Source of the DNA: Candidatus Poribacteria bacterium
GTDB taxonomy: Bacteria; Poribacteria; WGA-4E; JAJDTR01
DNA length: 64,000 nt
Assembly: GCA_028820655.1 (NCBI GenBank)
Contig: JAPPIK010000014.1
Span: 62,001 to 126,000 of the forward strand
Reading direction: 5' to 3'
The first letter of the stretch is position 1; each line of letters opens with the position of its first letter. The notes beneath the pieces are model-generated. The model worked only from the letters and a program-made list of their open reading frames with translations. It searched no databases and was not told the origin of the DNA. Position numbers and translations under genes: made by a program. Positions 1 to 64,000 of this stretch are shown here, in pieces.

Positions 1-25
1 TATGTTCGATTGAGGATTATTGATT

Positions 26-850
26 ATGGCAGTCAAAATTTACTCGCCCGTGACACCAAGCCGGCGGTCTATGACCGGGCACTCTTTTGAGGAAATCACC
101 CGTCATAAGCCGGAGAAATCCTTGGTGAAAGGATTAAAGGAGCATGCCGGGCGCAACGACACTGGCCGAATGACGGTCAGAAGGCGTGGGGGTGGTCACA
201 AGCGACGGTATCGACATATCGACTTTCGGCGCAATAAGCTTGGTGTGCCAGCAAAAGTAGCCACGATTGAATACGATCCTAACCGCTCGGCGCGGATAGC
301 ATTATTGCACTACGTGGATGGCGAAAAGCGTTACATCTTGGCTCCCTTGGGGCTTCAAGTCGGTGAGATGTTGAATTCCGGTCCGGATGCGGAGATTAAA
401 GTGGGCAACGCGCTGCCACTCGACAGAATTCCCCTTGGGTCGGCAGTACATAATGTGGAGATGATTCCCGGCGCTGGCGGACAGTTGGTTCGGAGTGCCG
501 GCGTGGCGGCACAACTCATAGATCGCGAGGGGAAACATGCACGCCTTCGGATGCCATCTGGGGAAATTCGGTTGCTTCCTGTAAGATGTATGGCGACGGT
601 TGGGCAAGTTGGAAACGTCGACCATTCAAACATATCGATAGGAAAAGGCGGACGTTCTTGCTGGATGGGGCGGCGCCCGAAAGTGCGCGGTGTTGCAATG
701 AATCCGGTCGATCATCCACATGGCGGTGGTGAAGGAAAGAGTTCGGGAGGCAGGCATCCTGTGACGCCGTGGGGCGTTCCGACCAAAGGGTATAAAACGC
801 GAAATCCGAAAAAGAAATCGGGTCAATTTATCGTGACGCGCCGCAAGTGA
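26..850 (+). CDS. rplB: 50S ribosomal protein L2
   Basis: Primary 23S rRNA-binding protein of the large subunit, needed for subunit association and peptidyl-transferase function. The 274-residue product has the family length. It carries the conserved C-terminal block with [12 protein letters not shown] near residue 225-236, which includes the histidine linked to peptidyl transfer, and a basic [10 protein letters not shown] tail. The ATG at 26 is preferred over an in-frame TTG at 20, because GAGGA at 12-16 sits about 9 nt upstream and L2 proteins begin MA-K-Y-P. It is the first gene in the window; the upstream S10-operon genes lie outside. Confidence 0.97.
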
Positions 851-917
851 TTCTAATTAAGATTCAACCAGAGCGTTGTCCCTATCAAGGGACAATCTAT
901 GGAGAAGGAGAGAAGCA

Positions 918-1187
918 ATGCCACGTTCTGTGAAGAAAGGTCCCTATATCGATCCGAAACTTCAGAAGAAAATTGAGACTCTGGAACGATCCGGCACAAA
1001 ACGTGTCATACGCACTTGGTCTCGCCGCTCAACGATTACACCGGAGCTTATTGGTCACACACTTGCAATCCACAATGGGAAAAAATTCTTTCCGGTGTAC
1101 ATTACAGAGAATATGGTAGGCCATAAGCTAGGCGAGTTTGCTCCCACCCGCACATTCAGATCGCACGCACGAGGTGCTCGCGCTTAG
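918..1187 (+). CDS. rpsS: 30S ribosomal protein S19
   Basis: Small-subunit head protein that binds 16S rRNA with S13. The 89-residue product starts [12 protein letters not shown] and ends with the conserved [11 protein letters not shown] region. The reading frame is open back to a GTG at 876, but the ATG at 918 follows a strong GGAGAAGGAGAG site (901-912) and gives the normal S19 N-terminus. It lies 67 nt after rplB in canonical S10-operon order. Confidence 0.96.
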
Positions 1188-1214
1188 AAAGGCGCATTGG
1201 GGGAGGGTTATTTG

Positions 1215-1562
1215 ATGGAAGCGAGAGCAAGCATAAAAAATGTTCCGGTTGCTCCAAGGAAAGCGCGTTTGGTGGCGGATTTAATCAGGGACAGATTTGT
1301 CGAAGATGCACTGAATCAGTTGGCATTTATTCATAAATCGACATCGGCGACCATTCGGAAATTGATTCAATCTGCCGTGGCAAACGCACAACATCAAGAC
1401 TCGACCATTGATTCAAGTAATCTCTTCATCAAGAGAATCTTCGTTGACGAGGGTTTGACACGAAAATGGATTCGACCGAGAGCGCGCGGAATGGCAAATA
1501 GGATTCTTCGGCGCAGGTGCCATATTACTGTTGTGCTTGATGAGGAAAGAGATGAAAGTTAA
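1215..1562 (+). CDS. rplV: 50S ribosomal protein L22
   Basis: Large-subunit protein whose beta-hairpin lines the peptide exit tunnel. The 115-residue product has the N-terminal NVPVAPRKARLVADLIR motif and the hairpin-tip region KWIRPRARGMANRILRR. The ATG at 1215 follows GGGGAGGG (1199-1206); the upstream TTG at 1197 adds six atypical residues. A 93-nt gap separates it from rpsC; these two genes are usually closer. Confidence 0.95.
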   Translation: MEARASIKNVPVAPRKARLVADLIRDRFVEDALNQLAFIHKSTSATIRKLIQSAVANAQHQDSTIDSSNLFIKRIFVDEGLTRKWIRPRARGMANRILRRRCHITVVLDEERDES

Positions 1563-1655
1563 GTTGATGATTTCTCTCAAAATGGTATTTTGGGTATTTC
1601 CCAGTGTAGAGTGTCCGGTAAGGGGAGCGGCATAATTTCGACGTTGGAGGTTTGA

Positions 1656-2417
1656 GTGGGACAAAAAACGCATCCGCGTGGGCTACGCCTTGGAATAATA
1701 GAGACTTGGGATTCGAAGTGGTATAGTGAAAAAGAGTATGCCCTTTGGCTTCACGAGGATCTGCAGATTCAGGGGTTCGTCAAGGACAAACTGTCACGCG
1801 CAGGCATTTCACGCGTTGAGGTCGAGCGTGTTGCAGATAGGTGTTCCATAAATATACACACAGCGCGTCCCGGTATTGTCATCGGGCGTCGTGGTGTTGA
1901 AGCAGAGAAACTACAGGTGGAGTTGGAGAAATTTATCGGACGATCGGTTAGGATCAATGTAACTGAGATTAAAACTCCCGAACTTGATGCTCAACTGGTC
2001 GCAGAAGCCATTGCGCTGAAAATCCAGCGAAGATCGCCATTCAGGCAAGCCATGAAAAGGAGTATTGCCGATTCGATGCGTGCTGGTGCTCAAGGAGTCA
2101 AGGCTACAGTGAGTGGGCGCCTTGGGGGAATCGAAATGGCGCGTACTGAAACAAGCATAGAAGGTAGAGTTCCACTTCATACCCTTAGGGCACAGATTGA
2201 CTACGGATTTTGCCAGCCGGATACAACGTACGGAAAGATAGGGGTAAAAACCTGGATTTTCAAAGGCGAAGTTCTCGGCGCAACTGAACCCTTGCTTGGC
2301 GAGCCAACAGCACAAACTGGAGCTGGGGACAAGCCGCCCCGCCCACGCCGCAGCGGTGGGCGATTCGGTGAAGATGATTCGCCAAGACGCCGCGGTTCGG
2401 GTAGATGGAATGAGTGA
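1656..2417 (+). CDS. rpsC: 30S ribosomal protein S3
   Basis: Small-subunit head protein at the mRNA entry site. The 253-residue product starts at GTG (MGQKTHPRGLRLG) after TTGGAGG at 1644-1650. It contains the KH-domain motif GIVIGRRGVEAEKL near residues 72-85 and the C-terminal S3 domain (GRLGGIEMART, YG-IGVKTWIFKGE). It is longer than the usual 210-235 residues because of a basic, Arg/Gly/Pro-rich tail from about residue 222. A 104-nt spacer without a gene follows. Confidence 0.96.
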   Translation: MGQKTHPRGLRLGIIETWDSKWYSEKEYALWLHEDLQIQGFVKDKLSRAGISRVEVERVADRCSINIHTARPGIVIGRRGVEAEKLQVELEKFIGRSVRINVTEIKTPELDAQLVAEAIALKIQRRSPFRQAMKRSIADSMRAGAQGVKATVSGRLGGIEMARTETSIEGRVPLHTLRAQIDYGFCQPDTTYGKIGVKTWIFKGEVLGATEPLLGEPTAQTGAGDKPPRPRRSGGRFGEDDSPRRRGSGRWNE

Positions 2418-2521
2418 GCCAACCGAGTTTTCAACCGCTAGCTTGTCGGAGGCAAATACAATTCCGCTTCTCAAGGTATAAGAAGAGTTGGACAAGATAA
2501 GATACACAAGGAGTGTTTAAA

Positions 2522-2938
2522 ATGTTAATGCCCAAACGGGTGTTACACCGTAAAGTACAACGAGGAAAGCGGCGCGGACAACCCTATCGCGGATCGCAAA
2601 TTAATTTTGGGGAATACGGTCTCCAAAGCATGGAATGTGGGTGGATTACAAGCCGTCAGATCGAGTCCGCCCGGGTCGCGATAACACGCCATGTTCGACG
2701 GGGCGGAAAGGTTTGGATCAAGATTTTTCCGCAGAAGCCCGTCACGAAAAAACCTGCAGAAACTCGAATGGGAAGTGGAAAAGGGCCGCCTGAATACTGG
2801 GTGGCGGTAGTTAAACCCGGGCGTGTGTTGTACGAGTTGAGCGGCGTTCCTATCGAAGAAGCTAAGGAAGCGATGCGGCTTGCTTCGCACAAATTGCCGC
2901 TTAAAACAAAGTTCATAAGCAGGGGCGGAGATTATTGA
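2522..2938 (+). CDS. rplP: 50S ribosomal protein L16
   Basis: Large-subunit protein near the A-site and peptidyl-transferase centre. The 138-residue product begins [15 protein letters not shown] and carries the conserved [23 protein letters not shown] region. ATG at 2522 follows AAGGAG (2508-2513) with normal spacing; the GTG at 2513 lies inside the ribosome-binding site and is rejected. It is followed two bases later by rpmC. Confidence 0.96.
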
Positions 2939-2940
2939 GC

Positions 2941-3147
2941 ATGACGGCTAAAGAACTGCGACTTCAGTCTGACGAAGACCTAACTAATGAGCTTTCGAAT
3001 CTTCAAGAAAGTTTATTCAACCAGCGATTTCGAAACATCCTTGGACAACTCGAAGATACATCTCAGTTAAAAAAGGTAAGGAATGATATCGCACGAATCA
3101 AAACAATTCTGAGGGCGCGAGAGCGCGGAATCGAAAGTGCCTCATAG
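2941..3147 (+). CDS. rpmC: 50S ribosomal protein L29
   Basis: Small helical protein at the tunnel exit that helps dock trigger factor and SRP. The 68-residue product starts [14 protein letters not shown] and contains the family signature [34 protein letters not shown]-type helix pair. ATG at 2941 is two bases after the rplP stop, indicating translational coupling. The TTG at 2935 overlaps the rplP stop and is a less likely start. Confidence 0.94.
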
Positions 3148-3171
3148 CGAAAAGCTAAAGAGAGGGTAAGC

Positions 3172-3456
3172 TTGACTCAAGAGAAGCAGGGACACCGGAA
3201 AACTCAAACTGGAGTTGTGATTAGCAACCGGATGGACAAGACCGTCGTAGTAGCCATTACGCGAGCCTACCAACATCCGCTTTATAAGAAAATCGTACGC
3301 CACACGACAAAAGTGTTGGCGCACGACGAACAGAATGCTTGTGCGGCTGGAGATGTGGTCCAGGTCATTGAATCACGCCCTCTTAGTCGCCGAAAAAAAT
3401 GGCGAGTTCGTCAAATCACGACAAAAGTTGAATCGGGTGAATATAAGAGTTCATAG
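3172..3456 (+). CDS. rpsQ: 30S ribosomal protein S17
   Basis: OB-fold primary 16S rRNA-binding protein. The 94-residue product has GVVISNRMDKTVVVAI near the N-terminus and the signature VVQVIESRPLSRRKKWRV. It appears to start at TTG (3172), preceded by GAGAGGG at about 3160-3166; no ATG or GTG is available upstream of the conserved core in this frame. A 97-nt spacer separates it from rplN, the point where the S10 operon gives way to spc-operon genes. Confidence 0.94.
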   Translation: MTQEKQGHRKTQTGVVISNRMDKTVVVAITRAYQHPLYKKIVRHTTKVLAHDEQNACAAGDVVQVIESRPLSRRKKWRVRQITTKVESGEYKSS

Positions 3457-3553
3457 AATTTGAGTAGTGCAAATGATTGGTGGAGGATCCAAAATAATCG
3501 GATTCTGTACCGTTTTGACTTGCGCGGCTAAAGTGTGAAGTGAGGAACACTCC

Positions 3554-3922
3554 ATGGTTCAAACCTCTAGTAGACTGATTTGCGCGGACAACACCGGAGC
3601 AAAAAATCTAATGTGCATCAGAGTCTTGGGTGGTACACGCAAGCGCTATGCTCGGTTGGGTGATGTTATCGTCGCAAGTGTGAAAGAGGCAAATCCTAAT
3701 AGTCAGGTGAAAAAGGGAGAGGTAGTGCGCGCAGTTGTTGTGCGTACGACTAAAGGATTTCGCCGCCCAGACGGTTCATACATAAAGTTTGACAAAAACG
3801 CCGCGGTTTTAATTGATCCTCAAAATCAGCCCCGTGGTACCAGAATCTTTGGCCCTGTCGCACGTGAATTAAGGGAACGGGAATTCACACGCATTGTTTC
3901 CTTGGCACCCGAGGTCATTTGA
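3554..3922 (+). CDS. rplN: 50S ribosomal protein L14
   Basis: Large-subunit interface protein. The 122-residue product has the standard bacterial length, beginning [17 protein letters not shown] and containing the family motif with [19 protein letters not shown] and [14 protein letters not shown] near the C-terminus. The start is an ATG with GTGAGG upstream. First gene of the spc-type block. Confidence 0.97.
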
Positions 3923-3952
3923 CGATAAACACTATTCGTGTTGGAGGAGATC

Positions 3953-4303
3953 GTGCGGACTAAGAAAATGCACATAAAAGACAATGACTTGGTATCGGTG
4001 TTGAGCGGAAAGGACAAGGGAAAGACAGGTAGAGTTCTTGAAGTAATTCCCGGCAAGAATCGCGCAATCGTCGAAGGCGTTCAGATAATAAAGCAGCATG
4101 TTCGCCCAAACCAAATGGGGCAAGGTGGAGTAGTTGAAAAGGAAGGGACGGTTCATCTTTCCAACCTGAAGTTGGTTTGCCCAAAATGCAATTCACCCAC
4201 ACGCACCAAACGACAGGTTTTTGAGCGAGAAATCGGGACCCGAACTAAAAAATACCGTTTGCGTGTGTGCAAAAAATGTGGCGCGGTTGCTGAGCAAGAA
4301 TAA
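3953..4303 (+). CDS. rplX: 50S ribosomal protein L24 (zinc-ribbon-type)
   Basis: Assembly-initiating large-subunit protein with a KOW domain ([27 protein letters not shown], split here by convention). The 116-residue product uses GTG at 3953 after GGAGG (3943-3947); an ATG at 3968 is an alternative. The C-terminal half has two Cys pairs, CPKC near residue 75 and CKKC near residue 107, so the C+ zinc-binding form is kept. Zinc binding is inferred from the four cysteines. Confidence 0.93.
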
Positions 4304-4401
4304 CCTGTTTGGTAGGTTCATCGTCGCACGAAAGATGTGTAGTCTGTCTTTTGACTCGGAATCAGTACGATGTTGCGAAAACGTGCAGAGGGCGTGAATC
4401 C

Positions 4402-4941
4402 ATGAGCGAATTTAGAACATTTTATCAAGAGGAAGTTGTGGTCGCATTGCAAAAACGGTTCAACTACCCAAATGTGATGCAGATCCCTAGGTTAGACAAG
4501 ATTAATCTGAACATCGGGCTGGGCGCCGCGATGCAGAATCCAAAGTTGCTGGATAGCGCGGTCGAGGAATTGACGCAAATCGGCGGTCAGCGTGCGGTTA
4601 TCACGCGAGCAAAGAAATCCGTGTCCAATTTTAAGGTCCGTGCCGGAGCTGCGATCGGATGCAGAGTCACCTTGCGCCGGCAGAAGATGTATGAATTTTT
4701 CAATCGGCTAGTCAATACTGTCCTACCACAGATTCGAGATTTTCGAGGCATGTCTCCCGACGCGTTTGATGGACGTGGAAATTATTCTTTAGGCCTTCAG
4801 GAGCAACTAATCTTCCCGGAAATCGAATATGACCAAGTAGATGAAGTTCGCGGGCTCAACGTCACGATTGTTACGACTGCTAGGACAGACGAAGAAGGAC
4901 GAGAATTGCTATCAGTATTGGGTATGCCCTTCAGAGAATGA
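4402..4941 (+). CDS. rplE: 50S ribosomal protein L5
   Basis: 5S rRNA-binding protein of the central protuberance. The 179-residue product starts [12 protein letters not shown] and has the signature with [11 protein letters not shown] and the C-terminal [21 protein letters not shown]. The frame stays open for another 31 codons upstream (to 4309), but that stretch is unlike any L5 N-terminus and the ATG at 4402 gives the standard length. A 105-nt spacer without a gene precedes rpsN. Confidence 0.96.
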
Positions 4942-5046
4942 TTCAAAATGCATTTAGTTTAGCCCCGACACAGACGTTACTCTTCAACTGTGAGACGGTT
5001 TAAACTTAACTGAGAAACAGATAGCTGAAAATAAGGAGCAACCGAT

Positions 5047-5232
5047 TTGGCGACAAAGGCACTCATTGCAAAACAGAAAAGACCTCCGAAATTCCGAACT
5101 CGGCAATATAATCGTTGTCGAGTTTGTGGACGTCCTCGTGGTTTCCTTCGCAAATTTGAACTATGCCGCATTTGCTTTAGACTGCTTGCAAGAGAGGGGA
5201 AAATCCCTGGTGTAAAAAAAGCCAGTTGGTGA
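5047..5232 (+). CDS. rpsN: 30S ribosomal protein S14 type Z
   Basis: Small-subunit head protein. The 61-residue product is the short, zinc-binding (type Z) form with [20 protein letters not shown], two CxxC pairs spaced as in the family, and the C-terminal [15 protein letters not shown]. Start is TTG at 5047, eight bases after AAGGAG (5033-5038). It occupies the spc-operon position between L5 and S8. The zinc-independent long form is not present in this window. Confidence 0.96.
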
Positions 5233-5245
5233 AGGAGGACTTGTC

Positions 5246-5644
5246 ATGTCAATGACAGACCCAATTGCGGATATGTTAACGCGTATTCGTAATGCAAATA
5301 TCGTTACCCACGAACGCGTCGAATTACCCGCTTCGCGAGTGAAGGCAGAGATTGCCCGAATCTTGGCAGAAGAGGGATACATCCGGAATTATCGCCTCAT
5401 TGACGATGGGAAGCAAGGAATTTTGCGGATTTACCTCAAGTATGGTGATAACCAAGAGAAAGTTATCTCAGGACTACAGCGAATTAGCAAGCCCGGTCGG
5501 CGCGTGTATGTGGCAGTAGATGATTTGCCGCGTGTTCAGGGCGGCCTCGGAATCGCAATTCTGTCTACATCTCAGGGAGTACAAACGGCTTCTCAGTGTC
5601 AAGCATCTAAAGTTGGGGGCGAAGTTTTGTGTCATATCTGGTGA
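5246..5644 (+). CDS. rpsH: 30S ribosomal protein S8
   Basis: Primary 16S rRNA-binding protein and, in enterics, the translational repressor of the spc operon (not tested here). The 132-residue product begins [17 protein letters not shown] and ends GGEVLCHIW, with the usual [13 protein letters not shown] turn near residue 105. ATG at 5246 lies after GAAGGAGGA (5231-5239); ATG at 5252 is an equally in-frame alternative. Confidence 0.96.
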
Positions 5645-5679
5645 TTTCAATGTATTGAAGTTGGGGGGGGTAATGTACA

Positions 5680-6246
5680 ATGTCAAGAATAGGACAAACG
5701 CCCATCGAAATTCCGGCGAATGTGAAGATTACCTTTGACGAGCCGGGAATAAGTGTTGAAGGCCCTAAAGGAAAGCTAGATTGGACAGTTCCCGCGGGGA
5801 ACACGGTGAAAGTTGGCGACGGTAAGATTGAGATTGAGAGATTAAGTAATCAAAAAACACACAAATCGTTGCATGGACTTACCCGAAGTTTAATCGCGAA
5901 TATGGTGGAGGGAGTCACGAAAGGATTTGAGAAGAAACTTCGTGTTGTAGGAACAGGGTATCGCGCAGAAATTAGCAACCAGAAATCATTGGTGTTGAAT
6001 GTAGGTTATTCCCACCCTGTCACTTACGATCCACCGGAAGGAATAACCATACGCGTTGACAGCACCGAGAATGTAGATGGGCAACTTCACACACCGGTCA
6101 CTGTCAGTGGTGTTGACAAACAGCTTGTTGGCCAGGTTGCCGCGTCAATTCGTCAGATCAAGAAACCTGGGGTTTATCAACCTTGCAAGGGTATTCGTTA
6201 TGAGGGCGAACGTGTTCGCATGAAAGAGGGTAAAGCAAAAACATAG
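5680..6246 (+). CDS. rplF: 50S ribosomal protein L6
   Basis: Large-subunit protein near the GTPase-associated centre. The 188-residue product has two repeated alpha/beta domains, starts [17 protein letters not shown] and contains the signature [19 protein letters not shown] near the C-terminus. A G-rich stretch (5664-5670) precedes the ATG. Overall length is slightly above the usual 175-180. Confidence 0.96.
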
Positions 6247-6290
6247 ATGATTGTGCACATTCGCATCGGACGCACCTGGGAGGAAAATCG

Positions 6291-6659
6291 TTGAATCGGC
6301 TCAAGAAAAAGAATCTGGCACGCATAGCACGGAAAAAGCATGTACGACAAAAGGTCTTTGGTACAAACCAGCGGCCGAGGCTCTCCGTTTTCAAGAGTGC
6401 CAACCATATCTACGCGCAGCTTATTGATGACGAAAATCGTGTCACGATCGCCGCCGCTTCAACCTTGACGCCCGAATTAAAGGAGAATGGTTCACGAGGC
6501 GGAAATGCTAACGCCGCACAGAAGGTCGGCACGCTTATTGCCCACAAGGCAAAAGAATCGAAGATAGAGTCCGTTGTATTTGATCGAGGCGGAAACCTGT
6601 ATCACGGGAGAGTAAAAGCCCTTGCAGATGCAGCTAGGGAAGGCGGGCTGAAGTTTTAG
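6291..6659 (+). CDS. rplR: 50S ribosomal protein L18
   Basis: 5S rRNA-binding protein. The 122-residue product has the basic N-terminus [19 protein letters not shown], the [20 protein letters not shown] core and the C-terminal [17 protein letters not shown]. It starts at TTG (6291) after GGGAGG (6278-6283). In canonical position between L6 and S5. Confidence 0.96.
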
Positions 6660-6721
6660 AAGGCTGAATGCTGTCCAGCATTGATGCCGAAAAGAGTGGG
6701 TGCTAGCGAAGGAGGAATTCG

Positions 6722-7252
6722 TTGCGAGTTGAAAAGATAGATCCGGGCGATTCGGAATTTGAGGAACGTTCAATAGCGATAAATCGTGTAATGCGAGTCG
6801 GCAAGGGTGGACGAACACCCAGTTTCAATGCCCTTTCTGCTGTTGGGAATTTTGAAGGCATTGTGGGCATTGGATTCGGTAGTGCGAACGATGTGCCTTC
6901 GGCGATTAGCAAGAGCGTTGCCGATGCTAAAAAGAATTTAATCCGTGTTCCGCTAGTAGAAGGCACGATTCCACATGAAACTTTTTGTAAGTTTAAAGCC
7001 GCCAAGGTTCTCCTGAAACCGGCAAGTCCTGGAACCGGGATTGTTGCAGGGCATGCGACGCGGACAATCTTGGAATTTGTAGGAATAAAAGATGTCTTGG
7101 CAAAGCGTCTCGGATCTAGAAATGTAAAAAATATTGCAGAGGCGACAATGTTGGCGTTAAAGAATTTGAAGGATGTCAACGATGTCGCCCGACTTCGCGG
7201 CAAACGCGTCGAAGAATTGATCGGCGGGAGTTCCCCGTCGACTTCTCATTGA
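6722..7252 (+). CDS. rpsE: 30S ribosomal protein S5
   Basis: Small-subunit protein at the mRNA entry channel, important for accuracy. The 176-residue product has the double-stranded-RNA-binding-like N-domain (RVMRVGKGGRTPSFNALSAVG) and the C-domain (VLLKPASPGTGIVAG). Start is TTG at 6722 after GGAGGA (6711-6716). It is followed directly by rplO; rpmD (L30), which usually sits here, is absent. Confidence 0.96.
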   Translation: MRVEKIDPGDSEFEERSIAINRVMRVGKGGRTPSFNALSAVGNFEGIVGIGFGSANDVPSAISKSVADAKKNLIRVPLVEGTIPHETFCKFKAAKVLLKPASPGTGIVAGHATRTILEFVGIKDVLAKRLGSRNVKNIAEATMLALKNLKDVNDVARLRGKRVEELIGGSSPSTSH

Positions 7253-7269
7253 AATGGAGTCAAATAGTC

Positions 7270-7719
7270 ATGAAGTTGAATGAGCTCAAGCCGGCTCCAA
7301 ATTCAAAACGAGCCAAAAAGCGCATTGGACGTGGCGAAGCCTCAGGTTGGGGCAAAACCGGCGGACGGGGACACAAAGGTCAAAAATCACGTTCCGGAGG
7401 ATCTATTCCCGCCTGGTTCGAGGGCGGGCAGATGCCTTTAGTGAGACGGCTTCCGAAGCGCGGACCAGCGGTAACTAAGCACAAACGTATCAAATATGAT
7501 GTAGTCAATGTCAAAGAACTAAACTGCTTCGATAGCGACACCACCGTTACTGTCGAAATGTTGACCGAGAGGGGTATGGTGAGGCGCAGGAATTCGCGGG
7601 TCAAAATCCTTGGTGACGGCGACCTAGATAAAAAACTGACTGTGCGTGTTCACAGTTTTGCGAAATCGGCGATCGAAAAAATTCAGAAGATAGGTGGCAA
7701 GGCGGAGACTGTCTCCTAG
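7270..7719 (+). CDS. rplO: 50S ribosomal protein L15
   Basis: Large-subunit assembly protein. The 149-residue product begins MKLNELKPAPNSKRAKKRIG, includes the glycine-rich GKTGGRGHKGQKSRSGG loop and the FEGGQMPLVRRLPKRG signature. ATG at 7270 follows TGGAGT (7255-7260). The frame runs back to a TTG at 7249 overlapping the rpsE stop, but the conserved start is at 7270. A 99-nt spacer precedes secY. Confidence 0.96.
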   Translation: MKLNELKPAPNSKRAKKRIGRGEASGWGKTGGRGHKGQKSRSGGSIPAWFEGGQMPLVRRLPKRGPAVTKHKRIKYDVVNVKELNCFDSDTTVTVEMLTERGMVRRRNSRVKILGDGDLDKKLTVRVHSFAKSAIEKIQKIGGKAETVS

Positions 7720-7818
7720 TCAGCGGCATCTGCCTCCTTTAGTAATTCCGCTAATATATCAGTGTCATACGTGCCCTTTGTCTAAAAAAGACGTAACGAC
7801 CGCATATTCAATGTTGAT

Positions 7819-9192
7819 ATGATGAATTCAAAGGACAAACCACAGATGGTCAGCGCTTTCCGGAATGTGTTTAAAATTCCGGAGTTGCGGACTCGCATTA
7901 TTTTTACCGCGTTACTGCTAATTGTCTACAGGTTCGGAGCGCACATCACAATTCCGGGGATTGACGACCGTGCGTTGGAAGAGTTTTTCAACCAATTGAC
8001 GGACCGACCCGGCGGTAACATGATCGGATTCGTAGACCTATTCTCGGGCGGCGCATTTAGTCAGATGACAATCTTTGCGCTTGGCATCCAGCCATACATT
8101 AGCGCATCGATTATCATGCAGCTTCTTGCTGTGGTTGTACCATCTCTTGAGAAGCTATCGAAAGAACCGGACGGACGTAAAAAGATAACACAGTACACAC
8201 GCTACGGTACTGTTATCCTTAGTGCCGTTCAAGGATTGGGCATCAGCTTCCTTCTGCGCAATCCGGGAAACCTCGGCATACAAGCTAATATCGTTGTGAA
8301 TGAAAGTTGGTCATTTCATTTTTTGACGGTTATCACCTTGATGGCTGGCACGGCGTTCGTGATGTGGCTTGGAGAGCAGATTACGGAACGAGGTATCGGG
8401 CAAGGCATTTCACTCATAATTACTGTTGGAATAGTAGCGGCAGTGCCAGCTGGCGTTACCAGTATTGTTCGCCGATTGTTTGTCGAGTCTAGCTTAAGTT
8501 TAATTCAGCTGTTTATCTTTCTGGGTTTGATTGTTGTTGCGGTGATGGGTACGGTTTTCGTCACCCAATCTATTCGTAAGATTCCGGTTCAATACGGGCG
8601 ACAAATAAAGGGAACACGGATGTATGGAGGTCAAAGGACTCATCTCCCGCTCCGGGTCAATGCGGCCGGTATGATTCCAATTATTTTTGCGGTCACGTTG
8701 ATGCAATTCCCCGGCACTATTTTGGGTTTCTTGCCGCAAGGATGGGGCTGGGCGCTTGAATTGCAGGGGGTCTTGGGAAATCCGGGTCATCCGGTATACT
8801 TGATTATTTATGCAAGTCTGATTATTGCATTTACGTATTTCTACACGGCTGTACAGATTAATCCGGTTGACATGGCAGATACGCTAAAGAAGCACGGGGC
8901 ACATATTCTAGAAAAAGGTGGTATTCGACCGGGGAAACGAACTGCCGAACACATAAATTTCGTGCTTACGAGAATTACTCTTCCGGGTGCCTGCTTTCTC
9001 GCCGGCATTTCTGTAATTCCGATAATGTTTGAAGGTTGGCTACAAATCGGAACCATGGTGAGCGGGGCTTCGGTGTTAATTGTTGTCGGCGTCGTATTGG
9101 ACACGGTGTCGCAGATTGAGTCGCATTTGACGGATCGAAGTTATGAAGGATTCATAAAGGGACGGCGAATTAAAGGGCGCCGTTCGAGATGA
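7819..9192 (+). CDS. secY: Protein translocase subunit SecY
   Basis: Channel-forming subunit of the SecYEG inner-membrane translocon. The 457-residue product has about ten hydrophobic transmembrane segments, the plug-region motif near FVDLFSGGAF, the SecY signature ALGIQPYISASIIMQLL near residues 92-108 and the cytoplasmic loop residues of TM8-9 (RTAEHINFVLTRITLPGA). ATG at 7819 is followed by a second ATG. It occupies the spc-operon end, directly before rpmJ; adk, map and infA, which follow secY in many phyla, are not here. Confidence 0.97.
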   Translation: MMNSKDKPQMVSAFRNVFKIPELRTRIIFTALLLIVYRFGAHITIPGIDDRALEEFFNQLTDRPGGNMIGFVDLFSGGAFSQMTIFALGIQPYISASIIMQLLAVVVPSLEKLSKEPDGRKKITQYTRYGTVILSAVQGLGISFLLRNPGNLGIQANIVVNESWSFHFLTVITLMAGTAFVMWLGEQITERGIGQGISLIITVGIVAAVPAGVTSIVRRLFVESSLSLIQLFIFLGLIVVAVMGTVFVTQSIRKIPVQYGRQIKGTRMYGGQRTHLPLRVNAAGMIPIIFAVTLMQFPGTILGFLPQGWGWALELQGVLGNPGHPVYLIIYASLIIAFTYFYTAVQINPVDMADTLKKHGAHILEKGGIRPGKRTAEHINFVLTRITLPGACFLAGISVIPIMFEGWLQIGTMVSGASVLIVVGVVLDTVSQIESHLTDRSYEGFIKGRRIKGRRSR

Positions 9193-9223
9193 ACGGTGAG
9201 ATCAGTTTGAAGGATGGATACTG

Positions 9224-9340
9224 ATGAAGGTTAAAGCTTCTGTGAAGAAAATCTGTAACCAGTGTAAGGTCATAAAAAGGAAGGGCATCGTTCGTATTAT
9301 TTGTCCTTCAAACCCTAAACACAAGCAAAGACAAGGATGA
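9224..9340 (+). CDS. rpmJ: 50S ribosomal protein L36
   Basis: Tiny zinc-binding large-subunit protein of 38 residues. Reading from ATG 9224 gives [20 protein letters not shown] followed by a short segment ending PKHKQRQG and TGA at 9338-9340. Residues CNQC plus C27 and H32 reproduce the C-x2-C-x12-C-x4-H zinc site. AAGGATG (about 9210-9216) precedes the start. It lies 31 nt after secY as in E. coli-type spc operons. Confidence 0.97.
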
Positions 9341-9385
9341 CCGAAGCCAATACAGTATCAACTTTCAGTTTAAAGGAGGCAGGCC

Positions 9386-9781
9386 ATGGCAAGGATTGCA
9401 GGGGTTGATTTGCCGCGAAACAAACGGGTGGATGTCGCACTTACCTATATATACGGGATTGGTCGTCACAGTGCATCGAAATTGGTTAATGAACTGAACA
9501 TCGATCCCGGGAAAAAAGTTGACAGCTTGGCGGAGGATGAGATTAGTCAATTAAGAACCACAATTACGCAGGATTACAAGGTCGAAGGTGATTTGCGGCG
9601 AGAAGTCGATCAAAACATCAAAAGGTTGATGGATATCAATAGTTATCGCGGATTGCGCCATCGGCGGCAATTACCCGTGCGTGGTCAGCGCACAAGTACC
9701 AATGCACGAACACGAAAAGGAAAAGCTAGAACCATCTCTGTGGGTAGAAAGTCTAAGGAAGCAGCTCGCAAGGGTGGTTGA
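9386..9781 (+). CDS. rpsM: 30S ribosomal protein S13
   Basis: Small-subunit head protein contacting the P-site tRNA and the 50S bridge. The 131-residue product starts [21 protein letters not shown] and contains the helix-two-turn-helix region and the signature [21 protein letters not shown] at 9386 follows AAAGGAGG (9372-9379). First gene of the alpha-operon block. Confidence 0.97.
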
Positions 9782-9817
9782 TATTTGCTAGTTCTTCAGC
9801 GTGAAAGGAGAGTGTAT

Positions 9818-10201
9818 TTGCGTTCTTCAAACCGGGCAAAAAGAAGAGAGAAAAAGAATGTGCCTGAAGGCATTGCTCACATCCAGGCTACGTTCAACAA
9901 TACAATTGTTACCATCACGGATCCCTCCGGCAATACAGTCGCATGGGCAAGTGCTGGAATGAGTTTCCCTGGTTCACGAAAGAGCACGCCATTTGCAGCA
10001 CAGCAAACCGCGGAAGCGTGCGCGAAGAAAGCAATGGAACAGGGAATGAGGCGTGTAGAAGTGCGGGTAAAAGGGCCTGGATCTGGCAGAGAATCGGCGA
10101 TACGTGCTCTTTCAGCGGCAGGACTCGAAGTCACATTAATGAAAGATGTAACTCCCATACCTCACAATGGCTGTCGCCCGCCAAAGCGACGTCGTGTTTA
10201 A
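9818..10201 (+). CDS. rpsK: 30S ribosomal protein S11
   Basis: Platform protein that forms part of the mRNA exit site. The 127-residue product has [18 protein letters not shown], the [13 protein letters not shown] loop and the C-terminal [17 protein letters not shown]. The best start is TTG at 9818, about 5 nt after AAAGGAGAG (9804-9812); the upstream TTG at 9785 would place the ribosome-binding site inside the coding region and add 11 atypical residues. Confidence 0.95.
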
Positions 10202-10228
10202 CCTCGATTACGAATTTCGAAGGAGAAA

Positions 10229-10858
10229 ATGAGCAGATATCTAGGTCCTGTTTGTAAACTATGCCGTAGAGAGGGCGAAAAGCTCTTCCTAAAAGGACGA
10301 CGCTGCAATACACCAAAGTGTTCATTTGAGCGCCGTGCCTACCCTCCGGGGGAGCATGGCCAAAGGCCAATACGTGGTAAGGATGGCTACCGACAGCAAT
10401 TGCGGGCGAAACAAAAGGCAAAGCGAATCTACGGCACATTAGAGAAACAGTTTCACAATTATTATGACAAAGCCGAACACCAGAAGGGAATTACCGGGGA
10501 AACTTTGATTGTCCTTTTGGAACGTCGATTGGATAACGTCGTTTTCCGCTTTGGCTTTGCAAGTTCACGACGGCAGGCAAGGCAACTTGTCAAACATAAC
10601 CATTTTCTCGTAAACGGAGATTTGGTCAACATTCCTTCGTATTTGGTGACCGTTGGCGACAAGATTCAGGTTCGAGAGAAGAGTCTCCAGGCAGGTGTAC
10701 TCCAAGAAGCAATAGAATACGCACAACAGGCGGGGACGCCCGAGTGGCTAGAGTTGGATGCTGACAAACGGACAGGCGTTATTCGAGGTTATCCGGATGT
10801 GAGCCAGGTTGCTGCCAACGTCCAAACTCAGTTAATAATTGAACTTTACTCCAAATAA
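10229..10858 (+). CDS. rpsD: 30S ribosomal protein S4 (zinc-binding form)
   Basis: Primary 16S rRNA-binding protein and, in E. coli, alpha-operon autoregulator. The 209-residue product begins MSRYLGPVCKLCRREGEKL and contains an N-terminal CxxC...CxxxxC set (C9, C12, C26, C31), the C+ zinc-binding variant. The S4 RNA-binding domain follows (LERRLDNVVFRFGFA, RQARQLVKHNHFLVNG). ATG at 10229 follows GAAGGAG. Confidence 0.97.
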   Translation: MSRYLGPVCKLCRREGEKLFLKGRRCNTPKCSFERRAYPPGEHGQRPIRGKDGYRQQLRAKQKAKRIYGTLEKQFHNYYDKAEHQKGITGETLIVLLERRLDNVVFRFGFASSRRQARQLVKHNHFLVNGDLVNIPSYLVTVGDKIQVREKSLQAGVLQEAIEYAQQAGTPEWLELDADKRTGVIRGYPDVSQVAANVQTQLIIELYSK

Positions 10859-10886
10859 CATATATCCACGGAGAAGGACATCATAA

Positions 10887-11846
10887 ATGGACATCAGGAA
10901 ACCAGAGCGACTTGTGGCAGACTTGGACAGCCTGAAGCCGGATTATGGCAAATTTATTGCCGAGCCACTTGCACGAGGATTTGGCATTACACTTGGTAAT
11001 GCACTGCGACGCGTTCTGCTTTCGTCAATCGAAGGGGCAGCCATCGTTTCTGTTTCCATTGAGGGGGTGAAACACGAATATTCGACGATTGATGGTGTCA
11101 AGGAGGATGTCATTCAGCTTCTCCTCAATCTTAAAGAGATTCGATTCCTCGTTCATACGCATGAAACAGTGACCCTACGTTTATCAGCTGACGGGGCCGG
11201 CGGAGTCACTGCCGCCGATATTCAGCCTAATAGTCAAGTAGAGATTGTTAACCCGGATCAATATATTGCGACCTTAGACAATTGTGATGGTCTAAACATA
11301 GAGTTGCATGTCCGACGTGGACGCGGTTATGCGCATGCCGAAGAGCACGCCAATCTAAATCAGCCAATTGGAGTGATCGCGCTTGATTCGAAATTTTCGC
11401 CAGTGAAGCGTGTCAATTTCCGCGTTGAAGAGACACGGGTAGGCCCCATGACGAACTTTGATCGCTTAATCTTAGAGGTATCAACTGACGCAAGCATTAC
11501 GGCAAAAGAAGCTGTCACCCAAGCTGCGGATATCTTATTGGATCAACTACGACTATTCAGCGATTTTGATGAAACTTATGTTGAACCGGTACAGGAAATT
11601 GACGAAGAAAAAGTGCAGCGTGAGAAATATCTGTCAAAACCGGTCGCAGAACTAGAGCTTTCCGTGCGCTCTTCAAACTGTCTGGAAGCTGCGCAGATTA
11701 CAACTATTCGGGATCTTGTGGTGAAGACCGAACAGGACATGTTGAAGTTCCGAAATTTCGGACGGAAATCCTTGAACGAGATTAAAGATTTTCTAGCCAA
11801 TATGGGGCTATCTCTGGGGATGGAACTTGATGATGAGGAAGACTAG
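10887..11846 (+). CDS. rpoA: DNA-directed RNA polymerase subunit alpha
   Basis: Scaffold subunit of RNA polymerase. The 319-residue product has the N-terminal dimerisation domain (EPLARGFGITLGNALRRVLL near residues 32-51) and a C-terminal domain from about residue 245 (LELSVRSSNCLEAAQI, FRNFGRKSLNEIKDFL) that contacts activators and UP elements. ATG at 10887 with GGAGAAGGA upstream (10869-10877). Between rpsD and rplQ, as expected. Confidence 0.97.
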   Translation: MDIRKPERLVADLDSLKPDYGKFIAEPLARGFGITLGNALRRVLLSSIEGAAIVSVSIEGVKHEYSTIDGVKEDVIQLLLNLKEIRFLVHTHETVTLRLSADGAGGVTAADIQPNSQVEIVNPDQYIATLDNCDGLNIELHVRRGRGYAHAEEHANLNQPIGVIALDSKFSPVKRVNFRVEETRVGPMTNFDRLILEVSTDASITAKEAVTQAADILLDQLRLFSDFDETYVEPVQEIDEEKVQREKYLSKPVAELELSVRSSNCLEAAQITTIRDLVVKTEQDMLKFRNFGRKSLNEIKDFLANMGLSLGMELDDEED

Positions 11847-11872
11847 CGAAACGGAAGGAAAATTGACTAATC

Positions 11873-12256
11873 ATGCGACATAGAAAAGCCGGCAGAAAAC
11901 TTGGGCGAACTTCGAGCCACCGTAGAGCATTATTTCGAAATCAAGCTACGGCACTGTTTGAACACGAACAGATTCGCACGACGGTAGCTAAATCCAAGGA
12001 ACTGAGAAGAATTGCTGAACGGTTGATCACTTTAGCCAAGCGTGGGGATCTGCATGCGCGCCGCCAAGCAGCCAGAATGATTATCGGCACGAATTTGCAT
12101 GAAAAAGATGGCCAAGGCAAGCATTCGATATTGCAGAAACTCTTTGATGAAATAGGCCCACGATATCAGGATCGAAATGGAGGGTACACCCGCATAATTC
12201 GGGGCGAGTTAAGGCGTGGAGATGGTGCACAGATGGCTTATATTCAGTTGGTATGA
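11873..12256 (+). CDS. rplQ: 50S ribosomal protein L17
   Basis: Large-subunit protein near the tunnel exit. The 127-residue product begins [20 protein letters not shown] and carries the [16 protein letters not shown] region; the C-terminal part [23 protein letters not shown] is also typical. ATG at 11873. It closes the ribosomal-protein cluster; a strong terminator follows 38 bases later. Confidence 0.97.
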
Positions 12257-12294
12257 TGACAAGGACGACGACACGGCTTTGCTTTACCTTTTTT

Positions 12295-12328
12295 AGCGTT
12301 GATTGAAGACGTCAATCAACGCTTTTTT
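12295..12328 (+). terminator. Rho-independent terminator after rplQ
   Basis: A perfect 11-bp stem (12296-12306 with 12312-12322; arm GCGTTGATTGA) with a 5-nt loop is followed by six T residues at 12323-12328. It lies 39 nt past the rplQ stop and closes the ribosomal-protein/rpoA transcription unit. The reverse strand lacks a U tract, so it should work in one direction only. Confidence 0.93.
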
Positions 12329-12385
12329 GTTGCGGGTAGGTGACGCGAATGCTCGTGACTTGTGTCTTCCCATGATTGCCGTATT

Positions 12386-13705
12386 TCAGTATCGATACGC
12401 TGCGGACACAAACAGGCGATTTGATGTCTGGGAAGTACTGAGTGATTCTACCGATTGTTTCCACGAACCGCGCATATAAGCTATGTCGAACTTTACAACT
12501 TCGTCAAAGACTTTACCGATCCCGAACGTCCAGAAATCCCGATTGTCGTCAATTGTTTTGGCGTTAAATGGGATGGGGTCATACATATAACCCACTCGAG
12601 TGTAGGCATCAAATTTCCTGAACTGATATTCTGCACCAATGCGAATCTGAATTGTCTTGTCATAAAATCGCTCAAAATTGTCTCTCGACACATCGTCCGT
12701 CGGTTGTGTACTATATTGAGTCTGTGTCCAATCAGTGAATTGAACGTCGCTAGCGAGTGTCAAGCTATTCTGCAGAAGTTTCACGGCAATTCCCGCACCG
12801 AGTTCAAAGGGTCGCTCAATATCGAAAAGTATTGAGCCCTGATCGGATTCACGTTCCGATTCGCCGTCATCAAAAACCACGTCTGTTTCTTCCCTCCAAA
12901 CCTCATCGACCTCAATGTCCATTGGTGCGACAGCAGTCAAGCCGAGCGCGACATTTTCGGTAACGTACGCAAGCAGCCCGATTCTACCGCCGAGACCAAA
13001 ATATTCGCGGTCGATAGTGTCATGGAACGCGAAGTTATCTAATTCAGCATCAATGTTACTCACGTCGGTTGCGATACTATCTAACTCGTTAACGTATGTT
13101 CCGTGCCAAATGTCCATTGATGCACCGAGAATAATGTTTTGCGAAATGAAAACTCCCGCGCCAAAACTCCAAATGCCAATGCCTCCGCGATCACTGTTGG
13201 TTTCATCTACGTCAAGACCGCCAAATGTTGTGTCGTCAGAAAGATCTATACCTTGAATAACAACCCGAGAGTCGAAACTCTGTGGACGATTATAGCCCAA
13301 TCCGATTGCAAAACCGCCTCGTCTTGCATCTATAGGATAGACTATCCCGGCGGAACTAGGCCGAGTCTTTGACCGACTTGCGCCGATTAGACGTGCGCCG
13401 GTGAACTGCGTTTCAGAGTTGATGTCGTTGTGTGACAAACTGCCATACAGTTCGAATTTCCGAATCTGCGCTAACCCTGCAGGATTCCAATAAAGCGCTG
13501 TCAAATCGTCTGCGGTGCCAAGAAACGCACCTCCCATCCCCATGGCCCTCGCGCCAACACCGAAGGTATTACCGATTGCAATTTCCTCTACTTGGGCGAA
13601 GCTAGCAAGGCAGGGCACGAACGATGTAATGAACAAAAGGAAGAACAGAACGCGAATTGTTCTCCAATTTACGGGATTTGGGTAGAATTGGTCTAGATTT
13701 CTCAT
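12386..13705 (-). CDS. FadL/OMPP1-like outer-membrane barrel protein
   Basis: Predicted outer-membrane beta-barrel of 439 residues. After a cytoplasmic/positively charged stretch there is a hydrophobic signal segment (about residues 18-37, VLFFLLFITSFVPCLASFAQ). The mature part opens with GVGARAMGMGGAFLGTADDLTALYWNPAGLA, the hallmark region of the OMPP1/FadL/TodX and PorV-like families (quoted as family consensus, residues about 47-77), followed by alternating beta strands and a C-terminal aromatic residue (AAYRY). Likely role: transport of hydrophobic compounds, or an envelope-secretion partner; substrate unknown. Its AGGAGG ribosome-binding site overlaps the last codons of the upstream lipoprotein gene, so the two are translationally coupled. 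Confidence 0.8.
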   Translation of the reverse strand: MRNLDQFYPNPVNWRTIRVLFFLLFITSFVPCLASFAQVEEIAIGNTFGVGARAMGMGGAFLGTADDLTALYWNPAGLAQIRKFELYGSLSHNDINSETQFTGARLIGASRSKTRPSSAGIVYPIDARRGGFAIGLGYNRPQSFDSRVVIQGIDLSDDTTFGGLDVDETNSDRGGIGIWSFGAGVFISQNIILGASMDIWHGTYVNELDSIATDVSNIDAELDNFAFHDTIDREYFGLGGRIGLLAYVTENVALGLTAVAPMDIEVDEVWREETDVVFDDGESERESDQGSILFDIERPFELGAGIAVKLLQNSLTLASDVQFTDWTQTQYSTQPTDDVSRDNFERFYDKTIQIRIGAEYQFRKFDAYTRVGYMYDPIPFNAKTIDDNRDFWTFGIGKVFDEVVKFDIAYMRGSWKQSVESLSTSQTSNRLFVSAAYRY

Positions 13706-13713
13706 CTCTGAAT

Positions 13714-14316
13714 TTAGTGCCTCCTTTTAAATCTTCTCGATTCCCTGCGTCTCGTATTCTCCTCTATTGGGGAAGTTCCGTCTGAGTCGCTATCCATTTT
13801 CTGGAATGGCCTATCAGAAGATGGGCGATGGGAATCGGCGCCTCGATGACTTAGTGAGCGTCGCTTGCCATGATGAAAGTCCCGGTTCTTGTAGTAGCGG
13901 GGGGTATTATGGCGATAACTCCTCCGACCATACCAATAAGGATTCCAGTATCCATAATTCCGGTAGTAGGGATCGTAAGAGTAGTAGGGATAGTAGGAGT
14001 AGTAGGGCGAATAGTAACCGTGATGTGGGTAAAGCTCCGATTCATGGTATCCGTCGTAATACGGGATAAATCGATCATACGTGCGCTTGCGGCGTCCGTA
14101 ATAGCCTTCATCCTCGTCCGATTCTGTTTGATGTTCTTCACTAGCTTGGTCATCCCCATCGTCTTCATGCTCAACCGATGTCTTTTCTTTGTCGATTTGA
14201 TTAGTTCCTCGGGTTGCTATCCGCGGGGCTGTATCATACCCAAGCTGTGTATAGCACCCAACAAACAGAATTGGCGATAACAACAACGCGACCGTGAGAG
14301 CAAATCCGAATTTCAT
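13714..14316 (-). CDS. Tyrosine-rich low-complexity lipoprotein
   Basis: Predicted 200-residue lipoprotein with signal peptide MKFGFALTVALLLSPILFVG and lipobox Cys21. The mature protein has an acidic linker (about 50-70), a Tyr-rich block (72-142) in which 15 of 30 residues between 101 and 130 are tyrosine in YYSP/YYSY/PYY units, then a basic Arg/His/Ser-rich tail. No family recognised. The ATG at 14316 is chosen over 14334 because GGGGGAAGG precedes it and it begins the signal peptide. It is the first gene of a two-gene unit with the downstream barrel protein, which suggests an envelope or surface-structural role (inference). Confidence 0.72.
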   Translation of the reverse strand: MKFGFALTVALLLSPILFVGCYTQLGYDTAPRIATRGTNQIDKEKTSVEHEDDGDDQASEEHQTESDEDEGYYGRRKRTYDRFIPYYDGYHESELYPHHGYYSPYYSYYPYYSYDPYYRNYGYWNPYWYGRRSYRHNTPRYYKNRDFHHGKRRSLSHRGADSHRPSSDRPFQKMDSDSDGTSPIEENTRRRESRRFKRRH

Positions 14317-14405
14317 GGTTCCTTCCCCCATCAAATACTTGAGATGTCAATCCAAAGTGCCTTGTTATCTGCTGGACGTCAATTTTGTTGTCAATACAGC
14401 AGCGT

Positions 14406-14434
14406 ATTGTAAGTTCGCCGTCAGTGACCGTCAA
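14406..14434 (-). promoter_or_regulatory. Sigma70-type promoter for the lipoprotein/barrel pair
   Basis: On the minus strand TTGACG (14434-14429) and TACAAT (14411-14406) are separated by 17 bp. Transcription would begin near 14399 and give a leader of about 80 nt before the lipoprotein ATG at 14316. Confidence 0.55.
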
Positions 14435-15046
14435 GGTCATATTATATCACGTCTAGATTTCATTATCCAATTTAAGCCGATACTTATTCGTTATAGAAAT
14501 TAGGCACTTTGGGACTTCACGTGAAATAAGATTGATTCCCTGCAATTCACAGACCAACTGATTACCTTCGGCATTGCAATGAATCAGAACGTCGTAGATG
14601 CAGACAATCAGCGGTAAGTGATTCGTTCCTACGACAGTAGTAACAATTGAGCCACAATGTCATGTAAGTCCCATCCGTTGTTGACAAGCTTCTTTCCTCA
14701 TAATCAGGTGCTGCAGACCCGGACTAACCTTCGGCGGATAGTGGCGACAATGGAAAACTTAATCTCCAATACGCTTGCTTGATTCCTAGACCTAAATCAA
14801 AGTGCAAACAGGAGCATTGTCTGACTGTATTTTCTCGTAGCACTTGAGATTGACCGAGCACTTAGAGGCCCGGAAAATACACGCGGATTTAGAGTTGATC
14901 CCGCAAATGGATCTACGTGTCCAACGTGATTCTGTTTGAATTCACCAACACAATGCTGCCGAATAGCATCTATCCACGGCTTGTTTCTCGTCTGTTCACT
15001 CCTCGACTTAGAAGAGCAAGCGCTCATGTCCACAGAGCATTGGTTA
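14435..15046. other. Intergenic region without recognisable gene
   Basis: About 610 bp between divergent units. It carries the two promoters at its edges. A 78-codon minus-strand open frame (14797-15033) has no recognisable family and no convincing start; no tRNA, riboswitch or repeat was recognised. Confidence 0.5.
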
Positions 15047-15075
15047 TTGTGAAAAGCAGTCTGCTGTGATATAGT
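15047..15075 (+). promoter_or_regulatory. Candidate promoter for SMR-like gene
   Basis: TTGTGA (15047-15052) and TATAGT (15070-15075) are separated by 17 bp, about 33 nt upstream of the start codon at 15108. Only moderately close to consensus. Confidence 0.4.
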
Positions 15076-15107
15076 ATATTTTGAAACGGGAGGAAGGTGA
15101 TTTCTAT

Positions 15108-15491
15108 ATGAAAGATATTACATTAAAGGATTTCCTACTTTTGATCTGTAACGTGTTGTTTACGGTAACGGGGCAACTCTTGCTCAAGCATGGAATGGTC
15201 CAAGTGGGGCGCGTGGAAAATTTGAGCCGCGTGATGAACAAACTCGTTCAGGCATTCATGAATCCATACGTTATCGGCGGAATTGCAACATACGGTTTCA
15301 CGACGATGATTTGGCTCGTTATTCTTTCGAGGGTTAAATTAAGCGTCGCATACCCGATAATAAGCCTCGGCTATGTCATGTCTATACTCTTTTCGTGGAT
15401 CATCTTCAAAGAATCAGTTCCAAGAGTCAGAATTTTTGGAGCTGCGGTGATTTGCATCGGAGTTTATCTTGTTGCCAGCGCTAGCGATTAA
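15108..15491 (+). CDS. Small multidrug-resistance/EamA-type membrane protein
   Basis: A 127-residue inner-membrane protein with four predicted transmembrane helices and the SMR/EamA (half-transporter) layout; residues such as LLLKHGM in helix 1, SVAYPIISLGYVMSILFSW and the final FGAAVICIGVYLVAS match ArnE-like and SMR proteins. Substrate is not determinable; related proteins export lipophilic cations or flip undecaprenyl-linked sugars. ATG at 15108 follows GGGAGGAAGG (15088-15097). First gene of a four-gene plus-strand run. Confidence 0.75.
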   Translation: MKDITLKDFLLLICNVLFTVTGQLLLKHGMVQVGRVENLSRVMNKLVQAFMNPYVIGGIATYGFTTMIWLVILSRVKLSVAYPIISLGYVMSILFSWIIFKESVPRVRIFGAAVICIGVYLVASASD

Positions 15492-15504
15492 TTGAGAGGC
15501 CAAT

Positions 15505-16047
15505 ATGGTTCAAGGAGGAGGCGCAAAGCCATCCTACATTGCAATGCTATTATCGCTGTTTTTTCCCGGACTCGGACAAATATACTTGGGTAAATGGCTG
15601 AGGGGGTTCATATTGATATTGGGAGTTGGCATGGGAGGAGGCCTAATCTATCTGAATTCACTGCCAATCGATGATTGGCGAGACCTTGCACGCTTCGACG
15701 ACTTTACCCGCTGGTGGGAAGAACGGCGGCTGAACAACACAGAAGAGGTGCAGCCTTCGGATACCCCGGATATGGCGGAAGAAAAGGAAGAAATACCGGG
15801 ATATCATCTTTGGACTTTTGAGAATGGAAAAAAACTGATGTATCGCCCTTCATGGATGCTAAAATTGAGCGGTCTTGCACAGGTACTCTTCTTTTGGATG
15901 TACGCCATTTGCGACGCATGGCGCGGGGAGAAAAGCTTCAACAGACGAGCATTCAGAAAGCGACTGAGGGAGGCGAAACAGCGTGAAGAAAACGAGAAAC
16001 AGGGAAGCAAACCCGCGCCAATAGAAGATAAGAACCACGGTCCTTGA
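15505..16047 (+). CDS. TM2-like membrane protein with charged tail
   Basis: A 180-residue protein whose N-terminus (YIAMLLSLFFPGLGQIYLGK) resembles the TM2/DUF5683-type hairpin with the GLGQ-Y-G turn, followed by a second hydrophobic helix, an acidic insert (about residues 70-95), a third hydrophobic segment near VLFFWMYAICDAWRG, and a highly charged Lys/Glu/Arg C-terminal tail likely to be cytoplasmic. No enzymatic motif. It begins 13 nt after the SMR-like gene and is probably co-transcribed. Confidence 0.6.
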   Translation: MVQGGGAKPSYIAMLLSLFFPGLGQIYLGKWLRGFILILGVGMGGGLIYLNSLPIDDWRDLARFDDFTRWWEERRLNNTEEVQPSDTPDMAEEKEEIPGYHLWTFENGKKLMYRPSWMLKLSGLAQVLFFWMYAICDAWRGEKSFNRRAFRKRLREAKQREENEKQGSKPAPIEDKNHGP

Positions 16048-16200
16048 GGACTACAACCGCACCGATTCAAAAACATCAGGATGAGAGTTTTCCAAATGTG
16101 CGGCAGATCCGAAATCGGCAATAGAGTATGTCTGCGGTGCACCTCTAATGCTTCAACCCTTGATCGCCATTCATTGATTGTTATCCAATGTCTGAGGCGA

Positions 16201-17550
16201 ATGACACGCCGATATTCTCAAGAGATTACGCTGTTTATTTTTCTTGTCCTTATCAGTAGTGCGATCCATTGTAATTACATAAGGGATTCCACGCTGAAGC
16301 AAAGCGAAGAGTTGCTTCGGTCGGACATGCCATTAGAGGCTGCGAACCTCCTTGAAAAGATTTTAGAATCAGACGAGCGCAACGCCAAAGCGAGAGTGCT
16401 GCTCGGTGAAGCTTATGATAAGTTAGGGCGCTTCCAAGACGCCGCTCTCCAACTCAAGAATGCAAAGCATCTCTACACAGATCAACCCGAGGCAGGAGCC
16501 GCGGCGCGGCTCAAGCTTGCGACGATATACATGAAATTGGGCAATCGACAAGATGCTCGTGACGAACTTCGCGCAGTTGTTCACATCACTTCTAATGAAG
16601 CTCTGCTACGTGAGGTTGCCGGTATCGTGGGTGACATGTATCGGATTGTGCAGCTCACGGAAGGAGATGCCGACAATTACTCTCCCATCTTTTCGCCTGA
16701 TGGAACGCGAATTGCGTTCTCCTCTTTTCGCCTAGACAATGGTGAAATATACGTAATGGACCTCAAAGGACGCATACATCAACGTGTTACCTTCACTCCG
16801 GAGTTTAACGAGACTTCACCGGCATTCCTAAGTCATTCAAATTATCTTTTTTATAGCTTTGAGCCAAAGACTTCGCGTGAGGTCAAAATTGTTCTACAAA
16901 GCAGTGGGTCTACACCGATATACTCCGGCTTTAAGGTTACTCATATTCACAGCAAAGAAACACGCAATATTCTACCTATCGGTTTTGGTGTAAGAGCGCC
17001 GCGGGTTGCACGAGATGGACGCCGAATAGTGTATGAATCCAATTCTGACGCCAACTTAGAGCTATACGTGTTAGAAATCGGTGGACTTGGCCTCCGAGAT
17101 AACGAACACCAATCAATCCAACCCAAGAGAATCACGAACAATGAAGTGGATGATGGCAGCCCATGCTTCTTTCCAGATGGAAAACGAATAGTATTTGTGT
17201 CCACGCGAGACAAAATTCATCAACTCTACACAGTAACTATAAACGCCGGCGCGGAGGTACGCCTCAACCCAAACCAATACGATTGCTATAGCCCTATCGT
17301 TTCCCTTGACGGCAAGTTAATTGCCTTCGTTTCTGCTCGTGATGGCGACATTGAAATCTATATGATGAATGCGGACGGATCCAACGAACAACGCCTAACC
17401 AATGGGGTTGGTGTATCTATGCAACCCGCCTTTTCGCCGGATGGACGGAAGCTTGCCTTTATCTCGGATCGTAGTGACAACTTCCAGATTTACCTCATGG
17501 ACCTCGACCAAACGATTAACCGCAATGAACTAGCCCAACGCCTACAATAA
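16201..17550 (+). CDS. TPR and TolB-like beta-propeller protein
   Basis: A 449-residue exported or membrane-anchored protein. A hydrophobic signal/anchor (ITLFIFLVLISSAIHC, about residues 9-24) is followed by TPR-like helices (about 30-135, with NAKARVLLGEAYDKLGRFQD) and PD40/WD40-like TolB propeller repeats to the C-terminus, visible as the recurring SPIFSPDGTRIAFSS, SPCFFPDGKRIVFVS, SPIVSLDGKLIAFVS and QPAFSPDGRKLAFIS. Probably a periplasmic protein-interaction module; the specific partner is unknown. ATG at 16201 is preferred over 16081, because it starts directly before the signal segment. The stop is one base before the methyltransferase start. Confidence 0.75.
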   Translation: MTRRYSQEITLFIFLVLISSAIHCNYIRDSTLKQSEELLRSDMPLEAANLLEKILESDERNAKARVLLGEAYDKLGRFQDAALQLKNAKHLYTDQPEAGAAARLKLATIYMKLGNRQDARDELRAVVHITSNEALLREVAGIVGDMYRIVQLTEGDADNYSPIFSPDGTRIAFSSFRLDNGEIYVMDLKGRIHQRVTFTPEFNETSPAFLSHSNYLFYSFEPKTSREVKIVLQSSGSTPIYSGFKVTHIHSKETRNILPIGFGVRAPRVARDGRRIVYESNSDANLELYVLEIGGLGLRDNEHQSIQPKRITNNEVDDGSPCFFPDGKRIVFVSTRDKIHQLYTVTINAGAEVRLNPNQYDCYSPIVSLDGKLIAFVSARDGDIEIYMMNADGSNEQRLTNGVGVSMQPAFSPDGRKLAFISDRSDNFQIYLMDLDQTINRNELAQRLQ

Positions 17551-17551
17551 C

Positions 17552-18157
17552 ATGGATTTAGATGCGCTCAAACGCGATATCGTGTTTGATGTCAAACTGC
17601 GCGGATACGAGTTTTCTTTGTCTTCCACATGGGGGCTTTTCTCTCCCAGATCGATCGACCCGGGAACACGCTTGCTCATAGATTATCTAGACATTAACAC
17701 CGGGGAAACGTGTCTCGATCTCGGATGTGGATACGGTGCGATTGGTTTGGTAATGGCAAGGTTGTCGGGCAGTGGCAAGGTTTACTTAATTGATAAGGAT
17801 TTTGTGGCGGTTGAACATGCTACCAAGAATGTCATACGCAATAGCGTAAAAAATTGTGAGGCAATGGCAAGCAACGCCTTCAGCCATCTGCCTGACATTA
17901 AGTTTGATGTCATCGCATCAAACTTACCGGCGAATGCGGGAAAGGAACTATTGCACATTATTCTGCTGGAAGCCCGGAATTACCTTAAACCCTCAGGCAA
18001 ACTCTACGTGGTTACTATTTCCGGGTTACGCGAATTTATCAAGCGAAACTTCAAAGAAGTCTTTGGGAATTATCGAAAACTCAAGCAAAATGGCACGCAT
18101 GTTGTCAGCTTGGCGGTGCAACAGTCTAAATCAATGTGCACAGGCATTCACGAGTAA
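17552..18157 (+). CDS. RsmC/MTS-family class I methyltransferase
   Basis: A 201-residue S-adenosylmethionine-dependent methyltransferase of the small MTS group. Motif I CLDLGCGYGAIGLVMARL lies near residues 53-71, the acidic motif II residue in VYLIDKD follows, and the motif IV position reads SNLPA instead of the N-P-P-[FY] of rRNA guanine-N2 methyltransferases such as RsmC. This is closer to the NLP variant seen in some relatives, so RNA methylation is likely but the target is not assigned. It follows the propeller gene with only one base between. Confidence 0.75.
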   Translation: MDLDALKRDIVFDVKLRGYEFSLSSTWGLFSPRSIDPGTRLLIDYLDINTGETCLDLGCGYGAIGLVMARLSGSGKVYLIDKDFVAVEHATKNVIRNSVKNCEAMASNAFSHLPDIKFDVIASNLPANAGKELLHIILLEARNYLKPSGKLYVVTISGLREFIKRNFKEVFGNYRKLKQNGTHVVSLAVQQSKSMCTGIHE

Positions 18158-18297
18158 ATGGAACATTGGCGATTCAAGCATGAAAAATTCGTGCTACAAG
18201 GCAACAATGACAATGGTCTTCCACGCCTCTTGGACCAATGTATCTACTTTTCTCACTGTGGCAATTTATGCACAAGTGCCGATTGACACGACTATTC

Positions 18298-19077
18298 TCA
18301 CCACGTATTACGAACCGCAACTCCTTCCGAATCAAGGTACTGCTTGATGTTTTCTATTGTGAATTCTCCGTAGTGTGTGATTGACGCCACGATGGCAGCA
18401 TCTGCATTGCTTTCGACAAAGACATCGCGGAGATGCTTCGGTTTGCCCGCACCCCCCGACGCAATGACCGGCACCGGGGCCAGTGCTGCTATAGCTCCTG
18501 TCAATTCGAGATCGTATCCGGCTTTCGTGCCGTCTTGGTCGATGCTGTTGACTACGATTTCACCCGCGCCCAATTCCACGCCACGCTGTGCCCACTGAAT
18601 TGCGTCCAATCCCGTCGAACGGCGGCCACCGTCGATGAATATCTCGAAACCGCTTGGAATCTCATCGTTTTCCGGCACACGTTTTACTTGCATACTCAGA
18701 ACCACGCATTGGCTTCCAAATGCCTTTGCGCCCTGCTTAATGAGTTGCGGATTTCTCACTGCACCTGAGTCGATGCTCACCTTCTCGGCGCCAGCAAGAA
18801 GTACCCGGCGCATGTCCTCAAGCTCTCTCAAGCCGCCACCAACCGAGAATGGAATGAAAATCTCTGCTGCAACGGCAGAGACAACGTCGATCATGATATT
18901 CCGCTTTTCATTACTTGCGGTTATGTCGTAGAAAACGAGCTCATCCACTCCGTTTTCGTAGTAGAATCGTGCCATTTCTACCGGGTCTCCAACATCGACA
19001 TTCCCCTTGAAAGCAACTCCCTTGGTAACTTTGCCTGCACGGACATCAAGGCACGGAATGATTCGTTTGGTTAACAT
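18298..19077 (-). CDS. hisF: Imidazole glycerol phosphate synthase subunit HisF
   Basis: Cyclase subunit of histidine biosynthesis; with HisH it converts PRFAR and ammonia to imidazole glycerol phosphate and AICAR. The 259-residue (beta-alpha)8 barrel has the general base Asp11 (CLDV), the first phosphate site (SVGGG, 78-82), NSIDQDGT with the Asp near residue 176-178 and the second phosphate motif ASGGAGK. Residue 130, which is Asp in characterised enzymes and acts as the general acid, is Gln here ([10 protein letters not shown], 124-133), although the numbering and surrounding sequence align without gaps. No hisH or other his gene is adjacent. Convergent with the methyltransferase gene. Confidence 0.93.
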
Positions 19078-19124
19078 CTAAACAATCCCCTGAGAGAAAC
19101 TGCATCTTGAGACTCGTAAAAAAG

Positions 19125-20531
19125 TTAAAACGTGCTTTGATTTGTAGTCGTGTGACACCATCGATAAATGGAAAGAAAGCATAGTAATGCATCGATAGCT
19201 TCGGGGGTTCCTATCCATTCAAGTGCTACTGAAGCATTGAAACGTACATATCGATTTTCATCTTTTAGCGCCGTTACAAGTGCCGGGACTGCGTCGCCAG
19301 CGGGTTTCCCGATCTGCGCGAGTGCCAGTGCCGAATCGAAACGAACATGGTCATCGCTATCTTGAAGTGCGTCTATTAACGCGGGTACGGCATTTTGAGC
19401 CGACTCGCCAACTGAGCCGAGAGTTTCAGCCGCATGACGACGTACCTGAACACACGGATCACGCAAAGCTTTTGATAGTGCGGGAACGGCTTCACGTGCG
19501 GAAAGATCCATTTGCGCAAGCGCGTACACCGCATTCCTGCGTATGGACTCGGAAGATTGACTTAATGCGTCGATCAGCGCCGGCACGGCTGCCTTTCCGA
19601 CAGCCCCTAAACCGTATGCAGCAGAACGGCGAGTCAGTTCGCTATCAGCACTTAACGCATCAATCAGCATTGGGGCTAAGGTGTCACTAACGTCATCAAC
19701 TGCTCCTAAAGCATAAGCTGCATCGAGGCTTGCTACCTCGGAGCAACCATGTAACTGGTTTCCTAGTTCAGAGATTTCGCCATTCATAGAAGAAGAATCG
19801 CCATTCGACGAGGATTTCTGTCCACGTAGCCAGTCCCAGATATGCCGCCACATAGCTTCATGATTCCCTAAGGGTGCTTCCCAACCAACAGTTTTCCAGT
19901 TCGGGGTTTCAGGTTGCCACGGAGCAACTGCAGGTGATTTCATCCTCACAAACTCAAACTTCATCATGAAGCGATGCTTCTGTGTTTGATTTGCCATTGC
20001 ACGGTGCCACAAGTCAAAGTGCAGGAGCGTAACGGTCCCCGCTTCGCCATACAGTGGAGTCCCTTCAGCCCCATCCTCATGAAGTTGCGTATTGTAATAC
20101 TGTGTTCCGGGCAATACCGCCGACGGGCCAATCGCCTCGACGACGTCTTGAGGATAGTAAAACGCCAATACCCAATGAGGGCAATGGTGGCGCACTTTAT
20201 CGTACCCCCAATAACTGTCTTTGTGGAAATTCTGCTCGGCACTCCCCGGTAAGTTGTGATGTGGATGACGATGAGAGTGCATGATATAATCTGGCCCCAA
20301 AATGCCAGATAGTGCATCGCGAACGGCGACGTGATCAAACACCTCTTGGATTTCCGGAATACGGGGGAGAAGATTGTTCCCTGGATTCCCGTCCGATTCA
20401 AATATCAATTTGGTTTGTTGGTAAATGTGTTCATGGAAACTTCGAGGAAAATCCGGCTTTAATGTGACGTGTCCGTTGACGATGAAACGCCGCATATCTT
20501 CATCGCTGAATTGGTATGGCTTGTCTGCCAT
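19125..20531 (-). CDS. Phytanoyl-CoA dioxygenase (PhyH) fused to HEAT repeats
   Basis: A 468-residue two-domain protein. Residues about 1-230 form a PhyH-type Fe(II)/2-oxoglutarate dioxygenase with H103-x-D105 (FHKDSYWG), distal His176 (FDLWHRAMAN) and Arg187 for 2-oxoglutarate. A Ser/Asn/Gly linker (about 235-255) joins a C-terminal array of at least five HEAT/PBS-lyase-like repeats (about 265-445) with the recurrent core VPALIDAL followed by VRR-A-ALA. Substrate is unknown; the HEAT array suggests binding to a protein or polymeric partner. AAAGGAG precedes the ATG. It is flanked by hisF and glnE without operon-like coupling. Confidence 0.85.
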   Translation of the reverse strand: MADKPYQFSDEDMRRFIVNGHVTLKPDFPRSFHEHIYQQTKLIFESDGNPGNNLLPRIPEIQEVFDHVAVRDALSGILGPDYIMHSHRHPHHNLPGSAEQNFHKDSYWGYDKVRHHCPHWVLAFYYPQDVVEAIGPSAVLPGTQYYNTQLHEDGAEGTPLYGEAGTVTLLHFDLWHRAMANQTQKHRFMMKFEFVRMKSPAVAPWQPETPNWKTVGWEAPLGNHEAMWRHIWDWLRGQKSSSNGDSSSMNGEISELGNQLHGCSEVASLDAAYALGAVDDVSDTLAPMLIDALSADSELTRRSAAYGLGAVGKAAVPALIDALSQSSESIRRNAVYALAQMDLSAREAVPALSKALRDPCVQVRRHAAETLGSVGESAQNAVPALIDALQDSDDHVRFDSALALAQIGKPAGDAVPALVTALKDENRYVRFNASVALEWIGTPEAIDALLCFLSIYRWCHTTTNQSTF

Positions 20532-20634
20532 GTGTTTCTCCTTTCGCGTTAGTGGATTGAAACCCTAAAACGAAATTACTGTGGTCCACGCGGTCAGCCA
20601 TCGTGAGAAAATGCTGGACCTCTGAAATGGAATC

Positions 20635-23600
20635 TTATGAATTGAGCAATCGGTTAAACAACCCTCTTGTGTCTTCCGTGAACTCTCGATAGTCCTTTAG
20701 GAATTGCTCTGTGGCCGACTGGGCCTCGTCGGAATAACCAACACGTTTAGCGAGTTTGTCTAATTCTGCGGCTTGGTCCGGCAGCGAATCCAAAGGGCGG
20801 TCATGAACAATACGCAGACTATTTTCCACGCGTCGAAGGAATTCATAGTCTCTCACAAGGTGTTCTTTATCTGAAGCCGTGATGACACCAATCTCGGTCA
20901 ACTGTGCGATTGCATCGAGCGTATTTTGCAAGCGTACGCTTGGGTACTGTGTGCCGTGAATCAGTTGAAGTGTCTGAACAGCGAATTCAATGTCAACTAG
21001 CCCGCCGTAACCGGATTTCACGTCTTGCGTCTTTTTTCGACGGCGACGGCGTTTGGTGGTTATGAGTCGGGTGGCTTGAGTTTCTTTGCGCTGTCGAGTG
21101 TGAATGATGTCGGCTACCTCGTCTTGAGTCAATGGTCGGCTGTAGGCGAAAGTGTGTGCAACCTCAAGAAAACGCTTACCAAGACAGTCATCACCAGCCA
21201 CAGGGCGGGCGCGAATCAATGCCTGGCGCTCCCATGTATCGGCGTGTTCATTGTAATAGCTCTTATACCCATCTAGTGGTAGTGCCAGTGCGCCGCCCGT
21301 CCCGTAAGGCCGTAGCCGCAAATCGATTTCATAAATTGTTCCGCTCCCGGTATCCTTGAAGCGGTTAATCAATTCTAAGCCGAGCTTCGCAAAATATTCT
21401 GCGTTGCGTAGTCCATGCGTTGATTCTCCTTCCGCGGAATAAACCATCAATACATCCAAATCCGAGCTAAAATTCAATTCTCTTCCGCCGAACTTTCCCA
21501 TGCCTATGATGGTGAAGGTAGCCTCTGCACCGTCTCCCGTCAAAGGAACACCATATTGCTGTTTAAAGTGTTCGCTAAGATGGGGATATATGCTTCTCAA
21601 TATTGCTTCCGCTAAATCGGAAAGCTCTGCAGTGGTCGTCCACAAATCTGCCCGCTTCAATATGTTTCGCAGCCCAATTCGCAGAATCTCGCTGTTCTTG
21701 AATTGTCTCAGTACATTGAAAACATGAACTTCAGGTGCATTGCCTATGATTTGAAGCGCGCTGTCTAGCTTTTCCGCGAGTGTTCTAGGCTTTTCCATTA
21801 CGGCAGGCGCCGTCATTACATCAAAGGACTCCGGGTGGGCGATTAGCAACTCCGACAAGAATAGGCTGGTACCGCACAATCGAGCCAACATGTCAAGAAT
21901 AGGCGGATTCTGTTTAAACATTGTGTAGTAGGACGCACGTGCACCTATCCTACTTGTAAACGCCTCAATATGACTTAGCGCCATGTCGGGGTCCGGAGTG
22001 TGGCGTATATAGTTCAACAGTGTCGGAGCGATCTCAATGAGTTTCGTGCGTACGCCTGGGGAAAAACGTGAGCCTTCTGGCCCCTCTGCCATCAGCTTAA
22101 GTCGCCACTGTACCTCACGTGGATTTTCAAAACCGAATGGCTCGAGGATTTGCTTGATCTTTCCAAAATCTTTTGTGGAGAGCAGCAATGAGACGTCTAT
22201 TTCTTCCTCTGTTTCCGATTCCGCGAATACCTTGTCATATACGGCTCGGACCGTGCGTGTGTGTCTTTTGTAGTCTTTCTGGAAGGCCTCTAAGTCTGAT
22301 TCGCCATCTCTGTCACGATAACCGGTGCTCCTTGCAATTTTCTTGAGGTCTGCCTGTTTGGAAGGTAGGCTATATCGTTGTTGATCTCCTTCAATTTGGA
22401 TGCGGTGTTCGACTGTCCGCAGGAATCGATAAGCCTCTGAAAGCGTCCTGCAATCTTCTAGACTCAGCAGTTCATGTTCGTAGAGAAGTTTAAGTGTTTC
22501 GAGCGAATTGCGATTCCGTAGCACTGCTATTGGACCGCCATGAATTAGTTGAAGACATTGGACAACAAATTCAATATCGCGTATGCCTCCGATTCCCAAC
22601 TTTACATGAGTCTGAGGATTTTCGTTCTCGGCGATGATTCTGCGTTCGATTCGTGCCTTGGTGTGCCAAATGTCCATCTTGATTTCGGAAATGGAGAGTC
22701 CATCAAGATAACGCTGATAAACAAAGGGCTGGATGGTTTGGATAAATTGTTTGCCCAGTTCCAGATCACCCGCTACAGGTCGCGCCTTTATCAGAGCCTG
22801 ACGCTCCCAAATCTCCCCCCATCCTTCGTAATACGCTTCATATCCTTCTATGGAACGCGCGATCGTACCTGCACTGCTCTCGGGGCGCAATCGCACATCG
22901 ACTCTGAAAACATAACCGCTTGGAGTCACCTCGCTCATGGCATTAATGATGAACTCGCACAACTTGCCAAAGTATTCGCTATTTTCATTGCCCTTGTCAG
23001 TTATTCCCTCGTCGGAATAGACAAACATCACATCAATGTCAGAGCTAAAATTCAGTTCATATCCTCCGAATTTTCCCATTCCAATTATGGCAAATTTGCT
23101 CACGGTCCTGTTGTCCTCTGCCAACGGACTGCCGAATCTTGGTACAAGTTCCATCACACCTATTTCATAACACATCTGCAGAGTGGCCTCCGCAAGATTC
23201 GTTAACTCTAAGGTAGTTGTCTCTAGGCTCGCGTCGTTGAGGAGATCGCGAACACCTATCCGCAGACTCTCCTTTCGCTTGTACTGCCGAATAACACTCA
23301 ACTTCTGATCAAGCGAACGAAAGGGGGCTACGGATTGAGCGAGTTCTGAATACATGATTTTACGATTCTTCGGGGCATTCATCACACCGGCATCGATCAA
23401 TTCATTGAAGTGTTCCGGGTTGCGAGCCAAGATGTCTGATAGATAAGTACTCGAGCCAAAGCAGGCCGCTAGAATTCGAAGAAGAAAAGGCGCGTCTTTT
23501 AGAAGGCGATACAGCCATAAACGATTGGGAATTTCGCTTGCAAATCGATCAAAATTGTTAAGGGCCGCATCCGGATCCGCGGAGTCCGCGAACGTGTTCA

Positions 23601-23781
23601 GCACGTGTTCAATGATCTCTGAAAATGGCTCTCGCAACGGCGATTCTCCTGCAAGATTCTGAATGTTGCGATGCGACCGATCACAATCCTGAAAACCGAA
23701 CTGATCAAGAATCCTGTAGGCTGCGCCTTCGGGTAATTCCGGCAATGAATCCAGGTTTTTCGGATACGGCTTGTCGTTCAT
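20635..23781 (-). CDS. glnE: Bifunctional glutamine synthetase adenylyltransferase/deadenylylase GlnE
   Basis: Two-headed regulator of glutamine synthetase that attaches and removes AMP in response to PII and glutamine. The 1048-residue protein is somewhat longer than the E. coli enzyme. It contains two GlnE nucleotidyltransferase domains, each with GMGKFGG-ELNFSSD-DV (near residues 234-252 and 753-771), and two PII-uridylyltransferase-associated domains; the deadenylylase N-half and adenylyltransferase C-half arrangement of the family is intact. Only one frame is open throughout. Its stop is about 100 bp from the PhyH-HEAT start. Confidence 0.95.
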   Translation of the reverse strand: MNDKPYPKNLDSLPELPEGAAYRILDQFGFQDCDRSHRNIQNLAGESPLREPFSEIIEHVLNTFADSADPDAALNNFDRFASEIPNRLWLYRLLKDAPFLLRILAACFGSSTYLSDILARNPEHFNELIDAGVMNAPKNRKIMYSELAQSVAPFRSLDQKLSVIRQYKRKESLRIGVRDLLNDASLETTTLELTNLAEATLQMCYEIGVMELVPRFGSPLAEDNRTVSKFAIIGMGKFGGYELNFSSDIDVMFVYSDEGITDKGNENSEYFGKLCEFIINAMSEVTPSGYVFRVDVRLRPESSAGTIARSIEGYEAYYEGWGEIWERQALIKARPVAGDLELGKQFIQTIQPFVYQRYLDGLSISEIKMDIWHTKARIERRIIAENENPQTHVKLGIGGIRDIEFVVQCLQLIHGGPIAVLRNRNSLETLKLLYEHELLSLEDCRTLSEAYRFLRTVEHRIQIEGDQQRYSLPSKQADLKKIARSTGYRDRDGESDLEAFQKDYKRHTRTVRAVYDKVFAESETEEEIDVSLLLSTKDFGKIKQILEPFGFENPREVQWRLKLMAEGPEGSRFSPGVRTKLIEIAPTLLNYIRHTPDPDMALSHIEAFTSRIGARASYYTMFKQNPPILDMLARLCGTSLFLSELLIAHPESFDVMTAPAVMEKPRTLAEKLDSALQIIGNAPEVHVFNVLRQFKNSEILRIGLRNILKRADLWTTTAELSDLAEAILRSIYPHLSEHFKQQYGVPLTGDGAEATFTIIGMGKFGGRELNFSSDLDVLMVYSAEGESTHGLRNAEYFAKLGLELINRFKDTGSGTIYEIDLRLRPYGTGGALALPLDGYKSYYNEHADTWERQALIRARPVAGDDCLGKRFLEVAHTFAYSRPLTQDEVADIIHTRQRKETQATRLITTKRRRRRKKTQDVKSGYGGLVDIEFAVQTLQLIHGTQYPSVRLQNTLDAIAQLTEIGVITASDKEHLVRDYEFLRRVENSLRIVHDRPLDSLPDQAAELDKLAKRVGYSDEAQSATEQFLKDYREFTEDTRGLFNRLLNS

Positions 23782-24212
23782 GAGAATCTCTTTATATGTT
23801 GAACGCGCTAACGACGACTGAAATCAGACGAAATTTGAACGGGATGCGCACATAACTATTTTATCATAATGAGTGGCAAAATGGAAACGTCGATAGTAGG
23901 TCTCGGCCGATTCAGTCCAATACTTGGAGTGTCTGTCAGAGCTGAAAGTGCCCTCAAGAAAAGCCCAATCAACCTGACTGTTGTCAAAAGGCCGTGTGGT
24001 AGACAGAAAAGTGGATTAAGAGGGGGTTGCAACCACTATCCGAAAGAGCATTGATGATACAATGGCATGATGGAGGGATCTACTCAATGCCTGAAACATC
24101 ACTCTGGCCAGCGACACTCATTCTACCGGGAAATGTGACGGTGGGAAAATCAAAAAGCGCCACGTCCACCTCTCACGAACTATGCAAATCGCTTGAATTA
24201 GACATGTCGGTG
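23782..24212. other. Intergenic region before glnE, no gene seen
   Basis: About 430 bp between the TonB-receptor stop and the glnE start, both minus-strand genes. Only short open frames without family resemblance (for example 24027-24218 on the plus strand). It should contain the glnE promoter, but no good -35/-10 pair was recognised. Confidence 0.45.
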
Positions 24213-26348
24213 TTATAATTGAAGGTTAAGGCTGGCGAGCGCGTGCCGTCCGGCAGCGGGATAGAAATAGGTGTTTCCGGTCCCTGATGCATCCGGATAA
24301 CCCGTTGTACTGTAGGATCGATTGAAGATATTAAATACGTCGAGTGTGGCGGAAACTAGACCGAATTGATATTTTAATCGAGAGTCGACGGTAGTGTAGT
24401 TGGGTAAGGTCATGGTGTTGGCATCATCGAGAAAAATGTTGTTTGCAGATTTGATGACAATGCTCCCACCTATCCCAGATTGATGTGCACCACTGACACC
24501 ACCAGCGATAACGTTGCGCGGGATCGCCTTCAGGAATTTGCCTGAATACTCGCCTATCCTAGATTTAGCGGATTGGTGCGTATAGTTGAAAAACAGATTC
24601 AGGCTCGACTTCATGGTGAATCTTAAACCCGTTTCAATCCCCTGATGTCGGCTCTTGCCAATATTCAGATACTTGAGTTGCTGAAGATCAAAATCTAACT
24701 CATTCTTCATGTCCATGGTGTACGCCGCGAATGAAAGCTCACCGTGCAGTAGGTCCGGGTACAACACCGAGCGATGGTAACCCCCTGCCTCAAAAGATGT
24801 CCCGGTCTGTGGTTGTAGGTCGCCGCTTGAAAGCAGGACTTTGAACGGGGGATTTGGCGGGATTTGAAAAACGATTGAACGCTGGTCATAGAGTTGATCG
24901 AGTGTTGGGGCTTTGAAGGATTTGGACACGTTGGCGTACAGATTGCCGATGTGCCTCTCTGTTTTCACATAACGGTAATTCGCTCCCGCTTTTGGACTGA
25001 TTTCAGAGTGGACTGTTGATTGCTCTTCCCCTTCACTAGGTGGTTTCGGGGTAAACTGATCGCCAATTACATCGGCGCGCACCCCCAAGATGAGTCGAAG
25101 TGTCTGAATCGGTCGGAGTTCGTACTGAAGAAACCCTGCTGCCGAGCGTCGAGTGCTATCGCCCTTTTCGTCCAATTCTCCACGAGTGGCGGAATTCATA
25201 GCATTATAGTCGGCTAGTCCGCCAACGAGCAACAAATGATACTCCGACGAGAGCGAATGTAGTCCTGCGTCAATGCCAAGGCTGAGACGATTCTCAAAGG
25301 GCAGTCCAAATTGTTCAAGCGTCAATTGGAACGAACTCGTGAGGCGTGAAGCCTTGAGTAAGCGATTCTTTGTGTCGGCGAATTGGGGGCTAAGTTGAAG
25401 TGTCCTTACCGCATTGGTATCGCGGATCTCTCCCGTAACGATGCCGGAGAATTTGGCCATGGTATGGTGATTATAGTTTCCCTTTACAGCTGCACGATGT
25501 GTTCGGTCGTCGGTATGGTCGAACTTATAGAATGGTGTAGATTGGGAACGGGAGCTGTCTAACTCGGCGCCAGTCAACGGTCCGGGTTCGTCAAACTGCT
25601 GGAAATGATGAGTTGTTGACACGGTGAGTGAACCGTTAGGTGTTTTAAGCAGCGTTAAGTAACCCCCAAGGTTTTCTACCGCGCGGTCCGCATGTTCTCG
25701 AAACCCGGTGTGCCGCTCTGCCGATCCGAACGCCGCAAATCGGCGCCCGTTCCAAAGACTGCTTGATCGCGCGTGTGCACCAAGTGATCCAAAACCTCCG
25801 CCGCTTGCTGAAATCTGAGATAAAGATGTATGCTCATCGGAGGTGACCACGTTGACGACACCACCTATCGCAGAGTCACCATATAACGAAGACGCACCCC
25901 CGCGCAGAAATTCAATTGAGCTGATATTTGAGAGCGAAACGGAATTCCAATTCATTAACCCTTTCTCAAGCTCATTGATTGGCTCTCCATCTATCAAAAC
26001 GAGCAAATACTCCGCTTCGCCGCCACCGTAAAACCCGCGCAGCGTGGCCAAGGGGTCTCGCCCCAGTCCATCACGGTTTAAAAACGAAATTCCCGGCAAA
26101 GTTGATAGCGCGTCGGCAAGGTTTTTGAGCGGTAGAAACTCCATCTCGGCGCGGGTACGGACGGACACGGCTGCGGTCGATTCAAATAGCGAGTTTAACA
26201 TTCGCTCCGAGGTGACAACGGTCTCTTCAATTTGATACATCTCTTCGGAGTCATTCTCCGCCGCCGTGCGGTCAGGGAGAACTATCGAAAACAGATTGAT
26301 GAAACATACGGTAGCTAGAACGAACAGATTACAGCATAATTTAGACAT
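24213..26348 (-). CDS. TonB-dependent outer-membrane receptor
   Basis: A 711-residue gated outer-membrane transporter. It has a signal peptide (about residues 1-30), a TonB-box-like segment IEETVVTSER (41-50), the plug domain (LADALSTLPGISFLNRDGLG; LLVLIDGEPIN; IEFLRGGASSLYGDSAIGGVVNV near 150-172, shown in parts) and a 22-strand-type barrel ending with an aliphatic ALASLNLQL. Overall resemblance is to BtuB/colicin-I-receptor and vitamin/siderophore receptors; ligand not determined. GAGGAAG precedes the ATG. No cobalamin riboswitch, exbBD or periplasmic binding gene is nearby; upstream lies a 14-bp palindrome (26547-26580). Confidence 0.9.
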   Translation of the reverse strand: MSKLCCNLFVLATVCFINLFSIVLPDRTAAENDSEEMYQIEETVVTSERMLNSLFESTAAVSVRTRAEMEFLPLKNLADALSTLPGISFLNRDGLGRDPLATLRGFYGGGEAEYLLVLIDGEPINELEKGLMNWNSVSLSNISSIEFLRGGASSLYGDSAIGGVVNVVTSDEHTSLSQISASGGGFGSLGAHARSSSLWNGRRFAAFGSAERHTGFREHADRAVENLGGYLTLLKTPNGSLTVSTTHHFQQFDEPGPLTGAELDSSRSQSTPFYKFDHTDDRTHRAAVKGNYNHHTMAKFSGIVTGEIRDTNAVRTLQLSPQFADTKNRLLKASRLTSSFQLTLEQFGLPFENRLSLGIDAGLHSLSSEYHLLLVGGLADYNAMNSATRGELDEKGDSTRRSAAGFLQYELRPIQTLRLILGVRADVIGDQFTPKPPSEGEEQSTVHSEISPKAGANYRYVKTERHIGNLYANVSKSFKAPTLDQLYDQRSIVFQIPPNPPFKVLLSSGDLQPQTGTSFEAGGYHRSVLYPDLLHGELSFAAYTMDMKNELDFDLQQLKYLNIGKSRHQGIETGLRFTMKSSLNLFFNYTHQSAKSRIGEYSGKFLKAIPRNVIAGGVSGAHQSGIGGSIVIKSANNIFLDDANTMTLPNYTTVDSRLKYQFGLVSATLDVFNIFNRSYSTTGYPDASGTGNTYFYPAAGRHALASLNLQL

Positions 26349-26546
26349 AATTCTTCCTCATTTTGCCGTCGGCTTCCCGCTAGGCTCAAGAACAGACTAA
26401 TACACCTTCCGATTGCTACTGTGAAACATATGGATGTTTATACCCTCGTGATTAAGCGCAAACATCATGCCAGATCAAATTAAAGATGGAATTGGATTTT
26501 TTGAGGCATTTCCTATGATTCTCCGCGAATTCATTCATTTGAATTG

Positions 26547-26580
26547 TGCAGAATTTGGACAAACTCGTCCAAATTCTGCA
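26547..26580. repeat. Perfect 14-bp inverted repeat (hairpin)
   Basis: TGCAGAATTTGGAC (26547-26560) and its exact reverse complement (26567-26580) flank the 6-nt loop AAACTC. It lies between the ABC-transporter stop and the TonB-receptor start on the minus strand. No T tract follows in either direction, so it is not a standard terminator. A weaker, adjacent palindromic stretch (about 26527-26547) continues it. Confidence 0.7.
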
Positions 26581-26640
26581 ACGACTAATCCTAACCCCCG
26601 AACTTTGGCGGGTACGACGAACTAAAGACATACAGCCAAT

Positions 26641-28230
26641 CTAAGCATCAAGCGATGCTGTCCCTAGCATTAACTCACCGAGTTCTGATTCGTGAGTTTG
26701 TGATGCCTGAATAATGTCCACAATTCGACCATTTAACATTACTGCAATTCGGTCGCTCAATTTCAGGAGTTCCTCAATGTCCGGGGAGATTAAAAGGACA
26801 CCTCTTCCTTGGTCGCGGGCGTGCATCAGTTGTTCGTGCACGAATCCAACTGCTTGAAAGTCCAATCCTCGAGTTGGATGTGATGCAATGATAAACGTTG
26901 GTTTGTTTTCCAACTCTCGGGCAACAACTACCTTTTGCTGATTTCCACCGGATAGCGCATGGATTCGGGCATCAATACCTACAGCGAGAATCCTGTATTT
27001 CGTGATTGCTTTCTTCGCGAAATCTCGAATCTCGGTTGATTGAAGCAGACCGTAGCGAGAGAAAGGCAATTTGTAGTGGTATCCGATGATCAAGTTTTCA
27101 TCAATGCTGCCCATCAAATTAATACCGTGGCGATGGCGGTCGGCTACGAGATGTGCCAGGCCCAACCGCCGAATCTCATTCACAGACTTGTAGATAATGG
27201 ATTTTCCATTCAGGGTCATTTCGCCGCTGTCAACTGTACACAACCCGGTCAAAACCTTGATGAGTTCGTTCTGTCCGTTTCCTTCGACCCCGGCAATTCC
27301 CAGGATTTCACCGCCGTAGACTTCAAGCGATACACGATTGAGCAGGTGGCGACCATTTTCTGCCTGAAGCGTGATTTTATTCAAGCTAAGAACGGAACGA
27401 GTTGATTGAACATCCGGTTCGTGCATCATGGTGGACGTAGGTTTGGCAACGGTATGCTTCGCTGCCTCAGCATGGAGTCCTACCAGAGCAGATGGTGATG
27501 CTCGTTCTCCAATCATCAGTTCTGTCAATTGAGCAGGATTGGTTTCGGATTTGGAGAACGACGCGATCGATTTCCCATCGCGCATCACGGTGATGGTGTC
27601 TGCAATTTCCATCACCTCTCGGAGTTTGTGGGTAATCAAGATTACGCTCTTTCCTTCGTTCTTCAATCCGCGGAGACAATCAAACAAACGGGTTACCTCT
27701 TGCGGTGCGAGTACGGCTGTTGGTTCATCGAGGATCAAAACACTGGCGCCGTGATAAAGGGATTTGACAATTTCGCTGTACTGCTGCGCGGCAATTGGAA
27801 GAGATTCAATTTTGGCGTCAAGGTTTAGTTTGAACCCGAGTTGTTCGACAACTGAAATTATTGTACGGCGCGCGTTAACATCGTCCGAGAAGATTTTATA
27901 TCTGCGAGGCTCCTTTCCCAAGGAGATGTTTTCAAGCACTGACAGAGCGGGAATTAGTGTAAAATGTTGCTGCACCATGCCTATCCCCAGTCGAATTGCT
28001 GTGCGGGGATTGTCGACTTGAACTGGCTTGTTGTCAAAGAAGAGTGTCCCTGCGTCCGGTTGATAGAGCCCGTAGAGGACTTTCATCAGCGTAGACTTGC
28101 CCGCTCCATTTTCACCGACAATGGCGTGGATCTCCCCGCAGCGCAGAGAGAAATCTGCACAGTCATTTGCCAGGATGTTCCCGAATCGTTTCGTGATGCC
28201 CAACATGGAAATCAGCGGATTGAGGGACAT
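26641..28230 (-). CDS. BMP-type ABC transporter ATP-binding protein (double ATPase)
   Basis: A 529-residue protein with two ABC domains in tandem, like YufO/NupA-type nucleoside or monosaccharide importers. Domain 1 has Walker A GENGAGKST (about 38-46), Walker B VLILDEP and a degenerate signature (LPIAAQQ instead of LSGGQQ). Domain 2 has a degenerate Walker A (GVEGNGQNEL), signature LSGGNQQ and Walker B-like IIASHPTRGLD. Degeneracy at these sites is usual for this family. It follows the binding-protein gene by about 85 bp on the same strand, but no permease gene is adjacent, so the transport channel must be encoded elsewhere or be lost. Confidence 0.88.
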   Translation of the reverse strand: MSLNPLISMLGITKRFGNILANDCADFSLRCGEIHAIVGENGAGKSTLMKVLYGLYQPDAGTLFFDNKPVQVDNPRTAIRLGIGMVQQHFTLIPALSVLENISLGKEPRRYKIFSDDVNARRTIISVVEQLGFKLNLDAKIESLPIAAQQYSEIVKSLYHGASVLILDEPTAVLAPQEVTRLFDCLRGLKNEGKSVILITHKLREVMEIADTITVMRDGKSIASFSKSETNPAQLTELMIGERASPSALVGLHAEAAKHTVAKPTSTMMHEPDVQSTRSVLSLNKITLQAENGRHLLNRVSLEVYGGEILGIAGVEGNGQNELIKVLTGLCTVDSGEMTLNGKSIIYKSVNEIRRLGLAHLVADRHRHGINLMGSIDENLIIGYHYKLPFSRYGLLQSTEIRDFAKKAITKYRILAVGIDARIHALSGGNQQKVVVARELENKPTFIIASHPTRGLDFQAVGFVHEQLMHARDQGRGVLLISPDIEELLKLSDRIAVMLNGRIVDIIQASQTHESELGELMLGTASLDA

Positions 28231-28314
28231 TGGTGGAGGTCCATGGATGCGAAGAAAGAAGGTGTAGTGAGGAAGGATTTCGATGTGGGGTAGCTTGTGT
28301 ATAGGTATATAAGT

Positions 28315-29310
28315 TTACTTTAGCTCTGATGGAACGACTATCTCGCCAGCGATAATCTTGGTCTTAAGGTTCTCAATTCGATTTAGCAAGTCATCGGAAA
28401 GGAGGCTACGGTTATCTTCATCGACAATGTATTCAATCCCTCCCTCCTTGAGTCCGTAGATTTGTGTTCCACCCGAAAAATTGCCTTCTACAACACTCTG
28501 TATGGTTTGGTAAATGGATAGTTCAACCCCTTTAATCATGCTGGTTAAAACAAGCCCGGGAGCAAGATGGTTTCCGTTCGCGTCTACCCAGATAAGGAAT
28601 TTGTCTTTTTCTTTGGCGGCCTCGAGAATCCCCAGACTAGTTGCACCTGCTGCGGCAAGTATTACGTCTACCCCTTTGTTGTATTGTGCGATTGCAAGTT
28701 CTTTTCCTCTCGCAGGGTCGCTGAATGCCTGCGGCGTAACCCCCGCATAATCTACAATGACTTCAATGTCAGGGTGTATCGCGTGAGCGCCCGCACGGTA
28801 TCCTGCCTCAAACCTGTGTAAGAGTGGAACGTTCATCCCTCCTACAAATCCAATCCTATTCGTCTTTGTCTTCATTGCGGCAATCGCACCGACAAGGTAC
28901 GTGCCTTCATGCGCTTTAAAAAGCAATGATGCAATGTTTGGAGCTTTCCCTTCTTCATCGACGATTGCGAAATTCACTTCTGGGAAGTCTGGAGCCACTC
29001 GATTCATGGGGTCTTGGAACAGGAAACCTACCCCGATGATGAGATCGTATTCAAGTCGAGCAAGTTGTCGCAACACCCGTTCAATATCGGTGCTCTGTCC
29101 CGGAGTAATCTCTTTCAGATCAAACTCCCACTGTTCGGCGGCTTTAGTCGCGCCTGCGTAGGAGGCGTCACAGAAAGATAAATCACCGCGTCCTCCAGTG
29201 TCATAAATTAATCCTATCTTCAAATGTCCGGCACTGGCTTCATTCCAATGACAAAGCGTTAGAATGAAAATGGAAACAGAGATAAGAGCCTTGCATAATC
29301 TGTCTTGCAT
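28315..29310 (-). CDS. BMP family ABC transporter substrate-binding protein
   Basis: Periplasmic-binding protein of the BMP/PnrA (Med) family, typically for nucleosides; 331 residues from ATG 29310. A signal peptide (MQDRLCKALISVSIFILTLC...ASA) is followed by the family motifs GLIYDTGGRGDLSF (about 31-44), LIIGVGFLF, and IGFVGGMNVPLLHRFEAGYRAGA (shown in part; about 150-172). The frame is open to 29373, but that start lies beyond the signal peptide and would overlap the DUF502 gene. Likely co-transcribed with the downstream ATPase; ligand inferred from family only. Confidence 0.85.
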   Translation of the reverse strand: MQDRLCKALISVSIFILTLCHWNEASAGHLKIGLIYDTGGRGDLSFCDASYAGATKAAEQWEFDLKEITPGQSTDIERVLRQLARLEYDLIIGVGFLFQDPMNRVAPDFPEVNFAIVDEEGKAPNIASLLFKAHEGTYLVGAIAAMKTKTNRIGFVGGMNVPLLHRFEAGYRAGAHAIHPDIEVIVDYAGVTPQAFSDPARGKELAIAQYNKGVDVILAAAGATSLGILEAAKEKDKFLIWVDANGNHLAPGLVLTSMIKGVELSIYQTIQSVVEGNFSGGTQIYGLKEGGIEYIVDEDNRSLLSDDLLNRIENLKTKIIAGEIVVPSELK

Positions 29311-29369
29311 CGTGCCATCTGCTCCGTCGGTAAGCAATTGGTTGTAGGTCAAAAGCGGTACATTTCCTA

Positions 29370-29999
29370 TCAACCCTTTTGATTCTTGTGAAATATCTCG
29401 TAGATAGTAAATTGATCTGGTGCTACCACCCCACCCGACACCAACATCTTCATCGCAGTTTCAGGTTTCAGGTTCGTTTCATGAAGGATGTCGGGTTTGC
29501 AGAAAAGTAGCATCCCGGTTGTTGGATTTGGACTAGTCGGAATGAAAACCGAAGTGAGAGGCGCAGAGTTTCCGGTTTCATGAATCTGACCGGTGACGAA
29601 CCCGATGACCCGTATGTTCGCATTTGGCGATTCTATGGTGACAACCTGCTTGAATTTATTGAACGGTTCCGGCCCCAAAACGGTTTGTACAAGTTGCCTA
29701 ACCGGAGCGTACACATCTCTCACCAATGGTATTTTAGTTAAAACGCGCTCGCCAAGACCAATCAATTTTCTTCCAACGATGTTGGAAACAACCACGCCGG
29801 TTATGTAGACTAGTAGGATTGTTGCCAATAAGCCCATTCCCGTGACATACTGTTCACCCAAAATAGGTGAGACAACTGGCGCTAACCAACCATCAAGTGT
29901 GACGAATAAGAAACGTAAAACAAAAAATGTTACCCCTAACGGCACAAGTGTCAAAATACCGGCTAGGAGTGTGTTCTTAAAATGGGTTTTTACATTCAT
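29370..29999 (-). CDS. DUF502 family membrane protein
   Basis: A 209-residue inner-membrane protein of the DUF502 family: two transmembrane helices (about residues 10-35 and 55-78) followed by a soluble domain with the conserved IPLVRDVYAPVRQLVQTV and VFIPTSPNPTTGMLLF segments. Function unknown. It is the first gene of the minus-strand unit that continues into the BMP transporter genes. Confidence 0.85.
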   Translation of the reverse strand: MNVKTHFKNTLLAGILTLVPLGVTFFVLRFLFVTLDGWLAPVVSPILGEQYVTGMGLLATILLVYITGVVVSNIVGRKLIGLGERVLTKIPLVRDVYAPVRQLVQTVLGPEPFNKFKQVVTIESPNANIRVIGFVTGQIHETGNSAPLTSVFIPTSPNPTTGMLLFCKPDILHETNLKPETAMKMLVSGGVVAPDQFTIYEIFHKNQKG

Positions 30000-30083
30000 G
30001 TAAATTACTGCATTGTGAGCGTCGCGCTATAAATTGGGGGAAGCAGTGAACCGTTGGATGTTCCGTATGAATCCACGAAAATT

Positions 30084-30112
30084 ATGATAGCATACTGTCA
30101 GCTCATCGTCAA
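30084..30112 (-). promoter_or_regulatory. Sigma70-type promoter for DUF502/BMP unit
   Basis: On the minus strand TTGACG (30112-30107) and TATCAT (30089-30084) are 17 bp apart, with a predicted leader of about 78 nt before the DUF502 ATG at 29999. Confidence 0.55.
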
Positions 30113-30483
30113 CTCGATTGCCTGAAGGTTAGACGCTGCATCAAGGATGGTTTTACATGGTGGTTGACTTTTCGGGCGCTGTAACATATCATGTCTAAGT
30201 TCTTGCAGTGAACTGCTGCCAATCGAAAACGGTATCGGAAATCAGTTTTGCCCATATCGTTCCGGCTGTGCGAATTGACCCTTTATGGGGCCCGAAATTC
30301 CATTCGAATGGTCGTAGACAACGCGCATTCAGATGATTGGAGATGGCCGATTCAGAACGCAAACGATTAATTCATCATCGTTCTGCAAATGACGGAGGTG
30401 CGTGGAGAAATCGGAATTTCCACGCATGGGGCAAAACTCGAAACAAAATTTCGACTAAACTATACTGTGAGGTCCCGTAAGAT
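30113..30483. other. Intergenic region upstream of ubiD
   Basis: About 370 bp between divergent units with no recognisable gene. It contains one imperfect hairpin (30399-30426, arms TGCGTGG/CCACGCA) without a T tract, about 60 bp before the ubiD start. Confidence 0.45.
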
Positions 30484-31932
30484 ATGGCTTATTCAAGCTT
30501 AAGAGAATTTGTCAAAGCATTAGAGAATGCTGGTGAGTTGAAACGAATAAAAACCAAGGTGTCTCCCGATCTTGAAATCACAGAAATTACCGACAGAGTG
30601 AGTAAAGCAGAGGGGCCTGCACTGCTGTTTGAAAATGTAGAAGGGAGTGAAATGCCGCTCCTAATCAATGCCTTCGGCTCTAATCTGCGGATGGCAATGG
30701 CACTGGGAGTGGAAGCACTAGACGAAGTCGCCGATGAGATTGAGGGAATGATCAAGATTGGTCCTCCGGAGTCGCTTCTCGATAAGGTGAAAATCCTTGG
30801 TGTTCTTGCCAAATTGACCAACTTTCCACCCAAGACGGTTAGACGCGGAGCATGTCAAGAGGTTGCATTAACAGGGGATCAGGTATCGCTTGCCACATTG
30901 CCGATGATAAAGTGCTGGCCCCTTGATGCGGACAAATACATCACGCTTCCTCAGGTTTTTACACACAGTCTGAAAACGGGGCAGCGCAATGTCGGAACGT
31001 ACCGTCTGCAAAGACTCGACGACAAAACGCTCGCTATGCATTGGCAGATTCATCACGATGGAGCCGCGCATTTTCGTGAATATCGCGAATCCGGCGCGCG
31101 AATGCCGGTCGCGGTTGCTATCGGTGGAGACCCCGTAATGTCATACATTGGAACCGCTCCTTTGCCGACAGGGATTGACGAACTCCTGTTTGCCGGTTTT
31201 CTTCGTAAATCGAATGTGTCGATGGTTCAGTGCAAAACCATCGACATGAATGTGCCTGCCGATGCGGATATTATTCTTGAGGGGTACATTGAGCCCGATG
31301 AAACCTGCGTCGAGGGACCCTTCGGGGATCACACCGGCTTCTATTCACTCGCTGATGAATACCCGGTCTTTCACCTAACCGCCATTACTCACCGGAAAAA
31401 CCCTATCTATCAGACGATCATTGTCGGCAAACCACCGATGGAAGATTGCTATATGGGAAAAGCGACCGAACGAATTTTTCTTCCCCTGATACGGACGCAG
31501 TTACCGGAGGTTGTCGATATGAACCTCCCCCTTTTCGGCGTGTTTCATAATTTTTGTCTAATTTCAATCGATAAACGTTACCCGTTCCATGCCAAGAAGA
31601 TTATGCACAGTATTTGGGGTCTTGGACAGCTAATGTTTAGCAAGACCGTTATCGTCGTTGATAAGCATGTTAATGTGCAAAATGTGGAGGATGTGTTCTT
31701 TTACGTTGGTAGTAATGTGGACGCGAAGCGGGATGTGACCATTGTAGAGGGGCCTGTTGATGTGTTAGACCATGCCGCTCCTATTATGGGCGCGGGATCG
31801 AAAATGGGAATTGACGCGACGACGAAGTGGCCCGAGGAAGGCTACCAACGCGAATGGCCTGAGGAGATTGAGATGTCTCAGGACATCAAAGATCATGTTG
31901 CTAACCGTTGGAAGTCGTATGGGATAGGATAG
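30484..31932 (+). CDS. ubiD: UbiD family decarboxylase
   Basis: Prenylated-FMN-dependent (de)carboxylase of the UbiD family, 482 residues. It has the family N-terminus (LREFVKALENAGELKRI), the GTYRLQRLDDKTLAMHWQ-type central region with conserved residues used to bind prFMN, and the catalytic segment EGYIEPDETCVEGPFGDHTG (about 259-278) with the conserved acidic residues. It probably acts in ubiquinone or menaquinone (futalosine) biosynthesis, or on another aromatic/alpha-beta unsaturated acid; no ubiX or men/mqn neighbour is present to decide. No good ribosome-binding site beyond GAGG. Confidence 0.88.
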   Translation: MAYSSLREFVKALENAGELKRIKTKVSPDLEITEITDRVSKAEGPALLFENVEGSEMPLLINAFGSNLRMAMALGVEALDEVADEIEGMIKIGPPESLLDKVKILGVLAKLTNFPPKTVRRGACQEVALTGDQVSLATLPMIKCWPLDADKYITLPQVFTHSLKTGQRNVGTYRLQRLDDKTLAMHWQIHHDGAAHFREYRESGARMPVAVAIGGDPVMSYIGTAPLPTGIDELLFAGFLRKSNVSMVQCKTIDMNVPADADIILEGYIEPDETCVEGPFGDHTGFYSLADEYPVFHLTAITHRKNPIYQTIIVGKPPMEDCYMGKATERIFLPLIRTQLPEVVDMNLPLFGVFHNFCLISIDKRYPFHAKKIMHSIWGLGQLMFSKTVIVVDKHVNVQNVEDVFFYVGSNVDAKRDVTIVEGPVDVLDHAAPIMGAGSKMGIDATTKWPEEGYQREWPEEIEMSQDIKDHVANRWKSYGIG

Positions 31933-32081
31933 AGTGTGAATATTGAAGAAAGCGCTTCCGCTGGAAAGAGTAGTGGGATATCGCCAGGTCCATCGGGCCT
32001 TCCAAAAAGGCTGTCCACGTGCCGATTGGTTAGGTTGTGGTGAAGAGACGAAGCGAGCGAGCAAGTGCGTGAAGGGGACGA

Positions 32082-32453
32082 TTATACATTAACGTCGTCA
32101 GACGTAGTGTTCGACGTTGCCTCGCGGTTTGTTTCTTCGGAACCGCTTGGTTGCGCTGTCGACTGGGGATTTTGTGCTGCCCGGACATAAACCATTCTGA
32201 GATTATACAGCGTACTTTCTAGGAATTCACCCTCGCTTTCCGTAAGATTTCCCTGAGATTTCTCTTTTAGCAGCTCAATCGTATCGATCATACGTCTTGC
32301 CATGCCCAGATCGATTGTGATTTCTTCTGTTTCCGAGGTCCTGAGCTGACCCAAGTGGGCAGAGGCCGCCAGCGCAAACTCAGAGATAAGGGATGTAAAA
32401 TTGACTGGGGGCAACTGTGGTTTGTCTGTCTGAACTGACTCTGATTCCGCCAT
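32082..32453 (-). CDS. DUF1844 domain protein
   Basis: A 123-residue cytoplasmic protein with the DUF1844 signature: NFTSLISEFALAASAHLGQL (about 18-37), then IDLGMARRMIDTIELLKEKS and an ESTLYNLRMVYV helix, ending in a disordered Ser/Thr/Asn-rich acidic tail. Function unknown in the literature; members are small helical proteins widespread in Planctomycetes, Acidobacteria and related phyla. Only bacterial gene on this strand between ubiD and the LecA-like gene. Confidence 0.82.
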   Translation of the reverse strand: MAESESVQTDKPQLPPVNFTSLISEFALAASAHLGQLRTSETEEITIDLGMARRMIDTIELLKEKSQGNLTESEGEFLESTLYNLRMVYVRAAQNPQSTAQPSGSEETNREATSNTTSDDVNV

Positions 32454-32582
32454 GGTTTCAAATTATACAACAGTTCTACACAGGATTCGCGGGAGACTTC
32501 GGATACAATCAACTGGAATTTCGCGAGTCCACGAATCTAGAGTTTGCTCGCCAAGAAGGGCAATTCTGAATTCCATGAGCGC

Positions 32583-32954
32583 TCAATCATCATCAAAAAC
32601 GATGATTTGCGTCATCAATCCTCCTGCCTGATTGTTGTTCTCCGGATTTTCGTTCATCGCCAAGAAAATCACGCCATCGGCGGGAGAGGGATTGTCGTAT
32701 CGCGACCCCACCGCAATAACGACATCACCAATTTTTACCAGAAGTGCGCCAATGTTTGCCCCAGGGAAGAGGAATCCCTCTCCACCCGGGGTATTCGCAA
32801 TTCCTTCTCCACCGCACCACCCGATTCGATTTCCCAAATCAGGTGACCACGCCCCCTCTGTATCAATGACGAGCCGCTGTCCCTTCTTGATGCGAACGTA
32901 CGATTCTTGCCACTCAGGGCTAGGACGTGCCATCCGAATTACTGTTAATGCCAC
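32583..32954 (-). CDS. LecA/PA-IL-like beta-sandwich protein
   Basis: A 123-residue protein resembling the PA-I galactophilic lectin fold: KKGQRLVIDTEGAWSPDLGN, GALLVKIGDVVIAVGSRY and DGVIFLAMNENPENN follow the order KGDRI-G-W, LGALIGRIG, G-L-L-INDN typical of that superfamily. No signal peptide, so it is probably cytoplasmic or secreted by another route. Start taken as GTG at 32954, five bases after AAGGAGG; the longer TTG start at 32972 would lie upstream of that ribosome-binding site. Carbohydrate binding is inference; the Ca-binding Asn/Asp residues are only partly conserved. Confidence 0.62.
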   Translation of the reverse strand: MALTVIRMARPSPEWQESYVRIKKGQRLVIDTEGAWSPDLGNRIGWCGGEGIANTPGGEGFLFPGANIGALLVKIGDVVIAVGSRYDNPSPADGVIFLAMNENPENNNQAGGLMTQIIVFDDD

Positions 32955-33077
32955 TAAGGCCTCCTTATGCAATCTATTAGGGTGTGCAATGTACTATACC
33001 GCGCTCATGTAAAAACGAACACGGTATCCAACAATGCTGGCAATTGTGCGCAAGGTTAAAGTCCTATAACTAGATAA

Positions 33078-33674
33078 CTATTCATTCGAGCGGAGGGTTG
33101 CAGACAGAATTTTGTCATTCGGCTCGATTTTGGTCAGCACGTCGATTCCATTGATGACTCTGCCGAAGATTGTGTGAGGCTCATCGGTCTCGAGTGTGTC
33201 AAGACAGATGTAAAACTCCGAAGCGTGGGATTCAACGCCGTCCCCTGCCATGGCAACCGCGCCCTTTTTATACTGCTGGTTGCTTGTCTCCAAGGGGATG
33301 GTTTCATTTAGCCGTGCAGAGCCTGCTTGAACGAGTTGTCCCGCCTCGACGCGATGAAAAGACTCACCATCATAAAACTTCAACCGCACGTTTTTGGCGA
33401 AGTTTTTAGCTGTTTCGGGCGCATCGTCTGCATAAAACGCAATCTCGATGTCGCCCTTGTCGGTTTTGATGACAGCCGTGACATTTTGAATATCAACCTC
33501 CGGCGGTTTTTCTCGAGGTGCTGATTGGACTCTAGCCTTACGCGCTCTGGGTTTCGGCGCTTCTTTTCGTTCTTGTGTGCAACTCGCCAAAAACACAGTA
33601 GTCAAGATCACAATCATACAAATGACAGAAAGGTAGATGGCACCGCTCGTGTGTTTGCTATTCAGATTTGACAT
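33078..33674 (-). CDS. Cyclophilin-type peptidyl-prolyl isomerase lipoprotein (divergent)
   Basis: A 198-residue predicted lipoprotein with signal and lipobox FLASC (Cys about residue 32), a proline/lysine-rich linker, then a cyclophilin domain (about 65-195) with FHRVEAGQLVQAG and FYICLD. It is shorter than classical cyclophilins, and the GGDP/MA-T-PNSAGSQFF signature is degraded to MAGDGVESHASEFY, so catalytic efficiency may be reduced (inference). Its start overlaps the last 17 nt of the upstream cyclophilin gene, so the two form a tandem unit. Confidence 0.82.
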   Translation of the reverse strand: MSNLNSKHTSGAIYLSVICMIVILTTVFLASCTQERKEAPKPRARKARVQSAPREKPPEVDIQNVTAVIKTDKGDIEIAFYADDAPETAKNFAKNVRLKFYDGESFHRVEAGQLVQAGSARLNETIPLETSNQQYKKGAVAMAGDGVESHASEFYICLDTLETDEPHTIFGRVINGIDVLTKIEPNDKILSATLRSNE

Positions 33675-34251
33675 GTTCTGATCTCGCCTCCAATTTTACG
33701 GTTTTCATTTTGTCGCCGACCCTAAGTCTGTCGACGACATCCATGCCTTTAATCACTTGTCCGAATGTTGTGTACCGCCCGTCGAGAAATGATTGTGGTT
33801 TCAGGCAGATGTAGAATTGACTTCCCGCGGAATTCGGTGCACTTGTTCGTGCCATTGCAACTGTCCCTCTGAGATGGGGTCGTTGGTTGGGGTTGGCATA
33901 CTCATCCTTAATGGTATAACCGGGCCCGCCCGTGCCATCTCCGTTTGGATCACCTCCTTGAATGATGCTCAAGCTTTCTGAATTCTCTCTACGATGAAAA
34001 GTAAGACCATTATAAAAGCGCAGTCTCACCAAGTTTTTGAAATTTTCGACAGTTGCCGGAGCAGAATCGAAGTGAAATTCAATCACGAATTCTCCTTGGC
34101 TTGTTTTGACGACAGCTACCTGTTCTTCTAGAACCTCAACTCTGGTACTCTGGTGCGTAGCACATCCTATCATGAAGTTGCAGGACAATACTAGCAGTGC
34201 GATACCCATCGCCCAATGATGTTTTCGCGTGCTTTTCCCTGTTCTATCCAT
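33658..34251 (-). CDS. Cyclophilin-type peptidyl-prolyl isomerase lipoprotein
   Basis: A 197-residue lipoprotein: positively charged N-terminus, hydrophobic core LLVLSCNFMIGC with the lipobox Cys, linker, and a well-preserved cyclophilin domain (LTFHRRENS, IIQGGDPNGDGTGGPGY, GTVAMARTSAPNSAGSQFYI) near residues 70-185. It likely speeds prolyl isomerisation of outer-membrane or periplasmic proteins. ATG at 34251 is preferred over the 34314 start because it begins the charged/hydrophobic signal, although a clear Shine-Dalgarno is lacking. Stop overlaps the next cyclophilin gene. Confidence 0.88.
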   Translation of the reverse strand: MDRTGKSTRKHHWAMGIALLVLSCNFMIGCATHQSTRVEVLEEQVAVVKTSQGEFVIEFHFDSAPATVENFKNLVRLRFYNGLTFHRRENSESLSIIQGGDPNGDGTGGPGYTIKDEYANPNQRPHLRGTVAMARTSAPNSAGSQFYICLKPQSFLDGRYTTFGQVIKGMDVVDRLRVGDKMKTVKLEARSEHVKSE

Positions 34252-34352
34252 TCCCTTATTGATCTGTAATGCTTTATTTGAAAGCAACGATTGAACTCGC
34301 AAAAAGTTGGTCAATCCAGGCTAATCATGGAGTACTGTACTTCAGCCGGACA

Positions 34353-35156
34353 CTACACATTGACATGGCAACCATTGTTCATAACGAGAGGGAAAGCCGC
34401 CCCCGACAATTTTTCACCATTCGGGACGGTTACAAAAGGCTTCATGGGATGGCTTCCGTTCGCGTCGTATCGCGTTTCGCTTGTCATATAATGAATTCCG
34501 ATGGCGCGGCGCGGATTCCCGCTCAAGTTTGCATGAGAGCCATGCCAAGTTAAAGAGTGGTGATAGTGGACGTGACCCTTACGCACAGGGCACAACTTAA
34601 CCTCAATATCGTTGCCCCTGAAGCTGGAAGGCATCTCATCCAACTCCTTGACGGTGTGCAAAAACTCGATTTGATTTCCCCAATTATACGATTGTGCAAC
34701 CATTCGCATGCAGCCATTTGACTCGGTTACATCGTCCAAAGCAACCCATGCTGTTACTTGGCTTGTCTTTGGGCTTAAGATCGGCCAATATGGAGAGTCT
34801 TGGTGCCATGAGTTGACCCCGCCTACCTCGGCAGGTTTGTACTGAATCTGGTCGTGCCAGACACGTAGTTCCTCTGCGCCGCTCAACTGCGCAATTTCTT
34901 TTACAATTCTTGGATCATGAACTAACCGACGAAAGGGTTCGCTCGCTTGCCAAATATTAACTATTTGCCAAACGGGTAGCATTTCATCGCGGGAGAGATT
35001 AACAATTCTGACGGGCTGCGGAACGGGTGCGTCTTGATCCCTAATAACTCGCGCAAGTTCTTCTTGCAGCACGCCAACTTCATCGGCGTCCAAGACCTTA
35101 CCGCCGAGGAGAAAGCCATTTGAACGAAACTCTTCAACTTGAGCCTGACTCAACAC
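34353..35156 (-). CDS. Phytanoyl-CoA dioxygenase (PhyH) family protein
   Basis: A 267-residue Fe(II)/2-oxoglutarate-dependent oxygenase. Facial triad H118-x-D120 (NSWHQDSPYW) and distal His205 (LTWHGSHANLSGNPRR), with Arg216/217 for 2-oxoglutarate. It starts at GTG (35156) seven bases after GGAGAG. Substrate unknown; related genes in this genome are numerous. It stands alone, divergent to trpS, with its own promoter. Confidence 0.87.
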   Translation of the reverse strand: MLSQAQVEEFRSNGFLLGGKVLDADEVGVLQEELARVIRDQDAPVPQPVRIVNLSRDEMLPVWQIVNIWQASEPFRRLVHDPRIVKEIAQLSGAEELRVWHDQIQYKPAEVGGVNSWHQDSPYWPILSPKTSQVTAWVALDDVTESNGCMRMVAQSYNWGNQIEFLHTVKELDEMPSSFRGNDIEVKLCPVRKGHVHYHHSLTWHGSHANLSGNPRRAIGIHYMTSETRYDANGSHPMKPFVTVPNGEKLSGAAFPLVMNNGCHVNV

Positions 35157-35188
35157 ATTCTCTCTCCTTCCGCAGATGAGATTTCACT

Positions 35189-35217
35189 ATACTAACACAC
35201 AATCGAAACCTGGTAAA
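35189..35217 (-). promoter_or_regulatory. Candidate promoter for PhyH gene
   Basis: On the minus strand TTTACC (35217-35212) and TAGTAT (35194-35189) are 17 bp apart, about 33 nt before the GTG at 35156. Confidence 0.4.
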
Positions 35218-35259
35218 GCAAAATCTATCTATGATTGCAGAATGGCACGTTAAAATGGG

Positions 35260-35289
35260 TTGACATCAAATTGCCCATGAAGTACAATA
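35260..35289 (+). promoter_or_regulatory. Strong sigma70-type promoter upstream of trpS leader
   Basis: TTGACA (35260-35265) and TACAAT (35284-35289) are separated by 18 bp. Transcription would start near 35296 and give a leader of about 250 nt before trpS. Confidence 0.7.
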
Positions 35290-35295
35290 ATTTTC

Positions 35296-35446
35296 GTGTT
35301 ATCATTTCATTCAGAAGGCTTTCAATCCCCTATGTTGGATTTAAGTTGAGTTGCCAACTACGTTTCATTTGACACTCGGCCTTGGCGATGTGACTGCGGT
35401 GTGGAGGTGCGACTGGAGGATTGAGACTGAACTTATAGCTCGCTAA
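35296..35446 (+). ncRNA. trpS leader transcript / small RNA candidate
   Basis: The transcript from the promoter at 35260-35289 runs about 160 nt to a strong intrinsic terminator (35453-35490) placed before the trpS ribosome-binding site. It contains small hairpins (for example AATCC/GGATT at about 35319-35342). A possible short frame GTG 35390 to TAA 35446 has two Trp codons close together (W5, W9). Whether this is a leader-peptide attenuator, another regulatory leader, or a separate small RNA cannot be decided by reading; no T-box consensus was found. Confidence 0.45.
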
Positions 35447-35452
35447 ATCTTC

Positions 35453-35490
35453 AAAAAAGCCGCAGGTAACCTAATACCCGCGGCTTTTTT
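35453..35490 (+). terminator. Intrinsic terminator between leader and trpS
   Basis: Arm AAAAAAGCCGC (35453-35463) pairs with GCGGCTTTTTT (35480-35490); an inner GGT/ACC pair extends the stem after one mismatch. Six T residues end the 3' side and six A the 5' side, so it could act in both directions. It precedes the trpS start by 60 nt. Confidence 0.85.
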
Positions 35491-35550
35491 GTTTTCAATA
35501 AACCGAATGTTCATTGATGATTGCGAGGGAAATTCGGTAAGGAGAACACA

Positions 35551-36546
35551 ATGAATCGAATCGCTCTGACAGGGATTAAACCGACGGGGCCGCCGCACAT
35601 TGGCAACTACCTCGGCATGATTAAGCCGGCACTGGAATTGGCTCAGAACCATCAAGCGCTTTATTTCTTGGCTGATTACCACGCGCTTACGACTGTGAAA
35701 AACCGTGAGAAGTTGATTCAGCTGACCTACGAGGTTGTGGCTGCGTGGATTGCTCTGGGTTTAAATCCGGACGAGGTCATATTCTATCGCCAGTCAGACA
35801 TAATCGAAGTGTTTGAGTTGACGTGGATTCTGAATTGTTTCGCTGCGAAGGGTTTGCTCAATCGAGCGCACGCCTACAAAGCGATCGTAGACGATAACCT
35901 TAAAGCCGGGCGCGACCCCGACAAACAAATCAACATGGGTTTATACAACTATCCTGTGCTGATGGCTGCAGACATTTTGCTTTACGGAAGCCATGTTGTC
36001 CCGGTTGGATTGGATCAAAAGCAGCATCTTGAAATGACGCGGGATATTGCTGAGACATTTAATAAGAATTACGGAGAAATCTTGGTACTTCCCGAAGCAT
36101 CGATAAAAGAGGAGGTCATGACAATTCCGGGGACTGACGGCCGCAAAATGAGTGCGAGTTACAACAACACACTTCCTGTGTTTGCACCTCCGAAGGAGCT
36201 GCGTAAACGCGTGATGCGAATCGTTACCGATTCAAAGCGCCCCGAAGATCCCAAAGATCCCGAGTCGTGCAATGTGTTTGCAATTTTTCGTCATTTTGCT
36301 GCGCCGGACGATATAGAATCAACGCGGCAGCGATATATCAAAGGTGAACTGGCGTATGGTGATATCAAGACAGAATTGTTTGAATTGCTCGAATCGACCT
36401 TTGGAAGTGCCCGCGAATTTTACAACCATTTGCTCGCGGATCGGGATGAAATTGACAGGATTTTAATTAAAGGCGCTGAAGAAGCGCGCGCTATCGCAAT
36501 GCCGATTATCGAGCGGGTGCGTAAAGCCGTTGGAGTTGCGAAGTGA
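35551..36546 (+). CDS. trpS: Tryptophan--tRNA ligase
   Basis: Class I aminoacyl-tRNA synthetase that charges tRNA-Trp. The 331-residue product has the HIGH-like motif PPHIGNY (about 15-21), tryptophan-binding residues in GLDQKQHLEMTRDIA, and the KMSAS loop with DGRKMSASYNN (about 203-213). ATG at 35551 follows TAAGGAGAA; the frame is open to TTG 35521, but MNRIALTG is the usual N-terminus. It is preceded by a promoter-leader-terminator module that may control it. Confidence 0.96.
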   Translation: MNRIALTGIKPTGPPHIGNYLGMIKPALELAQNHQALYFLADYHALTTVKNREKLIQLTYEVVAAWIALGLNPDEVIFYRQSDIIEVFELTWILNCFAAKGLLNRAHAYKAIVDDNLKAGRDPDKQINMGLYNYPVLMAADILLYGSHVVPVGLDQKQHLEMTRDIAETFNKNYGEILVLPEASIKEEVMTIPGTDGRKMSASYNNTLPVFAPPKELRKRVMRIVTDSKRPEDPKDPESCNVFAIFRHFAAPDDIESTRQRYIKGELAYGDIKTELFELLESTFGSAREFYNHLLADRDEIDRILIKGAEEARAIAMPIIERVRKAVGVAK

Positions 36547-36673
36547 ATCTCATGAACCGGTTGGCATTAAAATCCGATGTGCCAATCTGGTGATTGAACT
36601 TATTGAGATTGTCGTGTGGGAAAACATTATCAATTCAAGTTAACAAAGGAAATTCGCGTCATTCGGCAGTAAC

Positions 36674-37441
36674 ATGATGGTATCGATAACGAAAGAGTTG
36701 CGTTTCTATGGGAGCCAGCGGAAGTTTAGGCAAGTTCAAATCATCATTATTGGTTTGCTTTCCCTGATACTAATCGCTACCGCGTTCGAACTATTTTCCT
36801 ATGCACAAACTGGCGGGCAAATCAAGGTTGGCTCCGGAATCTACTCAGTGCTGGTAATTGCTCTTTTCATAATGCTACTGTGTTTTTCGGTGCCGCTCCA
36901 GGCGATTGAAGCATTAAATTTTGAGAATCAAGGTTCCAATCTCGACCTTCTCCTACTAAGCCCAAAGAGCTATTTCATGCTACTGATTGGAAAGCTCATT
37001 GCTTCTGTTGTTGCTTCCCTATGGACAATCTGGCTCGTTACGCCACTGTTTTGGTTGTCAATCTACACCGGTGGTTTGACAATTAATCAATTGTTCGCTT
37101 GTGGGCTGGTATTTTTTGCATGTGTCTCGCTTTTCTCTATGATTGGTATATGCTTTGCCCTTTCGTCAAATGCTATTCAGTCAAAGGCGCGTAGTTTCGC
37201 AACAATTCTGCTCATTACCCTCCTTCCGCTAGTTTTGTCACAGACGCTCCCCATTGAAGAAGCCCTCTTGAAATTGATGAGTTGCCTGAGTCCATTAAGT
37301 GTCCTGTTATCAATCATCGGAGGGTATCCGGACACGTCCATAGCGGGTTTGCCGTTATGGTCATGGATGGCGAGTTTGTATTTTATTGCATGTGCATGTC
37401 TGCTTTGGTTCACAGCCAAACGGCAATATCGCGCGCGTTGA
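36674..37441 (+). CDS. CcmB-like / ABC-2 permease membrane protein
   Basis: A 255-residue polytopic protein with about six hydrophobic segments, resembling ABC-2 type permeases and, loosely, the heme-exporter subunit CcmB (large uncharged loops, NLDLLLLSPKSYFMLLIGKL after the second helix). No ATP-binding partner and no other ccm genes are adjacent, so family and role are tentative. The Shine-Dalgarno is weak; a tandem ATG gives two possible starts (36674, 36677). Confidence 0.55.
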   Translation: MMVSITKELRFYGSQRKFRQVQIIIIGLLSLILIATAFELFSYAQTGGQIKVGSGIYSVLVIALFIMLLCFSVPLQAIEALNFENQGSNLDLLLLSPKSYFMLLIGKLIASVVASLWTIWLVTPLFWLSIYTGGLTINQLFACGLVFFACVSLFSMIGICFALSSNAIQSKARSFATILLITLLPLVLSQTLPIEEALLKLMSCLSPLSVLLSIIGGYPDTSIAGLPLWSWMASLYFIACACLLWFTAKRQYRAR

Positions 37442-37839
37442 CAATTCGACTTGGGAATAGCTGTCAGCGAACTCCACTACCACTTTTTCTTTAGCGGAAC
37501 AATCCCTACATACGGCGCGCCCAGATGGTTTGCGGTCGCGATTCGAATCCATCCGAGGACTGTCAGCCAAATTGCATAATTTCCTCGATCGGTTGTGTCA
37601 TGCCGCTGAATTGATTCTCCATGCAAGCTATTGGGAATGACTTGCATTCGCTTTTGCGGACAAGTATAATGAAACAGGCATCTGTTTCCTCGATACAATG
37701 GGGTTTGACGCGAATTAGGTCACCTTATATCAATATGTGACACATGTGTTTTCTCTCGGCTATTTGCGTCATTCCTCATAAACAAACACGAGTCCGTGCA
37801 TAACTACCTTGAGAACTAATCGGGCTTACAGAGGTTTGT
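37442..37839. other. Intergenic region, no gene seen
   Basis: About 400 bp. It holds a 10-bp palindrome ACACATGTGT (37740-37749) and a weak -35/-10 pair (TTGACG 37705-37710; poor -10). A minus-strand open frame at 37477-37698 has no family resemblance. Confidence 0.4.
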
Positions 37840-39081
37840 ATGGCTCTTCGGATTTTGTTCGTAGCACTCATTGCTGTGATTGTTTGTTCCCGATCCGTAG
37901 AATCTTCGAAGGATGGAGTAAAACTAACCGGTCAATTTCGATCGCGGGGAGAGTTTGGCGCCAACGATTTCAATGATAATACGCCCGCGAATCGGAGTAC
38001 ACTTCTGCGAATTCGACTCAACGCGGCCTTTCAGCCGGGAGAGAAAATTTCGACATTTGTGCAGTTGCAGGATTCACGATTTTATGGGGCTGAACCCAAT
38101 ACAGTCTGGAATTTTCGAAACGTTGACCTCCATCAAGCCTATCTGCAGATAGACGATTTCTTTGCCAAGAAATTGGCGCTCAAGATGGGGCGTATGCAGA
38201 TATCATATGCTGAAGAGCGAGTCATTGGCAGCTTCGATTGGCACAATGTCGGGCGCGCCTTTGATGGTACTCTGCTCCGCTACGCTCCGAGCGAAATGTC
38301 CATGTTGGACATATTTGGAACGAAAGTAATCCAGCGCGCCGATTATGAGAATCCCGCTGATTCCGGGTTTTACTTTGGTGGACTATACGCCTCTCATCAA
38401 CCTAAGGAGTCATACCGTGTAGACATCTACATTCTCGGAGAATGGAATCGTAGAGCGTCAGGGGATCAAGGAGCAAATCTCCAACGAGTTACAATCGGTA
38501 CCTATGACACAGGGAAATTCAATGCGGTTGATTATGACATGGAGGCTGCTGTTCAGTTTGGTACGCGCTACAATTCCTCAACCGAAGAGCGTCAGCGTAT
38601 ATCCGCGTTCATGTTGACCGGAGCGGTCGGCTATACTGTCGAGGCAGACTACAAACCCCGTATCATGCTCGGTTACGATTACTTATCCGGCGGAAAACCC
38701 ACGGATGAAAACTATCACGTCTTTGACGCGTTGTTTGCCACGAACCACACATTCTATGGGTTCATGGATTACTTCGTGAATCTGCCGGTTCATACCGAGG
38801 GCGGAGGTCTACAGGATTTTATGGTGAAATGCCAGATTTCGCCGCTCAGGAAAATGACGTTGAGTGTAGATATACATAAGTTTATGTCTGCGAAGAGGAT
38901 AATGGATAAAAGCAGTTTTGGGCACGAGGTAGATTTTACGGCACTTTATCGTTATCATGATATTCTCAATTTTACGCTCGGCGCCTCATTCTTCCTCGCC
39001 GACGAGTTAATGCAATCAAGGTTCAAAGGGAACGACGATCAGGCATTTTGGGCATACTTGATGACGACCGCGAATTTTTAG
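37840..39081 (+). CDS. Alginate-export-type outer-membrane porin
   Basis: A 413-residue protein with a signal peptide (about 1-22) and a beta-barrel layout of the alginate_exp / OprD-like porins: [32 protein letters not shown] and [29 protein letters not shown] in the N-terminal half, amphipathic strands to the final aromatic residue (TANF). Probably an anion- or polysaccharide-permeable porin; substrate unknown. ATG after AGAGG. It precedes the acyl-CoA dehydrogenase gene but is probably not functionally linked. Confidence 0.78.
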
Positions 39082-39163
39082 TACCAACGGCAATCACAAA
39101 CCCTTCCAGTATTTCACTATTCGCATCCTCTCTTCTAACAGATGTTGCGGCCAGAGTCTCTTC

Positions 39164-40372
39164 ATGGAATTCGACCTTTCCATCGAGCACAGAATTATCC
39201 AACAGCAAGTCTATGATTTCTCGCGTGATGAAGTCATACCTATTATCTTGGAACACGATAAAAGGGCAACATTTCCCCATGAATTGATACCGAAGTTGGC
39301 ATCTCGCGGTTATCTGGGGGTCTGCTTACCGATTCGTTATGCAGGTGCCGGTAGGGACTATGAATCCCTTGCCTTGGTGTCGGAGGGATTAGAATGGGCA
39401 GATTCCTCGGTGAGGGAAACAATCGCTGTCCATCTGGGATTGCACGCCTTACCGATTTTTCAGTGGGGCACTGAAGCACAAAAAAAGCGTTTCTTGCCTT
39501 CCCTGGCTAGCGGCGAGAATATCGGCTGTTTCGGTTTAACGGAATCCGGCTGTGGATCAGATGTTTCCGGGCTTACCACTCATGCTCGCAAAGAGGGCGG
39601 CCGCTATATTTTGACAGGTGAAAAAACTTGGGTTACCCTCGCCAACGTGGCCGATCGTATGCTCATTTTTGCAAAGACCGAGCCTAGCCGAGGCACACGT
39701 GGAATTACCGCGTTCATTCTAGAGCGCGGGTGGAACGGAGTGGCGACCGGGGCAATTGCGGGCAAGATGGGTGTCAGAGCTAGTGATACGGGATGGATCA
39801 AAATGGACAATGTGGTTGTACCCGATTCCCATCGATTGGGTGAAGAGGGGGAGGGTTTCAAGATTGCCATGAGTGCACTAGATATTGGTCGCTATTCCGT
39901 GGCTGCCGGAGCCGTCGGATTGATGAAAGCCTGCCTGCAGGAATCTGTTCGATACGCAAGCGAGCGCAAAACTTTCGGAAAACCAATTGCTGAACACCAA
40001 CTCGTGCAGCAGATGATTGCTCTGATGCAGCAGCGCATTGATCTGGGCGAATTGCTGGTACGAAAAGTGGGGCACCTGAAAAATCGTGGTGTGCGCAACA
40101 CTCGAGAAACCAGCATGGCAAAATGGTACTGCACAGAATCCGCGAACGCTACCGCCAATGATGCCGTACAGATCCATGGAGCATACGGATACTCTGATGC
40201 GTGCAGCGTCGAACGACACCTCCGAAACAGCAAGAGCGCAACAATCTATGAGGGCACCACTCAAATCCATCAACTGATGCAAGCTGGATACGTCTTTGGG
40301 TTCCGCGAGGACAAACCGCTTCGCTGCGAATTGCCCGCCTATGACGCAGACTACTGGCAAACAGCGGAATAG
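39164..40372 (+). CDS. Acyl-CoA dehydrogenase
   Basis: FAD-dependent acyl-CoA dehydrogenase of 402 residues. N-domain, middle domain ([23 protein letters not shown]) and C-domain ([52 protein letters not shown]) follow the family order; the catalytic base is the Glu in IYEGTTQ (about 368). Substrate chain length not determinable. It may initiate beta-oxidation of acyl side chains; no electron-transfer flavoprotein genes are adjacent. Confidence 0.9.
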
Positions 40373-40508
40373 TCATTGATTGAAGCGGCAGGTAGTCAGA
40401 TATAGCAGCTAACCGCTTGATACAGATCGAACATCGTACTCTAAACAGTGTCCGCCTGTCGGTTGGTTTATCGTCCGGATTCGGCAGCAAGCGTTATCAA
40501 GGTTCTTT

Positions 40509-41936
40509 ATGCTTAATGTGACGATCATCGGTGGCGGTATCTCGGGGTTGGCGACCGCATATTATCTCCAAGAAAAATCCCGGGAGCATGGGAAAGAGGT
40601 TCAATATACCCTCGTCGAAAGTGCTCCACATCTCGGCGGAAAGATCACGACTGAGAGAGTCGGACAGTTCGTGATTGAGGGCGGGCCGGATTTAATGTTG
40701 ACCCAGAAACCCTGGGGCGTGCAACTCTGCCGAGATCTCGGATTGGAGGAACGGCTCATCTCTACGAACGATGAGCGTCGTCACACCTTCCTGCTTCAGA
40801 AGGGCAAACTGATACCCTTTCCCAACGACTTTACACTCCTTCCCACCCGGTTGAGTTCATTCGTCCGGTCTCCCATGTTTTCCATCAGGGGCAAGCTACG
40901 ATTGGGACTGGATTTATTCATCCCGCCGCGAAAGGAAAACGGGGACGAAAGTCTCGCGGATTTCATCCGTCGTCGGTTCGGGCAGGAAACCGTCGAAAAG
41001 ATCGGGGGACCACTGCTCGCGGCGATTCACCAAGCGGACCCGGAACGGCTGAGCCTTTTGACCACCTTTCCCCGTTTCGCCGCTATGGAAAAGGAACATG
41101 GGAGCCTGATTCGGGCTATGCGGGCACAAAAAAGGAAACAACCTCCTTCGACAGATAAACCGCCCGCGATGTTCAAAAGCTTAAAGCTTGGCATGGGCGA
41201 GTTAGTGGAAGCGTTGGCCAGACAACTTAGCGGCAACCTACGAACGGCGTGTCATGTGACCAACGTGCGACCTTGTGGAAATGGGTTTGAGGTGACACTG
41301 CGTGAGGAGTGTTTCTTCACTGACATGCTAGTGCTGGCAGTTCCAGCCTATTCTGCAGCCGAGTTGGTTGCGCCATTTGCATCTCACCTTGGAAAAGCCC
41401 TCGGAGCAATACGCTACGTCTCTTCAGGCACTGTTTCGTTGGGATATATGAAGGCCGAAGTTGAGAACCAACATGGGCTGAACGGGTTCGGATTTCTAGT
41501 TCCCAAATCCGAAGGGAGATCTATCTCAGGTTGCACATGGTCGTCTTCTAAGCTGTCGCACCGATCACCGGATGATGGCGTATTGATACGCGTGTTCATA
41601 GGTGGACCGGGCCAAGAAGACGTAATTTCCTTAGATGATGGGAAGTTAGCGCAGTTAGTTCGTAGCGAAATCGGTGATATTTTGGGAATCACTGCCAATC
41701 CGATTGTTCAGCGAATTCACCGTTGGCCGCGAGGCCGCCCCCAGTACGATGTCGGGCATCTGGACTGCGTCTCCAAGATAGAGACGCTTGCGGACACAAT
41801 CCCGGGCCTGTTTTTTACGGGAAGTGCCTATCGTGGATCGGGTATTCCGGATTGCGTGAAGGAGGCACTCAATACAGTGGACCGCATTCTCGGACGAACA
41901 AGCGTCAAGGAATCGAGAAGGGAAGGATTCAACTAA
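40509..41936 (+). CDS. hemY: Protoporphyrinogen oxidase (HemY-type)
   Basis: FAD-dependent oxidase of 475 residues for a late step of heme biosynthesis. FAD-binding motif IIGGGISGLATAYYL (about 6-20) with the distal Glu (LVESAPHLGGK), the ADP-binding RxRxG region, the substrate-domain EGGPDLMLTQKP and the C-terminal FTGSAYRGSGIPDCVKEAL (fitting the FAD-contact signature). Close to the oxygen-dependent HemY family by length. It overlaps the downstream PhyH gene by one base (TAATG), so the two are translationally coupled. Confidence 0.92.
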   Translation: MLNVTIIGGGISGLATAYYLQEKSREHGKEVQYTLVESAPHLGGKITTERVGQFVIEGGPDLMLTQKPWGVQLCRDLGLEERLISTNDERRHTFLLQKGKLIPFPNDFTLLPTRLSSFVRSPMFSIRGKLRLGLDLFIPPRKENGDESLADFIRRRFGQETVEKIGGPLLAAIHQADPERLSLLTTFPRFAAMEKEHGSLIRAMRAQKRKQPPSTDKPPAMFKSLKLGMGELVEALARQLSGNLRTACHVTNVRPCGNGFEVTLREECFFTDMLVLAVPAYSAAELVAPFASHLGKALGAIRYVSSGTVSLGYMKAEVENQHGLNGFGFLVPKSEGRSISGCTWSSSKLSHRSPDDGVLIRVFIGGPGQEDVISLDDGKLAQLVRSEIGDILGITANPIVQRIHRWPRGRPQYDVGHLDCVSKIETLADTIPGLFFTGSAYRGSGIPDCVKEALNTVDRILGRTSVKESRREGFN

Positions 41937-42745
41937 TGGAATTCGTCAAGCTGAAAGATAAAGAACGTCATGGTTTTGAGACAGATGGTTTCTTGATTGT
42001 TCCGCAAGCAATTGATTCAAACACTGTGAAACGATTGATGGAAGCATCGGATCGATTGATGAAGATAACAACAAACGACCCACATCCGGATAACATCTAT
42101 GCGTATCGACGTGAAGGCGTCGTCCGAGACTCGGCTTTTGATTCGTTGATTTCCAACCCACGTGTCGTTCCACTCATCGTGCAACTCTTGAGTAACAACA
42201 TACATCTTCATACAGCGACACTCATCTACAAGAAACCTCACAAAACAGTCCCTGCGCGAGCGTGGCACCGTGACATTGGCATCTCAAACGATCTTGGTCA
42301 CGCGGGTTTGCCGCGGGTTGGGATAAAGGCATGCTATTGTCTGACGGATTTTCTCGAGTCTGACTCCGGTATGACGCTTATGGCAAGAGGTAGTCAACAT
42401 CTTAATTCGCCGCTTACTCTTCCTGACAAGGAAGTGGACCCGCCCACCGTATTTGAACCGCGTCTTCGTGCTGGCGATGCGGTCTTGTTTGAGAATCGGG
42501 TGTTCCATACTGCGGCGCCGAACCTGAGTAATCGAATTTCCAAGGTAGTCATCTATGGCTATGCATACCGTTGGATGAAGCCGGATGTCCATCTTGATGT
42601 GCCGGATAGGGAGGCGTTAAGCCGAGCGTCCGACGACGTTCAGCGACAGCTATTGGGAGCGTACCGCAAAGTTGATTCGCCGCCTCATGCACTTGACTGT
42701 TGGGCGGAGCGGCACGGCGTCAAGCGAAAGGCTACCCAGGAGTAA
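41936..42745 (+). CDS. Phytanoyl-CoA dioxygenase (PhyH) family protein
   Basis: A 269-residue Fe(II)/2-oxoglutarate oxygenase. Facial triad H111-x-D113 (RAWHRDIGIS), distal His191 (RVFHTAAPN) and Arg200. Start is the ATG in TAATG (41936), coupled to hemY. The ORF runs back to 41723, but that part overlaps hemY and is a frame shadow. Co-occurrence with protoporphyrinogen oxidase suggests, but does not prove, a tetrapyrrole-linked role. Confidence 0.85.
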   Translation: MEFVKLKDKERHGFETDGFLIVPQAIDSNTVKRLMEASDRLMKITTNDPHPDNIYAYRREGVVRDSAFDSLISNPRVVPLIVQLLSNNIHLHTATLIYKKPHKTVPARAWHRDIGISNDLGHAGLPRVGIKACYCLTDFLESDSGMTLMARGSQHLNSPLTLPDKEVDPPTVFEPRLRAGDAVLFENRVFHTAAPNLSNRISKVVIYGYAYRWMKPDVHLDVPDREALSRASDDVQRQLLGAYRKVDSPPHALDCWAERHGVKRKATQE

Positions 42746-43461
42746 TCCAAACTTTTACACCGTAAGCATACTCGATGGGCAGAGGGAGGGGTTAGGTGGA
42801 CGGCAATCTGGTAGGAGCCTACACTGCCAACAGAAGTGCTGAATTCTATCCTCGAAGTTTGCAGTGGGGTGCTTCGCCTCGGGAGGCCAGTTCACTGACC
42901 AGCATGAGTTGGCACCGAATTTGAGGTGAAAACTGGGGTTAGGAGATACCAATGAAGGTCGGCAACTGCCCACTGCACAATCTCGTGAATCCCGATTTCC
43001 GCCAACGTAACGAAATCGGACGCGAAGGAATCGTGCGCACTACTCATTGGAACCGGCCAAGGAATTGAAGAGTAACTATACGGCAAGAACAACCGATTTG
43101 AATCATTGGTAGCAACGTAATTCTTGGACACGTGACAAGGGGCTTTTCATGTTCCTGTTGAGATCTTCGCCAAGTGTTTTTCAATGCCCGCGGCGTACTA
43201 GTGGGATCCCTATTGCGCGGTACTTGCTGTCTCCCTCGTGGTTCACTTGGTTGATCTCCGCTTGGGCATTAGCCACGGGCCTTAGACGCGCCCTCCTAAG
43301 GAATGAGCAAGAATCGAGGATGTGTCAATCCACCTAGCGTGACTACGCAATTGAAGCCTAGTTTCACGATCAATAGATTTTCAAATTGGTTGGGGTTTTA
43401 GAGGGTTTGACGTTAAAATCCTCCAAATGCACTCTAGGATTGGTATAAACGTGACACGAGT
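42746..43461. other. Intergenic region of about 715 bp, no gene seen
   Basis: Between PhyH and the kdsCA stop. Two short open frames (42892-43131 minus; 43149-43337 plus) have no family resemblance or convincing start. Near 43390-43430 there is a hairpin (GGTTTTA/TAAAATCC arms) that could close the minus-strand kdsCA transcript, but without a T tract. Confidence 0.4.
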
Positions 43462-44799
43462 TTATCTGCCGGTCTTCACAACCGTATCTATTTGAGTGAC
43501 GGTTCTGAGAATTGATTCCAATTTATCTAGGTCCACCATGTTAGGACCGTCGCACAATGCGTCGTCGGGACGATCATGTACCTCCATAAACAGTGCATCA
43601 ATACCTGCCGCCGCCGCCGCTCTTGCCAGATGTCCTACAAATTCCCGTCGTCCTCCCGAATTTTTGCCTAAACCTCCAGGTTCCTGAACACTGTGGGTAG
43701 CGTCAAAGACTACCGGAAAACCGGTTTTCCTCATGACCGGAAGTGACGTCATATCTACCACCAGATTATTATAGCCGAACGAACTTCCGCGCTCCGTCAG
43801 CAGTATTTGTTCGTTTCCCGTGGACATGATCTTCTCGATGACGTTTGTCATGTCCCATGGCGCCATGAATTGCCCTTTCTTAATTTTAACCGGTTTGTCG
43901 GTTTGCCCTGCCGCTACCAGTAAGTCGGTTTGCCGGCACAGAAACGCGGGAATCTGTAGAACGTCAAGGATTGACGCTGCACGATTAACTTCGTTCGTAG
44001 AATGAACATCCGACAACACAGGTACGTCGATTTCTCTTTGAACTTCCTCTAAAGTCCGAAGCCCCTTCTCACAACCGGGCCCGCGGTAGGAATCAATCGA
44101 TGAGCGATTTGCTTTGTCATAGGAGGACTTGAATATGCACCGAACGCCGGTCTTGTCGGAAATCTTCTTGATTGCTTCCGCCATATGAAGTGCATGGTCG
44201 CGACCTTCAATGACGCAAGGTCCGGCAATCAGCACAAGCGGGAGTCCGCCTCCTATCTTGATATCCCTTACCTGAACGGTTTTTCCCGTCAATTCTGTCT
44301 CTTCGGACGGTATTTCCTTTTCCGAGACTATCAAATCGCATATTTCCCTGACTGCCCCGGCCCCGCCGGGTTTTGCCGTGACATAATCGGCGCAACGTTT
44401 CACTTGGTCGTGTGCATCCGCGACAGCAACGCGGAATCCAACAGTTAAGAGGGCGCCAAGATCTCCTACATCATCACCAATATACAGTGTTTCTTCTGGC
44501 GAAATCTCATGGGTATCAAGCATCTTTTTCAATATCGCAGGTTTGTCGTTGACACCCATATGAACGTCATCTATGTCCAATTCTTGAGCTCGCTTTCGGA
44601 GTGATTCGCTGCCTCGTCCCGAAACGATTGCGGTCCTGATGCCATGTTGTTTGACTTGTTTAAGCCCCTCTCCATCCCGAACATTGAACGCCTTTATCTC
44701 TTCACCTCTGTCCGAGTAGAAGAGTTGTCCGTTCGTCAAAACGCCGTCAACGTCGGTTACCAAGAGTCGAACTTGCGAGAGTCTCTGTATGAAGTTCAT
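43462..44799 (-). CDS. KDO-8-P phosphatase / KDO-8-P synthase fusion (KdsC-KdsA)
   Basis: A 445-residue fusion of two successive enzymes of KDO (LPS inner core) synthesis. Residues 1-165: HAD phosphatase KdsC with the nucleophile motif [10 protein letters not shown] (D16/D18), VSGRGS, Lys87 and GDDVGD (108-113). Linker about 166-183. Residues about 184-445: KdsA, which condenses PEP with arabinose 5-phosphate, with IAGPCVIEG (Cys195), [26 protein letters not shown] (His369), EVH (Glu406) and LCDGPN (Asp417); the Cys/His/Glu/Asp set marks the metal-dependent class. The two activities are encoded in reverse order of reaction. ATG at 44799 is used because the upstream ATG 44829 lies inside the promoter's -10 element. 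Confidence 0.9.
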
Positions 44800-44827
44800 A
44801 ATTGTGCCGTCTACCGTTTTGCGTGAC

Positions 44828-44857
44828 ATTATAGCTGTACGACTGAGTCAAAGTCAA
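44828..44857 (-). promoter_or_regulatory. Sigma70 promoter for kdsCA
   Basis: On the minus strand TTGACT (44857-44852) and TATAAT (44833-44828) are separated by 18 bp. Transcription begins near the base after the ATG at 44829, which rules out that ATG and supports the start at 44799. Confidence 0.7.
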
Positions 44858-45125
44858 ACGCAAAAGATTGGAGCGATTCCCATTGACATGAACTTCAGCG
44901 TCATCTATAATAATATTAAGGGTTAAAATTCTCACACCACCGCTTGATACAAACGAATCATCAGGTGTGTGCTTTAATCCTCCAAATTGATTACCGACCG
45001 AGGTGGAGATTCTATGATTTTGAACGGTTAAGTATCGTCAAGTATTTGATGATCGAGCGGAAATTTGAAGCAAGTCAATCATTCCCGATCTTTTCACACA
45101 CTGGTAACTATGAGAGGAGACTTCC

Positions 45126-45422
45126 ATGAATATCTACGTCGGCAATTTATCATTTGATGCGACGGACGAGGACTTACGTGAAGTTTTTGAACAGCACGGT
45201 CGGGTCGAAACCGCAAAAATAATCATGGATAGTTATAGTGGTAGATCTCGAGGTTTCGGATTTGTCGAAATGCCCGACGAATCGGAAGCTAGAGCCGCAA
45301 TTTCCGCGTTAGACGGACAAGAATTTATGGGAAGGGCGTTGAGAGTGGATGAGGCGCGGCCCCGTCGACAGGGCGGAGGTGGACGAGGCGGCGGCTTTGA
45401 TAGACGCGATGATTCTTGGTAG
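45126..45422 (+). CDS. RRM-type RNA-binding protein
   Basis: A 98-residue glycine-rich RNA-binding protein: one RRM domain (residues 1-80) with RNP2 IYVGNLSF and RNP1 RGFGFVEM, followed by an Arg/Gly-rich tail (RPRRQGGGGRGGGFDRR). Family resembles cyanobacterial/planctomycete Rbp proteins often involved in cold response or mRNA handling; cold regulation is inference. AGAGGAGA precedes the ATG. Monocistronic, with a 290-bp upstream gap and 340 bp downstream. Confidence 0.9.
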   Translation: MNIYVGNLSFDATDEDLREVFEQHGRVETAKIIMDSYSGRSRGFGFVEMPDESEARAAISALDGQEFMGRALRVDEARPRRQGGGGRGGGFDRRDDSW

Positions 45423-45764
45423 GTGCTAATCCGAAGCGTCGCCAGCCACCGTGGTGGCGGTGTGAACTCAGCCGGAAATTTTTTTGTTGATGGCTTACGT
45501 CGTAAGCATCGCGCGCGAACCGCGTTTTGGTGGGAGTCTTGTGCTAAAGCGAAGCAGGCATTGATTTATAAGAAAGCAATTTGTCCAAGTGTCTCATTAA
45601 AGCAATCGACATCTCCGGAACGCCCGAGAAATTGAGAAAGGGCGCTACTCTTGGATTGCCGGATCCAGTATAGATTGCGAATAATATGCCCGTCCTTAAT
45701 ACACACGATTTGAGTTGGCAACCAAATCGCTCATCAAGAATTGAAACGCAGCGTTCAGACTAAA
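45423..45764. other. Intergenic region, no gene seen
   Basis: About 340 bp after the RRM gene. A compact hairpin (45489-45510; GCTTAC/GTAAGC arms, 3-nt loop) lies in it without a T tract. The plus-strand open frame 45423-45635 lacks family resemblance and start evidence. Confidence 0.4.
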
Positions 45765-47054
45765 TCACTGTGCTAAACTGGCACATACCAGTTCTTTATC
45801 ATTCCGCACGAATACATGCTTGGCGGCAAACGCCGGGTGTGTCCAGCACACACCCCCACGCTGGTTCAATTGGTCACGAGTAGGTTCGATTAGTTTTGCC
45901 CGACTGATGATGTTCAATCCGTCCGGCGACAAAGTCGTAATAAGTAACTCCCCGCGTTCGTTAAACATCCAGACTTTGTCCGCATTTTTGACGAAGTGAA
46001 TCGTGCTCCAACGCGCCTTCGGGACCGCCGACAGATCTTCCCAGACGCGCTCGCCGGAGCGTGCATCCAAACAGCGCAACTCGCCATAGCTGTCAACCCC
46101 GTAGATGTATTCATCAAGGATAATGGGAGTAGAAATGATAGGCTGAATGCCATCAGTGTTCTTCTCATCTACTCCTCTCCGCCACCACATTTCTTCAACT
46201 GCCAATTGCTCTGGATTAACTTTGAGCATGAGCGAGCCTTCGAAAAACCCAGCCAAAAACAGACGGTCTTTGTAGAGTATTGGAGTGGCTACGGCTAGAA
46301 TTACGCCCTTCGGCGGGAACGGGTGTATCCAGTATGATTCTCCGGTTTGTGGATTAAGACCAACGACGTTATCGCCTGTCCAGCAAACGAGCACACGTTT
46401 GCCGGCTTGCTCGATAACAATAGGTGCAGCATAAGAGGCGCGGTCATTCAGCGCTTTCCATCTTTCCTCCCCGGTTCTGCGATCAAATGCGACGATGCAG
46501 GCGCCAGGCGATCCACCGATCTGGACTATAAGTAGATCGTCTTCAACCAAGGGCGCGCTGGCGATGCCCCAAACGGGCATTTGAATGTTGTATTCGGTGT
46601 TAAGGTCCCTCCCCCAGTGCAGATTGCCGTCCGCAGCGCTTAAACAGTGAAGATGCCCCATTGTTCCAAGCGCGTAGGCAAGTCCGCCGTATACGGTGAC
46701 GGAAGCCCGAGGTCCAGCCATATAACCCACATTCCTGTATTCGCAATCGTAGGAGATGGACCAAATCTTGTCACCGGAATCCGCGTCGAAGCAGTGAATC
46801 CGCTCAATCTGCTTTGGAGATGTAACGCGATCAGTCACAAAGACACGCCCATCCGCAACCGTTGGACCGCTATAGCCGCTTGACACGGGTACGCGCCATC
46901 GAATGTTCACCTCGGGCGTATCGAATTCCTCGATGATACCGGTTTCATTCCATACTCCGTCTCGGTTTTTTCCCCGCCACTGGGGCCAATCGTCCGCGAA
47001 TATCGGCGGAACGATGATTGAGATAACAAACAGTCCGAACAGAATAATCTTCAT
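45765..47054 (-). CDS. PQQ-type beta-propeller protein
   Basis: A 429-residue predicted exported protein with signal peptide (about 1-20) and an eight-bladed PQQ-like propeller in which GKVFVTDR, GGLAYALGTMGHLHCLSAADG, FDRRTGEERWKAL and LDARSGERVWEDL are individual tryptophan-docking blades. The N-terminus reads ADDWPQWRG, common in planctomycete/poribacterial members. Cytochrome, PQQ-binding residues and methanol-dehydrogenase motifs are not evident, so catalytic use of PQQ is unproven; a scaffold or periplasmic sensor role is possible. ATAGGAGAA precedes the ATG. Confidence 0.78.
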   Translation of the reverse strand: MKIILFGLFVISIIVPPIFADDWPQWRGKNRDGVWNETGIIEEFDTPEVNIRWRVPVSSGYSGPTVADGRVFVTDRVTSPKQIERIHCFDADSGDKIWSISYDCEYRNVGYMAGPRASVTVYGGLAYALGTMGHLHCLSAADGNLHWGRDLNTEYNIQMPVWGIASAPLVEDDLLIVQIGGSPGACIVAFDRRTGEERWKALNDRASYAAPIVIEQAGKRVLVCWTGDNVVGLNPQTGESYWIHPFPPKGVILAVATPILYKDRLFLAGFFEGSLMLKVNPEQLAVEEMWWRRGVDEKNTDGIQPIISTPIILDEYIYGVDSYGELRCLDARSGERVWEDLSAVPKARWSTIHFVKNADKVWMFNERGELLITTLSPDGLNIISRAKLIEPTRDQLNQRGGVCWTHPAFAAKHVFVRNDKELVCASLAQ

Positions 47055-47130
47055 AGCATTCTCCTATGACTAGGTAATAAAGGAATCGATTTTCGGCGGC
47101 TCTCCGTGCGTTAACTGCTGTCTTATTGGT

Positions 47131-48141
47131 CTATTCCCAAGGCAGCGGTATTCCCAACCGTTCGCTAACTCGCCTCAAATCAGCCTGCTCCGGTTCTCCG
47201 TAACGAATTCCTTCGCGCCGGTGCAATTCAAACAACTCTTCCTCCACGGCGCCGGGAAGCAATGCGCGGTCATATCCCGGCATCGGCTGGTAAGTCTCAC
47301 GCACATCCTTCACCATTCGATCCACTTCGGCGCGGAATTTGGCTTCGGGAACGACTGCGTTAAGATCGATGGCTAGGACAGTACCGCCAAAGCTAGCCCC
47401 GGGCCACCGCTGAATCAGTGCCTCCGTCTCGGGGAGCGTGAAACCGGTGAGCGCACCGCCCATGAGACTTGCTACGGCAGTGTAGCCCATGCTCTTGAAA
47501 AAAGCTGCGGGAATCTTGCTCAGGAGGGCTTCGCGCTCGGCCGCCTCAAGATTGTCGTAGCCCGAAAGGATGTTCGTGGCGGCATCAAGCACCACGGGCG
47601 GCTCAGCCCCCGACGGAATGGCGAAACTGATGGGCGGATTTCCGAAAAAACCGACTTGCGGCTTTTGTTCCCTGCCCGCGGCATTTCCCATGTTGCGGTG
47701 TCCCTGCGAAGAGAACCCGATGCACCCCGCCTCCATGCACATTCGGGAATAGTGGCCCGCCGATCCGTAGTGGTCGATGTGCCTCACCAAACCGATACCA
47801 AGTCCAACCTCTTTTGCCTTGGAAATTGCGGCTTCTGCCGCGCGTCTCATTGGCATGTAGCCAATCGTGCCATCTCCATCAAGTACAGTGGAGGTCGGTG
47901 TTTCGTGCAGCACCTTGATCTCAGGTCGAGGGTTCGCGGCGCCTCTTTCAAATCCTTCACAATACATGTCTACCGTCCTCGAACCGTGGCTGCGCACGCC
48001 GCGCAGATCGTTGTTCACGAGCAAGCGGCCCACTACCGCCGCGTGTTCCGCTTCCAGTCCTACCTTCTCGAAACACGCGGTGGCAAATGAAAGCAGTCGG
48101 TCTTCTTGTACAAGGACAAAGGACTTGGGGGGTTGATTCAT
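47131..48141 (-). CDS. Ldh2/malate-type dehydrogenase
   Basis: A 336-residue NAD(P)-dependent oxidoreductase of the Ldh_2 (malate/L-lactate/ureidoglycolate/2,3-diketo-L-gulonate) family. It has the RGVRSHGSRTVDMYCEG motif (about 50-66) with the conserved catalytic His, and LGIGLVRHIDHYGSAGHYSRM and AIPSGAEPPVVLDAA segments. Substrate unknown; the family reduces 2-oxo acids such as sugar-derived acids, which fits the neighbouring uronate-like genes. ATG 48141. Confidence 0.85.
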   Translation of the reverse strand: MNQPPKSFVLVQEDRLLSFATACFEKVGLEAEHAAVVGRLLVNNDLRGVRSHGSRTVDMYCEGFERGAANPRPEIKVLHETPTSTVLDGDGTIGYMPMRRAAEAAISKAKEVGLGIGLVRHIDHYGSAGHYSRMCMEAGCIGFSSQGHRNMGNAAGREQKPQVGFFGNPPISFAIPSGAEPPVVLDAATNILSGYDNLEAAEREALLSKIPAAFFKSMGYTAVASLMGGALTGFTLPETEALIQRWPGASFGGTVLAIDLNAVVPEAKFRAEVDRMVKDVRETYQPMPGYDRALLPGAVEEELFELHRREGIRYGEPEQADLRRVSERLGIPLPWE

Positions 48142-48212
48142 ACGTTGTTCGTTTGGAGTTGGCAGCAGTTAAATAAGATACAGTTGTGAAGGTTTCAGTG
48201 TCGATACGCCTG

Positions 48213-48968
48213 CTATTCTCGGTAGTCTTCCGCAGCGCTTACAGGCACGTAACCGATGACTTCGCGGGCGTGTTCGAGGTCGCGGTAAGCCCATCGGTTG
48301 TTCGACAGTGCGTAGAAGATGTCATACTTGAGGTCGGCCGGCGCATCAAGACAACATTCGACGATTCGGGCAATGTCAGCTTTGCTGCAGTAAATTGCAT
48401 ACTGGCGAGGCTTTGACGGCTTGTCTTCCTGAACGACATTGCCCATGCGCAGGCAGAGGATGGAGAGATCGGTCGTATCCGCATAATGCCGTCCGAGCGC
48501 TTCACCAAACACCTTACTGCAACCGTACAACCCTTTGGGCCAAACGGCAGATTGATGCGTCAGCTTCTCCCACGTTACCGGGGCATCTTCGTAGCGGCCT
48601 TCGGCTAACGCTTTGAACGGCATCACGCTTTCCCAGCCGGCAACTACCATTCCGCTACTGGCGAACACGATTCGCTTGACGCCCTCGCGGCGAGAGGCCT
48701 CAAACACATTGTACGTGCCGATGATGTTGTCATTGAGAATTGCATCCCACGTTTCGCCCGATCTCGCAAATGCAGCCATATGAACGACTGCGTCGATGCC
48801 CTCAAATGCAGGCTGAATGGCGTCTAAATCACCAATGTCGGCGGTGTGGCAAAGCACCCCCGGTACGTTACGACGATTCAATGCGCTCAATTCAAAACGG
48901 CCCTGCAAATGATCGCGCAGCACGCCGCCCACCAAGCCGCTCATTCCCGTGATTAGGACTTTTTTCAT
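48213..48968 (-). CDS. Uronate dehydrogenase-like NAD-dependent SDR
   Basis: A 251-residue extended SDR oxidoreductase/epimerase-type: dinucleotide motif LITGMSGLVGG (5-15), the acidic residue after beta2, VHMAAFA, SSG, and the YxxxK pair in YGCSK. Order and length resemble uronate dehydrogenase and related hexuronate/sugar oxidoreductases. ATG at 48968 is preferred over the 49034 start, which adds an unrelated 22-residue leader. Probably co-functions with the neighbouring Ldh2 and SDR enzymes. Confidence 0.78.
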   Translation of the reverse strand: MKKVLITGMSGLVGGVLRDHLQGRFELSALNRRNVPGVLCHTADIGDLDAIQPAFEGIDAVVHMAAFARSGETWDAILNDNIIGTYNVFEASRREGVKRIVFASSGMVVAGWESVMPFKALAEGRYEDAPVTWEKLTHQSAVWPKGLYGCSKVFGEALGRHYADTTDLSILCLRMGNVVQEDKPSKPRQYAIYCSKADIARIVECCLDAPADLKYDIFYALSNNRWAYRDLEHAREVIGYVPVSAAEDYRE

Positions 48969-49084
48969 AAGAATTATCTCACTCTTTGGCTTGAACGAAT
49001 TTATCTCGGAAGTATTGCAAGAAGCCAAGAACAATCACTGTTCTATACATTGTGTTGGCGCGGTATATCCGTGTTCGGCTCAAC

Positions 49085-49885
49085 CTAAACACACTTGCAA
49101 GTCAAACCGCCGTCAACAACGAGTTCTGTACCCGTGATATATTTTGCTTCATCAGACGCCAGAAACAGTGCGGCATACGCCACGTCCCAGGCGTCGCCCA
49201 TTTTTCCGGAAGGGCAAAGTTTGTCGCGAATTTCTATCATTTTCTCGACATCGCCGTCGGCGTATGCATCCGCGAGGCCTTCGACCACCATCGGTGTGTT
49301 CATGAAACCTGGGAGAATGGCGTTGGCGCGGATGTTCTTTTTCGCGTACTGTATGGCAATGCTCTTGGTTATCTGGTTAATGCCTCCCTTGGTTGCACTG
49401 TAAGAGACATAGGGTACTCCAAGCCAACGTATCGAGGCAATAGACGAGATATTCACAATTGCGCCACCGCCCTGTGCCTCCATGTGCGGCAGCGCATATT
49501 TGCAAGTCAGAAACACGCTCTTGAGATTTACATCGTGGACGTGATTCCAACTTTCCTCGCTTGCCTCGACACAGCCCCCGACCTCAACAATTCCGACATT
49601 GTTGTGGAGAATGTCCACGCGGCCGTACGTTTCAATGCAACTGTCCACCATACCCTCTACATCAGCGGCTTTGGAAACATCTGTTGCACGGATAGCACAT
49701 CTGCCGCCTTCCGCATCAATGATAGCCTTTGTTTCTTCAACTGCAGCATGATTGATGTCGGCAGCAAAAACTTTGGCGCCTTCGCGCGCGAAGAGCACGG
49801 CAGTGGCTTTCCCGTTACCCCAACCCGGTCCAATCGACCCGGCACCGTTGACAATTGCAACTTTGTCTTTTAAACGTTCTCCCAT
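49085..49885 (-). CDS. Classical short-chain dehydrogenase/reductase
   Basis: A 266-residue classical SDR: cofactor motif IVNGAGSIGPGWGNGKA, the NNVGIVEVGG segment, catalytic Ser in SSIASI, and Y-x3-K in YSATKGG (Tyr about 161, Lys about 165), followed by PGFMNTPM. Substrate unknown. AAAGAGGGAGGG precedes the ATG. It sits between the uronate-like SDR and the sulfatase on the same strand, suggesting a sugar or sulfated-glycan catabolic cluster. Confidence 0.85.
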   Translation of the reverse strand: MGERLKDKVAIVNGAGSIGPGWGNGKATAVLFAREGAKVFAADINHAAVEETKAIIDAEGGRCAIRATDVSKAADVEGMVDSCIETYGRVDILHNNVGIVEVGGCVEASEESWNHVHDVNLKSVFLTCKYALPHMEAQGGGAIVNISSIASIRWLGVPYVSYSATKGGINQITKSIAIQYAKKNIRANAILPGFMNTPMVVEGLADAYADGDVEKMIEIRDKLCPSGKMGDAWDVAYAALFLASDEAKYITGTELVVDGGLTCKCV

Positions 49886-49908
49886 TGCCCTCCCTCTTTA
49901 GCGGCTGT

Positions 49909-51348
49909 CTATCCGGACGACATCGGAAAACCGGCTGGACGCGCATATGGCAGGTACTTCGTTTGACCCCACGACATCCCGTCTTGCGCTAGACCATTCC
50001 GCCGAGGATCAACGTACCGGGCAAACCAGTCATTCAACATCGTATGCAGTTCGTCAATCCGGTCGGCTTGCGCCTCGTCTTCTGCCAGATTCTGCCGCTC
50101 GTCGGGATCGGCCGCTAGATTATAAAGTTCGTGAGGACCGTGACTGTGCCGGTACGTGTATTTCCACTCGGAGGTGCGAATCATTCGCACGGGGCCATAT
50201 TCGTCATAGACCACTACCTGCTCGGGACCATCAAACGGTCTGCATTCCAGTGCCGGCAGAAAGCTGCTGCCAGGAAGATTACGTGTCTTCGGTACAGGCA
50301 GGTCCAGATATTCCAAGAGTGTCGGCATGAAGTCGTAGGAGCTGATTATTGAGTCGTTGACAACCCCTTGAGGCATGCGGCCGGGCTGGCTGAAGATTGC
50401 AGGAACTCTTATCGAATTCTCATACATATTACGCGGCATCGTCGCGTTGCCCTTTCCCCAAAATCCGTGATGTCCGCATGAGAATCCATTGTCGCTCAAC
50501 AGTACGACGAGTGTATTATCGCGCAAACCGAGTTCTTCAAGTCTGTCGAGGATACGACCGATGTTTTGGTCCATCGCTGTCACGGCCGCAAAGTAACCCT
50601 TCAGCGCCTCTCGGTTGCCCAACGCATCGTCCGTAAAGATGTTGCTACCTACCCCGGCCCACGGATGGCGCGGCTCTTGTGGGCAGGTATCGAAGGGGCA
50701 GTCGTCATAGGAGTCGACGATCGATTGAGGGTGCTCATTCACCCATGGATCATGGGGAGCAGTGTAATGAACACTCAGATAGAACGGGTGTCCGTGGTCA
50801 GCATATCTGTCCAGTATCTCAAGACCTTCGTCGGTGATGGCATCGGTCAAATATCTCGGCTCGCTCAGAAGTTGGCCGTTTTTCACCATGGGTGCGTCGT
50901 GGTAATGACCGCCGCCCCTCTGATGGGCATACCAGTCCGTGAAGCCGTGTTGCGGAATCTGGCTGTCGCCCAAATGCCACTTGCCGGACAGCCCGCAAGT
51001 CCAACCGTGCCGCGCCATGATGTCCGTGTATCCTACCTCGCCTTCCAGATAGCGGATAGCGTTCGGACCAACGTTCCCGTCCCGAATCCAATCGTGCACG
51101 CCATGCTGGGACGGAATGCGCCCTGTCAACAGTGTGGCGCGACTCGCCGAGCAGACCGGAGATGCAACGAAAAAATTGCTGAACCTGACTCCCGTCGCAG
51201 CCAGCCGGTCAATGTTGGGAGTGCGTATTTCGGGATTTCCGTAGCACCCTGCCGCCCATGGCCCCTGGTCGTCGCTCAGAATAAAGAGAACGTTCGTTCT
51301 GTCTGCATTGCTCAAATTGCCACCTCGTGGTCGGCGCTCAACCGGCAT
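49909..51348 (-). CDS. Formylglycine-dependent sulfatase
   Basis: A 479-residue type I sulfatase. N-terminal metal-binding LFILSDDQG, then the formylglycine precursor site CSASR (Cys66; C-x-A-x-R rather than the common C-x-P-x-R), ATLLTGR, and downstream HYTAPHDPW and GFWGKGN. The CxAxR variant is known among sulfatases. No signal peptide is evident, so it may act in the cytoplasm or lack a predicted signal. An alternative start TTG (51315) after AGGTGG would remove 11 residues; ATG 51348 is kept. No maturase gene is nearby. Confidence 0.88.
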   Translation of the reverse strand: MPVERRPRGGNLSNADRTNVLFILSDDQGPWAAGCYGNPEIRTPNIDRLAATGVRFSNFFVASPVCSASRATLLTGRIPSQHGVHDWIRDGNVGPNAIRYLEGEVGYTDIMARHGWTCGLSGKWHLGDSQIPQHGFTDWYAHQRGGGHYHDAPMVKNGQLLSEPRYLTDAITDEGLEILDRYADHGHPFYLSVHYTAPHDPWVNEHPQSIVDSYDDCPFDTCPQEPRHPWAGVGSNIFTDDALGNREALKGYFAAVTAMDQNIGRILDRLEELGLRDNTLVVLLSDNGFSCGHHGFWGKGNATMPRNMYENSIRVPAIFSQPGRMPQGVVNDSIISSYDFMPTLLEYLDLPVPKTRNLPGSSFLPALECRPFDGPEQVVVYDEYGPVRMIRTSEWKYTYRHSHGPHELYNLAADPDERQNLAEDEAQADRIDELHTMLNDWFARYVDPRRNGLAQDGMSWGQTKYLPYARPAGFPMSSG

Positions 51349-51895
51349 ATGAATCTTTCAAATGAATCACGTAGCGCGCAGTGGCGAAACCCGAGAATCG
51401 ATCGGTTTCGTAACACTTGATTGAAAATCGGAGCGCGATCAAAAAAACTCACTTGAACATCTTGGAAACTTAATACTATTCACAATTTTCATACCACATT
51501 GGGCTTTCGGTAGATGCAGAATAAGCCCCGGAACCCTTGCTATAACTGGATTTTGCGGAGTTTAGACATAAAATCCATCTAAGAAGATGACTTCTCAAAC
51601 TGGTTGTAAAATAGAGCGCCTTCGTGTAAAGACAATCAGAAGAATCCGGTATAAGGCAGACCATTTCTGCAGGGAGGAAGTGGTACTTTACGCTACGTTA
51701 CATCCACGTTGAATTTTCCTTTAAGAAGATTAACCTCTTAAATCAATCTATAGGAAAACACTCACCTCTGGAAATCCCTTTGCGGTTCACGAAATTGGCA
51801 TGAGTATCGTTAAGGATTTGGACGGGAAGGAAGAAGTGGAGGTGAGAAGTAAATTTGGCTTTCATTCCCTCCGTCTCTAAATAATGGCAGTCGTA
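51349..51895. other. Intergenic region with possible HATPase_c remnant
   Basis: About 545 bp with no intact gene. A short plus-strand frame around 51761-51880 reads IGMSIVKDLDGKEEVEVRSK, resembling the C-terminal G2 box of histidine-kinase ATPase domains, but it has no start and stops soon after. This may be a decayed fragment. Confidence 0.35.
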
Positions 51896-52798
51896 TCACG
51901 CCCAGACGAAGATTTCGTCATCCTCCTCAGAATAACCTATGAAAGTCGCTAGGACAGTTCTGGGTGTCTTGCCCTCAACGGGTGCCACTTGGTGAATACA
52001 GCCGCTATTGAAAAGATAGAAATCGCCGGGATTCACCTCGATCTGATAACGAGGAATCTTTTTATCGGCCATGTATTGGAAGTAGGTGCCGTTAGACAGG
52101 TGCTCCTGTACCTCGGGACTCCACACACATTGGTCGATAATGGCGTGGGGGCATCTATCATCATCGGAGGCGTTCTGTATACAGATTAAGCCTGCAAGCT
52201 GATGACGGAAACGAGTAATATCGAAGTTGAAGAGCTTGTCCACAATACTCACATGGTTAATATGCGGGGCGTAACCGTGGCCGGTGTAGTGGATTCGGAA
52301 CACCGCAGGGCCATAGAGGCGGCCATCCGGCTCGCGAGCCACCTTAACCTCTTTTTTGACTGACAAACTGGACAGGGAATCGTAGAGGGCATCTACAGGG
52401 TTGTCATAACCATCGAACAGATGGCGGAACAACTCATGGGTGGCAGCCGAATGTTGCAGGAAATCCTCCTTGTTTTCGGCGTCATTATCCGATATCCGTT
52501 GTCCACCGCGTGTACGATTGACTATGCTCGTGCCGATGTCAATTCGGGTGTTGGATCCCGGTCCTCCCTGGAACTGGTAATTTGCCTCCAAGGCGGGATC
52601 CGGGTTTTCCGGATTTCGCATCATTCCTTGATCGATAAATCGCCGGATTAAACCTGAACAATGATCCGGGTTAAACGCGCCGCGCAAAACAACCCCGGGG
52701 ATGCGGGCATCGGCAATAGCCTGAAGCGGGTCATCTTCATGCGCGAAAACAGTCTCCACGTCGGGTTCCAAAGCTACCCAATCTGTCGTTGATGCCAT
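51896..52798 (-). CDS. Putative Fe(II)/2-oxoglutarate oxygenase-like protein
   Basis: A 300-residue protein with double-stranded beta-helix oxygenase-like signals: HIN (His179-x-Asn181; H-x-N in place of the usual H-x-D), a distal His269 in SGCIHQVAP and Arg280 in TPRTVL. It resembles the PhyH/AspH-like superfamily but is not assigned to a named family, and the Asn in the second metal position is unusual. CAAAGGAG precedes the ATG. Substrate unknown; next to a sulfatase on the same strand. Confidence 0.6.
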   Translation of the reverse strand: MASTTDWVALEPDVETVFAHEDDPLQAIADARIPGVVLRGAFNPDHCSGLIRRFIDQGMMRNPENPDPALEANYQFQGGPGSNTRIDIGTSIVNRTRGGQRISDNDAENKEDFLQHSAATHELFRHLFDGYDNPVDALYDSLSSLSVKKEVKVAREPDGRLYGPAVFRIHYTGHGYAPHINHVSIVDKLFNFDITRFRHQLAGLICIQNASDDDRCPHAIIDQCVWSPEVQEHLSNGTYFQYMADKKIPRYQIEVNPGDFYLFNSGCIHQVAPVEGKTPRTVLATFIGYSEEDDEIFVWA

Positions 52799-53072
52799 TG
52801 CTTGCTCCTTTGGGGACGGGTTTTGTCAGCTACCGGTGTTCAGACTGTTGAGGTACGGAATCGTTTTGTATCTTGCGACTATCTGAAGCCGAAGAACCGG
52901 GCCGAAGACAGATTATTTTTGAATCGGTTGTGTGTTTGGCAATTGGAGATGAATCAAATTCTTGAGCCGCCGAGGATGCCATCGATTCCGTCCACGGTTA
53001 AACAGCCACTCCAATTTCACCGTCATTCTATCATTCTGTCATGCCTATTGCAAGGGGTTTATCGGAATTCAG

Positions 53073-53101
53073 TTGCCGGCAATATGCGGTTTCGTTATAA
53101 T
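53073..53101 (+). promoter_or_regulatory. Candidate promoter for NTase-DUF89 fusion gene
   Basis: TTGCCG (53073-53078) and TATAAT (53096-53101) are 17 bp apart, giving a leader of about 180 nt before the coding start at 53292. Confidence 0.55.
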
Positions 53102-53291
53102 GATCTCTTCAGTTTCTTATGCCGTTTAGTAGTCCACAAGGCTTGCCACTCCAAACGCAATAAAGGGCAGAGACGGAAGGCGGGAAACAGGCACACAATC
53201 CGACGTGACTTTTGCTGCTCTGCAAATCTAGAAATCTTGATATAACCTACTCTTTAGGTTCCTAATTGGGTTAGACGGTCGTTCAAATAGA
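53102..53291 (+). other. Leader of the NTase-DUF89 gene
   Basis: About 190 nt between promoter and start codon with no recognisable riboswitch or good Shine-Dalgarno (only a weak TAGG near 53254). The gene may rely on another start or on a non-standard leader. Confidence 0.35.
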
Positions 53292-55832
53292 ATGCACAAC
53301 GATCTTACAACGCTGCGTCGCACAGTTGAAACGATCCTACGATGTAATCTGACGACTGCTATCGGCATTCCGGACAACGAGGAGGCCGAAAGACGAATTG
53401 AACGGTTCTTATACTCAATCGCGAATCGAGTCATCGAGCACGAACTGGCGCAATGGCTTGATCCACAATGGGTGATTCTGGCGGGAGGACAGGGTACTCG
53501 AATCGATCCGACAGGTCGACTAAACAAGACTCTGGATTTATGGTTCGGTGAATCCAACACGCTGCAGGTGTCTCGGAGCTATCTTCCCGGCACGCGCCCG
53601 CATGTCATTGTCGTTAATTCCATGATGGCGGAGCGTTTGGTCACACGCGAGGTGCTGCTTGATGGTGTCATCCCTTCATCGGCGCTCGACATGGAAGCGG
53701 TTAACCGGCTCTGCGGTCGAAACGCAATCCTCTGCGTCCAGCCTGAACAGAACGGCACCGGAGGCGCGCTGCAGACCGCAATTCCCTCCGTCCGGGAGTC
53801 CGGCGCCGAGTGGATCGGTATCGCGTTCGGAGATGAGCCGTTTCTCAATCAAGCAATTTATCTGCAGACTCTCGTTTCTCATTTCATCAACGAAGCGGAT
53901 GTTACGCTTTGCGGCAAAATCCCTGAAACTGTGGTTGACAAGGGCGGGATGTTTTTCGACAAAGACGGTAGGTTTGTCGGCACGAAGGAGTGGAACGAAA
54001 TGACGGACGGGGAGAAATGCGAGATGTCGCGACGACTGGGTTGCGGAGAAGGTTACACGAATACAGGCATTACTCTCATTCGGAGCAGCGCCGCAATTGA
54101 TAGGATAAACCGATTGCAACCGCATGGCAGCAAATCTGAACTTCATCATGTCGATCTGATTCGATACTGTTATGAAGATGGCTTGAAGACACATGCCTAT
54201 ATCTATCGTGAGGAGGCAGTCTCCGGTATCAATAGGTGGTCAAATCTCATCGTAGGGGAAGAAGCATTGTTTGCAAGAACAAGGGTTATGCTGGCTCAGA
54301 AAGGCGTTAGGGTTGACCCTGCCGCTCAGATTACCCTATCAAATGACGACATTCAAATCGGGACCGGGTGCTACTTTCTGGGGCGAATCCATCTCGGCGA
54401 GGGAGTAAGGATTGGAAACTATTGTCGGTTGGAGAATGTCGAGTTGTCAGGAAGAACCGCGGTTGGAGATCTCGTTGGCTTGAAGGATGTGACGGCGGCG
54501 GACACGATCTTCGAATCTAATCCGTTATCCGGAGAGATTGGATCGCCAATTGCCGGGCTGGGAGTATTAAGTAAAATTGAAAACTGTCGTTTTGATCGAG
54601 TGAGAGTTGGAAGGGCAGTGAATCTCAGTTTCGTAAAGGCGGCGGCAACCGTGATTCCGGCTGGCATGTCAATCAACAATCGAGAATTGGGAGTCCCTAA
54701 TTCCTCGAATTCACGCATACCCTTGTTTCCGTTAGATACGAGTTCGGATTCGACGGAGGGAGCGTCGGATGCTCTCAGTCAGCTCGTTGGGCACCAGTAT
54801 ATTGCGGGTGCTTACACGTTCGGCGAGATGCGCAACAAACCGGATTGGGAGAACTTGCGCAGGCACGTCCGATCGCATTCCAACGCCGAGTTGATCAGTC
54901 GTGCAACTCGCCATCCCGGTCTGCGCCGTGTCGTGTCAAAGGCAATCGAGGATCTGTTGGAGATGCGAAAAGGGGACGATACATATATCACGGATGAATT
55001 AACCCCCGAGGAGGTATGGGGAGTAATCTTTGAAGTTGTCTCACTCGCCACCGGCAATCCCGACCCGTACCGCAAAGATAAACTGAAAGCAAGACAAACT
55101 GCGCTAGACCTGCTTGGCCAAATCCCCGATTGTGACTGGTCAAAGCGCCTGAAACTCGTTATTGCGGCGAATGTCATAGACTACAGCAGTTCACGGGTCA
55201 TTGGCAAACTCGCGGAGCAGCCTGATCACTTCAACCGCGTATTGCAGGAAGCCGCTTATGTTCCACTTGCGATTGACTGCCTCGAGCAGTTTCAGTCTCT
55301 GGTGATTGAAGACGGCCCCAAACGCCTCGTCTGGCTGGTTGACAACGATGGAGAAGCGGTGTTTGACTTGTCGTTGATTCAGATGCTCGTTCATCTTGGC
55401 CATCAAATAACGATTGTCGGAAAAGCGGCTCCCGCCAGCAATGACGCAACTCTGACCGATTTAGAGGAGGTTATCAATTTGCCACCGTTTCAAGATCTTC
55501 GTAGTGCGGTCAACGGCGGGGAGGTTTCGCTGTGTTCTTCCGGTTCCAAGACTGTGGGCACGAATCTCTATCAGGCGACGCCCTCGTTTATGAACGTGTT
55601 GCTTGATTCCGAACTCGTAATTTCAAAAGGACAGGGCAATTACTACACAACGCAGGGGTTAAAGCGCGATACGTTCTATCTGCTGCTTTCCAAAGGAGTG
55701 ACGGCTGAGCGGTTTACGGGTGTGGTGCCGGATTGGAACAAAGTCATCGATGGGTTGATACTTGCGTATGTGCCGGCGGGGACGAGATTGGAAGGTACGC
55801 TTGCGGAGTTTTGCGGGAGGATGCGGGTTTAA
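53292..55832 (+). CDS. Nucleotidyltransferase / left-handed beta-helix / DUF89 phosphatase fusion
   Basis: An 846-residue cytoplasmic protein with three parts. Residues about 55-330: a sugar-nucleotidyltransferase like GlmU/RmlA with LAGGQGTR (63-70), NGTGGA (154-159) and GDEPF (180-184). Residues about 345-470: left-handed beta-helix hexapeptide-like turns (IGTGCYFLGRIHLGEGVRIG). Residues about 535-846: a DUF89 damage-control-phosphatase domain with NPDPYRKDK, AANVIDYSS, the metal motif VDNDGEAVFDLSLI (D684, N685) and ISKGQGNYYTT. The substrate is not assignable. A nucleotidyltransferase with a phosphosugar/metabolite phosphatase in one chain suggests linked activation and proof-reading of a phosphorylated metabolite (inference). 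Confidence 0.8.
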   Translation: MHNDLTTLRRTVETILRCNLTTAIGIPDNEEAERRIERFLYSIANRVIEHELAQWLDPQWVILAGGQGTRIDPTGRLNKTLDLWFGESNTLQVSRSYLPGTRPHVIVVNSMMAERLVTREVLLDGVIPSSALDMEAVNRLCGRNAILCVQPEQNGTGGALQTAIPSVRESGAEWIGIAFGDEPFLNQAIYLQTLVSHFINEADVTLCGKIPETVVDKGGMFFDKDGRFVGTKEWNEMTDGEKCEMSRRLGCGEGYTNTGITLIRSSAAIDRINRLQPHGSKSELHHVDLIRYCYEDGLKTHAYIYREEAVSGINRWSNLIVGEEALFARTRVMLAQKGVRVDPAAQITLSNDDIQIGTGCYFLGRIHLGEGVRIGNYCRLENVELSGRTAVGDLVGLKDVTAADTIFESNPLSGEIGSPIAGLGVLSKIENCRFDRVRVGRAVNLSFVKAAATVIPAGMSINNRELGVPNSSNSRIPLFPLDTSSDSTEGASDALSQLVGHQYIAGAYTFGEMRNKPDWENLRRHVRSHSNAELISRATRHPGLRRVVSKAIEDLLEMRKGDDTYITDELTPEEVWGVIFEVVSLATGNPDPYRKDKLKARQTALDLLGQIPDCDWSKRLKLVIAANVIDYSSSRVIGKLAEQPDHFNRVLQEAAYVPLAIDCLEQFQSLVIEDGPKRLVWLVDNDGEAVFDLSLIQMLVHLGHQITIVGKAAPASNDATLTDLEEVINLPPFQDLRSAVNGGEVSLCSSGSKTVGTNLYQATPSFMNVLLDSELVISKGQGNYYTTQGLKRDTFYLLLSKGVTAERFTGVVPDWNKVIDGLILAYVPAGTRLEGTLAEFCGRMRV

Positions 55833-55855
55833 GAATAGCCCTAGAGCCAGTTAGC

Positions 55856-55875
55856 ATAGCGAGTGATCACGCTAT
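55856..55875 (+). terminator. Hairpin after the NTase-DUF89 gene
   Basis: Six-base arms ATAGCG/CGCTAT (55856-55861, 55870-55875) enclose the palindromic GTGATCAC core. It lies 24 nt past the stop at 55832; there is no clear T tract, so termination is uncertain. Confidence 0.4.
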
Positions 55876-55956
55876 TCTTAGACGATTGACATTCTAATTG
55901 CCTGCCCCTCTCCTTGGGCTTGAGGCAAGACATAAAGTTCTGCGAAAAACAGAATT

Positions 55957-56745
55957 TTAGGTCTGCACTTTCTCACCGAAATTGTCGATCTGATTCATCT
56001 CCTCGGCGGAAAGGTACCAATCGAATAGGTCAAGGTTTTCTTCCAAGTGTTCTTTGGAACCGGACTTGGGGATAACGCTGAGTCCCTTCTGCAACAGCCA
56101 ACGCATGGCAACTTGCGCTGCGGTCTTATCGTGTCTCTTGGCGATATCGTTCAGGAGGCGTTCGTCTCCGATTCCCCCTTTTGCCAACGGGCGGTGCGCT
56201 GTGACGTGTATGCGATGTTCCGTGCAATGACGCAACAGGTCCTCTCGATTGTGGTGGACGTTGTATTCCACTTGGTTTGCGCTGATAGGCACCGCGGACA
56301 CGTTTCGCGCTCGATCGACTTGGTCGCTATCGAAGTTGCTGATACCGATACTCTTGGCTTTGCCTGCATCGAATATCTCTTTAAAGGCGCCAAGGGTTTC
56401 TTCATACGGCACGTTATGGTTTGGCGAGTGGATGAGCAATAGGTCTACGTAATCCGTCTGAAGATGATCCAAGCATTCATCGCACTGTGAAAGCACTTGG
56501 TCGCGTTTCATGTGCGTATACCAAATTTTCGAGGTAATGAATAGTTCCTCGCGTTTCGCTCCGATTTCTTTAAGTGCTTCGCCGATCTCTCGCTGGTTCG
56601 CGTACATCCATGCCGTGTCAATATGAGTGTATCCCATTTCTACTGCTTGTTTGACCACGGTTTTGCATTGTTGATTTCGCAATTCCCACGTGCCCAATCC
56701 CAAAGCGGGCATCGTATGACCCGACTGGAGTTCAAAGCTTTCCAT
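55957..56745 (-). CDS. Aldo/keto reductase
   Basis: A 262-residue NAD(P)H-dependent (beta/alpha)8 oxidoreductase with the D-Y-K-H tetrad: Asp in HIDTAWMY (about 43-50), Lys in TSKIW, His in LLIHSP, and the cofactor-binding IPKSGS near 225-230. Substrate unknown; related members reduce aldehydes and sugar aldehydes. GGAAGGAG precedes the ATG. It lies just downstream of prpD on the same strand. Confidence 0.92.
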   Translation of the reverse strand: MESFELQSGHTMPALGLGTWELRNQQCKTVVKQAVEMGYTHIDTAWMYANQREIGEALKEIGAKREELFITSKIWYTHMKRDQVLSQCDECLDHLQTDYVDLLLIHSPNHNVPYEETLGAFKEIFDAGKAKSIGISNFDSDQVDRARNVSAVPISANQVEYNVHHNREDLLRHCTEHRIHVTAHRPLAKGGIGDERLLNDIAKRHDKTAAQVAMRWLLQKGLSVIPKSGSKEHLEENLDLFDWYLSAEEMNQIDNFGEKVQT

Positions 56746-56768
56746 GGACGTTTTCTCCTTCCAGTGAA

Positions 56769-58211
56769 TTAGATGACCAACATCTCCATGAATTCATTGA
56801 CAGGGGTCGCTTCCAACCGCTTCTGGTGGCTACAAAGTTCTATAATTGCCTCTACCTGTCTTGACGGAAAGCGCGATGCCAAATTATTAGCGAACTTTTC
56901 TTCAAGCAGTGGTATCCCTTCGGCACGGCGCCTGCGGTGACCAACGGGATACTCGACAGCGATCTTTTCACTGGCCGACCCGTCTTCGAAGTGAACCTGA
57001 AGTGCGTTGGCAATCGATCGTTTCTCGGGGTCAAGGTAGTCTCGACTGTAACGCGGATCTTCAACGGTTTCCATCTTTTCTCTCAGGGCGTCGATACGCG
57101 GATCTGCCGCTACGTCATCTTCATAGTGTTCAGCCGTTAATTCCCCAAATATCAATCCTATCGCGACCATGTACTGAAGACAGTGATCTCGATCCGCCGG
57201 GTTATGCAGCGGACCGGTTTTATCGATAATGCGAATCGCAGATTCATGCGTCGTGATGGTGATTTTTTCGACCTCATTGAGGCGATTGCAAACTTGCTCA
57301 TGCAATTTGAATGCGCATTCCACGGCTGTCTGCGCATGGAATTCAGCGGGAAATGAGATTTTGAAAAGCACGTTCTCCATAACATAAGAGGCATACGGTT
57401 GTTTGCATACAATGGTGTTGCCCTTAAACAGCACGTCCTCGAATCCCCAAGTATCCACGGAAAGCGCCGAGGGGTACCCCATCTCCCCCTTGAGCGCCAT
57501 TAACCCCAACCTTACAGCTCGGCTTGTCGCATCGCCTGCCGCCCACGATTTTCGCGTGCCGGTGTTCGGAGCATGGCGGTACACTCGCAGACTGCCGCCA
57601 TCAGCGAATGCATTGGAAAGCGCGTTGACGATTTCATCAACACTGCAGCCCAGCATTTTCGTTATAACAGCTGTTGAAGCAACTTTAACGTAGTGAACAT
57701 GATCCAGTCCAACTCGGTTGAGGCTGTTTTCCAACGCGAGCACACCTTGAATTTCGTGTGCCTTTATCATGGCGGTCAATACATCGCGTATCACGATCGG
57801 CGCATGCCGGGCAGCAAGGTTTCGGCGACTTAGATAATCCGCCGTGGCCAGTATTCCGCCGAGGTTATCGGATGGATGTCCCCATTCTGCCGCTAACCAA
57901 GTGTCGTTGAAGTCCAACCAGCGGATCATGCACCCGATATTGAACGCCGCTTGAAGCGGGTCCAACTCGTACTGGGTTCCGGGAACGCGGGCACCGTTTG
58001 GGACGGTAGTGCCCGGGACAATCGGTCCAAGATGCTTCGTGCATTCGGGGTAACTGAGCGCGAGCAAACCGCACCCGAGCGTGTCCATCAAGCAATATCG
58101 GGCGGTTTCGTATGCGAGGTTGCTCTCAATTTCGCCGTTTGCCGCGTATTCCGCGATGTCAACCAGAATTCGGTCCGGTTCGGGTCGAATATTGGAGGTA
58201 TGGGTACTCAC
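56769..58211 (-). CDS. prpD: MmgE/PrpD family 2-methylcitrate dehydratase-like protein
   Basis: A 480-residue protein matching the MmgE/PrpD family length and order ([61 protein letters not shown]). In E. coli the family member dehydrates 2-methylcitrate in the propionate pathway; no prpB, prpC or acnD is adjacent, so another substrate, for example an aconitate- or itaconate-like acid, is possible. It starts at GTG (58211) with GAAGG upstream and is followed within 25 bp by the AKR gene. Confidence 0.88.
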
Positions 58212-58243
58212 GAGTTGAATTCCTTCGTGGGGTTAATTCCAAT

Positions 58244-58804
58244 CTAAAATTCCCATCTGAGCAACGTCATTCGGTTGCGCCAGACGACAGTTCCTGAAAT
58301 TGTGCCTACGGCGGCGCCCATTAACACGTCGGTCGCGTAGTGCCTGCCCAGATAGATTCGAGACAGCCCGACCAGACCGGCGCCAACATACAGCGGCACC
58401 CGCCACTTTGGATATTGGTGTCCAAGTATGGTTGCCATGGAAAAGGCGATCGATGTATGCCCGGATGGGAAGGACGGGTCGCCAAGTTCGTCTTCCAGCG
58501 GTCTCTTTCGGCGGACCGCCTGCTTTATCCCAAGCACCAGTAATCCGCCTGTGACAAAAGTCGAAGACAGCAGCCTTCCGGTTTCTTGCGGTTTGTCGCC
58601 GCCGTACGCCATCAGGAGAATCGAAAGCCCCATCATCGTCTTGGGGTCGCCAAATTCCGTGACTACCTCCATGGCTGTGCCCAAGGTTTGGCGCTGCGGC
58701 GGGGCGTCGTAGATAGCATCGAAAATCTCTCGATCAGACCGCGAAAGGAGGTTCTCGGCGGTTGCTTCCAATGGGGTCGAGAGTAGGACAACAACGAGAG
58801 CCAT
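58244..58804 (-). CDS. PAP2 superfamily phosphatase (exported)
   Basis: A 186-residue phosphatidic-acid-phosphatase type 2 protein with a short N-terminal signal MALVVVLLSTPLEATAEN and the three motifs K-x6-RP (KQAVRRKRP), PSGH (PSFPSGHTS) and SR-x5-H-x3-D (SRIYLGRHYATD). The ATG at 58804 is used; the frame continues to 59101, but that part overlaps mazG and lacks the conserved N-terminus. Likely dephosphorylates undecaprenyl diphosphate or phospholipid-type substrates (inference). Confidence 0.82.
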   Translation of the reverse strand: MALVVVLLSTPLEATAENLLSRSDREIFDAIYDAPPQRQTLGTAMEVVTEFGDPKTMMGLSILLMAYGGDKPQETGRLLSSTFVTGGLLVLGIKQAVRRKRPLEDELGDPSFPSGHTSIAFSMATILGHQYPKWRVPLYVGAGLVGLSRIYLGRHYATDVLMGAAVGTISGTVVWRNRMTLLRWEF

Positions 58805-58862
58805 CCACTTCCAAATGATGCGGGTTTGATAGACTCCTCGCCATGAAACCGGTGCGGACTTG

Positions 58863-59657
58863 CTATGGATTGACCTCAACCTCTGACTCCTTTGCCTTGT
58901 CCCAGATTTCGTCGAGGCCTGCCAAATCGTAATCCTTGAATGAATCTCCACGGCGTTCCAACTCCTCCTCCATCGCCTTGAAACGACCGGCAAACTTCCG
59001 ATTTGCTTTGCGCAACGCCTCCTCCGCTCGCACATCCAGAAATCGACAAAGATTGACAATCGAAAACAGTAGATCGCCAATCTCCAATTCAATTTCTTCA
59101 CGGTTATTCTCTTGGATACTCGCCTTCAACTCGGACATTTCTTCATCAAGTTTAGGAAGCACGTCCGAAACCTCGTTCCAATCGAATCCCACTCGGGCGG
59201 CTTTGCGCTGAAGTTTCTGTGCTCGCTGCAGGCTCGGCAGATGGTCCGGGACGCCGTCAAGGACGGATTTACGATCCTCGTAGCCCGGCTCGGTTCGTTT
59301 GATCTGTTCCCAGTTCTTGAGCACTTGGTCCGCATCGTCTGCGACTTGGTCGCCGAAAACGTGAGGGTGGCGATTGATGAGCTTCTCGGTAAGAATCTCG
59401 ATGACGTCGTTAATGTCAAATTCTCCCTCATCCCTCGCGATTTGTGCGTGCAGCATGACGTTGCCAAGAAGATCGCCAAGCTCTTCCCGTAATTTCGTTG
59501 AGTTTCCGGCGTCGATGGCCTCGATGACTTCATAGGTTTCTTCGATAAGGTCGGGCTTGATCGATTCGTGAGTCTGTTCGCGATCCCACGGGCAGCCGTT
59601 TTCACTGCGCAGCGCGGCAAAAACTTGCACGAGTTGACTGAAGGGTTCTTTCTGCAT
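58863..59657 (-). CDS. mazG: Nucleoside triphosphate pyrophosphohydrolase MazG
   Basis: House-cleaning NTP pyrophosphohydrolase of 264 residues with two MazG domains. The N-domain carries CPWDREQTHESI, EETYEVIEA and EELGDLLGNVMLHAQ, the metal-binding acidic set; the C-domain carries EEMSELKA and EIELEIGDLLFSIVNLCR. ATG 59657 is preferred to TTG 59663, because GAGGAAAG spacing is better. Its divergent neighbour is a second MazG-like gene. Confidence 0.93.
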   Translation of the reverse strand: MQKEPFSQLVQVFAALRSENGCPWDREQTHESIKPDLIEETYEVIEAIDAGNSTKLREELGDLLGNVMLHAQIARDEGEFDINDVIEILTEKLINRHPHVFGDQVADDADQVLKNWEQIKRTEPGYEDRKSVLDGVPDHLPSLQRAQKLQRKAARVGFDWNEVSDVLPKLDEEMSELKASIQENNREEIELEIGDLLFSIVNLCRFLDVRAEEALRKANRKFAGRFKAMEEELERRGDSFKDYDLAGLDEIWDKAKESEVEVNP

Positions 59658-59741
59658 AAGCAACTTTCCTCATGAATTGAGTGTTGAGAATTTCGGGTTA
59701 AGTTTACTACCGACGCCGCTGTCTGTCAAGCCGGAAAACCT

Positions 59742-59770
59742 TTGACAGGTCGGGGTCTCGGTGATATGAT
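59742..59770 (+). promoter_or_regulatory. Strong promoter for MazG-like gene
   Basis: TTGACA (59742-59747) and TATGAT (59765-59770) are 17 bp apart, about 60 nt before the ATG at 59832. Confidence 0.65.
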
Positions 59771-59831
59771 TCGCGAGACAATGACAGGATATAGAGGGTG
59801 AAATTTACAGGGCTTGTTGCCAGGAGGTGAT

Positions 59832-60185
59832 ATGGAATACACACTCAAAAAGTGTCAGGAAGTTGTCGATGAATGGATTCAAACCATCGGTATTCGGTAT
59901 TTCTCCGAATTGACGAATGTTGCCATTCTGATGGAGGAGGTCGGGGAGTTGGCGCGGATCGCGGCACGCGAGTACGGCGATCAGAGCTATAAGGAGTCTG
60001 ACAAATCGGTCAACTTGGCTGAGGAGATGGCGGATGTGTTGTTCGTACTCGTTTGTTTGGCGAATCAAACGGGGGTGGATTTGGAAGAGGCGTTCCGTAA
60101 ATCGATTGAGAAGAAAACCAAGCGCGACAAGGTGCGGCATCGAGGGAACGCAAAACTCTTCCCGGGAAAGACCGCCGAGAGTTAG
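59832..60185 (+). CDS. MazG-like nucleotide pyrophosphohydrolase
   Basis: A 117-residue single-domain all-alpha NTP pyrophosphohydrolase of the MazG-like/YpjD group, with ExxE in MEEVGELAR and ExxD in EEMADVLFVLV as metal ligands. Starts at ATG 59832 directly after an excellent AGGAGGTGAT site. It lies divergently to the two-domain mazG gene, an arrangement that gives the cell two related house-cleaning enzymes side by side. Stop is 9 nt before the YdjM-like gene. Confidence 0.88.
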   Translation: MEYTLKKCQEVVDEWIQTIGIRYFSELTNVAILMEEVGELARIAAREYGDQSYKESDKSVNLAEEMADVLFVLVCLANQTGVDLEEAFRKSIEKKTKRDKVRHRGNAKLFPGKTAES

Positions 60186-60194
60186 GTTCCCATT

Positions 60195-60773
60195 ATGAGC
60201 ATGTTCCGCGAACATTACATCGGAGGGTTGGTTGCCTACACGTTATTCTTCGTACTTTCGCTCGGCGCTTCGCTCTTCGCCCAGGTTGCGATGCAGGTGC
60301 CACTGGATCGGAATCCCACCGTCTCTATCAATCCGTGGAATGTGGGAGCGTGTTTTGTAATTGCGGTGCTCTCGGGGCTTTGGCCCGACGTAGACATCAA
60401 AAGCCGAGGTCAGCAAATCTTTTATCGGATTTTCCTCATATTCAGCGCCATACTGATTCTTCGCAAGCAGTATCTCCAATCGGCAATCTTGGGTATTTTT
60501 GCCATGTTGCCGCTGTTGGGCAAGCACCGCGGCTGGACGCATTCGCGGCTCACCATGCTGCTCCTACCTGCCGTATTTCTCGTACTGCCATTCTATTTCG
60601 AGAACGCTGCAGTCAATCTCGACAGTTTAAATTCGGTCGAGAACATGAACCTCATCAGGTCGGGACTCCCGTTCTACACGGCGAGTTTGATCGGCTATGC
60701 GACGCATCTGCACCTGGACGGGATCCTCTTGAATTCGCGCAGAGCACAGGGGCGCACGGCAAGATCACGTTAG
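60195..60773 (+). CDS. YdjM/DUF457-like metal-dependent membrane hydrolase
   Basis: A 192-residue inner-membrane protein with about four to five hydrophobic segments and the family signals PDVDIKSRGQ (about 65-74) and KHRGWTHS (about 112-119), which supply metal ligands in YdjM-like proteins, plus a later His (THLHLDG). Function unknown; proteins of this family are thought to act on lipids or envelope precursors, and some are linked to DNA-damage responses. It follows the MazG-like gene closely, likely in one transcript. Confidence 0.78.
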   Translation: MSMFREHYIGGLVAYTLFFVLSLGASLFAQVAMQVPLDRNPTVSINPWNVGACFVIAVLSGLWPDVDIKSRGQQIFYRIFLIFSAILILRKQYLQSAILGIFAMLPLLGKHRGWTHSRLTMLLLPAVFLVLPFYFENAAVNLDSLNSVENMNLIRSGLPFYTASLIGYATHLHLDGILLNSRRAQGRTARSR

Positions 60774-60859
60774 CGGCTTGAGCCCTAGTTCGGGCAGCGT
60801 TTCAGAAGCCTTTCCGATGCTGCAGCTCAATTTTCACACTCGAAAGGAGACGAGAGATT

Positions 60860-61483
60860 GTGTTTGGTTTTTACCGTGGCATTCTTCTCACATTCGTCGC
60901 GGCTGTTGTCGCCATCGGATGCGCCGATAATGCGGATCGGTTGGATTTGAGGGTTGGTCTTTTTTTCACTGAGGATACCCAATCTCTAATAGTACCGCAT
61001 AATCTCAGACATAATTCTTTCATGAATGTAAACTACGATTTACGGGCAGGCAAAGACACTGTGTCAGCTCTCGCCAGAGCGACTCGGCGCGTTTTCACAG
61101 CGGTTGAGGTGTTGGACTCATGTCCTATGAAAGAAGCTATAGCCGGTAAACGGCTAGACCTCGCAGTTATTGTGCAGGTTATCCCTCGGGGAGGGTCCTT
61201 CGGTTATCAAGGAAGCGGTTTCCAAAATAGCAGCGACGCTAGTAACTCTCTAAGTGCCGAGATGACCTGTTCCGATTCCGATATGGTGGAAATCGCCTCC
61301 ATTTCGGCGTCAGGGAAAGGGAATGCTACGGCTAAAGGCATTCTGTTTGACTCAAAAAGGAGAGCTTTTGTCAACTCGGTGAAGGCGGCCATCCGGAATC
61401 TTGAAGACGATGTCGTACTGCAGATGTCTACAAATCCCGAGATTCGTAAAATGGTGGAGAAAATGATACGGAAGTCGCTTTAA
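60860..61483 (+). CDS. Lipoprotein of unknown function
   Basis: A 207-residue predicted lipoprotein: signal MFGFYRGILLTFVAAVVAIG with the lipobox Cys at residue 21 (start GTG 60860 after AAAGGAGACGAGAG). The mature part is mixed alpha/beta with no recognised family. It ends 27 nt before the Rieske-GltS gene, suggesting co-transcription; the connection may be accidental. Confidence 0.6.
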   Translation: MFGFYRGILLTFVAAVVAIGCADNADRLDLRVGLFFTEDTQSLIVPHNLRHNSFMNVNYDLRAGKDTVSALARATRRVFTAVEVLDSCPMKEAIAGKRLDLAVIVQVIPRGGSFGYQGSGFQNSSDASNSLSAEMTCSDSDMVEIASISASGKGNATAKGILFDSKRRAFVNSVKAAIRNLEDDVVLQMSTNPEIRKMVEKMIRKSL

Positions 61484-61510
61484 GGTTTAAATCAGTTAGA
61501 GGGAAAGAAC

Positions 61511-63124
61511 ATGAGAAGAATTCAAATTACCACGTTCAGCGAGTTGGAAGATCGACAACCTGTTCACGCGCTGGTCGGGAATGTGGATTTGGTAATCGTT
61601 AGATATGATGACAAGGTTTCGGTGTTGTACGGCAGGTGCCTCCATCGAGGCGCGCTGCTCGCGGACGGACACATTGACGGTCAGAACCTTATTTGCGGGG
61701 TGCATTACTGGGATTATCGGTACGACACCGGAATCAGTGAATACCATAACGAAGAGCGGTTGGAAAAATTCTCGACATGGATTGAAGAGGACAGGGTTCT
61801 AGTCGATGAGGAGGAGATTATCGGATGGGAAAAGAACAACCCACAGCCATACAAACGCGGCGAGTATCAGGGCGAATACCAGGATGTACACGGAACCCCT
61901 GAAGAGCCGTATGTGAATTATATTCGCCAGCTCGCAAGCCACGGTTTGTCCAAAGTGGGGCATCACGGTCGGGTGGATGCAATGGGGGTACCGCGGGACC
62001 AGCTGCCGCAATGGAGTGATCTTCAATTCCTTACCGCGCAGCTTCACGCGTTTCCGCAGTTGGATGAGGTCGAAGTCGGTACCGAGCTTGTCATCGGTCC
62101 GCGCGCGAACAAACCGCTCACGCTTGACATACCGGTTTTTGTGTCGGACATGAGTTTTGGCGCGCTGTCCGCCGAGGCGAAAACCGCCTTGGCGCGCGGC
62201 GCCGAGATGGCAGGAACAGGGATATGCTCCGGCGAGGGCGGGATGCTCCCGGAAGAACAGGCTGAGAACAGCCGCTATTTTTACGAGTTGGCTTCGGCTC
62301 GGTTCGGTTTTTCGTGGGATAAACTCCACCTCGTGCAAGCCTTTCATTTCAAAGGGGGACAGGGCGCCAAAACGGGCACCGGCGGGCATTTGCCGGGCGA
62401 AAAGGTGCAGGGAAAGATCGCCGAGGTGCGGGGTCTGATTGCCGGACAACCCGCGGTCTCACCCGCCAGATTCCCGGATTGGGACAGTCTGGATGATTTC
62501 AGGGGATTTGCAAGCGAGGTTCGTAAGGAAACCGGCGGCATCCCGGTCGGATTCAAGTTGTCGGCTCAACACATCGAGGAAGACATCGAGACGGCTCTCC
62601 GGGTCGGGGTCGATTACATCATTCTTGATGGTCGCGGCGGGGGTACCGGTGCCGCGCCGCTGATTTTCCGGGACAACATCTCCGTGCCGACGATGCCTGC
62701 GGTCGCGCGTGCTCGCAAGTTCCTGGACGAAACGGGGAACGGCGATGTTACCTTGATTGCGACAGGGGGATTAAGAAGTCCCTCCGACTTTGCGAAGGCG
62801 CTCGCGTTGGGTGCGGACGGAGTAGCTATTGCAAACTCGGCGATGCAGGCGATCGGGTGTGTGGGAATGAGAGCCTGCCATACCAACAATTGTCCGGTCG
62901 GAATCGCCACGCAAAAGGAGAGTCTCCGTGCGCGGCTCATCGTGGGCGAGGCGGCCGTTCGGCTGAATCGCTTTCTCGGCGCGGCAACCGAATTGATGCA
63001 GACGCTGGCGCGCGCCTGCGGGCACACGCATCTCAATCAGTTGTGCGCGGATGACCTTACGACGTGGAATCGCGACGTAGCCTATTTGACCGGCGTGAAA
63101 TATGCAGGTGTGGTGCCATTATAA
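61511..63124 (+). CDS. Rieske [2Fe-2S] / glutamate-synthase-type FMN protein fusion
   Basis: A 537-residue soluble protein. N-terminal Rieske domain with C43-x-H45 (RCLHRG) and C62-x2-H65 (ICGVHYW) as 2Fe-2S ligands, then (about residues 150-537) an FMN-binding glutamate-synthase-like barrel with the FMN/phosphate motifs ILDGRGGGTGAAP and VTLIATGGLRSPSDFAKALA, and a C450-x5-C456-x4-C461 cluster (CHTNNCPVG) that matches the 3Fe-4S ligands of GltS. It may transfer electrons from the Rieske cluster to the FMN, perhaps as a ferredoxin-like glutamate-synthase or a distinct oxidoreductase (inference). Base composition is richer in G+C than the flanks. Confidence 0.85.
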   Translation: MRRIQITTFSELEDRQPVHALVGNVDLVIVRYDDKVSVLYGRCLHRGALLADGHIDGQNLICGVHYWDYRYDTGISEYHNEERLEKFSTWIEEDRVLVDEEEIIGWEKNNPQPYKRGEYQGEYQDVHGTPEEPYVNYIRQLASHGLSKVGHHGRVDAMGVPRDQLPQWSDLQFLTAQLHAFPQLDEVEVGTELVIGPRANKPLTLDIPVFVSDMSFGALSAEAKTALARGAEMAGTGICSGEGGMLPEEQAENSRYFYELASARFGFSWDKLHLVQAFHFKGGQGAKTGTGGHLPGEKVQGKIAEVRGLIAGQPAVSPARFPDWDSLDDFRGFASEVRKETGGIPVGFKLSAQHIEEDIETALRVGVDYIILDGRGGGTGAAPLIFRDNISVPTMPAVARARKFLDETGNGDVTLIATGGLRSPSDFAKALALGADGVAIANSAMQAIGCVGMRACHTNNCPVGIATQKESLRARLIVGEAAVRLNRFLGAATELMQTLARACGHTHLNQLCADDLTTWNRDVAYLTGVKYAGVVPL

Positions 63125-63324
63125 TCAGAACTGTCGCGCATGACATGATTGAGAACGGATATCCATATTGCGACATTGTTGGAGTGATGTCAAAGAACTA
63201 CTAGCGTGATAGCTAGCCAAGTCATCTACTCGCTTGCCTCCTCACTTTCCTGCGCTGGGTCTCTGTATCTCCGTGATATAATTAGGAAAGATGCCTAGTA
63301 TTTGAGCCTTTTTCGAAAAATAAC

Positions 63325-63353
63325 TTGAAAACTTAACATGTGTATAGTATAAT
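63325..63353 (+). promoter_or_regulatory. Strong sigma70-type promoter for tcmP-like gene
   Basis: TTGAAA (63325-63330) and TATAAT (63348-63353) are 17 bp apart. A consensus AAGGAG ribosome-binding site (63359-63364) follows six bases later, and the ATG is at 63372, so the leader is very short. Confidence 0.7.
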
Positions 63354-63371
63354 GTCACAAGGAGAAGAAGA

Positions 63372-64000
63372 ATGAGTAAAACCGATGAGAAATATTGGTC
63401 GGAGTACACGGGATTACAACATGCAAAACATCGATTATTGAGCAAATACTTGGGTGGTTGGTATCCAATCTTGGCTAGCGCAAACGGTCGTGTAATTTAT
63501 ATAGACTGTCATGCCGGACGTGGACGTCACACCACTGGACATGAAGGATCGCCAATTCTAGCACTCCAGATACTGCTAAATCATCAGAGCAGGAATCGCA
63601 TACTGAATGGCACAGATTTACACTTCGTTTTCTTTGAGAATGATGATCAGAATTATGAATATCTGGGTGACGAAATTACCGCTTTAGGCGATATTCCCAA
63701 GAACGTCCACATTCACCGTTTTGAATCGGATTATGAAGCGGCTCTTTGTGAAATAGTAGATAATCTATGGCAACGTGGGGAACGCCTCGCACCTTCGTTT
63801 GTTTTTGTTGATCCGTACGGATTTAAGTTATCAATGGCCCTCCTTAACAGCTTGCTGAGATTTCGTGGGTGTGAACTTCTGATAAACTTGATGTATCGTT
63901 ATATCAATATGGCGACAACTCGGCCCGAGCACTCTAGCAACATGGATGCTCTCTTTGGATGTCACGACTGGCATGAGTTGTCTAGTATTAAAAATCCTGA
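63372..64000 (+). CDS. tcmP: Three-Cys-motif partner (TcmP)-like protein, truncated by window
   Basis: At least 209 codons are open before the window ends at 64000. Reading from ATG 63372 gives MSKTDEKYWSEYTGLQHAKH, YIDCHAGRGRHTTGHEGSP and FVFVDPYGFK, a combination seen in TcmP (three-Cys-motif partner) proteins, which occur near phage-derived Gp37/Gp68-like partner proteins and have unknown function. This partial gene lies just inside the edge, so its neighbours, stop and final length cannot be seen. AAGGAG precedes the ATG; A+T-richer than its upstream neighbour, which may indicate a different origin. Confidence 0.78.
   Translation, partial: MSKTDEKYWSEYTGLQHAKHRLLSKYLGGWYPILASANGRVIYIDCHAGRGRHTTGHEGSPILALQILLNHQSRNRILNGTDLHFVFFENDDQNYEYLGDEITALGDIPKNVHIHRFESDYEAALCEIVDNLWQRGERLAPSFVFVDPYGFKLSMALLNSLLRFRGCELLINLMYRYINMATTRPEHSSNMDALFGCHDWHELSSIKNP

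What the first reader, a model, noticed from the sequence alone, without database searches (positions are those of the whole stretch)
53292..55832. Three-part fusion: sugar nucleotidyltransferase, beta-helix and DUF89 phosphatase
One 846-residue reading frame carries GlmU/RmlA-like LAGGQGTR, GTGGA and GDEPF motifs, then hexapeptide-type helix turns, and then a full-length DUF89 signature set including VDNDGEAVFDLSLI and ISKGQGNYYTT. DUF89 proteins are metabolite-damage phosphatases; a nucleotidyltransferase joined to one suggests that activation and removal of unwanted phosphorylated products are coupled. I know of no standard description of this exact fusion; its substrate cannot be read from sequence.
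Basis: partly seen in the sequence, partly recalled or inferred. Interest (0 to 1): 0.8.

Follow-up and report, generated by a model that had tools for sequence, protein, structure and literature searches.

The report
UDP-GlcNAc-type nucleotidyltransferase fused to phosphatase
Nearly all sponge-associated Poribacteria carry one protein that joins a GlmU-like sugar-nucleotide enzyme to a metabolite-cleaning (DUF89) phosphatase; gene neighbours and the missing normal GlmU suggest that it makes the cell-wall precursor UDP-GlcNAc.

Summary
The 846-aa frame is real and intact. It joins a GlmU-type uridyltransferase domain, a short left-handed beta-helix without the acetyltransferase half, and a DUF89 (ARMT1-like) phosphatase. 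It is not an assembly error: the window is Candidatus Poribacteria, and 78 of 83 genomes of its class carry the fusion or contig-cut pieces of it, single-contig genomes included.

The substrate can be inferred. All GlmU uridyltransferase catalytic residues examined are conserved in 47 rows aligned. None of 85 genomes in the phylum has a GlmU above the curated cut-off, yet MurA, which consumes UDP-GlcNAc, is found in 80. In deep-branching families the fusion sits in an operon with a phosphoglucosamine mutase, the UDP-GlcNAc-binding protein YvcK/GlmR and NagB or NagA. In another genus GlmS follows the mutase and YvcK instead. In the 17 genomes tested for both, GlmS and NagB exclude each other.

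Best reading: the phylum's GlcNAc-1-P uridyltransferase, with an attached phosphatase that limits a pathway phosphoester. The phosphatase site is intact in most members but lost in two lineages, where the transferase site persists. No full-length fusion appeared in about 300 genomes of other phyla. The phosphatase substrate and the acetylation step in many genomes remain unknown; nothing has been assayed.

The parts
53292..55832 (+). Whole gene: NTase - beta-helix - DUF89 fusion, 846 aa
   Evidence: homologues
53292..53456 (+). N-terminal, variable, probably helical extension (res 1-55)
   Evidence: least conserved part of the alignment; helices in a low-confidence model
53457..54281 (+). GlmU-type nucleotidyltransferase domain (res ~56-330); E. 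coli GlmU G14/R18/K25/Q76/G81/D105/E154/N169/N227 equivalents conserved
54303..54671 (+). Short left-handed beta-helix (res ~338-460), without the GlmU acetyltransferase half
   Evidence: Hexapep hit; GlmU match ends at model position 308; alignment
54789..55781 (+). DUF89/ARMT1-like phosphatase domain (res ~500-830)
   Evidence: PF01937 res 575-797; PDB 2g8l, 1xfi, 2ffj
55341..55346 (+). D684-N685, DUF89 signature metal-site pair
   Evidence: conserved in 44 of 46 rows; changed only in L044 and L049
55443..55445 (+). D718, second conserved DUF89 aspartate
55626..55640 (+). K779-GQGN, DUF89 motif

Best explanation
A bifunctional enzyme of the hexosamine route of Poribacteria. The N-terminal domain is the GlcNAc-1-P uridyltransferase (UTP + GlcNAc-1-P -> UDP-GlcNAc + PPi) that replaces the uridyltransferase half of GlmU; the acetyltransferase half is absent and that step must be done in trans. 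The beta-helix is a truncated, probably oligomerising remnant. The DUF89 domain is a metal-dependent phosphatase acting on a phosphoester of the same route (a surplus or wrong hexosamine phosphate, or a nucleotide), so that charging and clearing are tied together. Shown by sequence: anatomy, conserved active-site residues, distribution, operon context. Inferred: the chemistry, the sugar, the phosphatase substrate and the coupling.
For: GlmU uridyltransferase residues conserved in the 46-47 rows covering each position. Best NTase-domain hits are GlmU in NCBIfam and the PDB. GlmU over the cut-off in 0 of 85 phylum genomes, against 9 of 14 controls; the fusion is the top GlmU-like protein in most class genomes. 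MurA in 80/85, and LpxC-FabZ-like and LpxA-like proteins in the own genome (by reading), so UDP-GlcNAc is needed. In f7 the operon is mutase - YvcK - fusion - NagB, with YvcK and fusion overlapping by 4-8 bases; in f8 mutase - YvcK - fusion - NagA. The mutases pass TIGR03990 (phosphoglucosamine mutase), YvcK TIGR01826, NagB TIGR00502, NagA TIGR00221. In genus g5 the order is mutase - YvcK - GlmS. The other NTase hits found in closed genome G012 look like mannose-1-P guanylyltransferase, GHMP-kinase/GalU, a MobA-like and a LicC-like protein. DUF89 site intact in 44 of 46 rows. Precedent: the DUF89 domain of PANK4 restrains the pathway it is fused into (PMC9352595).
Against: No assay. The NTase domain is distant from GlmU (28% identity to E. 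coli over 242 aa) and below its cut-off. In family f2 a 456-464-aa archaeal-GlmU-like protein is a competing candidate, and YvcK/GlmR itself is an accessory uridyltransferase in Listeria (PMC10128056). G040, G041 and the 96%-complete G017 lack the fusion yet have MurA, so other enzymes can serve. In the window's own genome the fusion is not beside pathway genes. The partner acetyltransferase is identified only in some f1/f4 genomes.
Confidence: 0.58

Rival explanations
1. The NTase activates a different sugar-1-phosphate (glucose, galactosamine, a glycan- or antibiotic-specific sugar), and the operon neighbours of f7/f8 are incidental.
For: Similarity to GlmU is distant; in families f1-f4 the gene is not beside hexosamine genes; f2 has an alternative GlmU-like protein.
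Against: Operon with phosphoglucosamine mutase, YvcK, NagB or NagA in two families; single copy and near-universal in the class like a core enzyme; GlmU catalytic residues conserved.
Confidence: 0.22
2. The DUF89 domain is mainly structural or regulatory (a ligand-binding sensor), not a working phosphatase.
For: In G043 and G051 the domain persists in shortened form with the metal-site residues lost while the NTase site is kept.
Against: The catalytic pair and signature motifs are conserved in 44 of 46 rows; the two broken copies lie outside the intact f7 branch, consistent with secondary loss.
Confidence: 0.2
3. UDP-GlcNAc is made mainly by YvcK/GlmR or by the archaeal-GlmU-like protein, and the fusion is an accessory or proof-reading enzyme.
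For: Listeria GlmR makes UDP-GlcNAc in vitro (PMC10128056); YvcK in 77/85 genomes.
Against: No archaeal-GlmU-like full-length protein was seen among the NTase hits of G000 or closed genome G012; GlmR is described as an accessory enzyme in Listeria.
Confidence: 0.2
4. Two adjacent genes joined by a sequencing or assembly error.
For: None found.
Against: Same architecture across the class in 78 genomes (some copies cut by contig ends), several of them single-contig assemblies.
Confidence: 0.01

Closest known systems
GlmU (bifunctional UDP-GlcNAc pyrophosphorylase / GlcN-1-P acetyltransferase; TIGR01173)
   Same: Rossmann-like uridyltransferase domain with the catalytic residues, followed by left-handed beta-helix coils
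   Different: No acetyltransferase half; carries a DUF89 domain instead; N-terminal extension; well below the GlmU cut-off
DUF89 / ARMT1-like damage-control phosphatases (PF01937; nearest solved PH1575, PDB 2g8l)
   Same: DNxGE, NDxT..D and KGQGN motifs; over the Pfam cut-off
   Different: Fused behind an NTase; the N-terminal CxxC stretch of stand-alone relatives (e.g. CYPC, CIPC) is missing
PANK4 and pantothenate kinase-DUF89 fusions
   Same: A biosynthetic-enzyme domain fused to DUF89; the DUF89 domain of PANK4 restrains the pathway (PMC9352595)
   Different: Kinase of CoA synthesis, eukaryotic; in human PANK4 the kinase half is dead, whereas here the NTase half looks intact
YvcK/GlmR (TIGR01826)
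   Same: Operon partner in f7/f8; UDP-GlcNAc-binding and accessory uridyltransferase in Firmicutes (PMC10128056)
   Different: Unrelated CofD fold
Archaeal-type GlmU (TIGR03992)
   Same: NTase plus beta-helix; its acetyltransferase half occurs alone beside glmS in the window's genome
   Different: No DUF89; separate proteins in the same phylum

Membership tests
GlmU | Uridyltransferase catalytic residues (G14, R18, K25, Q76, D105, E154, N169, N227) | tested here: met
   conserved in the aligned rows covering each position
GlmU | C-terminal acetyltransferase beta-helix with its catalytic residues | tested here: not met
   alignment to GlmU stops near position 308; the acetyltransferase segment is absent
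GlmU | Score over the NCBIfam TIGR01173 cut-off (367 bits) | tested here: not met
   68 bits
GlmU | Makes UDP-GlcNAc from GlcNAc-1-P and UTP | not testable with these tools
   needs an assay; operon context supports it
DUF89/ARMT1-like | Match to PF01937 over the cut-off | tested here: met
   115.8 bits against 25
DUF89/ARMT1-like | Signature Asp-Asn pair and second Asp | tested here: met
   D684, N685, D718; changed in L044, L049
DUF89/ARMT1-like | Metal-dependent phosphatase activity | not testable with these tools
   needs an assay
Pantothenate kinase-DUF89 fusions | Pantothenate kinase domain | tested here: not met
   no such domain among Pfam hits

The most novel reading that the evidence does not exclude
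A phylum-wide replacement for GlmU that is also a push-pull valve: one polypeptide makes UDP-GlcNAc and destroys a phosphorylated intermediate of the same route, working with YvcK/GlmR as the gate to cell-wall synthesis, fed by GlmS in some families and by NagB running in reverse in the others.
Probability: 0.3. Interest if true: 0.8.

Novelty: new variant of a known kind. Interest (0 to 1): 0.62.

Why it matters
UDP-GlcNAc synthesis is essential for bacterial walls, and GlmU is a widely studied drug target. Here a phylum with peptidoglycan genes has no recognisable GlmU and instead a conserved enzyme-phosphatase fusion. It gives a concrete bacterial case for a DUF89 phosphatase tied to one pathway, makes the substrate of that DUF89 testable, and, with the complementary GlmS/NagB pattern, suggests an unusual hexosamine route in uncultured sponge symbionts.

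Tried and rejected
AlphaFold2 on the window protein with three permitted relatives gave mean pLDDT 50, too poor for fold comparison; no fold search was run and no structural claim rests on it. Literature: only three papers held DUF89, nucleotidyltransferase and fusion together, none with a term in title or abstract; none was read. The main DUF89 paper (Huang 2016) is not held. Considered and rejected: assembly artefact; acetyltransferase activity of the beta-helix. My first idea, that one acetyltransferase beside glmS serves the whole phylum, failed: it occurs clearly in only 5 genomes of f1/f4, with one weak hit elsewhere.

Full report
Observation. The reading frame 53292-55832 (+) encodes 846 residues without a stop. 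Pfam finds an ARMT1-like (DUF89) domain at 575-797 (E 3e-33), a weak NTP_transf_3 match at 61-204 and a hexapeptide match at 353-381. NCBIfam's best non-DUF89 family is GlmU, aligned over GlmU 4-308, that is the uridyltransferase domain and the first beta-helix coils. In the PDB the protein matches PH1575 (2g8l) and GlmU structures; a nine-row profile raises these to 1e-26 and 5e-16.

Not an artefact. The window lies in a Candidatus Poribacteria genome (79% identity to L022; assembly of 61 contigs). A search of 85 genomes of the phylum gives matches in 80. Two of these (G040, G041, other classes) match only as stand-alone DUF89 proteins, so 78 of 83 genomes of the class hold the fusion or contig-cut pieces of it. 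Four of the five class members without it are at most 81% complete; G017 is 96% complete. Several carriers are single-contig assemblies (G012, G015, G026, G082-G084). A nine-row profile run over 387 genomes, about 300 of them from outside the phylum, found only separate DUF89 or separate NTase matches outside Poribacteria among those listed, no full-length fusion (only the best two candidates per genome were scored). So the fusion looks like a trait of this phylum, but the sampling outside is thin.

Active sites. I aligned 47 fusion rows with E. coli GlmU. Equivalents of L11, G14, G16, R18, K25, Q76, G81, D105, E154, N169, G171, G225 and N227 are the same in every row covering them; T82, G140 and T170 each vary in one or two. 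The acetyltransferase half of GlmU has no counterpart. In the DUF89 part D684, N685 and K779 are kept in 44 of 46 rows and D718 in 45; the exceptions are L044 (G043) and L049 (G051), where the domain is shortened and the site lost while the NTase site is intact. In a tree of the N-terminal part, family f7, whose copies have intact DUF89, is separated with strong support from all other rows, so loss in G043 and G051 is most simply secondary (inner forks are poorly resolved and the root is a midpoint).

Pathway. None of 85 phylum genomes has a GlmU over the curated cut-off, while 9 of 14 control genomes do; the fusion is the best GlmU-like protein in most class genomes, though not in all. MurA, the first peptidoglycan enzyme using UDP-GlcNAc, is present in 80 of 85, and the window's genome also has LpxC-FabZ-like and LpxA-like proteins (named by reading the sequence). 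So UDP-GlcNAc must be made by something else. In f7 genomes G045, G047 and G048 the fusion follows YvcK with a 4-8-base overlap and is followed by NagB; the phosphoglucosamine mutase precedes YvcK in G045 and G047, and also in G049 and G050. In G051 (f8) the order is mutase, YvcK, fusion, NagA. The mutases tested pass the NCBIfam cut-off for archaeal-type GlmM, and YvcK, NagB and NagA pass theirs. In genus g5 of f4 the same mutase-YvcK pair is followed by GlmS. The mutase-YvcK pair is also present in the window's genome (L119, L151). YvcK is found in 77 of 85 genomes.

GlmS and NagB. Among the 17 genomes tested for both, GlmS occurs in G000, G004, G007 and G012 and NagB in the other 13, with no overlap. 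This suggests, but does not show, that NagB makes GlcN-6-P where GlmS is missing. Phylum-wide NagB was found in 73 of 85; GlmS was tested only in the 17.

Competing candidates. Family f2 has a 456-464-aa NTase-beta-helix protein related to archaeal GlmU, with the GxGTR signature changed to GLGRK. No such protein was among the NTase hits I identified in the closed genome G012, which are mannose-1-P guanylyltransferase-like, GHMP-kinase/GalU, MobA-like and LicC-like, nor among those of G000. Listeria GlmR (YvcK) can itself make UDP-GlcNAc (PMC10128056). In the window's genome a 225-aa protein matching the acetyltransferase half of archaeal GlmU sits directly behind glmS, but clear homologues occur in only 5 genomes, so the acetylation step is unsolved elsewhere.

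Role of the phosphatase. DUF89 proteins are metal-dependent phosphatases with proposed metabolite-repair roles (PMC8669784), and the DUF89 domain of PANK4 restrains CoA synthesis by dephosphorylating an intermediate; two conserved aspartates are essential there (PMC9352595). By analogy the domain here would remove a surplus or wrong phosphoester of the hexosamine route; this is inference. From memory, the subfamily around PH1575 was reported to act on nucleotides, which would also fit a UTP-using enzyme. A 3527-aa protein of another phylum joins a CofD/YvcK-like domain and a DUF89 domain (L145), a weak independent hint that the two functions are linked.

Verdict. Observation confirmed; interpretation partly supported and sharpened: a GlmU-replacing uridyltransferase with a fused DUF89 phosphatase, a new variant made of known kinds.

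Noticed in passing
L145 413-10993 (+), genome G311: 3527-aa frame carrying a CofD/YvcK-like domain (res 1470-1905) and a DUF89 domain (2897-3179) in one polypeptide, in another phylum.
   Followed up: partly
17 genomes: GlmS and NagB are mutually exclusive in the genomes tested for both, as if NagB supplied GlcN-6-P where GlmS is missing.
   Followed up: partly
L037 1306-1983 (+), genome G000: 225-aa stand-alone acetyltransferase half of archaeal-type GlmU directly behind glmS.
   Followed up: yes
L083 6351-7745 (+) and relatives in family f2: Archaeal-GlmU-like NTase-beta-helix protein with an altered GxGTR signature (GLGRKVWP), next to a bioD-like gene.
   Followed up: partly
L090 13175-15103 (-); L086 5149-7080 (+): GHMP sugar kinase fused to a GalU-like uridylyltransferase, 642-643 aa.
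   Followed up: no
window 43462-44829 (-): HAD (KdsC-like) phosphatase fused to a DAHP-synthetase-family, probably KdsA, enzyme, 455 aa.
   Followed up: partly
window 51896-52798 (-): WelO5-like (carrier-independent halogenase family) protein upstream of the fusion, on the other strand; whether it halogenates was not checked.
   Followed up: no
L044 6957-9032 (-); L049 3230-5350 (+): Fusion homologues with decayed DUF89 site and intact NTase site.
   Followed up: yes
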